DNA of 48,986 nt from positions 1 through 48,986 of the forward strand of contig DXDK01000036.1 of the NCBI GenBank assembly GCA_019115545.1, read 5' to 3'. The position numbers and the translations under genes were made by a program. The notes beneath the pieces were generated by a model. The model saw only the letters and a list, made by a program, of their open reading frames with translations. It was not told the origin of the DNA and made no database searches. This DNA is from Candidatus Evtepia faecavium. GTDB lineage: Bacteria > Bacillota > Clostridia > Oscillospirales > Oscillospiraceae. Below are positions 1-48,986 of this stretch, in pieces (within the stretch, counting starts at the first letter, position 1; the number at the start of each line of letters is the position of its first letter).

Positions 1-768
1 ATGCGGGATGAATGGGTGGTCAGCCGGCACGGCTATCGGATCTCCTGCCGCAGCAACTGGGAGGGGCAGCGCCAGGTGGTCCTGGTCTGCCACGGCTTTG
101 GCAGCAGCAAGGACAGCCCCATGGTCCAGGCGCTGGACCGGACCCTCCCGGCCCACGGCATGGGGGTATACAGCTTTGACTTTCCCGCCCATGGGAAGAG
201 CCCTGCCGGGCCGGAGAGCCTGCGGGCCCCCTTCTGCATGGACGACCTCCTGGAGGTGGAGGCCCACCTCCGGGCCCGGGACCCGGGGGTGGAGATCGCC
301 TACTTCGCCTCCAGCTTCGGGGCCTATATCACCCTCCTCCGCCTGGCCCGGCAGCCCCGGCCCCGGGCCCGGGCCTTTCTGCGCTCGGCGGCGGTGACCA
401 TGCCCGCCCTGGTGGCCGGCTGGCTGGACAGCCGGGCCCAGGCCGACCTGGCCCGCCAGGGGTATTTCGTCCCCCAGCACGACTACGTCCGGGAGATGCG
501 CATCACCCCAGCGTTCCTGGCCGACCTGGCGGAGTACGACCTCTTCGCCCGCTACCGCCAGGGGAGCGCCCGGCTGGCCATGGTCCACGGCGGCCGGGAT
601 GACGTGGCCCCCACGGCGGCCGCCCGGCGGTTTGCCACCCGCTTCGGGGCCCGGCTGACGGTGCTTCCCCAGGGGGAGCACAACCTCATGGGCCCGGGGG
701 AGCTGGACCAAGTTTTGGCCCTGGCTCTGGATTTTTTCCGCCTTCCGGGGGAAAATGCCCCCCGATAA
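1..768 (+). CDS. alpha/beta hydrolase (serine aminopeptidase-like)
   Basis: 255 aa ORF; VLVCHGFGSSKD oxyanion region, nucleophile-elbow-like FASSFGA, C-terminal HGGRDDV...GEHNL. The true start could lie upstream of the window. Confidence 0.8.
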   Translation: MRDEWVVSRHGYRISCRSNWEGQRQVVLVCHGFGSSKDSPMVQALDRTLPAHGMGVYSFDFPAHGKSPAGPESLRAPFCMDDLLEVEAHLRARDPGVEIAYFASSFGAYITLLRLARQPRPRARAFLRSAAVTMPALVAGWLDSRAQADLARQGYFVPQHDYVREMRITPAFLADLAEYDLFARYRQGSARLAMVHGGRDDVAPTAAARRFATRFGARLTVLPQGEHNLMGPGELDQVLALALDFFRLPGENAPR

Positions 769-856
769 CCCCCTGGGAGGGCCTTGCAATCGGGAAAAAT
801 TCCAGGTATAATAAAGATGAACTCCTGTGCACCCTGGTACACGGCACCACCCGATG

Positions 857-913
857 TTGTGGGGCCAGGGTCCCTGCCCCACAATAGGGCGGAAAAAAGC
901 CCTTTTCCGCCCT
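857..913. repeat. two adjacent hairpins in the intergenic region
   Basis: TTGTGGGGCCAGGGTCCCTGCCCCACAA (857-884), then AGGGCGGAAAA-aagccc-TTTTCCGCCCT (886-913). Confidence 0.7.
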
Positions 914-987
914 GGGCACCGCCTCCGGAACACAGTCAGGGGGTGGGAACGATCTTGTTACTCTTTTGTTAAACTTTTGTTTTCTTC

Positions 988-1016
988 TTGCAATTTTTGA
1001 AGGGGTGTGGTATACT
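988..1016 (+). promoter_or_regulatory. predicted sigma-A promoter of the M23 peptidase gene
   Basis: TTGCAA - 17 nt - TATACT with extended -10 TGTGG. Confidence 0.65.
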
Positions 1017-1070
1017 GCACCTGTTAGCATTGGAAACCCACGGAAGAAAACGTAATGAGGTGAGGCTACT

Positions 1071-2393
1071 ATGCAGCATATCCTAAGCTCCAAGGAGCGG
1101 GGGAAGCGGCTTGTCGCGTGGCTCATGACGCTGGTCATGCTCCTGTTCGTCATGTCCTCTGCCCTGCCCGCAGCCCAGGCTGTGACCCAGGATGAGATCA
1201 ACGACCTCAAATCCCAGGCCGCCAGCCTCAAGGAGGAACAGGCAGAGCTCCAGTCCCAGCTGGACAAGCTCTCCAATTCCAAAAACGCTGCCTTGGACCA
1301 GAAGTTCGTTCTGGAAGAGAAGATCAACGTGCTCCAGGAACAGATCGCCCTCTCTGAGCAGGCCATCCAGGACTACGGCGAGATGATCGACCAGAAGGAA
1401 GTGGAACTGGCGGAAGCCCAAGCGGAAGAAGCCAAGTATCAGGAGGAGTTCAACGAGCGTGTCCGCAACATGGAGGAGCGGGGGAGCGTGTCCTATTGGT
1501 CCGTTCTCTTCAACGCCAGCAGCTTTTCTGACCTGCTGGATCAGATCAACGCCATCTCCGAAGTGATGGACTACGACAACGAAGTGATGGACAACCTGGC
1601 CGCCGCCCGTCAGGCAGTGGCCGACGCCAAGGCCGACCTGGAGGAGAACAAGGCCGCCGAAGAGGCCGCCAAGTCCGACCTGGAGAGCCAGAAGGCCTCC
1701 CTGGCCAGCGAGCAGGCCAAGGTGGAAGCCACCATCTCCGAGATCAACAGCCAGTCTGACGCCTACTCCCAGAAGATGCACGAGCTGGAGGACGACTCCG
1801 ACAACGTCGCCAACCAGATCGCCCAGGCGGAAAAGACCTACCAGGCTCAGATCGAGGCCCAGAAGAAGGCCGAGGAAGCCAAGCGGCAGCAGCAGCTTGC
1901 CCAGCAGCAGGCCCAACAGAACCAGCAGAACCAGTCTAACAGCGGTTCCAGCGACGGCAGCGCCTCCACCCCCAGCGGCGGCGGCAGCGCCAGCTCCAGC
2001 GGGTATCTGTGGCCCCTGTCCGGCTACACCCGGGTCTCCTCTCCCTTCGGTTACCGGATCTGCCCCTTCCACGGCAGAGAGCTCCACGGCGGCTGTGACA
2101 TTCCCGCCCCCGGCGGCACCCCCATCATGGCGGCCAAGAGCGGCGTGGTGGTGATCTCCACCTATGGTTCCTCCTACGGCAACTACGTGGTCATCGCCCA
2201 CGGCGACGGGTCCCGCACCATGTACGCCCACCAGTCCAAGCGGGCTGTGTCTGTGGGCCAGACGGTGTCCCAGGGCCAGGTCATCGGCTATGTGGGTACC
2301 ACCGGCAGCTCCACCGGTAACCACCTGCACTTCGAGCTGTGGCTCAACAGCTCCAGCAGCAGCCGGGTGAACCCCGTGGCCTACTGCTTCTAA
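1071..2393 (+). CDS. murein hydrolase activator / M23 family metallopeptidase with N-terminal coiled coil
   Basis: Signal peptide, long coiled coil, Q/S/G linker, C-terminal HGGCDIPAPGGTPI...GNHLHFEL LytM motifs. Confidence 0.9.
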   Translation: MQHILSSKERGKRLVAWLMTLVMLLFVMSSALPAAQAVTQDEINDLKSQAASLKEEQAELQSQLDKLSNSKNAALDQKFVLEEKINVLQEQIALSEQAIQDYGEMIDQKEVELAEAQAEEAKYQEEFNERVRNMEERGSVSYWSVLFNASSFSDLLDQINAISEVMDYDNEVMDNLAAARQAVADAKADLEENKAAEEAAKSDLESQKASLASEQAKVEATISEINSQSDAYSQKMHELEDDSDNVANQIAQAEKTYQAQIEAQKKAEEAKRQQQLAQQQAQQNQQNQSNSGSSDGSASTPSGGGSASSSGYLWPLSGYTRVSSPFGYRICPFHGRELHGGCDIPAPGGTPIMAAKSGVVVISTYGSSYGNYVVIAHGDGSRTMYAHQSKRAVSVGQTVSQGQVIGYVGTTGSSTGNHLHFELWLNSSSSSRVNPVAYCF

Positions 2394-2422
2394 GCCAGGT
2401 ACACAAACCCAACCAATTCGGA

Positions 2423-2456
2423 AAAGAGGACCGTTCCCTCCGGAACGGTCCTCTTT
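2423..2456. terminator. bidirectional intrinsic terminator
   Basis: AAAGAGGACCGTTCC-ctcc-GGAACGGTCCTCTTT between convergent genes. Confidence 0.85.
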
Positions 2457-2472
2457 CTGTATGCTGCGGGGG

Positions 2473-3156
2473 TTATCCCTCCACGGCCACCACGGTGAGC
2501 ACCCCATCGGCCACGGTAAAGCGGATGTTTTTCCCTCCGAAGGACAGGCCGTACACCCGCTGGGGGTCGGCCTGGTAGGAGGGCCGGGGATCCTGGGCCA
2601 GCACCCCCTCCAAGGCGGCCCGGTCCTCCGGGGGCACGGCGGCCAGCAGGTCCGGGGGGAACACCACCTGCAAAAGCGCCCGGGGATGGCCCGCCAAAAA
2701 CCCCTCCGCCGCCTCGGGGTGGGCGTCGGTGGGGATATAGGGCTTCAGGTCCAGAATGGGGGTGCCGTCCATCAGGTCGGCCCCCAGGACGTGGATCACC
2801 GGCCCCAGGCGGGGATCCTGCTGGATCTGGTGGATCTTCACGCAGGACAGGCCGATGGGGTTGGGCCGGAAGGGGGAGCGGGTGGCAAAGACCCCCATCC
2901 GGGTGTTCCCCCCCAGCCGGGGCGGGCGGACGGTGGGGGACCACCCCTGCCGGGCGGACTGGGAGAACACCCACACCACCCACAGGTGGGAGAACCCCTC
3001 CAGCCCCCGGAGGGCGTCGGGGTTCCGGTAGGCCGGCTGGAAGACGATGGTGGAGCGCAGCTCCTCCACCAGGCCGCTCTGCCGGGGGATGCCAAACTTG
3101 TCCGGGAAGGCGCTGCGCATGGTGGCGATGACGTGCATGGGGACGGGGTCTTGCAT
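2473..3156 (-). CDS. trmO: tRNA (N6-threonylcarbamoyladenosine(37)-N6)-methyltransferase TrmO
   Basis: FGIPRQSGLVEELRSTIVF, LEGFSHLWVVWVF, RPPRLGGNTRMGVFATRSPFRPNPIGLS are TrmO/YaeB (UPF0066) motifs; start MQDPVP at 3156. Confidence 0.9.
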   Translation of the reverse strand: MQDPVPMHVIATMRSAFPDKFGIPRQSGLVEELRSTIVFQPAYRNPDALRGLEGFSHLWVVWVFSQSARQGWSPTVRPPRLGGNTRMGVFATRSPFRPNPIGLSCVKIHQIQQDPRLGPVIHVLGADLMDGTPILDLKPYIPTDAHPEAAEGFLAGHPRALLQVVFPPDLLAAVPPEDRAALEGVLAQDPRPSYQADPQRVYGLSFGGKNIRFTVADGVLTVVAVEG

Positions 3157-3262
3157 GGATACACCTGCTCTCTGGGGAGATTTTTTCCCTCTCAGTATAG
3201 AAACTGGGGCGGGAAAAAGCAAGAAAATCTTGGCAGCGGGGCAGAAAATGGGGGAGTTTGCC

Positions 3263-3290
3263 TTGTCCCCCGGGAAAACCATGGTATAAT
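3263..3290 (+). promoter_or_regulatory. predicted promoter of the CoA-transferase gene
   Basis: TTGTCC - 16 nt - TATAAT with ATGG extended -10. Confidence 0.5.
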
Positions 3291-3361
3291 ATGCCGTGGA
3301 AATTTTGTCCGGGGCCGGTTGCCGGCGCCCGAAGACTGCAATCGAAGGAGACACGATCTAC

Positions 3362-5008
3362 ATGGAGAAACGAATCACCGCCGCCCAGGCAGCGGCGCTG
3401 GTGAAGGACGGCTGCACCCTGGCCACCACAGGGTTCAACGGCTTCGGCTGCCCGGAGGACCTGATGATGGCCCTGGCGGAGCAGTATGACCAGACCGGCC
3501 ACCCCCTGGACCTCACCCTGGTGAAGTGCACCAGCCAGGGGGACGGCAAGGGCCGGGGGATCAGCCGCCTGGCGGAGAAGCCCGGCCTGTTCCGGGAGCT
3601 CATCGTCTCCCACATGGGCTATGACCCCGGCCTGCGGAAGATCGTCCAGGAGGAGAAGGCCGCCTGCTACATGCTCCCCCTGGGGAACCTGATGAAGCTC
3701 TTCCAGGCCATCGCCGGGGGCCTGCCGGGGGCCATCGCCACCACCGGCCTGGGGACCTTCGCCGACCCCCGCAACGGCGGCGGCAAGATCAACCAGAAGG
3801 CCAAGGACGCCGGGCGGGAGGTGGTCTCCCTGGTGGAGCTGGGGGGCAAGGAGTGCCTGTTCTACCCCGCCTTTCCCATTGACGTCTGCTTTATCCGGGC
3901 CACCTACGGGGACGAGGCAGGCAACCTCTCCATCCGGGACGAGGCCATGAACATCGAGCAGTTCGAGGTGGCCGCCGCCGTCCACAACTCCGGGGGCATC
4001 GTCATCGCCCAGGTGGACAAGATCGTCAAAGCCGGGACCATCCCCCCCAAGGAGGTGGTGATCCACGGCTTCATGGTGGATTACGTGGTGGAGGGCCGGC
4101 CGGAGTACAGCCGCCAGAGCTTTGCCACCGACGCCTTCCGGCCGGAGATCGCCGGCCTGGCCCAGGTCCCCGTGGAGGAGGTGCCCCCCCTGTCCATGGG
4201 TCCCCGGAAGATCTGCTGCCGCCGGGCGGTGATGGAACTGCGGCCGGACTCCCTCATCAACCTGGGCATCGGCATGCCCGGGGGCATCGGCGCCGTGGCC
4301 CAGGAGGAGGGCCTGGCCGACCTGTTCACCGTCTCCGTGGAGTGCGGCCCCATCGGGGGCGTGCCCCTGGGGGGCATCGACTTCGGCGCGGCGGTGAACC
4401 CCGAGGCCATATACCGTATGTCCGACACCCTCCAGCTCTACGACGGCGGGGCCCTGGACATGGCGGTGCTGGGCTTTGCCGAGGTGGACCGCTACGGCAA
4501 CGTGAACGCCTCCAGCTTCCACGGGCGGATGGTGGGCCCGGGGGGCTTCATCGACATCACCCAGAACGCCCGGAAGCTCTGCTTCATCGGCACCTTCACC
4601 GCCGGCAAGCAGGACGTGGGCCTGCGGGACAACGGCCTGGTGATCCGCACCCAGGGCCCCCAGAAGAAGTTTTTGGCGGAGGTGGAGTCCATCACCTTCT
4701 CCGGCCGGGAGGCGGTGCGGAAGGGCCAGGAGGTCCTCTACATCACCGAGCGGGCGGTGTTCCGCCTGGAGAAGGAGGGCATCACCCTGGTGGAGATCGC
4801 CCACGGGGTGGACCTGCAGCGGGACATTCTGGACCAGATGGACTTCCAGCCGGTGATCCCCGAGTACATCCGCTACATGGATCCCCGCCTCTTCCGCCCC
4901 GGCCCCATGGGCCTCACCCCGGAGCAGATGGAGATGGTGGACCCGGAATACGAGTTCTGGCGGGACCTGCGCCGTCCCAAAGGGGAAGGCGGGGAGAGCC
5001 GTGGCTGA
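3362..5008 (+). CDS. acyl-CoA:acetate/3-ketoacid (propionate-type) CoA-transferase
   Basis: PCT/YdiF family motifs: TVSVECGPIGGVPLGGIDFGAAVNPEAI with catalytic Glu, GGALDMAVLGFAEVDRYGNVN, GPGGFIDITQNA. GGAG RBS upstream of ATG 3362. Confidence 0.88.
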   Translation: MEKRITAAQAAALVKDGCTLATTGFNGFGCPEDLMMALAEQYDQTGHPLDLTLVKCTSQGDGKGRGISRLAEKPGLFRELIVSHMGYDPGLRKIVQEEKAACYMLPLGNLMKLFQAIAGGLPGAIATTGLGTFADPRNGGGKINQKAKDAGREVVSLVELGGKECLFYPAFPIDVCFIRATYGDEAGNLSIRDEAMNIEQFEVAAAVHNSGGIVIAQVDKIVKAGTIPPKEVVIHGFMVDYVVEGRPEYSRQSFATDAFRPEIAGLAQVPVEEVPPLSMGPRKICCRRAVMELRPDSLINLGIGMPGGIGAVAQEEGLADLFTVSVECGPIGGVPLGGIDFGAAVNPEAIYRMSDTLQLYDGGALDMAVLGFAEVDRYGNVNASSFHGRMVGPGGFIDITQNARKLCFIGTFTAGKQDVGLRDNGLVIRTQGPQKKFLAEVESITFSGREAVRKGQEVLYITERAVFRLEKEGITLVEIAHGVDLQRDILDQMDFQPVIPEYIRYMDPRLFRPGPMGLTPEQMEMVDPEYEFWRDLRRPKGEGGESRG

Positions 5009-5861
5009 ACCCCGCCATGCCCCGCTGCCCATGCTCCAGGACATCGCCCCCAGCCTCTACCAGGTGGCCTATGCCCCCCGGCCGCCCCGGGAGGGCAGCC
5101 CCTGCTTCCTCTTCCGGGGCCGGGAGATCCTGGAGGGGGAGGCGGAGGGCCAGCTGACCCTCCCCACCTGGGGGGAGCTGGCCCACGCTGTGGAGGCCCC
5201 CCAGTGGCTCTTCCGCATCGACGAGACCGACTACTACCTGGCGGCCGAGGGGGGCGCGGCCCCCTTGCCGGCGGGATACGGCTGGGTCAACCTCCGGGAG
5301 AGCCGGGGAAAGAAATCCCGCCTGCTCCGGTTTGCCGAGTCCACGGCCTATCACCTGGCCCTGTGGTACCGGGACAACCGCTTCTGCGGCCGGTGCGGCG
5401 GGGAGACCCAGCCCGATGACCGGGAGCGGATGCTCCGCTGCCCCCGGTGCGGCAACCTCATCTATCCCAAGATCGCCCCGGCGGTGATCGTGGCGGTGAC
5501 CCACGGGGACCGGATCCTCATGACCCGCTACCAGGGCCGGGCCTACAAGGGCTACGCCCTCATCGCCGGCTTCACCGAGGTGGGGGAGACCGCCGAGGAC
5601 ACCGTCCGCCGGGAGGTCTTTGAAGAGGTGGGCCTGCGGGTGAAGGACATCCGCTACTACGGCAGCCAGCCCTGGGGGGTGGATTCCAACCTGCTCCTGG
5701 GCTTCTTCGCCCACCTGGAGGGCGGGGAGGAGATCCACTTAGACCGCCAGGAGCTCTCCCAGGCCGGCTGGTACCGGCGGGAGGAGATCGACCTGGCCCC
5801 CGACGGCTACAGCCTCACCAACCACATGATCCAGGCCTTCCGCCGGGGAGACTGGGACTGA
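5001..5861 (+). CDS. nudC: NAD(+) diphosphatase NudC (zinc ribbon + Nudix)
   Basis: FCGRCGGETQ...LRCPRCGNLIYPKIAPAVI zinc ribbon and Nudix box GFTEVGETAEDTVRREVFEEVG; SQPWG motif. GTG start overlaps the upstream gene by 8 nt. Confidence 0.92.
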   Translation: MAEPRHAPLPMLQDIAPSLYQVAYAPRPPREGSPCFLFRGREILEGEAEGQLTLPTWGELAHAVEAPQWLFRIDETDYYLAAEGGAAPLPAGYGWVNLRESRGKKSRLLRFAESTAYHLALWYRDNRFCGRCGGETQPDDRERMLRCPRCGNLIYPKIAPAVIVAVTHGDRILMTRYQGRAYKGYALIAGFTEVGETAEDTVRREVFEEVGLRVKDIRYYGSQPWGVDSNLLLGFFAHLEGGEEIHLDRQELSQAGWYRREEIDLAPDGYSLTNHMIQAFRRGDWD

Positions 5862-5883
5862 GCACAGCAAAGGAGAGATCGCA

Positions 5884-6435
5884 ATGACTTACGACGAGGC
5901 CCTGGCCCTGCTGAAGGAGTACAACCAGGGAGAGTTTCACTTAAAGCACGCCTACATCGTCTCCGACGTCATGGGCTGGTTCGCCGACCAGCTGGGCTAC
6001 GGGGCGGAGCGGGACTTCTGGTCCATTGTGGGCCTGCTTCACGACCTGGACTTTGAGCAGTACCCCGACCAGCACTGCATCAAGTCCCAGGAGATCATGG
6101 GCCAGCACGGGGTGGACGAGACCATCATCCGCGCCACCGCCAGCCATGGCTACGGCATCACCGTGGACATCAAGCCCGAGCATATGATGGAGAAGGTCCT
6201 CTTCGCCACCGACGAGCTCACCGGCCTCATTGGGGCGGCCGCCCTGATGCGCCCCTCCAAGAGCGTCTCCGACCTGGAGGTGAAGTCGGTGAAGAAGAAG
6301 TTCAAGGACAAGAAGTTCGCCGCCGGCTGCTCCCGGGAGGTCATCCTCCAGGGGGCCGAGATGCTGGGCTGGGATCTGGACCACCTCATCGACCAGACCA
6401 TCCAGGCCATGCGCTCCAGCAGCCACGTGGATTGA
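5884..6435 (+). CDS. HD domain-containing protein (HDIG-type hydrolase)
   Basis: GLLHDLDFEQYPDQHC with conserved HD, N-terminal LKHAYIVSDVM. Confidence 0.8.
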   Translation: MTYDEALALLKEYNQGEFHLKHAYIVSDVMGWFADQLGYGAERDFWSIVGLLHDLDFEQYPDQHCIKSQEIMGQHGVDETIIRATASHGYGITVDIKPEHMMEKVLFATDELTGLIGAAALMRPSKSVSDLEVKSVKKKFKDKKFAAGCSREVILQGAEMLGWDLDHLIDQTIQAMRSSSHVD

Positions 6436-6442
6436 GCCAGGT

Positions 6443-6466
6443 CCCGGTCCCCGGAGAGGGACCGGG
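6443..6466. terminator. intrinsic terminator between convergent genes
   Basis: CCCGGTCCC-cggaga-GGGACCGGG followed by gccttt. Confidence 0.75.
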
Positions 6467-6474
6467 GCCTTTCC

Positions 6475-7182
6475 TCATCCCAGCCACAGGGTGAACCCCC
6501 AGGAAGCCGGCCAGATCAGCACCAGGGCGGGGAGAAGGTTGGCCGCCCGGATGGGTTTGATCTGGGCGATGCTCAGCCCCAGAACGAAGGTCAGCAGGCC
6601 GCCGGTGGCTACAAAGTCGTCCAGCATGGTGGGGGTGCTAAGGGGCAGCAGGAACTGGGCGGCATAGAAGCAGGCGCTGAGGATCACAAACTGGGGCAGG
6701 ACGATGAGGTTCATGGCCCGGCCCAGGGTGGTGGCAAAGAGAGCGGCGGCGAAGATGTCCATCACCGCCTTGGACAGGAGGATGGTCATGTCCCCGGAGA
6801 GCCCCTCCTGGAAGGCGCCAAAGAGGTTGGTGCCGCTGGCGCAGAGGGTGACGGTGACCAGAAGGTAAAACCGCATGTAGGCCTCCGTGTCCCCAGGGAT
6901 GGAGAAATGGAGCTTGCGCAGGACCCGCTGGAACAGCCCCTGGATCCGCTCTTCCAGCCGGGTGACCTCCCCGATGAGGCCCCCCAGCACCAGGGCCAGG
7001 ATCACTGCCGGCAGGGAGTGGAGCCGGCCCAGGGAGATCATCCCAATGGCCATGGCGGCCACGCCGAAGATGACGTTCATGGGCTCCTTGATGCGGCTGG
7101 GGATGTGGTCTTTGATGGCGCTGCCTACGTTGGTGCCCAGCAGCACGTAGGCGCAGTCCAGAATGATGCCTCTTGGGATCAT
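6475..7182 (-). CDS. DUF554 family membrane protein
   Basis: MIPRGIILDCAYVLLGTNVGSAIKDHIP...ILALVLGGLIGE; multiple TM; ATG at 7182 with RBS. Confidence 0.85.
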   Translation of the reverse strand: MIPRGIILDCAYVLLGTNVGSAIKDHIPSRIKEPMNVIFGVAAMAIGMISLGRLHSLPAVILALVLGGLIGEVTRLEERIQGLFQRVLRKLHFSIPGDTEAYMRFYLLVTVTLCASGTNLFGAFQEGLSGDMTILLSKAVMDIFAAALFATTLGRAMNLIVLPQFVILSACFYAAQFLLPLSTPTMLDDFVATGGLLTFVLGLSIAQIKPIRAANLLPALVLIWPASWGFTLWLG

Positions 7183-7309
7183 AGCAAAGCCTCCTTGACG
7201 GGCAAACCTGCCCTTTGCAAAATGACGGAGCATTTTAACATGCAGATGAGCTCCCGTCAAGAGGGGAACAGGCAAGAAACCTTGCAAAATGAAAAGCCCT
7301 CCCGCCCCC

Positions 7310-7338
7310 TTGCGGGGCAGGGGGTGCTGTGGTAGAAT
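7310..7338 (+). promoter_or_regulatory. predicted promoter of the lipoprotein gene
   Basis: TTGCGG - 17 nt - TAGAAT with extended -10 TGTGG. Confidence 0.5.
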
Positions 7339-7398
7339 GAAACCCGATCCGCCCCCATGGGTTTGGGGGCCTATCCACGAAGACAGGAGGAATTTCCC

Positions 7399-7845
7399 AT
7401 GCGAAAACTCTGCCTCGGGGCGCTGCTGCTGTGCGCCCTGCTCCTCTGCGCCTGCCAGAGTACCGGAAACCAGGAGGACCAGCAGGCCGCCTCCTACCAG
7501 GAGGCCATGGCAAAGGCCCAGGCCATCCAGATCCAGGACGCCGCCGGCCAGACGGTGGACACCCTCTCCCAGCAGGAGGAGATCGAAACCTTCCTGGAGG
7601 AGCTGGACCTGGGCCACTGGACCTATCAGGAGGCTGCCCCCCAGACACAGCCCCTGGGGGCCTTCGTGCTCATTGAGGAGTCCACCATCAAGCTGGGCCA
7701 GACCGAGCCCGACGGCTGGATGGAGATCTGCCGCATCCTCTGCTATCCCGAGGACACCATCACCCTGGAGATCCTGGGCCTCAGCCTTCCTTTCACGTTG
7801 GAGGAGGCGGCCTGGGAGACCCTGGCCGCCCGGCTCCCGGCGTAA
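7399..7845 (+). CDS. hypothetical lipoprotein
   Basis: MRKLCLGALLLCALLLCACQS signal peptide with lipobox; AGGAGG RBS upstream. Confidence 0.75.
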   Translation: MRKLCLGALLLCALLLCACQSTGNQEDQQAASYQEAMAKAQAIQIQDAAGQTVDTLSQQEEIETFLEELDLGHWTYQEAAPQTQPLGAFVLIEESTIKLGQTEPDGWMEICRILCYPEDTITLEILGLSLPFTLEEAAWETLAARLPA

Positions 7846-7856
7846 AGGAAACAGGA

Positions 7857-7900
7857 AAAACACGCTGCCTCACCGTTCTGCGGTGGGACAGCGCGTTTTT
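7857..7900. terminator. intrinsic terminator
   Basis: ACACGCTGcctCACCGttctgCGGTGggaCAGCGCGTTTTTT. Confidence 0.75.
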
Positions 7901-7926
7901 TCATGGGGGGAAAGGGAAAGCCCCTG

Positions 7927-8634
7927 TTACATATGGAACCGCCGGCGGACCTCCTCCCGGAGAGAGGGGACCCGGCGCACCACGATGAGGGGGATGAGCA
8001 GTACGACGCACACCGCCACCACGATGAGGGACCACCCAGGGGACCAGCTCCCCTGGAAATAGACATCCACAAAGGCCTCCACCCCCAGGGTGAACACCCC
8101 CAGGGAGCCGATGACCAGGGCCATGGAGGACAGGGTGCTCCGGCGGCGGGGCCCCATGGTGAGCCCCCAGAAGAGGAACAGGGCCCCCAGCCAGAGGATG
8201 ATGGGCAGGGCCAGGTGGAGGTACCAGTCCCACCCGTCCAGGTCCACGGCGATGAGGGAGACGTACACGGCGATGGCCAGCACGTCGGCCAGCAGCTGGA
8301 GGCGGAAGGTGTCCTTCCGATGGTGGAGCAGGGGAGGCACCGTCCAGATCCACAGCATGATGGCCGCCCCGATGACGTACAGGGACCAGGCCCGCTGGGT
8401 CAGCAGGAACTGGTTGAGCACCCCGCAGCACACCGCCACCGAGGCCAGCACCGTGGTGATGAGGATGGCGGCAGGGCGTTTGGAGGAGGGGGCCACCTCC
8501 TTCCGCTCCGTGGGGAAAGGCTTGGCAGAGGTCTGGTCCACGGGCTGGTTGGGGTTATAGACCGGCGTGTGGCAGAGGGGGCAGAAGGCCGCCGTCTTGT
8601 CCAGCTCCACGCCGCAGTTGACGCAGTATGACAA
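7927..8634 (-). CDS. zinc-ribbon multi-pass membrane protein (DUF6320-like)
   Basis: MSYCVNCGVELDKTAAFCPLCHTPV double CxxC ribbon followed by about 6 hydrophobic segments; TTG start with GGAGG RBS. Confidence 0.75.
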   Translation of the reverse strand: MSYCVNCGVELDKTAAFCPLCHTPVYNPNQPVDQTSAKPFPTERKEVAPSSKRPAAILITTVLASVAVCCGVLNQFLLTQRAWSLYVIGAAIMLWIWTVPPLLHHRKDTFRLQLLADVLAIAVYVSLIAVDLDGWDWYLHLALPIILWLGALFLFWGLTMGPRRRSTLSSMALVIGSLGVFTLGVEAFVDVYFQGSWSPGWSLIVVAVCVVLLIPLIVVRRVPSLREEVRRRFHM

Positions 8635-8653
8635 AAAAACACCTCCCGATGGG

Positions 8654-9940
8654 TCATCGGGTGCGGTTGGACTCCACTTTCACGTGGATGCCAGCCTTCA
8701 CCAGGTGGGTAAAGAAGCGGCGCTCGGTCTCGCTGGAGACCCCCGTGCCGGCAAAGGTGATGGCCATGGTGTTGCCGTAGCTGATAGAGGCGCAGTGGGG
8801 GGAGGGCCGGGTGGCCTGGCCCAGCATCACCTCCATGCGCTGGATGTGGGGTTCCATCTCCGGGGGCACCCGGAAGATGCCGGGGTTGGTATAGGTCCCG
8901 GAGTAGGGGCGCACCCCCACCAACTGGTAGGAAAAGGCCATCACGGGGTTTTTCAGGAACAATGGGATCACCTGGAGGAACCGGTTCTTGGTGAACTGGA
9001 CGTTCCCGGTGAGCTTGGCCTGCATCTCCTGGCGGTTGGCGTGGAGGTGCATGTAGTTGTGGACCTGCTTGACGATCTCCTCCAGGGTGTATTCCCCCAG
9101 GGTGGGGTCGATGCAGGGCCGGACGGTGAGGATGAAGTTGCGCAAGGTCTCCGAGGGAAACCAGGGGCGCAGGTTGATGGGAATGGCCAGGGCCACCGGT
9201 CGGGGGTGGCGGTACCGCCGGGCGGCCTGGTTCTCCAGCAGGGACTGGAGGAGCACGGCGGTGAGATACTCGGTGACGGAGGCGTGGTAGGCCTGGGCCG
9301 CCTTCCGCAGCTGGTCCACCGGGACCAGGCCCATGGTGACGTTGAGGGTGTAAAAGGGCTCGGCGGGGCTGGTGTTGGGGAAGGCGGTCTTTTCCAGCCG
9401 GCCCCGGAGGGTGCGGTGGCCGGCGTAGCGGGCGTAGGCGTCCTCCAGCTCCTCCCGCCGGGGGGGCTGGGTGATGTCCAAAATCCCCGGGCCGTTGGGC
9501 ACGGCGTGGCCCAGCTCCCGGAGATACACTGCCAGCAGGGTACGGAGAAAGACCAGGGTCCCCGCCCCGTCGGAGATGGCGTGAAAGACCTCCAGGGAGA
9601 TCCGCCTCTGGTAGTAAAAGACCCGGATAAGCCACTCGTTGTCCTCCCGGAAGCGCACCGGCTGGCAGGGGTTGGCCATGTCCTCCTTCACGAAGGGGCC
9701 GGGGTTGGGGTTGGGCTCGAAGTAGCACCAGAAGGCCCCCCGGCGGATGCGCACGGCAAAGCCGGGGAAGCGGGGCATGGTCTTGTCCACCGCCCGCTGC
9801 AGGGCGGCGGGGTCCACGGGGTCGCGCATCACGGCGGAGAAGCGGTAGACGGCGGAATAGCGGTCCCGCTGGATGGCGGAGTAGAGCACACCGGCGTTGT
9901 CCAGGGGGTACCAGGTGGGTTTGGCGGGTTTCCGGGACAC
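8654..9940 (-). CDS. condensation-domain/PapA-like acyltransferase (alcohol acetyltransferase-like)
   Basis: HxxxD motif in SLEVFHAISDGAGTLVFLRTLL; QRAVDKTMPRFPGFAVRI N-terminal motif; GTG start with GGAGG RBS. Confidence 0.75.
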   Translation of the reverse strand: MSRKPAKPTWYPLDNAGVLYSAIQRDRYSAVYRFSAVMRDPVDPAALQRAVDKTMPRFPGFAVRIRRGAFWCYFEPNPNPGPFVKEDMANPCQPVRFREDNEWLIRVFYYQRRISLEVFHAISDGAGTLVFLRTLLAVYLRELGHAVPNGPGILDITQPPRREELEDAYARYAGHRTLRGRLEKTAFPNTSPAEPFYTLNVTMGLVPVDQLRKAAQAYHASVTEYLTAVLLQSLLENQAARRYRHPRPVALAIPINLRPWFPSETLRNFILTVRPCIDPTLGEYTLEEIVKQVHNYMHLHANRQEMQAKLTGNVQFTKNRFLQVIPLFLKNPVMAFSYQLVGVRPYSGTYTNPGIFRVPPEMEPHIQRMEVMLGQATRPSPHCASISYGNTMAITFAGTGVSSETERRFFTHLVKAGIHVKVESNRTR

Positions 9941-10021
9941 GGGCGGCGGCCTCCTTCCATGGGATTTTCTGGGTTCATTGTAGCACAGGCCTTGGGAAAC
10001 TACAAGGGGAAGGGTGGGGGC

Positions 10022-10050
10022 TTCCCTTTTTTTCCCCGCCGTGGTATACT
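10022..10050 (+). promoter_or_regulatory. predicted promoter of the alpha/beta hydrolase gene
   Basis: TTCCCT - 17 nt - TATACT with extended -10 CGTGG; the -35 is weak. Confidence 0.4.
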
Positions 10051-10092
10051 AAGCCAACCAATCTTCGCTTTCTTAGGAAAGGAGTGCGCGGC

Positions 10093-11061
10093 ATGGACGG
10101 AAAGAAGCTCTCCCTCCGGCGCAAGCCCCGGGGGAATCCCCCGGAAGCCCCCGGGCAGGAGGACCACCGCCTGGCCCCCATGATGCGGGCCCTGAAGGCC
10201 ATCCACTCGGTGGGGGCCCCGGACTCCATGGCTCCGGAGGACCTGGCCAAGCAGCGGGCCGCCCAGGAAGTGCTGGGCCGCCTGGTGGCCCCCATGATCG
10301 TCATGAAGAAGTGGGAGCCCTTCCACCTCAAGGACATGGCCTGCGCCTGGGTCAAGCCGGACTGGCCCCACGTGAAGCACCGGGTCATCCTCTATTGCCA
10401 CGGCGGGGGATACACCAGCGGCAACCTGGGCTACTCCCGCCCCCTGGCCTCCAAGCTCTCCAACGCCACCGGGTGGGACACCCTGTGCTTCGAATACCGC
10501 CTGGCACCGGAGCACCCCTTCCCCGCGGCGGTGGACGACGCCCGCCGGGCCTGGGACTATCTGATGTACCTGGGCTACGGCGCCCGGGACGTGGTGGTGG
10601 CGGGGGACTCCGCCGGGGGGAACCTGGCCCTGGTCCTCTGCCACCAGCTGAAGCAGGCCGGGCGGCAGCTCCCCGGGAAGCTGGTGCTCATGTCCCCCTG
10701 GACGGACATGACGGCCAGCGGCCGCTCCTATACCCAGCGGGCGGACCTGGACCCCACCATCACCCTGGACTACATCCACGCGGTGCGGGAGGTGTACGCC
10801 GGCGGCCAGAGCCTGGACTCCCCCCTTCTCTCCCCCCTCTTCGGGGACTTCCAGGGCTTCCCCTCCACCCTGGTCCAGGTGGGGAGCAACGAGATCCTCT
10901 ACTCCGATTCCCTCCGTCTCCGGGAGCGGATGGAGGAGGCGGGGACCCACTGCCGCCTGGAGGTGTGGGAGGACATGTGGCACGTCTTCCAGATGTTCCC
11001 CATCCGCCGGGCCGCCCAGGCCATGGACCACATCAGCCGCTTCCTTCTGGAGGGGACCTGA
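10093..11061 (+). CDS. alpha/beta hydrolase fold-3 / HSL-type esterase
   Basis: YCHGGGYTSG oxyanion motif, VVVAGDSAGGNLAL nucleophile elbow; AAAGGAG RBS upstream of ATG 10093. Confidence 0.9.
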   Translation: MDGKKLSLRRKPRGNPPEAPGQEDHRLAPMMRALKAIHSVGAPDSMAPEDLAKQRAAQEVLGRLVAPMIVMKKWEPFHLKDMACAWVKPDWPHVKHRVILYCHGGGYTSGNLGYSRPLASKLSNATGWDTLCFEYRLAPEHPFPAAVDDARRAWDYLMYLGYGARDVVVAGDSAGGNLALVLCHQLKQAGRQLPGKLVLMSPWTDMTASGRSYTQRADLDPTITLDYIHAVREVYAGGQSLDSPLLSPLFGDFQGFPSTLVQVGSNEILYSDSLRLRERMEEAGTHCRLEVWEDMWHVFQMFPIRRAAQAMDHISRFLLEGT

Positions 11062-11170
11062 TTTTTTCTCCCCCTGGTGCAGCTGCAACAGGGAAGGGGA
11101 GGCACTCTGCCGTACAATGGTGCCAGCCCCCGGCAGAGGGGGCGGACACCCGAAAGGAGGCGCCAGCGCT

Positions 11171-11449
11171 ATGAAGAAACCAAAGATCCGCATCACCCTG
11201 GTGGACCAGAAGGGGACCATGGGCTGCCACCGAGGGCACCGGATCGGGGACTCCTATGACTTTGACACTCAGCGGGGGGAGCTGTGCCCCATGGCCATGC
11301 ACGTGGCCTTCCCCTATGTGGACATCCTCCGCTACGGCGGCACCCTGCCGGATCGGGCAGGGGAGGGCTTCACCTTCTGCTGCCCCGATGTGGACGTGAT
11401 CAACGTCTTCCGCCTTACGGTGGAGGAGGACCCCGCCCCGGAGGCGTAA
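11171..11449 (+). CDS. TIGR04076 family protein
   Basis: IRITLVDQKGTMGCHRGHRIGDSYDF...LCPMAMHVAFPYVDILRYGG...CPDVDVINVFRL. Confidence 0.8.
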   Translation: MKKPKIRITLVDQKGTMGCHRGHRIGDSYDFDTQRGELCPMAMHVAFPYVDILRYGGTLPDRAGEGFTFCCPDVDVINVFRLTVEEDPAPEA

Positions 11450-11473
11450 AAAAAACGGACATTCCCCCAAAAA

Positions 11474-11504
11474 CGCGGGCCCGCCTGGGTAAGGCGGGCC
11501 CGCG
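11474..11504. terminator. intrinsic terminator between convergent genes
   Basis: CGCGGGCCCGCCT-gggta-AGGCGGGCCCGCG. Confidence 0.8.
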
Positions 11505-11514
11505 CTGCGTATCC

Positions 11515-12408
11515 TTATGGGTTGGAGGGGTGCTGCAGGCTCTCCTCCAGCAGGGTGAGGAACCGCCGGAGCACCGGGGTGCGCTCCCCCGGCAGATAGA
11601 AGGCCCCGAAGGACAGGGGGGCAAACTCCGGCATGGGGAGGTAGCGCAGGCGGGGGCCTTCGGCCTCCCCCGGCGGGCCGGAGACCACGGCGAAGGCGAG
11701 GCCCGCCTCCACCATGGTATAGAGGATCTCCAGGTTGTCGCAGAAGAGGATCCGCTCCGCCCCCAGGCCGGAGATGACCTGGTTCTGGGAATCAAAGAGT
11801 TCGGGGGAAAAGATGGGGGGCCGGCAGATGGCGATCCGCCCGGCCTGGCGGAGCTGCTGGACGGAGACCTGCTCCAGGGCGGCCAGGGGGTGGCTGGGGC
11901 TGCACACGCACACCACCGGCCGGCGGCACAGCTCCCGGTAGGTGACCTTTTTCAGGGAAGTCTTCTTGTGGGAGATGAGCACCTGGATGTCCCCCTCCTC
12001 CAGGAGGTTTTCCAGGGAGTCGAAGGGGGTCATCCGCAGCAGGGGGAGAAGGGAGGGCTCCTCCTGGGAGAGCTGTTGGAGGGCGGGGATCATCAGCCGC
12101 TGGTCCACAAAGTTCCGGCACCCCACCCCCAGGCGGACGGAGTGGATCTCCTGGGCGGCCCGGACCCGCTCCTTGGACAGGCCGGACAGGCGGAGGATCT
12201 CGTCGGCGTACTGGGTGAACAGGTACCCCGACTGGGTCAGGCGGACGCTCTTGCTGGTGCGGTGGAAGAGCTTCACCCCCAGCTCATTTTCCAAAGTGTT
12301 GATCTGGTGGCTCACGGCGGGCTGGGTGATCCGGAGGACCTCCGCGGCCCGGGAGAAGTTGAGAAAGTTGGCCACCGTCAAAAAACATTCCAATTGTGTG
12401 GTATTCAA
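11515..12408 (-). CDS. LysR family transcriptional regulator
   Basis: LNTTQLECFLTVANFLNFSRAAEVLRITQPAVSHQINTLENELGVKLFHRTSKSVRLTQSG; likely TTG start with GGAGG RBS. Confidence 0.9.
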   Translation of the reverse strand: MNTTQLECFLTVANFLNFSRAAEVLRITQPAVSHQINTLENELGVKLFHRTSKSVRLTQSGYLFTQYADEILRLSGLSKERVRAAQEIHSVRLGVGCRNFVDQRLMIPALQQLSQEEPSLLPLLRMTPFDSLENLLEEGDIQVLISHKKTSLKKVTYRELCRRPVVCVCSPSHPLAALEQVSVQQLRQAGRIAICRPPIFSPELFDSQNQVISGLGAERILFCDNLEILYTMVEAGLAFAVVSGPPGEAEGPRLRYLPMPEFAPLSFGAFYLPGERTPVLRRFLTLLEESLQHPSNP

Positions 12409-12494
12409 ACAAAAGACCTCCTGCTTCCGTCGGGGTGTTTTGAGCAACAAGACAAACTGATAAATAACCTTTATAGATAATAACAGATTTGAAT

Positions 12495-12523
12495 TTCACA
12501 TGCAAGGATAAGTGTGGTATAAA
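12495..12523 (+). promoter_or_regulatory. predicted promoter of the MarR-ABC operon
   Basis: TTCACA - 17 nt - TATAAA with extended -10 TGTGG. Confidence 0.5.
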
Positions 12524-12581
12524 AAGTAAGGAATGAAACAATTCTCGCCCGAACATTCGAGGGAAACGGGGTGAACACCAC

Positions 12582-13049
12582 ATGGAATGGGACCGGAGCA
12601 GAATGGCCCGGGACAACCGCCTGATCGGCATCCAGCAGGAGAAGCTGGCCGACCGGGTGATGGGGCGAAAGGGATTGACCGCGGCGCAGGCCTTCATGCT
12701 GTGGTACATCCTCCGCCACGCGGAGGAGGGGACCTCCCTGACGGCCATGCATCGGGAGTTCGGCTACTCCAAAGCGGCCATCTCCAGCAGCCTGAAAAAC
12801 CTGCGGGAGAAGGGCTACGTCCGCATGGAGCGCTGCTTGGAGGACGACCGGCGCAAGCTCCTCTTCGCCACCGAGGCGGGCAGGCAGCTGGAGGGTTTTA
12901 TCGAAACCTCCGCCGACTGGATCTGCCGCCAGGTGTACGCAGGGTTTTCCCCGGCGGAGCTGCGGGAGTTGGACCGCCTGCAGAAGAAAATGCGCCGCAA
13001 CCTGGCCGCCGGGGAAGCCGGCGGGCAAGAATTACCAGAAGAACCATAA
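12582..13049 (+). CDS. MarR family transcriptional regulator
   Basis: Winged-helix pattern EFGYSKAAISSSLKNLREKGYVRMERCLEDDRRKLLFATEAGRQL. Confidence 0.85.
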   Translation: MEWDRSRMARDNRLIGIQQEKLADRVMGRKGLTAAQAFMLWYILRHAEEGTSLTAMHREFGYSKAAISSSLKNLREKGYVRMERCLEDDRRKLLFATEAGRQLEGFIETSADWICRQVYAGFSPAELRELDRLQKKMRRNLAAGEAGGQELPEEP

Positions 13050-13064
13050 GGAGGATGCATTCTC

Positions 13065-14804
13065 GTGCGACAAATTATCCAGCAAATCAAACAGTATAAA
13101 CGGGACACGTTCCTCTGCATCGGCCTGACCACCTTGGAGGTCTTGATGGAGATCCTGCTCCCGTTCATCACGGCCATGCTCATCGACCAGGGGCTGGAGG
13201 CCAGCAGCATGCCGGTGGTCTACCGCTATGGCATTCTGATGATCGTCATGGCCTTCCTCAGCCTGCTCTTCGGCGCCCTGGCCGGGAAGTTCGCCGCCAG
13301 CGCCTCCACGGGCCTGGCGGCCAACCTCCGGGAGGCCATCTACGCCAACATTCAGACCTTTTCCTTCTCCAACATCGACAAGTTCAGCGTTCCCGGCCTG
13401 GTGACCCGGATGACCACCGACATCACCAACGTCCAGAACGCTTTCATGATGATCATCCGGGTGGCCACCCGCGCCCCCCTGACCCTGGTGTTCAGTTTCA
13501 TCATGTGCCTGATCATCAACCCTCACCTCAGCGGCATGTTCCTCATCGCCGTGGTCTTTCTGGGCATTGTGCTGGCCATCATCATGAAGGTCACCCTGAA
13601 GATCTTCAACGACGTCTTCCACCGGTACGACGATTTGAACGCCAGCGTCCAGGAGAACATCTCCGCCATCCGGGTGGTGAAGGCCTTCGTCCGGGAGGAC
13701 TATGAGAACCAGAAGTTCTCCAAAGCCTCCGCCATGCTGTACAAGATGTTCGTGAAGGCCGAGAGCATCCTCACCGTGAACGCCCCGGCCATGATGGTGG
13801 CGGTGTACTTCTGCATCATCTCCGTGTCCTGGCTGGGGGCCCAGTTCATCGTGGGGGGCACCCTCTCCACCGGCGACCTCACCAGCCTGTTCAGCTACAT
13901 CATGTCCATGCTCATGAGCCTGATGATGGTCTCCATGGTGGTGGTCATGATCAGCATCTCCCTGGCCTCCATCCGCCGCATCGGCGAGGTCCTGCGGGAG
14001 ACCCCGGACCTTAAGAACCCCGAAAACCCCGTGGAAGAGGTGAAGGACGGCAGCATCGACTTCAACCACGTGACCTTCTCCTACAAGCATGGCAGCGGCA
14101 AGAGCGCCCTGATGGACATCGACCTGCACATCCGCTCCGGGGAGACCATCGGCATCATCGGCGGCACCGGCTCCGGCAAGAGCAGCCTGGCCAACCTCAT
14201 CTCCCGCCTGTACGACGTGGACGAGGGCTCGGTGTGCGTGGGCGGCCTGGACGTGCGGAAGTACGACATGGAAGCCCTCCGGGAGCAGGTGTCCGTGGTG
14301 CTCCAGAAGAACACCCTCTTCTCCGGCAGCATTCTGGAGAACCTCCGCTGGGGCAACCCCAACGCCACCGAGGAGGAATGCATCGAGGCCTGCAAGGCCG
14401 CCTGCGCCGACGAGTTCATCGACCGCATGCCCGAGGGCTACCACACCCGCATCGAGCGGGGGGGCAACAACGTCTCCGGCGGCCAGAAGCAGCGCCTGTG
14501 CATCGCCCGGGCCCTGCTGAAGAACCCCAAGGTCCTCATCCTGGACGACTCCACCTCCGCCGTGGACACCGCCACCGACGCCAAGATCCGCAAGGCCTTT
14601 GCCGAGAAGATCCCCGGCACCACCAAGATCATCATCGCCCAGCGGATCTCCAGCGTGGAGGGGGCCGACCGCATCCTGGTGCTGGACGACGGCCGGATCA
14701 ACGGCTTTGACACCCACGAAAACCTGTTGAAGACCAACGCCATCTACCAGGACATCTATGAGTCCCAGATCAAGGGCGGCGGCGACTTCGACCAGCCGGC
14801 GTGA
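13065..14804 (+). CDS. ABC transporter ATP-binding/permease protein (subunit 1 of heterodimeric exporter)
   Basis: TM domain + Walker A GGTGSGKSS, signature NVSGGQKQR, Walker B VLILDDSTSAVD (Asp in place of the catalytic Glu). Confidence 0.93.
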   Translation: MRQIIQQIKQYKRDTFLCIGLTTLEVLMEILLPFITAMLIDQGLEASSMPVVYRYGILMIVMAFLSLLFGALAGKFAASASTGLAANLREAIYANIQTFSFSNIDKFSVPGLVTRMTTDITNVQNAFMMIIRVATRAPLTLVFSFIMCLIINPHLSGMFLIAVVFLGIVLAIIMKVTLKIFNDVFHRYDDLNASVQENISAIRVVKAFVREDYENQKFSKASAMLYKMFVKAESILTVNAPAMMVAVYFCIISVSWLGAQFIVGGTLSTGDLTSLFSYIMSMLMSLMMVSMVVVMISISLASIRRIGEVLRETPDLKNPENPVEEVKDGSIDFNHVTFSYKHGSGKSALMDIDLHIRSGETIGIIGGTGSGKSSLANLISRLYDVDEGSVCVGGLDVRKYDMEALREQVSVVLQKNTLFSGSILENLRWGNPNATEEECIEACKAACADEFIDRMPEGYHTRIERGGNNVSGGQKQRLCIARALLKNPKVLILDDSTSAVDTATDAKIRKAFAEKIPGTTKIIIAQRISSVEGADRILVLDDGRINGFDTHENLLKTNAIYQDIYESQIKGGGDFDQPA

Positions 14805-14821
14805 AAGGAGGCAGATGTCAG

Positions 14822-16699
14822 ATGAAAGAAAGAATGTCGAAATCTGCGGCCACCGGCGTGCTGGGCCGTGTCCTCCGGTACATGCTGCACTACTACAAGG
14901 GCCTCTTCGCCCTGGTGGTGGTGTGCATCGTGATCAGCGCGGTGACCACCGTCATCGGCGCCGCCTTCCCCCAGACCCTGGTGGACGACTACATCGTCCC
15001 CATGATCTCCAGCGGCTCCCGGGACTTTGGGCCCCTGCTCCAGGCCATTCTCCGCCTGGTGGCCATCCTGGCGGTGGGCGTGGTGACCATCTTCGCCTAC
15101 AACCGCATCATGGTCAACGTCAGCCAGGGGACCATGCGCCACCTCCGGGACGACCTCTTCCACAAGATGGAGTCCCTGCCCATCAAGTACTTTGACACCC
15201 ACGCCCACGGGGACATCATGTCGGTCTACACCAACGACGTGGACACCCTGCGGCAGATGATCAGCCAGAGCATCCCCCAGATCATCAACACGGTGATCAC
15301 CATGGTGGCCACCCTGGTGACCATGCTGGTGCTCAACCCGGTGCTCACCATCATCCCCGTGGCCACGGCCGTCATCATGCTCCTGGTCACCGGGAAGCTG
15401 GCCGGCCGTTCCGGGAAATACTACGTCCGCCAGCAGAGAGACCTGGGCGCGGTGGACGGCTTCATCGAGGAGATGCTGGACGGCCAGAAGGTGGTCAAGG
15501 TCTTCTGCCACGAGGAGGCCGCCAAGCGGGACTTCCACAAGATCAACGACGCCCTGCGGGACAGCGCCGACAAGGCCAACCGCTACGCCAACCTCCTTAT
15601 GCCCATCAACGCCAACATCGGCTGGCTGAGCTATGTGGTCATGGCCATCCTGGGCGCGGTGCTGGGGATCCACGGCCTGGCCGGGGTGACCATCGGCACC
15701 GTCATCACCTTCCTGGGCCTGAACAAGAGCTTTACCAACCCTGTCATCCAGGTGAGCCAGCAGATCAACTTCGTGGTCACCGCCGCCGCCGGCGCCAAGC
15801 GGGTCTTTGACCTGATGGACCAGGAGCCCGAGGCCGACGAGGGCTTCGTGGAGCTGGTGAACGCCAAGGAGGACGCCCATGGCCAGATGGTCCCGGCGGA
15901 CCACCGCACCAACGTGTGGGCCTGGAAAATCCCCATGGAGGACGGCAGCGTCCACTACGTCCGCCTGGAGGGCGGCGTGGTGCTGGAGGACGTGGACTTC
16001 GGCTACGAGCTGAACAAGCTGGTCCTCCACGACATCAGCCTCTGGGCCAAGCCCGGGCAGAAGATCGCCTTTGTCGGGGCCACCGGCGCCGGCAAGACCA
16101 CCATCACCAACCTCATCAACCGCTTCTACGACATCGCCGACGGCAAGATCCGCTACGATGGCATCGACATCGGCAAGATCAAAAAGCCCGACCTGCGCCG
16201 GTCCATGGGCATCGTCCTCCAGGACACCCACCTGTTCACCGGCACGGTGATGGACAACATCCGCTACGGCAACCTGGACGCCCCCGACCGGGAGTGCATC
16301 GCGGCGGCCAAGCTGGCCAACGCCGACGGCTTCATCCAGCGTCTTCCCGACGGATACCAGACCATGCTCACCGGCGACGGGGCCAACCTGAGCAACGGCC
16401 AGCGGCAGCTGCTGGCCATCGCCCGGGCCGCCGTGGCCGACCCTCCGGTGCTCATCTTGGACGAGGCCACCTCCTCCATCGACACCCGCACCGAGAAGCT
16501 GGTCCAGGAGGGCATGGATGCCCTGATGACCGGGCGCACCACCTTCGTCATCGCCCACCGCCTGTCCACCGTGCGCAACTCCGACTGCATCATCGTCATG
16601 GACCAGGGCCGCATCATCGAGCGGGGCACCCACGACGAGCTCATCGAGAAGAAGGGCAAGTACTATCAGCTTTACACCGGCAACTTCGCCGAGGAGTGA
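14822..16699 (+). CDS. ABC transporter ATP-binding/permease protein (subunit 2 of heterodimeric exporter)
   Basis: Walker A GATGAGKTT, signature NLSNGQRQL (degenerate), Walker B VLILDEATSSID; AAAGGAGG RBS. Confidence 0.93.
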   Translation: MKERMSKSAATGVLGRVLRYMLHYYKGLFALVVVCIVISAVTTVIGAAFPQTLVDDYIVPMISSGSRDFGPLLQAILRLVAILAVGVVTIFAYNRIMVNVSQGTMRHLRDDLFHKMESLPIKYFDTHAHGDIMSVYTNDVDTLRQMISQSIPQIINTVITMVATLVTMLVLNPVLTIIPVATAVIMLLVTGKLAGRSGKYYVRQQRDLGAVDGFIEEMLDGQKVVKVFCHEEAAKRDFHKINDALRDSADKANRYANLLMPINANIGWLSYVVMAILGAVLGIHGLAGVTIGTVITFLGLNKSFTNPVIQVSQQINFVVTAAAGAKRVFDLMDQEPEADEGFVELVNAKEDAHGQMVPADHRTNVWAWKIPMEDGSVHYVRLEGGVVLEDVDFGYELNKLVLHDISLWAKPGQKIAFVGATGAGKTTITNLINRFYDIADGKIRYDGIDIGKIKKPDLRRSMGIVLQDTHLFTGTVMDNIRYGNLDAPDRECIAAAKLANADGFIQRLPDGYQTMLTGDGANLSNGQRQLLAIARAAVADPPVLILDEATSSIDTRTEKLVQEGMDALMTGRTTFVIAHRLSTVRNSDCIIVMDQGRIIERGTHDELIEKKGKYYQLYTGNFAEE

Positions 16700-16728
16700 G
16701 CCCTCCCCGGCGGGAAGCCTCCCCCTGC

Positions 16729-16774
16729 CCCCGGCGGGGTCCTGTCTCCCCAAAGGGACGGGACCCCGCCGGGG
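16729..16774 (+). terminator. intrinsic terminator of the ABC operon
   Basis: CCCCGGCGGGGTCC ... GGACCCCGCCGGGG. Confidence 0.75.
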
Positions 16775-16860
16775 TGCTGTTTACAAAATTTCGGTGGACA
16801 TTTTCCCCGGGGACGGGTAAAATAAAAACGAATCTGCACGAAGAAAAAAGGACGGATGGT

Positions 16861-17670
16861 ATGAAACGAAACGCTTGGCTCTCCTGCTGCCTGCTGCTGG
16901 CCCTGCTCCTGGCGGGCTGCGGGGGAGGGGAGGAGACACCCCAGGACAACAGCGCCTATGTGGGCAGCTACCTCTGCACCGGCATCACCCTGGACGGCCT
17001 GGCCATGAATACGGAGGGGAAATGGCTCACCCTCAACGCCGACGGCACCGTGGACTTCTTCCTCACCGAGGAGGCCGGCGAGGCCGAGTGGAGCCTGTCC
17101 GGGGAGCACCTCACCCTCTCCGTGGCCGGGGAGCGGGTGGCCAGCGGCGACTTTCAGGGGGAGAAACTCACCCTGGAGATGGCGGGAATGACCTACACCT
17201 TCCTCCGGGAGGGGGCCCAGGTCAGCCAGGAGGAGAACGCCGCCTATGCCACCTTCACCTGCTACGGGGACCTCTACGCCGTGCGCTACCCCACGGAGCG
17301 CTTCCACCCGGACCCGGCGGGGCTGTCCGACCTCTACAGCGACGACGACACCAAGGGCTGGGTCACCCGGCTGGGGTCCCAGGAACAGGTCACCCAGTGG
17401 CTGGCCGGCTTTGACGAGAAGGCCGCCGCCGAGGGGGTGACGGACTACCAGTCCCTGGACCTCACCGTGGCGGGCTATCCCGCCCGGGCCATCGTCTACC
17501 AGGACGAGACGGGGTGGAACAGCGAGGTGCTGGTGAACTTCGCCCAGGACCTGGGGAGCGACGCCTATCCCATGTACGCCGCCTACCTCTACTTCACCGG
17601 CCCCACCTACCTGGCCGTGTGGAGCGAGGACATCCAGACCATCGTGGGCAGCCTGACCCTGCCCCAGTGA
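16861..17670 (+). CDS. hypothetical lipoprotein with a lipocalin-like N-terminal beta module
   Basis: MKRNAWLSCCLLLALLLAGCGGG lipobox; VGSYLCTGITLDG...LNADGTVDFFL pattern. Confidence 0.75.
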   Translation: MKRNAWLSCCLLLALLLAGCGGGEETPQDNSAYVGSYLCTGITLDGLAMNTEGKWLTLNADGTVDFFLTEEAGEAEWSLSGEHLTLSVAGERVASGDFQGEKLTLEMAGMTYTFLREGAQVSQEENAAYATFTCYGDLYAVRYPTERFHPDPAGLSDLYSDDDTKGWVTRLGSQEQVTQWLAGFDEKAAAEGVTDYQSLDLTVAGYPARAIVYQDETGWNSEVLVNFAQDLGSDAYPMYAAYLYFTGPTYLAVWSEDIQTIVGSLTLPQ

Positions 17671-17690
17671 AGAGAAGGAGTGTGAGCCCC

Positions 17691-18674
17691 ATGCGTTGGA
17701 GACATCCCCTGGCCGCCCTGCTGGCCGCCCTCTGCCTGCTGGCCCTGTCCGCCTGCGGGGAGACCTCCGCCCCGGCGGAGAACCCAGAACAGACCCCACC
17801 GGCAGAGACCACGGAGCCGGCCCCGCCGGCGGACACCCCTGAGACCCCCGCCGACCCCGCCCCGGCGGAGGATCCCTCCCTCACCCAGTTCCGGGAGACC
17901 CTGGCGGAGGGGGGCTACTTCTGCGGCCTGGCCTTCCTGGGCTACCTGCCGGAGGGGGACCCCGCAGGGCTGGAGGAACTCCTCCAGGCGGGGGGATACG
18001 GGGAGGACTATCCCTTCCTGGCCGACCTGTCCCAGGACCAGGTGGTGGACTATGAAGGGGACGAGGTCTATTGCCTGGTCCCCCGGGACCCGGCGGCGTC
18101 CCTCACCGTCCAGGCCTGGAATTCCACCCCGGAGAACCAGTACCAGGGGGAGGTGGGGGAGACCCTCTACACCGATGACCAGGGCCAGCCGGTGGTCCTC
18201 ATCGGCAACGTCAGCGACGTGATCCCCAACCTCCAGGTCACCCTGACCGGGGAGGATGGCACGGAGCTGCTCTGGCACCCCGCCCTGGGCCTGTGCGACA
18301 GCACCCTGGCCCTGCCGGCTACCCCCAAGGTCTATGACTTCAGCCGGTACGACACCCTGGAGCTCCCCCAGCAGGCCGCCGATTTCCTGGGCACCTGGGC
18401 GGCGGAGGGGGCCAGCCTCACCCTCCGGGAGGACGGGAGCGCCGCCTACACCACCCCGGCGGGGGAGGCCTTCACCGGGACCTACTACGTCATCACCACC
18501 TCCAGCCAGTACCCGGAGGGGTCGGTGCTCCTGGAGCTCTCCGCTGAGGGGAACACCCCGGACTTCTGGGGGATCTTTACCTTCACCCCGGAGGGGCGCA
18601 CCCTCACTGCCGCCAGCGTCACCGGGGACCGGCTCCTGGACCGGGAGACGGTGACCTTCACCGCGGCCGAATAA
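17691..18674 (+). CDS. hypothetical lipoprotein with P/E/T/A-rich linker
   Basis: MRWRHPLAALLAALCLLALSACGE lipobox, then APAENPEQTPPAETTEPAPPADTPETPADPAPAEDP. Confidence 0.75.
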   Translation: MRWRHPLAALLAALCLLALSACGETSAPAENPEQTPPAETTEPAPPADTPETPADPAPAEDPSLTQFRETLAEGGYFCGLAFLGYLPEGDPAGLEELLQAGGYGEDYPFLADLSQDQVVDYEGDEVYCLVPRDPAASLTVQAWNSTPENQYQGEVGETLYTDDQGQPVVLIGNVSDVIPNLQVTLTGEDGTELLWHPALGLCDSTLALPATPKVYDFSRYDTLELPQQAADFLGTWAAEGASLTLREDGSAAYTTPAGEAFTGTYYVITTSSQYPEGSVLLELSAEGNTPDFWGIFTFTPEGRTLTAASVTGDRLLDRETVTFTAAE

Positions 18675-18686
18675 CTCCGAAAAACA

Positions 18687-18722
18687 GCGCCCCCGGCGCG
18701 GCATCTGCCGCGCCGGGGGCGC
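18687..18722. terminator. intrinsic terminator between convergent genes
   Basis: 16-bp perfect stem GCGCCCCCGGCGCGGC-atct-GCCGCGCCGGGGGCGC. Confidence 0.85.
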
Positions 18723-18742
18723 TTTGCGTCAACGGGAAGGGG

Positions 18743-19774
18743 TCACCACAGCCCCAGCAGGTGCTGGATCACCAGGCTGGTGACGGTGATCCCCACCCAG
18801 CAGCAGGCCCCCAGAGCCAAGGGGGCGCCGCCGGTTTTCACCAGTTTCACGATGTCGGTGTTCAGCCCGATGGCGGCCATGGCCAGGACGATGAAGAACT
18901 TGCTCAGGGTCTTGATGGGGGAGAAGACGCTGGCGTCCACCCCCAGGGACACGGCCACGGTGGTGATGAGGCTGGCCAGGATGAAGTAGAGGATGAAGAA
19001 GGGGAAGATGGATCGCAGGCGGACCTTTTCCCCCTGTTCCCGCTGGCCCTTTTTGGCCTGGAGGAAGGCCAGCACCAGGACGATGGGGATGATGGCCAGG
19101 GTGCGGGTGAGCTTCACAGTGACGGCCTTGTCCAGGGTGGCGCTGCCCAGGCCCCACATGCTGTCCCAGGTGGCGGCGGCAGCGGTGACGGAGGAGGTGT
19201 CGTTCACCGCGGTGCCGGCGAAGATGCCAAAGCCCTCCCCGGAGGTGGTGCTGAAGCCCAAAAAGTTGCCCAGAATGGGGAAGAGGATGGCCGCCAGGAC
19301 GTTGAAGAAGAAGATCACCGAGATGGACTGGGCCACCTCCTCGTCGTCGGCGTGGATCACCGGGGCGGCGGCGGCGATGGCCGACCCGCCGCAGATGGAG
19401 GAGCCCACCCCGATGAGGGTGGCGCTCTTGCTGGGGATGGGCAGCACCTTGTACAGCAGGAAGGCGATGAGCAGGGAGACGGTGATGGTGCACACGATGA
19501 TGGGCAGGGACTGCCGGCCGGTGTGGAGGACCACGGTGAGATCCAGGCCGAAGCCCAGCAGGATCACCGCCCACTGGAGGATCTTCTTGGAGGTGAACTT
19601 GATCCCCGGGGCCATCCTGCCCTGGTCCTTCAGGGGGACGGCGATGAGCATCCCCAGGAGGATGGCGATCACCGGCCCGCCCACCACGGGGAAGAGGGTC
19701 CCCAGAAACCAGGCGGGGACGGCGATGGCCAGGCACAGCAGCAGTCCCCGGCCGTTTTTCGCAAGAAACGTCAT
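18743..19774 (-). CDS. YeiH family (UPF0324) putative sulfate exporter
   Basis: [18 protein letters not shown]...[41 protein letters not shown]. Confidence 0.88.
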
Positions 19775-19820
19775 AGGTGTCCTCTCTTTCTGTTCTCGTT
19801 GGGCGGAAGGGGCGCGCCGG

Positions 19821-20501
19821 TCACCGGGCCGGGGAAAGGGGGCCCAGGAGGGTGATCTGCCGGCCCTGGCTCTCCAGCAGGCCGGCCTGGCGGAGCTTGC
19901 TCAGCTCGGCGGACATGGCGCTGCGGTCCACCCCCAGGTAGTCGGCCAGGGCCTGGCGGTCATAGTCCAGGGTGAAGGTGGCACTGCCGGCCCGCCGGGC
20001 CTCGTCGGTGAAGTAGGCCATGAGCTTCTCCCGGGTGGTCCGCCGGGACAGCAGGGCCAGTTTCCGGGTGAGCACCAGGTTCTTCTCCGCGGAGATGGTC
20101 AGCAGGTTGGCCACCAGCCGGGGGTGCACCGGGAGGATCTCCCTGTCAGGGTGGAGCAGCCGCTGGCCGTCCAGCAGCAGGACGGTGCTGTCCTGGGCGG
20201 CCTCCACGCTCACCGGCAGGGCGGGAAAGGCCACCCAGGCAAAGGCCTCCCCAAACAGCTGCGGGGGGGCCGCCGAGGCCAGGATGTTCCGGTTGCCGCA
20301 GTAGTCCTCGTGGACGATGCGCACCGAGCCGGACAGGACGATTCCCATCCACCGGGCGGGCTCCCCGGCGGCCAGAAGATGCTGGTGCCGGCTGGCCCGG
20401 AGGGTGCGCGCCCCCAGGTGGGGGAGCACCTGCTCCAGTTCCCCCTGGGGGATCCCTTGAAACAGAGGGCACTGGGCCAGCAGGGGGTAGAATTCTCTCA
20501 T
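19821..20501 (-). CDS. Crp/Fnr family transcriptional regulator
   Basis: cNMP-binding fold N-terminus ([20 protein letters not shown]) and C-terminal HTH ([30 protein letters not shown]). Confidence 0.88.
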
Positions 20502-20515
20502 GGTTTCCCTCCAGA

Positions 20516-20531
20516 TGTTGGATTTCCAACA
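20516..20531. promoter_or_regulatory. candidate Crp/Fnr-family operator (perfect palindrome)
   Basis: TGTTGGATTTCCAACA, i.e. TGTTG-N6-CAACA, in the divergent intergenic region. Confidence 0.65.
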
Positions 20532-20558
20532 GACAATGCTCTCGTATCCTACTAGAAT
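20530..20558 (+). promoter_or_regulatory. predicted promoter of the ferredoxin gene
   Basis: CAGACA - 17 nt - TAGAAT; weak -35. Confidence 0.45.
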
Positions 20559-20574
20559 ATAGATAAAAAGTCAA
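20546..20574 (-). promoter_or_regulatory. predicted promoter of the Crp/Fnr gene
   Basis: On minus strand TTGACT - 17 nt - TAGGAT. Confidence 0.55.
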
Positions 20575-20597
20575 GGTATTTCCAGGAGGTTTTTCCT

Positions 20598-21290
20598 ATG
20601 TCTACTGCACGCAAAATCATTCAAATCGACGAAGCCCTGTGCAACGGCTGCGGCCTGTGTGCCGGGGCCTGCCACGAGGGGGCCATCGCCATGGTGAACG
20701 GAAAGGCCAAGCTGGTCCGGGAGGACCACTGCGACGGCCTGGGGGACTGCCTCCCCGCCTGCCCGGTGGGGGCCATCACTTTTGTGACCCGGCCGGCCCC
20801 TGCCTATGACCCCGCCGCCGTGGCCCGGACCCGGGCCGCCCAGGCCGCCCACGCCGGGGGATGTCCCGGCAGCCGCCCCCAGGTCCTGTCCCAGCCGGCG
20901 GCAGGGGAGGGGGCGAAGGAGGCCCCCTTCAGCTGCCTGGCCCAGTGGCCGGTGCAGCTCCGCCTGGTCCCGGTAAAAGCCCCCTATTTTGACGGGGCCC
21001 ACCTGCTGGTGGCGGCGGACTGCGCCGCCTATGCCCGGGGCACCTTCCATCGAGATTACATGCAGGGGCGGGTGACCCTCATCGGCTGCCCCAAGCTGGA
21101 CGAGGCCGACTACCGGGCAAAGCTCACCCAGATCCTGTCCGGCAACGACATCCGCAGCCTCACCGTGGTGCGGATGCAGGTGCCCTGCTGCGGCGGGCTC
21201 CAGCAGGCGGCCCAGATGGCCTGCCTGGCCAGCGGGAAGGCCATTCCCTTCCAGGTGGTGACCCTTTCTGCAGAGGGAAAGGTCCTCTGA
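20598..21290 (+). CDS. 4Fe-4S ferredoxin-type protein (Crp/Fnr/HCP-associated type)
   Basis: CNGCGLCAGACHEGAI and CDGLGDCLPACPVGAI clusters; C-terminal GCPKLDEADYRAKLTQIL...VPCCGGL. Confidence 0.85.
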   Translation: MSTARKIIQIDEALCNGCGLCAGACHEGAIAMVNGKAKLVREDHCDGLGDCLPACPVGAITFVTRPAPAYDPAAVARTRAAQAAHAGGCPGSRPQVLSQPAAGEGAKEAPFSCLAQWPVQLRLVPVKAPYFDGAHLLVAADCAAYARGTFHRDYMQGRVTLIGCPKLDEADYRAKLTQILSGNDIRSLTVVRMQVPCCGGLQQAAQMACLASGKAIPFQVVTLSAEGKVL

Positions 21291-21493
21291 TGCAAATGGG
21301 GGAATTTTGTCGAAATGCATCCCTCCGCCCCCGGGCGGGGAGGGGCCGGCAAGGATTGTGTTAGGACCTTGACAGTTTGCGAGTGGTGTATTTGCACAAA
21401 GAAGGTAAAGGGCCATCGTTTTCCTTTGACTTTCCCGGCAGGATAGAAGGATTCCGCAGGTTTTCCTGCAGGAAGTTTGGGTATAACTTTCAT

Positions 21494-21522
21494 TTACAAA
21501 GAGAGCTTGCAAATGGTAAGAT
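21494..21522 (+). promoter_or_regulatory. predicted promoter of the pyruvate:ferredoxin oxidoreductase gene
   Basis: TTACAA - 17 nt - TAAGAT with ATGG extended -10; overlaps ATGGTA-N6-TACCAT (21513-21530). Confidence 0.4.
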
Positions 21523-21530
21523 GATACCAT

Positions 21531-21570
21531 CAGAGGAGAGTGCGGGCCATGGCATCATGGCTCGCCTCTG
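21531..21570 (+). promoter_or_regulatory. 5'-UTR hairpin upstream of the PFOR gene
   Basis: cagag-gagagt-GCGGGCCATG-gcat-CATGGCTCGC-ctctg: 15 pairs with a 6-nt bulge and one G-U. Confidence 0.6.
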
Positions 21571-21635
21571 AATATAAGGAAAACCATCCAGTGAAATGGT
21601 TCCCCCCATTTACCCTGGCAGAAGGAGGAGTCAAC

Positions 21636-24600
21636 GTGGCAAGAAAGCGCAAGACAATGGACGGCAACACCGCGGCGGCCCATGTGGCGTATGCTTTTAC
21701 TGAAGTCGCGGCAATTTATCCCATCACCCCGTCCTCTGTGATGGCAGAGCTTTCGGACAAGTGGTCTGCGGAAGGACGGAACAACATGTTTGGCCAGCCG
21801 GTGAAGGTATCGGTGATGCAGTCGGAGGGCGGCGCCGCCGGCGCGGTCCACGGCTCTCTGACCGCCGGCGCCCTGACCACCACGTTCACCGCCTCTCAGG
21901 GGCTTCTGCTGATGATCCCCAATATGTACAAGATCGCCGGCAGCCTGCTGCCCGGGGTGATGCACGTCTCCGCCCGGGCCCTGGCCACCCACGCCCTGTC
22001 CATCTTCGGCGACCACAGCGACGTGATGTCCTGCCGCTCCACCGGCTACGCCATGCTGTGCAGCGCCAACCCCCAGGAGGTCATGGACCTGGGCGCTGTG
22101 GCCCATCTCACCGCCATCGCCGGCCGGGTGCCCTTCCTCCACTTCTTCGACGGCTTCCGCACCTCCCACGAGATCCGGAAGGTGGAGGTCTGGGACTATG
22201 ACGAGCTGAAGTCCATGGTGGACATGGACGCCCTGAAGGCCTTCCGGGAGCGGGCCCTGAACCCCGACCACCCGGTGCTCCGGGGCTCTGCCCAGAACCC
22301 GGACATCTTCTTCCAGGTCAACGAGTCCCGCAACCAGTACTACGATGCCCTCCCCGCCGTGGTGGAGGAGTACATGGACAAGGTCAACCAGCGCATCGGC
22401 ACCAACTACAAGCTCTTCAACTACTACGGCGCCCCCGACGCCGAGACCGTCATGGTGGCCATGGGCTCCGTGTGCGACGCGGCGGAGGAAGTGGTGGACT
22501 ACCTCAACGCCAAGGGGGAGAAGGTCGGCCTGGTGAAGGTCCACCTCTACCGCCCCTTTGCCACCGACCGCTTCGTGGCCGCCCTTCCCGCCACGGTGAA
22601 GAACGTGGTGGTCATGGACCGCTGTAAGGACCCCTCCGCCATCGGCGAGCCCCTGTATCTGGACGTGGTGGCCGCCCTGGCCCAAAGTCCCCTGGCCGGC
22701 ACCAAGGTGGTGGGCGGCCGGTACGGCCTGGGTTCCAAGGACACCACCCCCGGCGGCATCCTCTCCGCCTTCCGCAACGGCCAGAGCGACGACCCCGTGC
22801 GCAGCTTCACCATCAACATCGAGGACGATGTCACCCACCGCTCCCTGCCCATCCAGGAGGAGCCCGACGTGTCGGAAGAGGGGACCATCGCCTGCAAGTT
22901 CTGGGGTCTCGGCGGGGACGGCACCGTGGGCGCCAACAAGAACTCCATCAAGATCATCGGTGACAACACCGACATGCAGGTCCAGGCCTATTTCCAGTAC
23001 GACTCCAAGAAGTCCGGCGGCGTGACCATCAGCCACCTGCGGTTCGGCAGGAACCAGATCAAGGCCTCCTATTACGTCACCCAGGCCGACTTCGTGGCCT
23101 GCCACTCTGCGGCCTACATGGAGAAGTTCGACATCGTCCAGGACATCAAGCCCGGCGGCACCTTCCTGCTCAACTGTTCCTGGAACATGCAGGAGCTGGA
23201 GGAGCACCTCCCCGCCGCCGCCAAGCGGTACCTGGCCCAGAACAACATCCACGTCTACACCTGCGACGCCACCCATAAGGCCATCGAGCTGGGCATGGGC
23301 AACCGGTCCAACACCATCCTCCAGGCCGCCTTCTTCAAGCTGGCCAAGGTCATCCCTGTGGAGGAGGCCGTCCAGCACATGAAGGACGCCATCGTCAAGA
23401 GCTACGGCCACAAGGGCATGGACGTCATCATGCGCAACTACAACGCCGTGGACGCCGGCATCGAAGGGGTCCAGGAAGTGCCCATCCCCAGCGGTTGGGC
23501 CGACGCCCAGGACACCCCCGTGGAGCCCGAGATCCGCACCGACCGGCAGGAGCTGGCCCAGTACGTGAAGGACGTCATGATCCCCGCCAACGCCATGCGG
23601 GGGGATGTCATCCCCGTCTCCAAGCTCATGGCCGGGGCCGACGGCACCCTGCCCCAGGGCACCGCTGCCTTTGAGAAGCGGGGCATCGCCGTCTCCGTCC
23701 CCGAGTGGGATCCCCAGAGCTGCATCCAGTGCAACATCTGCTCCTATGTCTGTCCCCACGCCTGCATCCGGCCCATCGTCATGGACGCCGACGAGGTGGT
23801 GGAGGCCCCCAAGCACATCAAGATGCACGACATGCGGGGCAAGGGCTGCGAGATCTACGCCTACACCATGACCGTCTCCGTGCTGGACTGCACCGGCTGC
23901 GGCTCCTGCGTGGAGGCCTGCCCCGCCAAGACCAAGGCCCTCACCATGAAGCCCCTGGCCTCCCAGATGGGCGAGCAGGAGATCTTCAACTACGGCCAGG
24001 AGCAGGTCACCCAGAAGCACACCCCCTTCGCCAAGGAGACCGTGAAGGGCAGCCAGTTCGAGCAGCCCCTCTTCGAGTTCTCCGGCGCCTGCGCCGGCTG
24101 CGGCGAGACCCCCTACGTCAAGCTGGTCACCCAGCTCTTCGGGGACCGGATGTACATCGCCAACGCCACCGGCTGCACCTCCATCTGGGGCGGCAGCGCC
24201 CCCTCCACCCCCTACACCGTGAACAAGGAGGGGAGAGGCCCCGCCTGGGAGAACTCCCTCTTCGAGGACGGCGCCGAGTTCGGCTACGGCATGAACCTGG
24301 CCGTCCACGCCCGGCAGAAGGCGGCCGCCGACCTGGCCCGTTCCCTGGCCCAGGAGGAGTCCACCCCCGCCGCGGTGACCCTCTGCGCCCAGAAGTGGCT
24401 CAACCACCGCAATGAGGTGGAGGGCTCCCGCACCACCGGCCAGGCCCTGACGGAAGCCCTGGCCAAGGCCCTCTCCGAGGGCAAGGGGGACCAGGCCCAG
24501 CTCCAGGCCCTGTATGATATGCGGGATATGTTCGGCCAGAAGTCCATCTGGGCCTTCGGCGGCGACGGTTGGGCTTACGACATCGGCTACGGCGGTGTGG

Positions 24601-25205
24601 ACCACGTGCTGGCCTCCGGGGCCAACATCAACATCCTGGTGCTGGACACCGAGGTCTACTCCAACACCGGCGGCCAGGCCTCCAAGGCCACCAACACCGG
24701 CGCGGTGGCTCAGTTCGCCGCGGCAGGCAAGGACGTGGCCAAGAAGGACCTGGCGGCCATCGCCATGCAGTACGGCAACGTCTACGTGGCCCAGGTGGCC
24801 ATGGGCGCCGACTACAGCCAGACCCTCCGGGCCCTGCTGGAGGCCGAGTCCTACCCCGGCACTTCCATCGTCATCGCCTATGCCCCCTGCATCAGCCACG
24901 GCATCAAGATCGGCATGCAGAACACCATGCTGGAGATGAGCGCCGCCGTCCAGGCCGGCTACTGGCACCTCTTCCGCTATGACCCCCGCCGCCTGGAGAA
25001 GGGCCGCAACCCCTTCCAGCTGGATTCCCCGGAGCCCATCATGGACTACCAGGAGTTCATCACCGGCGAGGTGCGTTACTCCTCCCTCCAGCTCACCTTC
25101 CCCGACCGGGCCAAGGACCTCTTCGAGAAGGCAGAGAAGGAGGCCAAGGCCAAGTACCAGCGCCTGGTGGAGCTCAGCAAGCCCTGGGAGCACAAGGACG
25201 CCTGA
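21636..25205 (+). CDS. nifJ: pyruvate:ferredoxin (flavodoxin) oxidoreductase
   Basis: MARKRKTMDGNTAAAHVAYAFTEVAAIYPITPSS; CIQCNICSYVCPHACIRP and CTGCGSCVEACPAK clusters; TPP domain GDGWAYDIGYGG, TEVYSNTGGQ. GTG start after GGAGGAG. Confidence 0.97.
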   Translation: MARKRKTMDGNTAAAHVAYAFTEVAAIYPITPSSVMAELSDKWSAEGRNNMFGQPVKVSVMQSEGGAAGAVHGSLTAGALTTTFTASQGLLLMIPNMYKIAGSLLPGVMHVSARALATHALSIFGDHSDVMSCRSTGYAMLCSANPQEVMDLGAVAHLTAIAGRVPFLHFFDGFRTSHEIRKVEVWDYDELKSMVDMDALKAFRERALNPDHPVLRGSAQNPDIFFQVNESRNQYYDALPAVVEEYMDKVNQRIGTNYKLFNYYGAPDAETVMVAMGSVCDAAEEVVDYLNAKGEKVGLVKVHLYRPFATDRFVAALPATVKNVVVMDRCKDPSAIGEPLYLDVVAALAQSPLAGTKVVGGRYGLGSKDTTPGGILSAFRNGQSDDPVRSFTINIEDDVTHRSLPIQEEPDVSEEGTIACKFWGLGGDGTVGANKNSIKIIGDNTDMQVQAYFQYDSKKSGGVTISHLRFGRNQIKASYYVTQADFVACHSAAYMEKFDIVQDIKPGGTFLLNCSWNMQELEEHLPAAAKRYLAQNNIHVYTCDATHKAIELGMGNRSNTILQAAFFKLAKVIPVEEAVQHMKDAIVKSYGHKGMDVIMRNYNAVDAGIEGVQEVPIPSGWADAQDTPVEPEIRTDRQELAQYVKDVMIPANAMRGDVIPVSKLMAGADGTLPQGTAAFEKRGIAVSVPEWDPQSCIQCNICSYVCPHACIRPIVMDADEVVEAPKHIKMHDMRGKGCEIYAYTMTVSVLDCTGCGSCVEACPAKTKALTMKPLASQMGEQEIFNYGQEQVTQKHTPFAKETVKGSQFEQPLFEFSGACAGCGETPYVKLVTQLFGDRMYIANATGCTSIWGGSAPSTPYTVNKEGRGPAWENSLFEDGAEFGYGMNLAVHARQKAAADLARSLAQEESTPAAVTLCAQKWLNHRNEVEGSRTTGQALTEALAKALSEGKGDQAQLQALYDMRDMFGQKSIWAFGGDGWAYDIGYGGVDHVLASGANINILVLDTEVYSNTGGQASKATNTGAVAQFAAAGKDVAKKDLAAIAMQYGNVYVAQVAMGADYSQTLRALLEAESYPGTSIVIAYAPCISHGIKIGMQNTMLEMSAAVQAGYWHLFRYDPRRLEKGRNPFQLDSPEPIMDYQEFITGEVRYSSLQLTFPDRAKDLFEKAEKEAKAKYQRLVELSKPWEHKDA

Positions 25206-25237
25206 ACCTGATTTCCCATTCCCACGTTTCCATCAAC

Positions 25238-25268
25238 CCCCGGCAGAGCCTGTGCGGCTCTGCCGGGG
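25238..25268 (+). terminator. intrinsic terminator of nifJ
   Basis: CCCCGGCAGAGCC-tgtgc-GGCTCTGCCGGGG + TTTTCTC. Confidence 0.85.
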
Positions 25269-25285
25269 TTTTCTCTGGGAACCAT

Positions 25286-25314
25286 TTGACAACCCGGGGA
25301 AACCATGGCACAAT
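25286..25314 (+). promoter_or_regulatory. predicted promoter of the MgtC-like gene
   Basis: TTGACA - 17 nt - CACAAT with CATGG extended -10. Confidence 0.5.
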
Positions 25315-25377
25315 AGGGAAAAACACCCTTCCGGCGCCCCAGCCCGCCGGAGGGGTTCCGTGAAAGGGGGAGGAGAC

Positions 25378-26067
25378 ATGGTCCACTTGGAACTGACTGG
25401 CAGCCTCAGCGACCTGAACGTCCTGTCTGTGGGGCTCCGGCTGCTGCTGGCAATGATTTTTGGCGGGACCATCGGCTTTGAACGAGGGGTCCGCCAGCGG
25501 GCCGCCGGCCTGCGGACCCACATGCTGCTGTGCGTGGGGGCGGCCTCCACCATGCTGGTGAGCCAGTTTATGTACGCCAGCTACGGGGTGGGGGACCCCG
25601 CCCGCCTCAGCGCCCAGGTGATCAGCGGCATCGGCTTTCTGGGGGCGGGCACCATCATCGTCACCCGGCGCAACCAGGTGAAGGGCCTCACCACCGCGGC
25701 CACCCTGTGGACCACCGCCTGCATGGGCCTGGCGGTGGGGGTGGGCTTCTACGTCTGCGCCCTGCTGATGTACGCCGCCCTGATCATCATCCTCCTGCTG
25801 GTGAACGTGGTGGACAACCGCTTCCTGAAGGTCCCCACCAGCACTGCCCTCTACCTGGAGGTCCAGCGGGACATCGGCCTGGGCAACGCCATCCACTTCA
25901 TCCACGAGATCGGCTGGACCGTGCGGGAAGTAAAGGAGTTCCCCTCCGGCCGGCCGGATGTGCTGGCGGTGCGGATGGACCTGGAATCCGACCAGGCCAT
26001 GCGGGGGGACGTGTCCAGCATGGTCCTGCTGAAGGAGCAGGAAGGGGTCATCCGCTTGGAGATGTGA
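25378..26067 (+). CDS. MgtC/SapB family protein
   Basis: LLLAMIFGGTIGFERGVRQRAAGLRTHMLLCVGAASTMLVSQ...GIGFLGAGTIIV...GLTTAATLWTTACMGLAVGVG; C-terminal ACT-like region. Confidence 0.92.
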   Translation: MVHLELTGSLSDLNVLSVGLRLLLAMIFGGTIGFERGVRQRAAGLRTHMLLCVGAASTMLVSQFMYASYGVGDPARLSAQVISGIGFLGAGTIIVTRRNQVKGLTTAATLWTTACMGLAVGVGFYVCALLMYAALIIILLLVNVVDNRFLKVPTSTALYLEVQRDIGLGNAIHFIHEIGWTVREVKEFPSGRPDVLAVRMDLESDQAMRGDVSSMVLLKEQEGVIRLEM

Positions 26068-26083
26068 GCCCCACCCAAGGTAA

Positions 26084-26125
26084 AAAAACAGCTTCCCTTG
26101 TACCAAAACAAGGGAAGCTGTTTTT
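26084..26125. terminator. bidirectional intrinsic terminator
   Basis: AAAAACAGCTTCCCTTGT-accaaa-ACAAGGGAAGCTGTTTTT. Confidence 0.9.
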
Positions 26126-26141
26126 CTATGCAGGAGTCCGG

Positions 26142-26825
26142 TTACCGGAACACCTTTCCCGCCCCGTCCAGCACTTCCAGGCGGTGGGCGGCGGTGTACA
26201 CCGGGGCAAACTGGGGCCAGGCCCCCTGGAAGCCCTGGAGAAGGACGGCGGGGCTCAGCCCCGGGTTCTGGGCCTGGAGGAGGAGGGTGAGCTCCAGCTT
26301 GTCCCCCAGGGGCCGGAGGGCCTCCACCTTCTGGATGGCGGGGATGAGGTCCACCTCGGTAAAGCCGGACTTGGCCTTCTTGCTCTTTTTCTGGACCACG
26401 AAGTGATCCCGGGCGGTGAGGTCCCGGAAGGCCTCCGCCGCCCCCTGGGCCAGTTCCCCGGCAAACTCCCAGGTGAGGGCGTACCGGACGGAGGCCAGCT
26501 CCCGGAAGGGGCGGGCGGCGTCGTAGCAGTCCAGCACCCGGATGCCGGCGGGGAGGACCTGGTTCATCCGCTCCGGCAGGGCCTCCCGGGTGCAGCCGGC
26601 CTCCAGGCCGAACTCCATCAGCTCGCACTGGCTGGAAAAGCCCAGGGGCAGGGGGAGGGGAATGGACACGTAGGGGTGGGGATGGAACCCCGCCGTGTGG
26701 CGGATGGTGATCCCCCCCCGGAGGAAGGCCCGCTCCATGGTGTGCATCAGGTCCAGGTGGGAGATGTACTTGGCGCTGCCCTCCTTGACGAAGAGGATGC
26801 GCTGGTCGATCCGGGGCTCAGACAT
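26142..26825 (-). CDS. TIGR03936 family radical SAM-associated protein (DUF2344)
   Basis: RILFVKEGSAKYISHLDLMHTMERAFLRGGITIRHTAGFHPHPYVSIPLPLPLG. Confidence 0.9.
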   Translation of the reverse strand: MSEPRIDQRILFVKEGSAKYISHLDLMHTMERAFLRGGITIRHTAGFHPHPYVSIPLPLPLGFSSQCELMEFGLEAGCTREALPERMNQVLPAGIRVLDCYDAARPFRELASVRYALTWEFAGELAQGAAEAFRDLTARDHFVVQKKSKKAKSGFTEVDLIPAIQKVEALRPLGDKLELTLLLQAQNPGLSPAVLLQGFQGAWPQFAPVYTAAHRLEVLDGAGKVFR

Positions 26826-28656
26826 GGCAGATCCCTCCTTCACACAGGCGGTTGGCCCCGCAGCCGGAACATTTCTCCCGGCAGTCGGGGGTGGTGGTGC
26901 CGGCGTAGGCCCGCTCCCGCTCCCGCCAGAGGTAGCTCTCCTTCACCCCGTCGGAGACGGCGGCCCAGGGGAAGACCTCGTCCTTCTCCCGGACCCGGTT
27001 GGCGTAGAAGGCGGGATCCAGGCCGTGGGCGGCCAGGGCGTCCAGCCAGGTGTCCAGGGAGAAGAACTCGCTCCAGGCGTCGAACTTGGCCCCCTTTCGC
27101 CAGGCGGTCTCCAGCACGTCGGCCAGCCGCCGGTCCCCCCGGGAGAGGACGGCCTCCAGGAAGCTGGTCTCCGGGTCGTGCCAGTTGTAGGTGATGGACT
27201 TGTTCCGAAGGTGCTCCCGGAGAAGGGTGACCTTGCGCAGGTACTCCTCCCGGGGGTTCTGCCCCTCCCACTGGAAGGGGGTGTGGGACTTGGGCACGAA
27301 GCAGGAGGTGGATACGGTGATCCGCACCCCCCGGGAGCGGTTGGAGGTGTGCTCCCGCCAGACCTGGTAGACTTTGTTGGCCAGCTCGGCGATGCCCAGC
27401 ACGTCCTCGTCGGTCTCCGTGGGCAGGCCCAGCATGAAGTAGAGCTTCACGCTGCTCCACCCCCCGGCGAAGGCGGTGCGGCAGGAGGCCAGCAGGTCCT
27501 CCTCGGTGACGTTCTTGTTGATGGCGTCCCGCAGCCGCTGGGAGCCGGCCTCCGGGGCGAAGGTAAGGCCGCTCTTCCGCCCGCCCCGCTGGAGCTTCTC
27601 CATCAGCTGCATGGAGAAGTTGTCCGCCCGGAGGGAGGGGAGGGCCAGGTTCACCTTGTGGGGCTCGCACCACTCCAGCAGGCCGTCGCACAGGGGCAGC
27701 AGGTCAGGATAGTCGCTGGAGGAGAGGCTCATCAGGGTCATGTCCTGGTAGCCCGAGTCCTGGCAGGCCCGGATGCCGTACTCCGTCAGCAGTTCCTGGT
27801 TCCGCCCCCGCACCGGGCGGTAGACAAACCCCGCCTGGCAGAACCGGCACCCCCGGATGCACCCCCGGAAGAGCTCCAGCATCACCCGGTCCTGGGTGAT
27901 CTCCATGGAGGGGACGATGGTCTTTACCGGGTAATAGGCGCCGTCCATGTCCCCCACCACCCGCTTGGTCACCTGGGCGGGGGCCCCCTCCCGGGGGGTG
28001 ACGGCGGCCACCCGGCCGTCGGGGTGATAGGACACGTCGTACAGGGAGGGCACATACAGCCCGGGGATCCGGGCGGCTTTCCGGAGGAAGGCCTCCTTGC
28101 TCCACCCCTCGGCCTTGGCCTGGCGATAGAGCTGGATCATCTCCCCAGTGACCTCCTCCCCCTCCCCCAGGGAGACGATGTCCACAAAGGGGGCCAGAGG
28201 CTCGGGGTTGTACATGCAGGTCCCGCCGGCCACCACCAGGGGGGTGAGGCCGGGCCGGTCGGCGCTGCGCAGGGGCAGGCCCGCCAGGTCCAGCATGTTC
28301 AGCACGTTGGTATAGGCCATCTCGTACCCCAGGGAGAAGCCGACGATGTCAAACTCCGCCACCGGGTCCCCGCTCTCCAGGGCGTAGAGGGGGAGGCCCG
28401 CCTGGCGCATCTCGGCCTCCATATCCGCCCAGGGGGCGAAGACCCGCTCGCACCAAACCCCCTCCATCTCGTTCATCACCCCGTAGAGGATGCGCATACC
28501 AAGATTGGACATGCCGATCTCATAGGTGTCCGGGAAACAGAAGGCAAAGCGGCAGTCCACCGTGGCCTTGTCCTTCACCACGGCGTTGTACTCGCCGCCG
28601 ACATAACGGCCCGGTTTCTGCACCCGGGCCAGGATTTTTTCCAATGTATGATCCAT
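26818..28656 (-). CDS. TIGR03960 family B12-binding radical SAM protein
   Basis: RYVGGEYNAVVKDKATVDCRFAFCFPDTYEIGMSNLG; radical SAM RGCIRGCRFCQAGFVYRPVRGR; C-terminal CSGCGANRL. Confidence 0.93.
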   Translation of the reverse strand: MDHTLEKILARVQKPGRYVGGEYNAVVKDKATVDCRFAFCFPDTYEIGMSNLGMRILYGVMNEMEGVWCERVFAPWADMEAEMRQAGLPLYALESGDPVAEFDIVGFSLGYEMAYTNVLNMLDLAGLPLRSADRPGLTPLVVAGGTCMYNPEPLAPFVDIVSLGEGEEVTGEMIQLYRQAKAEGWSKEAFLRKAARIPGLYVPSLYDVSYHPDGRVAAVTPREGAPAQVTKRVVGDMDGAYYPVKTIVPSMEITQDRVMLELFRGCIRGCRFCQAGFVYRPVRGRNQELLTEYGIRACQDSGYQDMTLMSLSSSDYPDLLPLCDGLLEWCEPHKVNLALPSLRADNFSMQLMEKLQRGGRKSGLTFAPEAGSQRLRDAINKNVTEEDLLASCRTAFAGGWSSVKLYFMLGLPTETDEDVLGIAELANKVYQVWREHTSNRSRGVRITVSTSCFVPKSHTPFQWEGQNPREEYLRKVTLLREHLRNKSITYNWHDPETSFLEAVLSRGDRRLADVLETAWRKGAKFDAWSEFFSLDTWLDALAAHGLDPAFYANRVREKDEVFPWAAVSDGVKESYLWRERERAYAGTTTPDCREKCSGCGANRLCEGGICHV

Positions 28657-28703
28657 AGGGACCTCCCACCCGGCGGGGGAGCCCGCCGATGTTGTATTTT
28701 TAT

Positions 28704-28714
28704 ATTATACCACA
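28704..28714 (-). promoter_or_regulatory. predicted extended -10 element
   Basis: Minus strand TGTGGTATAAT upstream of the radical SAM gene. Confidence 0.45.
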
Positions 28715-28741
28715 CACCAAGGCCCTTTGGCCAGAAAAATT

Positions 28742-28764
28742 CCGGCGGGGAGAAGCCCCGCCGG
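28742..28764 (-). terminator. intrinsic terminator
   Basis: CCGGCGGGG-loop-CCCCGCCGG with AATTTTTCT on the minus strand. Confidence 0.8.
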
Positions 28765-28777
28765 CGGCGATGGGGAT

Positions 28778-29521
28778 TCACTTTTCCTCTGGAGGGCGCC
28801 CCTTTTCCGCCTCCTGCTGGTCGTGGGCCCGGTTATGGCGCCGGCACAGCCAGCGGTAGCACAGCAGCCCCGCCCCGCTGACGAGGAGGGTCACGGCAAA
28901 GACCACGGCGGCCAGGATATAGCTTTCCGTGCCCAGGGCGTCGCCCCCCACCGTGGAGGTCACCAGAGAGGGCAGCCGTCCCAGGGAACAGATGAGCAGG
29001 AAGGGGAGGGGCTTGATGTCCGTGAGCCCGGCGAAGTAGCACAGCAGATCCTTGGGGGTGCCGGGGATCATGAAGATCAAAAAGAAGAGGAAGGTCCGCC
29101 GGGGGGAGGACTGGAGAAAGCGAAGGCGGCGGAGCTTCTCTCTGGGGAAGAAGATCTCCACCAGCCGGGTGCCGAACCGCCGCACCAGGGCAAAGACCAC
29201 CACGCTCCCCAGCGTGGCGGCGGCCAGGCAGGCCACCGTCCCCCACAAGGCGCCGAAGGCGTATCCCCCGGCGATCTCCAGGGGCTCCCCGGGGATGATG
29301 GCGAACAGCACCTGGAAGAACACCATCCCCCCGTACAGCAGCAGCCCACCGGCCTGGCGCTGGGCGATCCACTGGCGGAAAGCCTCCGGGTCGGCGGCCA
29401 GGCGAAGGATGGGCCCTCCCACCTGCCAGCCGATGAGGATCAGCACCCCGACGGCGGCCAGGAGGAGCGCCAGGAACAGGCGTTTCTTCCCTTTCTCGGT
29501 CCAGGACGATGGATGTTTCAT
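28778..29521 (-). CDS. TVP38/TMEM64 family membrane protein
   Basis: VFFQVLFAIIPGEPLEIAGGYAFGALWGTVACLAAATLGSVVVFALVRRFG. Confidence 0.9.
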   Translation of the reverse strand: MKHPSSWTEKGKKRLFLALLLAAVGVLILIGWQVGGPILRLAADPEAFRQWIAQRQAGGLLLYGGMVFFQVLFAIIPGEPLEIAGGYAFGALWGTVACLAAATLGSVVVFALVRRFGTRLVEIFFPREKLRRLRFLQSSPRRTFLFFLIFMIPGTPKDLLCYFAGLTDIKPLPFLLICSLGRLPSLVTSTVGGDALGTESYILAAVVFAVTLLVSGAGLLCYRWLCRRHNRAHDQQEAEKGRPPEEK

Positions 29522-29540
29522 AGGGATTCCCCCTTGCCCT

Positions 29541-30266
29541 TCAGGAGGGCTGCAGGCCGGCCAGGGCGGTGGTCTTCTGGAAACAGAAGTGGTTGAACAG
29601 GGCGATCACCCGGCCCACCCCCACCATGGAGAGGACCGTCCCCAGGCCGATGCCCACCAGCTGCCCGGCGGCCAGCAGGCCCACGCAGGCGGTGAGGGCC
29701 ACGTTGCACAAATCAAAGCAGTTCTTGCTGAACCCCACGGACTTCCCGCTGAAGTCCGCCAGGGCCTGGACGATGCCGTCCCCGGGGTTGGGGATCAGGC
29801 GCATGTTCAGGGACAGGGCGGCCCCCACCCCGGTGCACAGGATGGCCAGGCACAGGAAGAGAAGCTGCCCCAGCAAGGTCCCCCAAAAGGTCCCGGCGCA
29901 GTCGGTGGCCAGGTCGGGGAGGGCGGCGGAAAAGCCGTTCAGGAACCGGGTGAACACCAGGCTCAGGGGGAACTGGAGGGCGTCCAGCACCAGCAGGGAG
30001 GTTCCCCGGCCCCCGGGGGCCCGGCCCCGGCGGATCAGGCTGGCGTGGAGGGCCATCTCCACCAGGACGAAGGCGGAGTACAGGGCCAGGGTGGTGTTGC
30101 CAAAGTCCCACCCCCAAAGGGTGGAGGTGCTGAAGGACACGGAGATGATGGGGGAGACCCCCAGCCCGGCCTTGGTGTTCATGGTGATGCCCAGGGCCAG
30201 AATCCCCAGGCCCAGGAGATAGGCGCCCCCTCGGAACAGGGCGCGGGAGGAGCGGGTGGTGTGCAA
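29541..30266 (-). CDS. YczE/YitT-like membrane protein (DUF6198-like)
   Basis: RGGAYLLGLGILALGITMNTKAGLGVSPIISV...; start (TTG 30266) uncertain. Confidence 0.75.
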   Translation of the reverse strand: MHTTRSSRALFRGGAYLLGLGILALGITMNTKAGLGVSPIISVSFSTSTLWGWDFGNTTLALYSAFVLVEMALHASLIRRGRAPGGRGTSLLVLDALQFPLSLVFTRFLNGFSAALPDLATDCAGTFWGTLLGQLLFLCLAILCTGVGAALSLNMRLIPNPGDGIVQALADFSGKSVGFSKNCFDLCNVALTACVGLLAAGQLVGIGLGTVLSMVGVGRVIALFNHFCFQKTTALAGLQPS

Positions 30267-30302
30267 AGGATCGTCTTCTTTCTCAGGGGAGAATGGGCCG
30301 CC

Positions 30303-31007
30303 TTACCCCTGGCGGAGAAGGCTCTGCCAGGTGCTCTGGGTGAGGAAGCTGCCATCGGCCTTTTCCTCCAGTTCCCGGAAGCGGCGGTAGGGGAGGGAGA
30401 AGGACAGCAGGTCCCGGTCCAGGTGGAGCCGGGCGGAGGGGTCGGTGAGGCCCACATAGCAGGTGTCCTCTCCCGCCTCCTGGGCGCAGAGGGCGTACCG
30501 AACGGCCTGGGTGCACCCCGCCCCAAAGAGGAGTTTTACGTTCTCCAAAGGGGCGCGGTCGTAGCTGGCCAGGGTGGCCAGGGCGGAGAGCTGGTGGGGG
30601 TTTACCAGAAAGACCACCGCCAGAGGTTCCTCCCCCGGCTGCAGCTGGTCCAAGGGGCGGAACACCAGGCAGGCCGGGGGCTCCGTGGGGGGCAGGTGGT
30701 GGAGGTAGGTCTCCATGAGGCAGGGGGCCTCCTTGTACCCCAGACCGGGGCGCCCCCCGCCGCCGGTGGAGAGGAAGCCAGCCAGCCCCTCCGGGGCCTG
30801 GGGAACAAGGCCCAGGCCGAACTTCCCCCCGGGGCAGCCCACGCTGTCCGCCGTCAGGGCGGCAGCCTGCCCCTGGGCGGCGGCCGCCAGCAGGGGAATG
30901 ATGCAGCCGCAGGGCCGGGGGTCGATGCCCTCCGGGGGATGCTGGGCTTTCAGAACGGCCACCGGCTGGGTGGCAAGGCCGATGGCCTGTCTCAGTTTGC
31001 TGTGCAT
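30303..31007 (-). CDS. DUF169 domain-containing protein
   Basis: LRQAIGLATQPVAVL...ALTADSVGCPGGKFGLGL...CLVFRPLDQL. Confidence 0.82.
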   Translation of the reverse strand: MHSKLRQAIGLATQPVAVLKAQHPPEGIDPRPCGCIIPLLAAAAQGQAAALTADSVGCPGGKFGLGLVPQAPEGLAGFLSTGGGGRPGLGYKEAPCLMETYLHHLPPTEPPACLVFRPLDQLQPGEEPLAVVFLVNPHQLSALATLASYDRAPLENVKLLFGAGCTQAVRYALCAQEAGEDTCYVGLTDPSARLHLDRDLLSFSLPYRRFRELEEKADGSFLTQSTWQSLLRQG

Positions 31008-31127
31008 GGGAACACCTCCTGCCGCGGTTTTTTTTATTGTATCCCCCCGGGGGAACTTCGTCAAGATAAGCCGCAAGCCCGCGTCGGAACGGGCTCCGGG
31101 GCGGGCTTGGCAGAAACCGCAGGGGTC

Positions 31128-32495
31128 TTATTGGAAGTAGGTGATCAGGCCGATGACGAAGATGGCCAGGAAGAGGAAGGGGAGGACGTAGGTCATATAC
31201 CCCCGCATCCAGGGCTGGACCTTCAACCCCTTGCCGGCGTTGGCCTCGTCGGTGAACTTCTTCCAGCCCCAGCCCTTCTTGCTCACGGCGAAGAGGAGGA
31301 AGATCAGGGAGCCCACCGGCAGGATGATGTTGCTCACCAGGAAGTCCTCCAGGTCCATGAAGGTGGACTCGCCCCCCAGGGGGTGCAGGCCGGAGAGGAG
31401 GTTGAAGCCCAGGGCGCAGGGCAGGCAGAGCACCAGCATCAGCAGGCAGTTGATGAGGCAGGCCTTCTTCCGGCTCCAGCCGAACAGGTCCATGCAGCAG
31501 GCCAGGATGGTCTCGAACACCGCCAGCACCGTGGTGAGGGCGGCGAAGGTCATGAAGATGAAGAACAGCGCCCCCCACAGGTTCCCCATGGACATGTGGT
31601 TGAACACGTTGGGCAGGGTGACGAAGATCAGGTTGGGCCCGGAGCCCGCCTCCACCCCGTAGGTGAAGCAGGCGGGGAAGATGATCAGGCCGGCCACAAC
31701 GGCCACGAAGGTGTCCAGAATGGCCACGTTCACCGACTCTCCCAGCAGGGCCCGCTCCTTGCCGATGTAGCTGCCAAAAATGGCCATGCTGCCCATGCCC
31801 AGGCTCAGGGTGAAGAAGGCCTGGCTCATGGCCCCCACGATGACGTTGCCGATGCCCACCTCCTGCATCTTTTCCAGGTCGGGCTTGAGGTAGAAGGACA
31901 GCCCCTCCCGGGCGCCGTCCATGGTGAAGCTGTTGACGGCCAGGACCACCATGATGGCCAGCAGGGCCAGCATCATGTACTTGCTCACCCGCTCCAGCCC
32001 CTTCTGCAGGCTGAAGGAGCAGATGAAGAAGCCCAGCACCACCACCAGGAAGGTGAAGCCCACCATCCCCACCGGGTCAGCGCAGATCTCCTGATAGACC
32101 TGCTCCACCTGCTGGGTGTCCAGCCCGTCGAACCGGCCGGAGGCGGTGGCGAAGAAGTACTGGATCATCCACCCGGCCACCACGGTGTAGAACATCATGA
32201 GCAGATAGTTCCCTGCCAGGGCGGCGTAGCCGTGGAGGAACCATTTGCTGCCCTTGGGGGCCAGGGTCTGGTAGATGCGCACGGGGCTCTTCTGGCTGGC
32301 CCGGCCCAGGGAAAACTCGATGGTCATCACCGGGATGCCCATCACCAGCAGGAAGAACAGGTAGAGCAGCACAAAGGCGCCGCCCCCGTTCTGGCCCACC
32401 ATGTAGGGGAACTTCCACACGTTCCCGATGCCGATGGCGCAGCCGGCGCTGAGGAGGATGAACCCCAGGCGGCTGCTTAACCGTTCTCTCTCCAT
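31128..32495 (-). CDS. sodium-dependent (NSS/SNF) transporter
   Basis: SRLGFILLSAGCAIGIGNVWKFPYMVGQNGGGAFVLLYLFFLL: NSS signature. Confidence 0.95.
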   Translation of the reverse strand: MERERLSSRLGFILLSAGCAIGIGNVWKFPYMVGQNGGGAFVLLYLFFLLVMGIPVMTIEFSLGRASQKSPVRIYQTLAPKGSKWFLHGYAALAGNYLLMMFYTVVAGWMIQYFFATASGRFDGLDTQQVEQVYQEICADPVGMVGFTFLVVVLGFFICSFSLQKGLERVSKYMMLALLAIMVVLAVNSFTMDGAREGLSFYLKPDLEKMQEVGIGNVIVGAMSQAFFTLSLGMGSMAIFGSYIGKERALLGESVNVAILDTFVAVVAGLIIFPACFTYGVEAGSGPNLIFVTLPNVFNHMSMGNLWGALFFIFMTFAALTTVLAVFETILACCMDLFGWSRKKACLINCLLMLVLCLPCALGFNLLSGLHPLGGESTFMDLEDFLVSNIILPVGSLIFLLFAVSKKGWGWKKFTDEANAGKGLKVQPWMRGYMTYVLPFLFLAIFVIGLITYFQ

Positions 32496-32640
32496 TGAAG
32501 GTCCTCTTTTCTTGTTTGATTTTCCGCTTTTCCGGTTTGCTGCTTTATCCCCGCAAACCGGAGGGACCTTATTTTACTACATTTGTTGAAACAATGCAAC
32601 GGTTTGTGTAGAATGCGGGAAACTTTTTTCGGGACAAAAA

Positions 32641-32668
32641 GCCCCCCAGGCCGCAGGGCCCGGGGGGC
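32641..32668 (-). terminator. intrinsic terminator of the feo operon
   Basis: GC-rich hairpin followed by TTTTTGTCC on the minus strand. Confidence 0.75.
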
Positions 32669-32680
32669 GAAGGGGAAGGT

Positions 32681-32824
32681 TCATAGATCCTTGTGGGGGC
32701 AGGCCTCACAGCGGCAGCCGGCGCACCCGGCGCAGCCGCGGCCCTTGCCCTTGACCAGGGCCCGGAGGGCCAGGGCGATCCCCAGCCCCACCAGGGCCAG
32801 GAGGAGCAGGCTGGGCAGGTTCAT
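32681..32824 (-). CDS. FeoB-associated Cys-rich membrane protein
   Basis: MNLPSLLLLALVGLGIALALRALVKGKGRGCAGCAGCRCEACPHKDL (47 aa); 4-nt ATGA overlap with feoB. Not listed separately in the ORF track. Confidence 0.85.
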   Translation of the reverse strand: MNLPSLLLLALVGLGIALALRALVKGKGRGCAGCAGCRCEACPHKDL

Positions 32825-35187
32825 GTCCCCACCCCCAGCAGCAGGCCGATGACCCGGACCACCAGGGCCACCACCCAGGCAATGACGCATTGGAAGACCA
32901 CCACGCCCAGGGCCCACTTGCCCCCCAGCTCCCGCTTGATGGAGGCGATGGCCGCCACGCAGGGGGTGTACAGCAGGCAGAACACCAGCAGGGAGGCCGC
33001 CGCCAGGGGGGTGAGGGTGAGCAGCAGGGTCTCCGTCCCGTGGAACAGAACGGAGAGGGTGGACACCACGCTCTCCTTGGCCATGAAGCCGGCGATGAGG
33101 GCGGTGGACACCCGCCAGTCCCCAAAGCCCAGGGGGGCCAGCACCGGGGAGAGGAGGCCGGCCACCGTGGCCAGGATGCTCTCCTGGGAGTCGGCCACCA
33201 CGTTCAGGTGGAAGTCGAAGGTCTGGAGGAACCACACCACGATGGTGGCCAGGAAGATCACGGTGAAGGCCCGCTGGAGGAAGTCCTTGGCCTTGTCCCA
33301 CAGCAGGTGGGCCACGTTCTTGGCCCCGGGCATGCGGTAGTTGGGCAGCTCCATGACGAAGGGCACGGCCTCCCCCTTAAAGAGGGTCCCCTTGGAGAGC
33401 AGGGCCATGAGCACCCCCACCAGGATGCCCAGGAAATAGAGGCCCACCATGATCAGTCCCCCCCGCCCGGGGAAGAACACCGCGGTGAAGAAGGCGTAGA
33501 TGGGCAGCTTGGCCGAGCAGCTCATGAAGGGGGTGAGGAGAATGGTCATCTTCCGGTCCCGCTCCGAGGGGAGGGTCCGGCTGGCCATCACCCCGGGCAC
33601 CGTGCAGCCAAAGCCGATGAGCATGGGCACGATGCTCCGGCCGGACAGGCCGATCTTCCGCAGCAGCTTGTCCATCACGAAGGCCACCCGGGCCATGTAC
33701 CCGCTGTCCTCCAGCAGGGAGAGGAAGAAGAAGAGGACCACGATGATGGGCACGAAGCTGAGCACGGTGCCCACGCCGTTGAAGATCCCGTCGATGATCA
33801 GGGAGTGGAGCACATCGTTGATGTGCCAGGCGGTGAGGGCTCCGTCCACCACCTCCGTCAGGGCGCCGATGCCCGTCTCCAGCAGCCCCTGGAGCCAGGC
33901 ACCGATGACGTTGAAGGTGAGGAAGAACACCAGGGCCATGATCCCCACAAAGGCGGGGATGGCGGTGTATTTCCCGGTGAGGACGGCGTCGATCCTCCGG
34001 CTGCGCTCGTGCTCCCGGCTCTCCCGGGGGCGGACCACCGTCTGGGCGCAGAGCTTCTGGATGAAGGCAAAGCGCATGTCGGCGATGGCGGCGGCCCGGT
34101 CCAGCCCCCGCTCCTCCTCCATCTGGCAGATGATGTGCTCCAGCATCTCCTTCTCGTTCTGGCTGAGGTGGAGGGCCTCCAGGATCAGGGGGTCCCCCTC
34201 CACCAGTTTGCTGGCGGCAAAGCGCAGGGGGATGCCGGCGGCCTTGGCGTGGTCCTCCACCAGGTGCATGATGCCGTGGAGGCACCGGTGGACGGCCCCG
34301 TCGTGGTCGTTCTTGTCACAGAAGTCCGCCCGGCCGGGGCGCTCCTGGTACTGGGCCACGTGGAGGGCGTGGTTCACCAGCTCCTCCACCCCCTCGTTTT
34401 TCGCGGCGGAGATGGGCACCACGGGGATGCCCAGCAGCTCCTCCATGCGGTTGATGTGGATGGAGCCCCCGTTGCCCCGGACCTCGTCCATCATGTTCAG
34501 GGCCAGGACCATGGGCACGTCCAGCTCCATCAGCTGCATGGTGAGGTAGAGGTTGCGCTCGATGTTGGTGGCGTCCACGATGTTGATGATCCCGGTGGGG
34601 TGCTCGGTGAGGATGAACTGCCGGGAGACGATCTCCTCGCTGGTGTAGGGGGAGAGGGAGTAGATCCCTGGAAGGTCGGTGACCAGGGTGCCCTCGTGGC
34701 CCCGGATGGCGCCGCTCTTTTGATCCACCGTGACCCCGGGGAAGTTGCCCACGTGCTGGTTGGCCCCGGTGAGCTGGTTGAAGAGGGTGGTCTTGCCGCA
34801 GTTCTGGTTCCCCGCCAGGGCGAAGGTGAGGGTGGTCCCCGGGGGCAGGGGGTTCTCGTCGGCTTTCACGTGGTACTTGCCCCCCTCCCCCAGGCCGGGG
34901 TGGGCGGCGATCTCCGGGGAGAGGGTCTCCTCCGCCGGGGGGGGCGCGGGGGCGCGGTCCTTGGGGAGGGGAGTCACGGTGACCTTCTCCCCATCGGCCC
35001 GGCGGAGGGTGAGCTCATAGCCGTGGATCCGCAGCTCCATGGGGTCCCCCATGGGGGCGTACTGGATGAGGGTGACCTCCGCCCCGGGGATGACCCCCAT
35101 GTCCAGAAAATGCTGGCGGAGGGAGCCCTCTCCCCCCACTGCGGTGATGACGCCGGAGGAACCGACGGGTAAATCCTGTAATGTCAT
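32821..35187 (-). CDS. feoB: ferrous iron transporter B with N-terminal FeoA domain
   Basis: FeoA: LPVGSSGVITAVGGEGSLRQHFLDMGVIPGAEVTL; FeoB G domain GNQNCGKTTLFNQLTGANQHVGNFPGVTVD; gate repeats SGRSIVPMLIGFGCTVPGVMA. Confidence 0.93.
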   Translation of the reverse strand: MTLQDLPVGSSGVITAVGGEGSLRQHFLDMGVIPGAEVTLIQYAPMGDPMELRIHGYELTLRRADGEKVTVTPLPKDRAPAPPPAEETLSPEIAAHPGLGEGGKYHVKADENPLPPGTTLTFALAGNQNCGKTTLFNQLTGANQHVGNFPGVTVDQKSGAIRGHEGTLVTDLPGIYSLSPYTSEEIVSRQFILTEHPTGIINIVDATNIERNLYLTMQLMELDVPMVLALNMMDEVRGNGGSIHINRMEELLGIPVVPISAAKNEGVEELVNHALHVAQYQERPGRADFCDKNDHDGAVHRCLHGIMHLVEDHAKAAGIPLRFAASKLVEGDPLILEALHLSQNEKEMLEHIICQMEEERGLDRAAAIADMRFAFIQKLCAQTVVRPRESREHERSRRIDAVLTGKYTAIPAFVGIMALVFFLTFNVIGAWLQGLLETGIGALTEVVDGALTAWHINDVLHSLIIDGIFNGVGTVLSFVPIIVVLFFFLSLLEDSGYMARVAFVMDKLLRKIGLSGRSIVPMLIGFGCTVPGVMASRTLPSERDRKMTILLTPFMSCSAKLPIYAFFTAVFFPGRGGLIMVGLYFLGILVGVLMALLSKGTLFKGEAVPFVMELPNYRMPGAKNVAHLLWDKAKDFLQRAFTVIFLATIVVWFLQTFDFHLNVVADSQESILATVAGLLSPVLAPLGFGDWRVSTALIAGFMAKESVVSTLSVLFHGTETLLLTLTPLAAASLLVFCLLYTPCVAAIASIKRELGGKWALGVVVFQCVIAWVVALVVRVIGLLLGVGT

Positions 35188-35211
35188 GGGCATGCTTCCT
35201 TTGCTTCGATC

Positions 35212-36267
35212 TTAGGCTTGGAGGGGGTCCTGGCTTCGCACGGCCCAGCGGAGCTTGGCCGAGCGGGCCCGGGGGTTGCGGCCCTGCTCCTGGAGGGAGG
35301 GGCGGATGACCTCCCTGGCCACGGCCTCGTACACCCCTGCCCGGGCCAGGGCCTGGAAGGACTTCTTCACCAGCCGGTCCTCCCCGGAGTGGAAGGTGAG
35401 GATGGCCGCTTTGCCCCCGGGCTTCAGCACCCCGGGCAGCTTCTCCAGGAACTGGTAGAGGGCCTCGTACTCCCCGTTGACGTCGATGCGCAGGGCCTGG
35501 AAGACCCGCTGGCAGGCCTTCCGCACCCCCTCTTTCCTCTCCTTGGGGGGCAGGAAGTCCAGGGCCTGCTCCACCACCTGGGCCAGCTCCTTGGTGGTGC
35601 GGATGCCGCCGCCCCGCTTGACCTTGTGGAAGATGGCTTTGGCCAGGGGGTCGGCGTAGGGCTCGTCGGCGTTTTCCCGGAGCAGGGCGGCCAGCTCCTC
35701 CTGGCCCATGCCGGCCAGGCGCTGGGCGGCAGGGACGCCCGCCTGCTGGTTCAGCCGCAGGTCCAGCGGGCCGTCCTCCCGGAAGGTGAAGCCCCGGGCG
35801 GGGTCGTCGATCTGCATGGAGGACACCCCCAGGTCGGCCAGCACGAAGTCAAAGAGGACCCCGGGGGCCACCTGGTCCAGCTGGGCGAAGTTCATCTGCC
35901 GCAGGGTGAAGATCTCCGCCCCATAGCCGGCCTTTTCCAGGCGGAGGCGGGTCTTTTCCGACTCCACCGGGTCCACGTCGGTGGCGTAGAGATGCCCCTG
36001 GCCCTGGAGGGCCTCCAGCATCCGCTGGCTGTGGCCCCCGTAGCCCAGGGTGGCGTCCAGCCCCACCTGGCCGGGCTGGATGTCCAGAAAGGCCAAAATC
36101 TCCTCCACGCAGATGGGGATGTGCATCCCCGCGGGGGTCTTGCCCTTTTGGAGGTGCTTGGCGATCTCCGCCCCGTACTTCTCCGGGTCCAGCTCCTTGT
36201 ATTTCTCCCGGAAGGACCGGGGGTGGGTGCCTTTGTAGCGCACCCGGCGCTCGTGTTTCGGTTCCAT
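35212..36267 (-). CDS. RsmH-like 16S rRNA (cytosine-N4)-methyltransferase with N-terminal extension
   Basis: HIPICVEEILAFLD...GLDATLGYGGHS; FVLADLGVSSMQIDDPARGFTFREDGPLDLRLN; RTTKELAQVVEQAL; ILTFHSGEDRLVKK. Confidence 0.88.
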   Translation of the reverse strand: MEPKHERRVRYKGTHPRSFREKYKELDPEKYGAEIAKHLQKGKTPAGMHIPICVEEILAFLDIQPGQVGLDATLGYGGHSQRMLEALQGQGHLYATDVDPVESEKTRLRLEKAGYGAEIFTLRQMNFAQLDQVAPGVLFDFVLADLGVSSMQIDDPARGFTFREDGPLDLRLNQQAGVPAAQRLAGMGQEELAALLRENADEPYADPLAKAIFHKVKRGGGIRTTKELAQVVEQALDFLPPKERKEGVRKACQRVFQALRIDVNGEYEALYQFLEKLPGVLKPGGKAAILTFHSGEDRLVKKSFQALARAGVYEAVAREVIRPSLQEQGRNPRARSAKLRWAVRSQDPLQA

Positions 36268-36366
36268 TTGGTCAGCCCCTTTTCAGACAACAGCTCCATT
36301 GTACCTTGGATGGGGCCGGGTTGCAAGGTTTTTCCGGCCCATTCCCGGCCAAATGGGAAAAAGAAT

Positions 36367-36392
36367 CCCCCGAAGGCCGAAGCCTCCGGGGG
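36367..36392 (-). terminator. intrinsic terminator of the XRE gene
   Basis: CCCCCGAAGGC-cgaa-GCCTCCGGGGG (one mismatch); minus strand followed by ATTCTTTTTCCC. Confidence 0.7.
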
Positions 36393-36413
36393 AGGGATGG
36401 AGACGGGGAACCG

Positions 36414-36650
36414 TCAGGGGTGTTTCTCGGCGTAGGCCTGGTCCTCCCGGGCCTTGTTCTCGGCCAGGCAGCACAGGTCTTCCACCGTCACCCCAAAGAC
36501 CTGGGCCAGGCGATAGGCCAGCATCAGGGAGGGGCTGTACTGCTCCATCTCGATGGAGATGATGGTGCGGGAGGAGACGTGGACCAGGTCGGCCAGCTTC
36601 TGCTGGGTGAGCTTGGCGGCGGTGCGGAGCTCCCGGACGCGGGTTTTCAC
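36414..36650 (-). CDS. XRE family transcriptional regulator
   Basis: KTRVRELRTAAKLTQQKLADLVHVSSRTIISIEMEQYSPSLMLAYRLAQVFGVTVEDL; GTG start. Confidence 0.92.
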   Translation of the reverse strand: MKTRVRELRTAAKLTQQKLADLVHVSSRTIISIEMEQYSPSLMLAYRLAQVFGVTVEDLCCLAENKAREDQAYAEKHP

Positions 36651-36770
36651 GGGACAGCCCCCCTTTCCTGTGGTTTGGGTTTATTGTAAGGAAGGCCGGG
36701 GGCCTTGTCAAGGGGATGGGGCGAACTTATGCCGCCCCGCCGCCGGAGAGGGAAGAGGGTACCCGCTCCC

Positions 36771-38192
36771 TCACTCGGCCGAGAACACCTTCCCGGGGTT
36801 CAGGATGCCCTTGGGGTCGAAGACCTGCTTGATCCCCCGCATCAGGGCCAGGTTGGTCTCTCCCACCGCCTGGGCCAGGTACTTCACCTTCCCCCGGCCA
36901 ATGCCGTGCTCCCCGGAGATCTGCCCTCCCAGGGCCATGGTCTTGGCGTAGAGCTGGGTCATGAACGCGTCCACCTGCCGGAGGAATTCCTCCCGGTCCA
37001 TGTCGTTGGAGCAGGTGTAGATGTGGAGGTTGCCGTCCCCGGCGTGGCCGAAGTACTGCAGGCGGAAGTCATACTGCCCGGCCAGCTGGTGGGCGAAGAG
37101 GACGTACTCCGGGATCCGGGTTACGGGGACCACCACGTCGCACTCGTCCAGGAGCTTGGTCTGCTCCTCGATGCCCTCCAGGAAGGAGGAGCGGGCGGCC
37201 CAGGCCTCCTTTAACTTGGCGGGGGTGTCCGCCACCAGCACGTCCAGGGCGCCCTGGTCCAGAAGGAGGTCCGCCGCCTTCTCCAGCACCGGTTCCAGGG
37301 CGTCCTCGCTCTCCCCGTCGAAGGTGATGAGGAGATAGGCCCCCACCTCCTCCCCGGCGATCTCCCGGGGAAAGACCTGCTTTTCCAGATAGGCCTCGGA
37401 GGTGCGGAGGATCTCCTTCTCGAAAAACTCAATGGCTTGAGGATTCAGTCCACTCTGGCGGAGCTTGGGCACCGTGGAGATGCAGGCGGCCAGGTCCCCG
37501 AAGGGCACCACCAGGCTCACCACCGCCGCCGGGGCGGGGAGGAGCTTCAGGGTGAGCTCCGTGATCACCCCCAGGGTCCCCTCGGAGCCGATGAGCAGCT
37601 GGAGGAGGTTGTACCCCGAGCTGGTCTTGGACACGGCGGAGCCGAAGGTGGTGACCTCCCCCGTGGGCAGGACCACCGTCATGGCCCGGACATAGTCCCG
37701 GGTGGCCCCGTACTTCACCCCCCGCATGCCGCTGGCGTTTGTGGAGACGTTGCCCCCCAGGGTGGCCAGCTTCTCCCCCGGGTCGGGGGGATAGAGGCAG
37801 CCGTGGGACAGGGCGTCCTCCGCCAGCTGCTGGAGGAGCACCCCGGGCTGCACGGTGACGGTGAAGTTCTCCAGGTCATAGGAGAGGATCCGGTTCATCC
37901 GGGTGGTCACCAGCAGCACCCCGCCATAGGCGGGGACGCAGCCCCCCACAAGGCCGGTGCCCGCCCCTCGGGTGGTCACGGGGATGTTGTGTTCATAGCA
38001 GAGTTTCACCACGGCGGCAATCTCCTCGGTGGAGAGGACCTCCACCGCCGCCTCGGGCAGGTGGATGCCGTAAATGGGCATCTCGTCCCGGCCATAGTCG
38101 GGGTTGACTTCCTCCCCGGCGGTGACCCGGCCGGGGGCGATGGCCTCCAGCTGGGTGAGGATCTCTGGGGTAACGGGTGCATAGGGCGCCAT
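36771..38192 (-). CDS. FAD-binding oxidase (GlcD-type D-2-hydroxyacid dehydrogenase)
   Basis: NIPVTTRGAGTGLVGGCVPAYGGVLL; GSEGTLGVITELTLKLLP; GHAGDGNLHI; GGQISGEHGIGRGK. Confidence 0.92.
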   Translation of the reverse strand: MAPYAPVTPEILTQLEAIAPGRVTAGEEVNPDYGRDEMPIYGIHLPEAAVEVLSTEEIAAVVKLCYEHNIPVTTRGAGTGLVGGCVPAYGGVLLVTTRMNRILSYDLENFTVTVQPGVLLQQLAEDALSHGCLYPPDPGEKLATLGGNVSTNASGMRGVKYGATRDYVRAMTVVLPTGEVTTFGSAVSKTSSGYNLLQLLIGSEGTLGVITELTLKLLPAPAAVVSLVVPFGDLAACISTVPKLRQSGLNPQAIEFFEKEILRTSEAYLEKQVFPREIAGEEVGAYLLITFDGESEDALEPVLEKAADLLLDQGALDVLVADTPAKLKEAWAARSSFLEGIEEQTKLLDECDVVVPVTRIPEYVLFAHQLAGQYDFRLQYFGHAGDGNLHIYTCSNDMDREEFLRQVDAFMTQLYAKTMALGGQISGEHGIGRGKVKYLAQAVGETNLALMRGIKQVFDPKGILNPGKVFSAE

Positions 38193-38252
38193 AAGGCAAG
38201 ACCTCCTTGGTGTGTGTTGGATATCTGTGAAAGGGCAGGGGAGGGGAACCCC

Positions 38253-39458
38253 TCACACCCGGTCGGCCACCAGCTGGAAGCCCGCCTGGGTGAGTTCGTT
38301 CTTGATCTGGTCGATCTGGGCCTGGTCTCGGGTCTCCAGCCCCAGCTTGAGGAAGCAGCTGGTGATGGCCATGTTGGCCTCCCCCCGGTCGTGGTGGACG
38401 GAGACCACGTTCCCCCCGCACCGGGCGATGATCTCCGACACCTCCTGGAGCTGGCCGGGCTTGTCCGCCAGGGCGATGGTGAGGGTCACGTTCCGCCCGC
38501 TGGTGACCAGGCCCCGGGTGATCACCCGGCTGAGGATGTTCACGTCGATGTTCCCCCCGGAGACGATGCACACCACCTTCTTCCCCCGGACGGGGAGCTT
38601 GTCAAAGAGGACGGCGGCCACTCCCACTGCCCCGGCTCCCTCGGCGATGACCTTCTGCTTCTCCAGCAGGGCCAGGATGGCGGCGGCGATCTCGTCCTCG
38701 GTGACGGTGACGATCTCGTCCACATATTCCGACACCAGGCGGTAGGTGAGGTCCCCGGGGTGTTTCACGGCGATGCCGTCGGCGAAGGTGTCCGCCCGCT
38801 CCAGGGTGATGGGGGCCCCTTCGGCCTGGCTGGCCACCATGCTGGCCGCCCGGGCGGCCTGGACGCCGTAGACCTTCACGTTGGGGTTGAGGTGCTTGAC
38901 GGCATAGGCCACCCCGGAGATCAGCCCCCCGCCCCCGATGGGGACCACCACGGCGTCGGGGTTTTCCAGCTGGTCCAGGATCTCCAGGCCGATGGTCCCC
39001 TGGCCGGCGATGACCTGGTCGTCGTCAAAGGGGTGGATGAAGGTGGCCCCGGTCTCCTCCTGGAGCCGGAGGGCGGTGGCGTAGGCGTCGTCGTAGGCCC
39101 CCTTCACCAGGCGGACCTCCGCCCCCAGCTGCTTGGTGGCCTCCACCTTGCTGATGGGGGCCCCGTCGGGCATGCAGATGAGAGAGGGGATGCCGCTCTG
39201 GGTAGCGGCCATGGCCACCCCCTGGGCGTGGTTGCCGGCGCTGCAGGCCAGGATGCCGTGGCGCTTCTCCTCGTCGGTGAGCTGGCTGATCTTGTAATAG
39301 GCACCCCGGAGCTTGAAGCTGCCGGTCTCCTGGAGGTTCTCGGTTTTCAGGTAGAGCTCGCACTGGTCGGAGAGCTTGGTGGCCTTGATGAGGTCGGTTT
39401 TCCGGGCCACCTTTTTCAGCACGAAGGCGGCGTGGTAGATCTTGTCCAGGGTAAGCAT
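38253..39458 (-). CDS. ilvA: threonine ammonia-lyase
   Basis: CELYLKTENLQETGSFKLRGAYYKI PLP-Lys motif; GGGGLISGVA; C-terminal ACT region TLTIALADKPGQLQEVSEII. Could be named tdcB. Confidence 0.9.
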   Translation of the reverse strand: MLTLDKIYHAAFVLKKVARKTDLIKATKLSDQCELYLKTENLQETGSFKLRGAYYKISQLTDEEKRHGILACSAGNHAQGVAMAATQSGIPSLICMPDGAPISKVEATKQLGAEVRLVKGAYDDAYATALRLQEETGATFIHPFDDDQVIAGQGTIGLEILDQLENPDAVVVPIGGGGLISGVAYAVKHLNPNVKVYGVQAARAASMVASQAEGAPITLERADTFADGIAVKHPGDLTYRLVSEYVDEIVTVTEDEIAAAILALLEKQKVIAEGAGAVGVAAVLFDKLPVRGKKVVCIVSGGNIDVNILSRVITRGLVTSGRNVTLTIALADKPGQLQEVSEIIARCGGNVVSVHHDRGEANMAITSCFLKLGLETRDQAQIDQIKNELTQAGFQLVADRV

Positions 39459-39543
39459 GGGGGTCATCCTCTCTCTCTTGGTTTCAGAACCTATAGTATA
39501 GCCCAATTTCCCCTGGGGCGCAAGGGTGGGATTACCCCCGGCC

Positions 39544-39572
39544 TTGCGAAATTAGGAAAACTATGGTAGGAT
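39544..39572 (+). promoter_or_regulatory. predicted promoter of the DUF1538-PII operon with overlapping inverted repeat
   Basis: TTGCGA - 17 nt - TAGGAT with ATGG extended -10; ATGGTA-N9-TACCAT at 39563-39583. Confidence 0.45.
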
Positions 39573-39642
39573 AACTATACCATGTTAGTTTGTATGATTT
39601 CCCGCCGCGCCGGCGGCGGGCAGACGGGAAAGGAGGCATGCC

Positions 39643-41178
39643 TTGCGGCATAATCAGTTGCTTTTGGAAAAAATCAAGGAGTCCCTGGCCTCGGTGCTGC
39701 CCATCACGGCCATCGTGATGGTGATCAGCATCACCGTAGCTCCCCTGACCCCGGGCACCATGGTGCTCTTCCTCTTTGGCGCGGTGCTGCTGGTGGTGGG
39801 GATGGGCCTGTTCACCCTGGGGGTGGACATGTCCATGATCCCCATGGGGGACGCCATCGGGGTGAAGATCAGCAAGGCCCGCCGGGTGGTGATCCCCCTG
39901 GTGGTGTGCTTCATCCTGGGGCTGGTGGTCACCATTGCCGAGCCGGACCTTCAGGTCCTGGCCGAGCAGCTGCCCTCGGTGCCCAACATGACCCTCATCC
40001 TGGTGGTGGCCCTGGGGGTGGGCTTCTTTCTGGTGGTGGCCCAGGTGCGGATGCTGCTGAACATCCCCCTGTCCTACATGCTGCTGTTCTTCTATCTCCT
40101 TGTCTTTGTCCTCTCCTTCTTCGCCCCGGAGAGCTTCGTGCCCGCCGCCTTTGACTCCGGCGGGGTGACCACGGGGCCCATCACCGTGCCCTTCATCATG
40201 GCCCTGGGCATCGGCCTGGCTGCGGTGCGAAGCGATAAGAACTCGGGCAACGACGCCTTTGGCCTGGTGGCCCTGTGCTCCATCGGGCCCATCCTCTCGG
40301 TGATGCTCCTGGGCATCGTCATGCCCGACCTGGACGCGGCTTACACCGCCGTGTCCATCCCCGAGGTGGCCACCACCCAGGAGGCCGCCGCCCTCTTCGT
40401 CCACGAGCTGCCGGACTACGTAGGGGAGGTGGCCGTGGCCCTGCTGCCCATTGTGGCCATCTTCGCCCTCTTCCAGCTGATCTTCCGCCGCTTCCACCGG
40501 CACCAGTTGCTGAAGATGCTGGTGGGTTTGGTCTACACCTACCTGGGCCTGGTCCTCTTCCTCACAGGGGTGAACGTGGGCTTCCTCCCCGCCGGCGCCA
40601 CCATCGGCGGGGCCATCGCCTCCGGGGGGACCGGCTGGCTGCTGGTGCCCATCGGGGCCCTGGTGGGCTACTTCATCGTCCGGGCCGAGCCCGCCGTGCG
40701 GGTGCTGGCCCGGCAGGTGGAGGAGATCACCAACGGCTCCATTACCCAGCGGTCCATCAACCTGGCCCTGTCCATCGGCATCGCCATCTCCGTGGGCCTG
40801 GCCATGGTGCGGATCCTTACGGGGATCTCCATCCTGTGGTTCCTGATCCCCGGCTACGTGGTGGCCCTGGGGATGACCTTCCTGGTCCCCCAGATCTTCA
40901 CCGGCGTGGCCTTCGACTCCGGTGGGGTGGCCTCGGGCCCCATGACCACCACCTTCCTCCTCCCCCTGGCCATGGGGGCCTGCGAGGCGGTGGGGGGCGA
41001 CGTGCTCACCGACGCCTTCGGCATCGTGGCCCTGGTGGCCATGACGCCCCTGTTTACCATCCAGCTCATGGGCCTTGTGGACCAGCTCCGGGCCCGGGCA
41101 TCGGCCAAGGCCCTGCGCCAGGCCATCCACCAGGAGGTGGAGAGCCTGGAGTCGGGCGTGATCTACTGGGAGGAGTGA
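39643..41178 (+). CDS. DUF1538 domain-containing membrane protein
   Basis: Two homologous halves with FDSGGVTTGPITVPFIMALGIG and FDSGGVASGPMTTTFLLPLAMG; TTG start after AAAGGAGG. Confidence 0.88.
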   Translation: MRHNQLLLEKIKESLASVLPITAIVMVISITVAPLTPGTMVLFLFGAVLLVVGMGLFTLGVDMSMIPMGDAIGVKISKARRVVIPLVVCFILGLVVTIAEPDLQVLAEQLPSVPNMTLILVVALGVGFFLVVAQVRMLLNIPLSYMLLFFYLLVFVLSFFAPESFVPAAFDSGGVTTGPITVPFIMALGIGLAAVRSDKNSGNDAFGLVALCSIGPILSVMLLGIVMPDLDAAYTAVSIPEVATTQEAAALFVHELPDYVGEVAVALLPIVAIFALFQLIFRRFHRHQLLKMLVGLVYTYLGLVLFLTGVNVGFLPAGATIGGAIASGGTGWLLVPIGALVGYFIVRAEPAVRVLARQVEEITNGSITQRSINLALSIGIAISVGLAMVRILTGISILWFLIPGYVVALGMTFLVPQIFTGVAFDSGGVASGPMTTTFLLPLAMGACEAVGGDVLTDAFGIVALVAMTPLFTIQLMGLVDQLRARASAKALRQAIHQEVESLESGVIYWEE

Positions 41179-41182
41179 GTAT

Positions 41183-41863
41183 ATGGCACCATCGATCCCC
41201 CCCATGCAGCTGCTGGTCTCCATCGTGGAGCGGGGCAAGGGCCGGGACCTGCGGGAACACTACCGCCGGTTCGGCCTCATCCACCACAACCAGGCGGCCG
41301 GCCACGGCACCGCGGCCTCCCATCTGCTGGACGCCCTGGGCTTTGGAACCAGCGAGCGGGACGTCCTTCTGACCCTGGGCCCCCGGGACACCATGGCCCA
41401 GCTGATCTACTACCTGAAAGACGAGGACCGGGCCAAGCTGGATACCCCGGGCATCGCCTTTACCCTGAACCTGTCGGGGATGAGCGCCATCCTGGCGGTG
41501 GCCCTGTCCCGGCTGGAGGAAATGAAACCGGAAAGGGGAGAGCTATTCATGGAACAGGGCAACCACCACAGCCTCATTCTGGCCACGGTGAACCCGGGCT
41601 ACACCGACGAGGTCATGGAGACCGCCCGGGAAGCCGGCGCCCGGGGCGGGACCGTCATCCGCGCCCGCTGGACCGACGCCGACGAGGTGGGGAAGTTCGT
41701 GGGCATCTCCCTCCAGGCGGAGAAGGAGGTGCTGGCCATCGTGGCCACCAACCGGGAGCGCAACGCCATCCTGGAGGCCATCAACGACCGCCATGGCCTG
41801 CGCACCCCCGCCCAGGCCATGGTGATCTCCCTGCCCATCGACCACACCGCCCGCCTGGATTGA
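41183..41863 (+). CDS. P-II family (tandem PII-like) nitrogen-regulator-type protein
   Basis: Two PII/GlnB-like halves: MQLLVSIVERGKGRDLREHYRRFGL... and HSLILATVNPGYTDEVMETAREAGARGGTVIRAR...EKEVLAIVATNRERNAILEAI. Confidence 0.8.
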   Translation: MAPSIPPMQLLVSIVERGKGRDLREHYRRFGLIHHNQAAGHGTAASHLLDALGFGTSERDVLLTLGPRDTMAQLIYYLKDEDRAKLDTPGIAFTLNLSGMSAILAVALSRLEEMKPERGELFMEQGNHHSLILATVNPGYTDEVMETAREAGARGGTVIRARWTDADEVGKFVGISLQAEKEVLAIVATNRERNAILEAINDRHGLRTPAQAMVISLPIDHTARLD

Positions 41864-41882
41864 AGGGCGGCAGAGAGACGAG

Positions 41883-41915
41883 AACGCCCCCGCACGGCAG
41901 CCGTGCGGGGGCGTT
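41883..41915 (+). terminator. intrinsic terminator of the DUF1538-PII operon
   Basis: AACGCCCCCGCACGG-cag-CCGTGCGGGGGCGTT + TTTA. Confidence 0.9.
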
Positions 41916-41928
41916 TTTATATTACAGG

Positions 41929-41957
41929 TTGCAAAGGATCTCCGTCTTTGTTATAAT
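41929..41957 (+). promoter_or_regulatory. predicted promoter of the MarR-nitroreductase pair
   Basis: TTGCAA - 17 nt - TATAAT. Confidence 0.6.
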
Positions 41958-42006
41958 TGATTAGAACTTAACTGTATATAGCTAAATGAAAGGAGGGTTG
42001 CAGGTT

Positions 42007-42453
42007 ATGGCTCCTTGTTCCAAGGAAGAATTGCTCCATGCCCTGTTTTTGCTAAAGAGTATGCTGGGGGCCGAGTTTGGCAAGAATTCCTCCGCCTGTG
42101 ACCTGAGCATGCAGGAATATGCCCTGATGCGCCAGCTTTCCACAGATGGAGGCGCTGCCAATCTCACCGCAGCTCGGGAGTATCTGGCAGTGACCAAGGC
42201 AGCGGTGTCCCAGATGCTTGCGTCTCTCGAAAAGCGCAACCTGCTGGTACGGAAAACCGACCCTGCCAACCGGCGCAACATCATTGTGACACTGACGCCA
42301 GAAGGAATGGAACGCCTGCGGCAGAAGGAAACCCAGGTGGAATATCGGCTGAGCGAACTGCTGTCAGAGCTCGGGGAGTCGGATGCTCTGCAGTTCATGG
42401 CGCTGATCCATAAGATGAAAGCAGTTTTATCTGCGAAAAAGGAGGAAACCTAA
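42007..42453 (+). CDS. MarR family transcriptional regulator
   Basis: YLAVTKAAVSQMLASLEKRNLLVRKTDPANRRNIIVTLTPEGMERL. Confidence 0.9.
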   Translation: MAPCSKEELLHALFLLKSMLGAEFGKNSSACDLSMQEYALMRQLSTDGGAANLTAAREYLAVTKAAVSQMLASLEKRNLLVRKTDPANRRNIIVTLTPEGMERLRQKETQVEYRLSELLSELGESDALQFMALIHKMKAVLSAKKEET

Positions 42454-43125
42454 ATGACGATGCAAGAAGCGATAAGACAACGCCACATGGTGCGTAAATA
42501 TCTGAAGCAACCCATTCCGGAGGAGGTGGCGGCCCGGTTGCAGGCGCGACTAGAGGAGGACAATCAAACCAGCGGGTTATGTTTGACCCTGGTCACCGGC
42601 AACTCCGATGGGCTGGGGGCAATGGCAAAACTTATCAGCAAGAATGTGAATCATTACATTATCCTTGCCGGGCCGGATGGGCCGGACCTGGACGAGAAAC
42701 TGGGGTATTGGGGGGCCGACGCTATGCTCTTTGCACAGACCCTGGGGCTGAACAGCTGGTGGGTCGGCGGTATGTTCAATGCAAAAGGCGCGGCGAAACA
42801 TCTTGCCGGAACAGGGCTTCGAATCAACGGCGTCATCGTTGTGGGATATGGAGCAACCCAGGGTACCCCCCATAAATCCAAAACAGCGGCAGAGATCAGT
42901 TCGTATGATGGCGCTGCGCCCCGATGGTTTCAGGATGGCGTGTCGGCTCTGCTGCTGGCGCCCACGGCGCTGAATAAACAGGCATATCGTATCCGCGGAG
43001 AGGGCAACAACGTCACGCTCACCTGTGACAGTGGTCACTTCGCCGGGATTGACCTGGGCATTGGGAGATTTCATTTTGAAACAGGTGCGGGGAAAGACAA
43101 TTTTGAATGGGCAGAACCCTTTTAA
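42454..43125 (+). CDS. nitroreductase family protein
   Basis: MQEAIRQRHMVRKYLKQPIP...WGADAMLFAQTLGLNSWWVGG; TM1586-like nitroreductase; starts directly after the MarR stop codon. Confidence 0.85.
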   Translation: MTMQEAIRQRHMVRKYLKQPIPEEVAARLQARLEEDNQTSGLCLTLVTGNSDGLGAMAKLISKNVNHYIILAGPDGPDLDEKLGYWGADAMLFAQTLGLNSWWVGGMFNAKGAAKHLAGTGLRINGVIVVGYGATQGTPHKSKTAAEISSYDGAAPRWFQDGVSALLLAPTALNKQAYRIRGEGNNVTLTCDSGHFAGIDLGIGRFHFETGAGKDNFEWAEPF

Positions 43126-43192
43126 GGCGATGGCGATGGAGAAGGAGATTCGAATATTTACTGGATGACAGTGGGCGACAATGGATAGCAAA

Positions 43193-43220
43193 AGCCCACA
43201 GGCCGCTACACCTGTGGGCT
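43193..43220 (+). terminator. hairpin downstream of the nitroreductase
   Basis: AGCCCACAGG-ccgctaca-CCTGTGGGCT; weak T tract. Confidence 0.55.
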
Positions 43221-43250
43221 CTTCTGAAATAAGCCCGCTCAGACAAAAAG

Positions 43251-43298
43251 AAAGCACCGCAATCCCGATACCCATGGTATCAAAATTGCGGTGCTTCT
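43251..43298 (-). terminator. terminator downstream of tRNA-Ser
   Basis: AGCACCGCAAT ... ATTGCGGTGCT; minus strand followed by TTCTTTTTGTC. Confidence 0.75.
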
Positions 43299-43299
43299 T

Positions 43300-43392
43300 T
43301 GGCGGAGAAGGAGGGATTCGAACCCTCGAGACCCTTTTGGGGCCTACACGATTTCCAATCGTGCGCGCTCGACCAAACTACGCGACTTCTCC
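43300..43392 (-). tRNA. tRNA-Ser(GGA), CCA encoded
   Basis: Minus strand GGAGAAGTCGCGTAGTTTGGTCGAGCGCGCACGATTGGAAATCGTGTAGGCCCC...GGGTTCGAATCCCTCCTTCTCCGCCA; anticodon loop TTGGAAA; long variable arm. Confidence 0.95.
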
Positions 43393-43498
43393 GTGTTTGC
43401 TCAGCTCTTTTGTTGCGAAAGACAACGATAGATATTATAGCAGGTTTTCCTCCGATGTCAAGAGGGAAACGGAAAAAACTTTTCCCGGGCGGAAAAAG

Positions 43499-43529
43499 AG
43501 CCGGCCCGGGAGGTGGAGCCGGGCCGGCT
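43499..43529 (-). terminator. intrinsic terminator of the cell wall hydrolase gene
   Basis: AGCCGGCCCGG ... CCGGGCCGGCT; minus strand followed by CTTTTTCC. Confidence 0.8.
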
Positions 43530-43546
43530 GGAGGGAGAGAAGGGGA

Positions 43547-44440
43547 TCACAGATAGAAGTTGTGGTCCCCGATGGTGCATACATAGGTGCGGCTGCGGTC
43601 CGCCCAGGAGACCATGCTGGTGACGTTGAAGTACAGGCATTCCTCGGCTTCCCGGGCGCCGTCCAGGCAGAGCTTGGCGGCGATGACACTGTCCTCATCG
43701 GGGGTGAGGTAGATGGTGCCGTTGGCCACAGGAGAGAACTGCCGGGGGGCGAAAATGACTTCCTTGATGGTGTCGGGGAAGGTGGGGTCCTCCACCCGGT
43801 TGAGGATCACCGTGCCCACGGCGATCCGCCCGGCCATGGGTTGGTTGCCGGACTCGGAATAGATGGCCCGGGAGAGCCAGTATAGGTCCTCCTCGGGATA
43901 GGTGGGAGGCGTGGGGAACTCCCCGGTCTTCTGAAGGGTGAGGGTGTCTTCCCCCTCCTGGGTTAGGGAGCAGCCCAGGCTCTGGGCCAGGGTCTCGGCG
44001 GGGAGGAAGAGTGCGCCCGCCTGCTCCACCACCAGGGTGGGGACGTAGTAGTACTGCTGGTTCACGGAGAAGTAGGCCTTCCCCACGGTGGCCTGAAACT
44101 GAAGGTTCTCTCCCGTTGCGGTGAAGACCCCGTCCTGGAAGGAGAGGGTGGCCTCCGGGAAGAAGGCCCCCAGCACCTGGGCGGCGGAGAGATAGGGCAC
44201 GTCCTCCATGGGCACCACATCCGCGGTGGACTGGACGGCGGGGGCACGGGTCACCCGGCCGGCCTCGTCGGCGGCGGAGAGGGGGACCAGCATGACCTGG
44301 TCCTGGGCGAAGGCCACGGCAGGGCCCTCCGTGGTGGAACGGGTGAAAGAGAATTGGCTGTCTGCTGCGAATGCGTGGACGCAAAACAGGACTAAGGCGG
44401 CGCACAGGATGACGGCGCTGGTAATGTGGGTTTTCGTCAT
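43547..44440 (-). CDS. SleB-type cell wall hydrolase with copper-amine-oxidase-N-like domain
   Basis: Signal peptide; YWLSRAIYSESGNQPMAGRIAVGTVILNRVEDPTFPDTIKEVIFAPRQFSPVANG; upstream QYYYVPTLVVEQAGALFLPAETLAQSLG. Confidence 0.88.
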   Translation of the reverse strand: MTKTHITSAVILCAALVLFCVHAFAADSQFSFTRSTTEGPAVAFAQDQVMLVPLSAADEAGRVTRAPAVQSTADVVPMEDVPYLSAAQVLGAFFPEATLSFQDGVFTATGENLQFQATVGKAYFSVNQQYYYVPTLVVEQAGALFLPAETLAQSLGCSLTQEGEDTLTLQKTGEFPTPPTYPEEDLYWLSRAIYSESGNQPMAGRIAVGTVILNRVEDPTFPDTIKEVIFAPRQFSPVANGTIYLTPDEDSVIAAKLCLDGAREAEECLYFNVTSMVSWADRSRTYVCTIGDHNFYL

Positions 44441-44548
44441 AAAATCCACTCCCTGTTTCTCAAATGTTTTACTTTGTTACCAGATTGTAACATATTCGCA
44501 AAGAAAAAGCAAGAAAAAGGGAAAAATAGGCTGGAAATGCGAAAAAAA

Positions 44549-44582
44549 GCCGGCAAACCACCAAATCTTGTGGTTTGCCGGC
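44549..44582 (-). terminator. intrinsic terminator of the thioesterase gene
   Basis: GCCGGCAAACCAC-loop-GTGGTTTGCCGGC with TTTTTTT on the minus strand. Confidence 0.9.
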
Positions 44583-44632
44583 GGGTTGGGGCGTGCCCTG
44601 TCCGGGGAAAAGGGGGAAAATGACAGGTCAGC

Positions 44633-45025
44633 TCAAAGGTCCTGCATTTTTTTCTGGGCCTTGTCCAGGAAGCGGCCGCTCTGGATCACGGCCCGGGCGT
44701 GGGTGCCTTTCCCCACGGGGCCCTTGGCGTCCCAGGCGGTGACCTGGAAGACCAGCCGCCGGCCGTCCACCTGGGTGAGCTCGGCCCGGCAGGTGACGTC
44801 CATCCCCACCGGGGTGGGGGAGAGGTGCTCCACGTCCATGTGGATGCCCACGGTGCTCTCCTCCGGGGAGAGGTGGGGGGCCACGGCCTGCCAGGCGGCC
44901 TGCTCCATCCGGGCGATCATCACCGGGGTGGCCAGGACGGGCAGGGTCCCGCTGCCCACCGCCTGGGCGGAGAGGGGCTGGGTGACGGAAAAGGTGATTT
45001 CTTGGGCGATTCCGGGCTGCAACAT
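44633..45025 (-). CDS. thioesterase family protein (FlK-like hotdog)
   Basis: GSGTLPVLATPVMIARMEQAAWQAVAPHL...STVGIHMDVEHLSPTPVGMDVTCRAEL. Confidence 0.85.
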   Translation of the reverse strand: MLQPGIAQEITFSVTQPLSAQAVGSGTLPVLATPVMIARMEQAAWQAVAPHLSPEESTVGIHMDVEHLSPTPVGMDVTCRAELTQVDGRRLVFQVTAWDAKGPVGKGTHARAVIQSGRFLDKAQKKMQDL

Positions 45026-45245
45026 GGTTGTGCCTCCTTATGCAAAATGATGGGTCCCCTGGCAGAGAGGGGAAAAAGAAACCAAAAGATTTCTGGATAC
45101 AACGACGAAATTGTAGCAGAAAACCTTCGAAAGGGGAAGAAAAAACCGACAAAAAACAGGGTTTTGCAGGGAAATCCGGAAAAACGTGTCAAAAGCGCCA
45201 AAGGGGGAAGAATAAATTTGTTCAATCTACTGCATCATGACTGTC

Positions 45246-45274
45246 TTGACTTTTCATATCAGGTAGGGTAGCAT
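45246..45274 (+). promoter_or_regulatory. predicted promoter of the butyryl-CoA-type CoA-transferase
   Basis: TTGACT - 17 nt - TAGCAT. Confidence 0.55.
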
Positions 45275-45380
45275 AAGGAAGGAAACTTGTGCGCACCAGT
45301 GAGGGATAGTGGTACATATTACTTCATCTGCATGCGTCGCACAGACAGGTACATATCTTGAAGACAGGAGGACACATCCA

Positions 45381-46790
45381 ATGTTCGAACATTACGAAAA
45401 TTATGATCGTTACATCCCCGATGTAATGCTCAAGAAGCACAAGAAGCACGAGGAGTATCTCCAGGATAAGTACGCGGGCATGACCCACGAGGAGATCTAC
45501 AAGAGCAAGCTGGGCACTGTGGACGACGCCCTGGCCCTCATCGAGAGCGGCGACGTCATCGTCAACTCCATCCACGGCTCCGAGCCCCGTCTGTTCTATC
45601 GCAACCTCCACCGGATCGCCGATCGCATCGATCCCAACAACCCCGTGGAGCTGTGGTCCTGCGTCCACCGCTGGGGCCCTGAGTATCCTGTCCACACCGA
45701 TCCCTCCTACAAGGACAAGTTCCATCACCAGACCTTCTTCTATGATGGCAACTTCCGGAAGATCCATCCCTCCGGCATGTCCACCTATTTCCCCGTGAAC
45801 CTGCACAACTATGGCCAGGAGCTCCACCGCTGCAAGCGGCCCAACGTGGTCGTGGTGGGTGTGTCCCCCATGGACGAGCACGGCTACTGCTGCGTCTCCT
45901 GCGACCTGCAGTGGGAGATGGAGTCCTTCTACTCCGCCGATAAGATCATCTACGAGGTCAACCCCCGCATCCCCCACCTGCCCGGCGACTGCGCCCTGCC
46001 CGTGGCTATGGCCGATGTGATCATCGAGTCCGACCTGACCCTGTACGAGCTGCAGGATCCCCCCATCGGCGAGGCTGAGAAGACCATCGCTGGCCTGGCC
46101 GCTGAGATGGTCCACGACGGCGACTGCATCCAGCTGGGCTTCGGCGGCATCCCCAACGCCATCGGCTTCGAGCTGATGAACCGCCACGACCTGGGCATCC
46201 ACACCGAGCAGATCGGCGCCTCCATGGCTCACATGATCCAGCAGGGCGTGGTCACCAACCGGTATAAGAACCTGGATCGTGGTTGGTCCGTTGGTGCATT
46301 CATCATCGCCGACAACTTCACCTATAACTACCTGAACAACCACCCCCGTGTCATGATGCGCCGCGGCCGTTACACCAACGACCCCATGATCATTGCCCAG
46401 CAGGACAACATGGTGTCCATCAACGCCGCTCTGCAGATCGACCTGACCGGCCAGGTGGCTGCTGAGGCCATTGCCAACATCCAGTGGTCCGGCACCGGCG
46501 GCGCTACCGACTATGCCTATGGTGCTTATCACTCCAAGGGCGGCCGCGCCATGCTGTGCCAGATCTCCACTGCCAAGAAGGGCACCGTGTCCCGTATCGC
46601 CCCCATCCTGGATCCCGGCTCCATCGTGTCCGTGTCCCGTAACCTCACCGACATGGTCATCACCGAGTACGGCGTTGCCAAGCTGCGTGCCCGCACCGTC
46701 AAGCAGCGCGTGGAGAACCTCATCGCCGTCGCCCACCCCGACTTCCGTGCCGAGCTGCGGAAGGAAGCCAACAAGCTCATGTACTTCTAA
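45381..46790 (+). CDS. acetyl-CoA hydrolase/transferase family; likely butyryl-CoA:acetate or 4-hydroxybutyrate CoA-transferase
   Basis: GDCIQLGFGGIPNAIG, DLGIHTEQIGASM catalytic Glu region, TNRYKNLDRGWSVGAF; codon usage differs from neighbours (highly expressed style). Confidence 0.9.
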   Translation: MFEHYENYDRYIPDVMLKKHKKHEEYLQDKYAGMTHEEIYKSKLGTVDDALALIESGDVIVNSIHGSEPRLFYRNLHRIADRIDPNNPVELWSCVHRWGPEYPVHTDPSYKDKFHHQTFFYDGNFRKIHPSGMSTYFPVNLHNYGQELHRCKRPNVVVVGVSPMDEHGYCCVSCDLQWEMESFYSADKIIYEVNPRIPHLPGDCALPVAMADVIIESDLTLYELQDPPIGEAEKTIAGLAAEMVHDGDCIQLGFGGIPNAIGFELMNRHDLGIHTEQIGASMAHMIQQGVVTNRYKNLDRGWSVGAFIIADNFTYNYLNNHPRVMMRRGRYTNDPMIIAQQDNMVSINAALQIDLTGQVAAEAIANIQWSGTGGATDYAYGAYHSKGGRAMLCQISTAKKGTVSRIAPILDPGSIVSVSRNLTDMVITEYGVAKLRARTVKQRVENLIAVAHPDFRAELRKEANKLMYF

Positions 46791-46821
46791 TTCGGCTTCG
46801 GGTCCGGCAAACTGTAAACGT

Positions 46822-46857
46822 AAAACAGCCACCGCACAAAAGTGCGGTGGCTGTTTT
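46822..46857 (+). terminator. intrinsic terminator
   Basis: AAAACAGCCACCGCAC-aaaa-GTGCGGTGGCTGTTTT + TT. Confidence 0.92.
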
Positions 46858-46988
46858 TTGCCCTCTGGCGGCCCCTGCGGGCCCCAGAGGGCGTCGAAGC
46901 AGCTGGGGGAGAGGGGGCCCGAGCCAACAGAAGCGCCGGGGAGAGGACCACAGGGCCCTCTCCCCGGCGCTTGCAGGAAAGGCGGTTC

Positions 46989-48986
46989 TCAGACGGGGCT
47001 GGGGGTGGCCTGCTGGGCGGCGGGGACGGCCTCCTCCTTCCGGGGAGAGGTGCCCAGGCTGTCGATGATGGTGATGACCAGGCCCCGGATGCTGTTCTCC
47101 GTGGTGCGGTAGGGGGCGATGCGCAGGGTGTAGCACCGCCCGTTCATGGCGGTGACCTCCCGGTCGATGGAGATCAGGTCCTTCAGCACGGTGCGGCAGT
47201 CGCTCTCGATGGCTTCCTCCGGGAAGCTGTGGGCGAAGATCTGGATGGGCCGGCCCACGTCGTGTTCCATGAGCTGGAACTCCCGGCCCACGTACTCGGT
47301 GAACTTGCGGATGTTCAGGTTGCTGTCCACAAAGAGGATGCCGATCATGGTGGAAGAGAGGAAGTTGGACAGGTCGTTGGTCATCATGGTCAGCTCGTCC
47401 AGCTTCAGCTGGTGCTCGGTGTTCACAGTGTAGAGCTCCTCGTTCACCGACTGCAGCTCCTCGGTGGAGCTCTGGAGCTCCTCGTTGGCGGTGAGCAGTT
47501 CCTCGTTGGCCGCCTGGAGCTCCCCGTTCACCGTCTCCAGGCGCTGGATGGTGGCACGGAGGTCGCTCTGGGACACCTGGAACTCCCGTTCTAGGTCGGC
47601 GATGCGCCGGGCGGCGGTGGCGTCCAGGTCGTACTTCTCCGTGACGCCGGTCTCCTCAGCGGGTTTGTTCTCCTGGAAGAGGACGGCGATGAGGTCGCTC
47701 TTCTCCCCCGAAACCCCGGAGATGGGTTGCACGCTCAGGTCGATGACCCTCCGGCCGGAGGGGACGTCCACGGCGATGTTGGTGTAGGTAACGGCGGTGT
47801 TCTCCGCCCGGCAGCGGCTCAGGGCGGTGGCGGCCACCAGGCTCAGGTCCTGGTTGAGCATGCTGAAGAAGTTCAGGGTGGCCTTCCCCGGGGCCAGGGT
47901 GAGGTAGTCGGTGTAGCTGCCGAAGAAGTGGAGCACCGTGTCCTCCCCGTTGAGGATCACCGAGGCCGGCAGGAAGCGCTCCAGGAACTTGGTGTACAGC
48001 CCTTCCGCCACGCCGTCCTCCGTCTGGGTGCTCCCCGCCCGGATGCTCCGGGGGGAGATGGCCTGGATGTTGGGGATGGTGAAGGCGGGGGGCGTCAGGT
48101 CCTCCACCTTACCCTCTCCCTTGTGGAGATAGATCTTCTCCGCGCTGCACACGGGCTTGAAGAGGCTCACGTATTCTCCGGCGGTTTCGCTCTTGCCCAG
48201 GAAGAGGAAGCCGTTGTTCTTCAGGGCGGAGTGGAAAATGGCGAACAGCCCCCGGCGGAGCACTGGCTGGAAATAGATCATCACGTTGCGGCAGCTGATG
48301 AGGTCCAGCTTGCCGAAGGGGGGATCGGAGAACATATTGTGGGTGGCAAAGACGATCATACGGCGGATCTCCTTAGAGATCTGGTACTGGTCGTTCACCT
48401 TCAGGAAGAACTTGGCCAGCCGGTCGGGGGTGACGTCGTCGATGATGTTCTCGGAAAAGATCCCCTTGCCCGCCTGCTCGATGGCCCGGCTGTCCACGTC
48501 AGTGGCGAAGATTTTCACATCCCGCTTCACGTTCAGCTCCTCCATCACCTCCCGGAAGAGGATGGCGATGGAGTAGGCCTCCTCCCCGGTGGAGCAGCCG
48601 GCGGACCAGACGCGGATGGGTTCATCCTCCCTGGCCCGTTCCACGATCTTGTAGATGGCATTGTACTTGAGCTTTTCAAAAAAGGCCGGATCGCGGAAGA
48701 AATTCGTGACACCGATGAGAATTTCCTTGACCAGGATATGAACCTCCTCCGGACTGTCTCCCAGCAGATGGGCGAACTCCGCCAGGCTGGACGTATGTGT
48801 GACCAGCATCCGACGCTCGATGCGTCTCAGAATGGTGGATCGCTTATAATAGGTAAAGTCGATGCCGCTGGCGTTTTTCAGGATGGCGTAGATATGGGAA
48901 AGAGTCTCCTCCTCGGAGAAAAGCGTTTCGTCCTCTGAGATGGGGCTGTCCCCTCTGAGGGGGCGCAGCAGCGTGGGATTATTGGA
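46989..48986 (-). CDS. CheR-type methyltransferase with C-terminal coiled-coil/PAS; 5' end beyond window (probable CheB-CheR fusion)
   Basis: IRVWSAGCSTGEEAYSIAILF SAM motif, LISCRNVMIYF; coiled coil LQAANEELLTANEELQSSTEELQSVNEELYTVN; terminal PAS. My translation of 48810-48986 stays open (...LSHIYAILKNASGIDFTYYKRSTILRRIERR), so the listed Met at 48809 is internal. Confidence 0.88.
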   Translation of the reverse strand, partial: SNNPTLLRPLRGDSPISEDETLFSEEETLSHIYAILKNASGIDFTYYKRSTILRRIERRMLVTHTSSLAEFAHLLGDSPEEVHILVKEILIGVTNFFRDPAFFEKLKYNAIYKIVERAREDEPIRVWSAGCSTGEEAYSIAILFREVMEELNVKRDVKIFATDVDSRAIEQAGKGIFSENIIDDVTPDRLAKFFLKVNDQYQISKEIRRMIVFATHNMFSDPPFGKLDLISCRNVMIYFQPVLRRGLFAIFHSALKNNGFLFLGKSETAGEYVSLFKPVCSAEKIYLHKGEGKVEDLTPPAFTIPNIQAISPRSIRAGSTQTEDGVAEGLYTKFLERFLPASVILNGEDTVLHFFGSYTDYLTLAPGKATLNFFSMLNQDLSLVAATALSRCRAENTAVTYTNIAVDVPSGRRVIDLSVQPISGVSGEKSDLIAVLFQENKPAEETGVTEKYDLDATAARRIADLEREFQVSQSDLRATIQRLETVNGELQAANEELLTANEELQSSTEELQSVNEELYTVNTEHQLKLDELTMMTNDLSNFLSSTMIGILFVDSNLNIRKFTEYVGREFQLMEHDVGRPIQIFAHSFPEEAIESDCRTVLKDLISIDREVTAMNGRCYTLRIAPYRTTENSIRGLVITIIDSLGTSPRKEEAVPAAQQATPSPV

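Follow-up and report, generated by a model that had tools for sequence, protein, structure and literature searches.

PII and PII-like proteins control transporters that are encoded next to them, as in the GlnK–AmtB and SbtB–SbtA systems, and PII proteins gate the uptake of ammonium and bicarbonate. In the SbtA–SbtB system, the T-loop of SbtB enters a cytosolic cleft of SbtA, an inverted-repeat transporter (PMC8352866). Among DUF1538 proteins, UmpA and UmpB of Halomonas zhaodongensis together carry out Na+(Li+,K+)/H+ antiport, co-precipitate as a heterodimer and form a functional antiporter when umpAB is expressed alone in E. coli (PMC5484666). The view taken in the first-pass annotation of the locus studied here, that DUF1538 was without an assigned function, is outdated in the light of the monovalent cation/H+ antiport of UmpAB (PMC5484666).

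Our study examined a window of 48 986 nucleotides, this being the whole stretch of DNA analysed, from Candidatus Evtepia faecavium (contig DXDK01000036.1). In this window a fused DUF1538 gene is followed, 4 nt downstream and on the same + strand, by a gene for a tandem PII-like protein (Table 1). The gene pair described in the first-pass annotation was real, with both ORFs located as in Table 1, and the single strong terminator claimed for it was borne out; the shared promoter was not, as no sigma-70-like site was found upstream of the operon. Both genes have good Shine–Dalgarno sequences, and because that of the second overlaps the end of the first, co-translation is supported and translational coupling appears likely. 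The neighbouring genes, read by eye, are a threonine-dehydratase-like gene on the other strand and a MarR-like gene downstream, which suggests that the pair forms a stand-alone operon. An upstream Na+ or c-di-AMP riboswitch was rejected, as neither the window nor 39 related loci gave an Rfam match of this kind. An inverted repeat, ATGGTA-N9-TACCAT, lies upstream of the operon at 39563–39583 and is a possible operator, and a tRNA gene (Rfam, 56 bits) is located at 43303–43392 on the − strand.

Table 1. Features of the DUF1538/PII-like operon, in window coordinates
Feature	Position	Strand	Remarks
Shine–Dalgarno AAAGGAGG of DUF1538 gene	39629..39636	+	Read from sequence
Fused DUF1538 gene	39643..41178	+	511 aa; UmpA-like half and UmpB-like half; TTG start
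N-terminal UmpA-like half	39643..40371	+	N-terminus predicted inside, linker outside, from charge distribution in 31 fused homologues
Glu100 of AEPD motif	39940..39942	+	Helix break, between predicted helices 83–98 and 101–109 (AlphaFold2)
Asp171 of FDSGGVTTGP	40153..40155	+	Near helix break
C-terminal UmpB-like half	40372..41175	+	Charge pattern inverted; C-terminus predicted cytosolic; PII domain fused to equivalent end in L228
Glu349, second-half equivalent of Glu100 (AEP)	40687..40689	+	Alignment of halves
Asp425, second-half equivalent of Asp171 (FDSGG)	40915..40917	+	Alignment of halves
Shine–Dalgarno of PII gene	41168..41175	+	Within 3′ end of DUF1538 gene
Tandem PII-like gene	41183..41863	+	226 aa; ATG start; two ferredoxin-like domains predicted (AlphaFold2); Foldseek matches to PII/GlnK/SbtB
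PII-like half 1	41183..41536	+	Retains T-loop motif GHGTA; G-G-T motif lost
PII-like half 2	41537..41860	+	G-G-T motif kept (GARGGTV)
Intrinsic terminator of two-gene operon	41880..41918	+	−36 kcal/mol, z = −8.3

Pfam identified two complete copies of PF07556 (DUF1538) in the membrane protein, with a score of 458 bits against a gathering score of 22.6. The two halves share 29 % identity over 239 aa (blastp, E = 1e-27), which upholds their proposed homology, and the motifs quoted for them in the first-pass annotation were present. The protein thus belongs, over both halves, to the same Pfam family as UmpAB and has the same two-subunit plan, fused here into one chain. It differs from UmpAB in that its matches to the NCBIfam models of UmpA (193 bits, E 1e-57) and UmpB (159 bits, E 1e-46) do not reach the equivalog cut-offs of 490 and 500 (NF041627 and NF041628), and in that no PII-like partner is mentioned for UmpAB (PMC5484666). 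From family membership the window protein is predicted to be a monovalent cation/H+ antiporter, and because its scores are far under the equivalog cut-offs its substrate may differ. The AlphaFold2 model (pLDDT 88.4, pTM 0.86) has a helix pattern that is repeated in both halves. No known antiporter fold could be matched to this model, which gave no significant match in the PDB (best E 0.07, TM ≤0.24).

Two acidic positions, located in each half at or near helix breaks, stood out in the alignment of subunits and halves. The column of Glu100 and Glu349 holds E or D in 201/201 subunits or halves, and that of Asp171 and Asp425 holds D in all 201, making these residues candidate cation/proton ligands. 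Their presence bears on an explanation that we consider unlikely, namely that the DUF1538 proteins of gut Clostridia carry some other solute, such as cation-coupled carboxylate or bicarbonate, and that the PII-like protein couples this transport to carbon/nitrogen state. The unreached UmpA and UmpB cut-offs would be consistent with it, as would a solitary PII gene of the same type that adjoins a CitMHS/ArsB-type permease and the many hosts that are gut bacteria and not haloalkaliphiles. However, the acidic helix-break residues are common to the paired UmpA/UmpB forms, which often come from saline and alkaliphilic hosts, and DUF1538 is among the cation transporters listed as growth pH predictors (PMC13255231).

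The topology of the family was approached through the distribution of positive charge. Comparing UmpA with UmpB (n=67 each), K+R values were 2.5 vs 0.6 at the N-terminus, 0.3 vs 2.4 in loop 1 and 0.2 vs 4.1 at the C-terminus, and the halves of 31 fused homologues displayed the same opposite positive-inside bias. Under the positive-inside rule, this bias would set the two halves antiparallel and give the fused protein a cytosolic C-terminus. The DUF1538 transporter is therefore probably an antiparallel pair, and its cytosolic C-terminus marks the side where a PII domain could act. Single-gene members (n=5), all from one clade, have intermediate charges that are compatible with dual topology. 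We know of no sequence relation between DUF1538 and the UPF0016 or small multidrug resistance families, and of no PII-like partner for those two families. The likeness to these pairs lies in the occurrence of single, paired and fused antiparallel forms within one family (PMC4067407), and the authors of the UmpAB study themselves drew a comparison between UmpAB and PsmrAB (PMC5484666).

The partner protein was harder to assign. Its Pfam P-II score was 12.6 bits, under the gathering score of 25, whereas its single-domain relatives exceed this cut-off (31–37 bits). No meaningful similarity was detected by blastp between its two PII halves, nor any PII match by phmmer against PDB sequences, and structure and profiles were needed. 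The AlphaFold2 model (47-sequence alignment, pLDDT 83) contains two beta-alpha-beta-beta-alpha-beta domains, and the best PDB matches of this model by Foldseek include PII, GlnK and SbtB. The two PII-like halves claimed in the first-pass annotation, weak at the level of sequence, are thus supported by the predicted structure, in which the ferredoxin-like PII fold appears twice.

In canonical PII proteins the G[GA]T motif adjoins the nucleotide cleft, and by analogy this motif presumably contacts nucleotide in the PII-like proteins. Among proteins linked to a fused DUF1538, G[GA]T is present in every second half (71/71), suggesting that the binding site has been kept there, while G[GAS]T is found in only 20/71 first halves; at paired-DUF1538 loci, G[GA]T is kept in nearly all PII halves. 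Lys90, Arg101 and Arg103, the ATP phosphate ligands of GlnB/GlnK, are mostly replaced by non-basic residues in the PII-like alignment. The uridylylation site Y-[KR]-G-[AS]-[AE]-Y and the C-terminal PII signature were found in 0/180 linked PII-like proteins, with both E. coli controls positive, and the tyrosine that is uridylylated in GlnK is missing from the family. With the phosphate ligands and both canonical signatures absent, nucleotide binding by the PII-like protein is not assured. The T-loop of the family aligns as six residues shorter than that of E. coli GlnK, and single-domain members conserve within the family a T-loop pattern of their own, GRGTG-HE-K-LLGI-IEPEKE.

Links to metal-ion systems are known for some PII-fold relatives, and the PII-like protein might accordingly sense the transported ion itself, as CutA or PII-NG relatives do, without a nucleotide. 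We regard this as quite improbable: the loss of the phosphate ligands would agree with it, but G[GA]T has been retained, and the 47-sequence alignment showed no Cys/His cluster in its invariant or nearly invariant columns.

The best reading of the pair, by analogy, is that it would work like SbtA–SbtB or AmtB–GlnK with a different transporter. As in SbtA–SbtB, the PII-like gene lies in the operon of its transporter, the regulator has a predicted PII-like fold and the transporter is probably built from two inverted repeats (PMC8352866 for SbtA). Unlike that system, the DUF1538 model matches no solved transporter significantly, the T-loop is shorter than that of GlnK, there are often two PII domains per chain, and the substrate is different. 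AmtB–GlnK likewise has its transporter encoded together with a PII-fold regulator; however, the transporter is unrelated, the gene order is the reverse of DUF1538 followed by PII, and the DUF1538-linked proteins lack the uridylylation and C-terminal PII signatures present in GlnK.

The association of the two families was found to hold well beyond the window. Among 60 relatives, DUF1538 occurred in 17 genomes and the PII type in the same 17, with all 18 loci adjacent. A survey of the phylum (399 genomes) revealed 137 genomes with both, two with DUF1538 only, one with the PII only (at E ≤1e-20) and 259 with neither, giving a Fisher p of about 1e-104 for co-occurrence, a value uncorrected for relatedness. 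Both DUF1538-only genomes were explained, one by a contig end and the other by a decayed gene. The decayed gene has six in-frame stops (G115:C1:2161174-2161630), and the PII type is absent from its genome. Where both genes were present, the PII gene lay downstream of DUF1538 on the same strand in 158/158 operons scored; L228 was scored apart, its tandem PII gene standing upstream of a DUF1538–PII fusion as the sole departure from this order.

A scan of named genomes extended these observations to 80 loci from Bacillota, Balneolia, Desulfobacterota, Aminicenantes, Caldiserica, a spirochaete and methanogenic archaea. Contig ends aside, the PII gene was missing only in Metabacillus and two Sutcliffiella genomes, Bacillales with umpAB in which no such PII was found elsewhere in the genome. 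In one of these three loci (L147, L158 and L162), L147, the next gene is, by eye, a YitT-type-like membrane gene. In Alphaproteobacteria (Methylocystis, Chelativorans plasmids) the arrangement is UmpA-UmpB-PII, with the first two annotated as DUF1538 proteins and the third as a P-II family regulator. The linkage of DUF1538 and PII is thus supported as near-universal over phyla and both domains, Bacteria and Archaea, and the pair is co-conserved far beyond close relatives of the window genome. That the genes merely travel together without functional contact is hardly credible, being contradicted by this linkage on plasmids as well as chromosomes, by the constant order and by the fusion. The transporter/regulator unit that the first-pass annotation had proposed is strongly supported by co-occurrence, gene order and one fusion, with the amendment that DUF1538, given no function there, does have one assigned, monovalent cation/H+ antiport.

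The component families are already known and their pairing is visible in automatic annotation. No paper treating DUF1538 together with PII-like proteins was found in the open-access literature, subscription journals lying outside the search, and none of the papers on PII-like proteins and H+ antiporters found there appears, by title and abstract, to describe such a pair. The near-universal PII partner was not found published, although priority cannot be claimed.

The architecture of the loci was variable. Among loci that could be classed, those with a fused DUF1538 had two PII domains (71 fused, 7 split) or three (3 loci), and never one; paired loci had two (27 fused, 14 split), one (24) or none (3); and the five single-DUF1538 loci had one. 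An origin of both partners through duplication and fusion, as suggested in the first-pass annotation, agrees with the window locus but is not general, as unfused pairs, or singles accompanied by one PII gene, are common among the homologues. A relationship between DUF1538 form and PII domain count was rejected as statistical proof of coupling, since the tree requires only three changes of DUF1538 form and five of PII count; with so few independent switches, the pattern suggests matched assembly but does not prove it. L028 (5915–6685), left out of the counts, has a tandem PII and a one-repeat DUF1538 whose beginning resembles half 1 and whose end resembles half 2, which may reflect recombination or a collapsed assembly.

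Three PII domains were arranged in different ways. In L225 (4534–5559, G426) a triple-PII chain of 341 aa adjoins a fused DUF1538 and may amount to an entire PII trimer within a single polypeptide, and in L223, near a contig end, the three domains form a 2+1 set. L228 (5638–7494, G446) encodes, as one ORF, a double-repeat DUF1538 with a PII domain fused in frame at its C-terminus, and the tandem PII gene preceding this fusion brings the total to three.

The fusion in L228 would also suit a different role for the PII-like protein, as a constitutive structural or assembly subunit, that is, a detachable cytosolic cap aiding efficiency or stability with no ligand-controlled gate. The loss of the canonical phosphate ligands points the same way, as does the aromatic amino acid exporter AexB, whose attached PII-like cap improves efflux by a mechanism that is not established (PMC13170310). 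AexB differs in belonging to another membrane family and in carrying its cap within the same chain. We judge a constitutive subunit to be improbable, as umpAB alone suffices for UmpAB activity in E. coli (PMC5484666), Metabacillus and Sutcliffiella keep umpAB without a PII gene, and G[GA]T in every second half suggests a kept binding site. The first two of these observations favour a regulatory role for the PII over an essential one.

Taken together, we consider it probable, with some reserve, that DUF1538 and the PII-like protein form a monovalent cation/H+ antiporter with a dedicated cytosolic PII-like regulator that binds adenine nucleotide. The antiporter would be built from a pair of homologous halves, with seven helices apiece in UmpA and UmpB, that lie in the membrane in opposite orientations and are fused in the window. 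The PII-like domains would assemble into PII trimers or pseudo-trimers (rings or pseudo-rings) that bind adenine nucleotide, and such a ring would dock on the cytosolic face of the antiporter, most likely via its short T-loops, and would switch cation/proton exchange on or off in response to energy status or a second messenger. We infer the physical docking, the substrate in this lineage, the nucleotide and the direction of control. That an exchanger family is almost always encoded with a PII-fold protein suggests that cells gate the exchanger by an internal metabolite signal.

Counted in favour of the PII-regulated antiporter were UmpAB antiport, the near-universal linkage and constant order, the L228 fusion, the predicted PII fold, the charge asymmetry, the conserved Glu and Asp residues and the permease neighbour of the PII gene in L235. 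Counted against it were the sub-cut-off UmpA and UmpB scores, the lost phosphate ligands and signatures, the first half without G-G-T and the three Bacillales without a PII gene. A wider generalization, which we put forward tentatively and with rather more doubt than belief, is a family of PII-gated cation/proton antiporters in Bacteria and Archaea. Here an antiparallel two-domain antiporter, of a fold unmatched in solved structures, would be switched by PII rings, for which each gene set supplies one, two or three domains; in many fused forms, a single position of the ring would have lost the presumed nucleotide motif.

If control of an antiporter is true, PII signalling would extend to pH and Na+/K+ homeostasis, and there would be a ready account of how an antiporter is tuned to the energy of the cell. 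The pairing also completes the description of DUF1538, as the published antiporter was studied without the apparent usual partner of its family, and its occurrence in single, paired and fused forms provides a natural resource for studying the evolution of antiparallel transporters and the assembly of PII rings.

PII-like genes were also found away from DUF1538. Tandem genes occur in L226 (4892–5614) and L222 (5778–6560), and the permease divergent to that of L226 gave no Pfam match at E ≤1e-5. In L235 (5158–5589, G425), from a genome without DUF1538, a gene of the same PII type lies upstream of the CitMHS/ArsB-type permease (302 bits). In L231 (4703–5050, G161:C13), a single PII-like gene directly follows pntA-pntB, encoding the proton-translocating NAD(P) transhydrogenase, a candidate case of PII control of this enzyme. 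The solitary genes beside pntAB and the permease fit a general role for these proteins in controlling ion-coupled membrane proteins.
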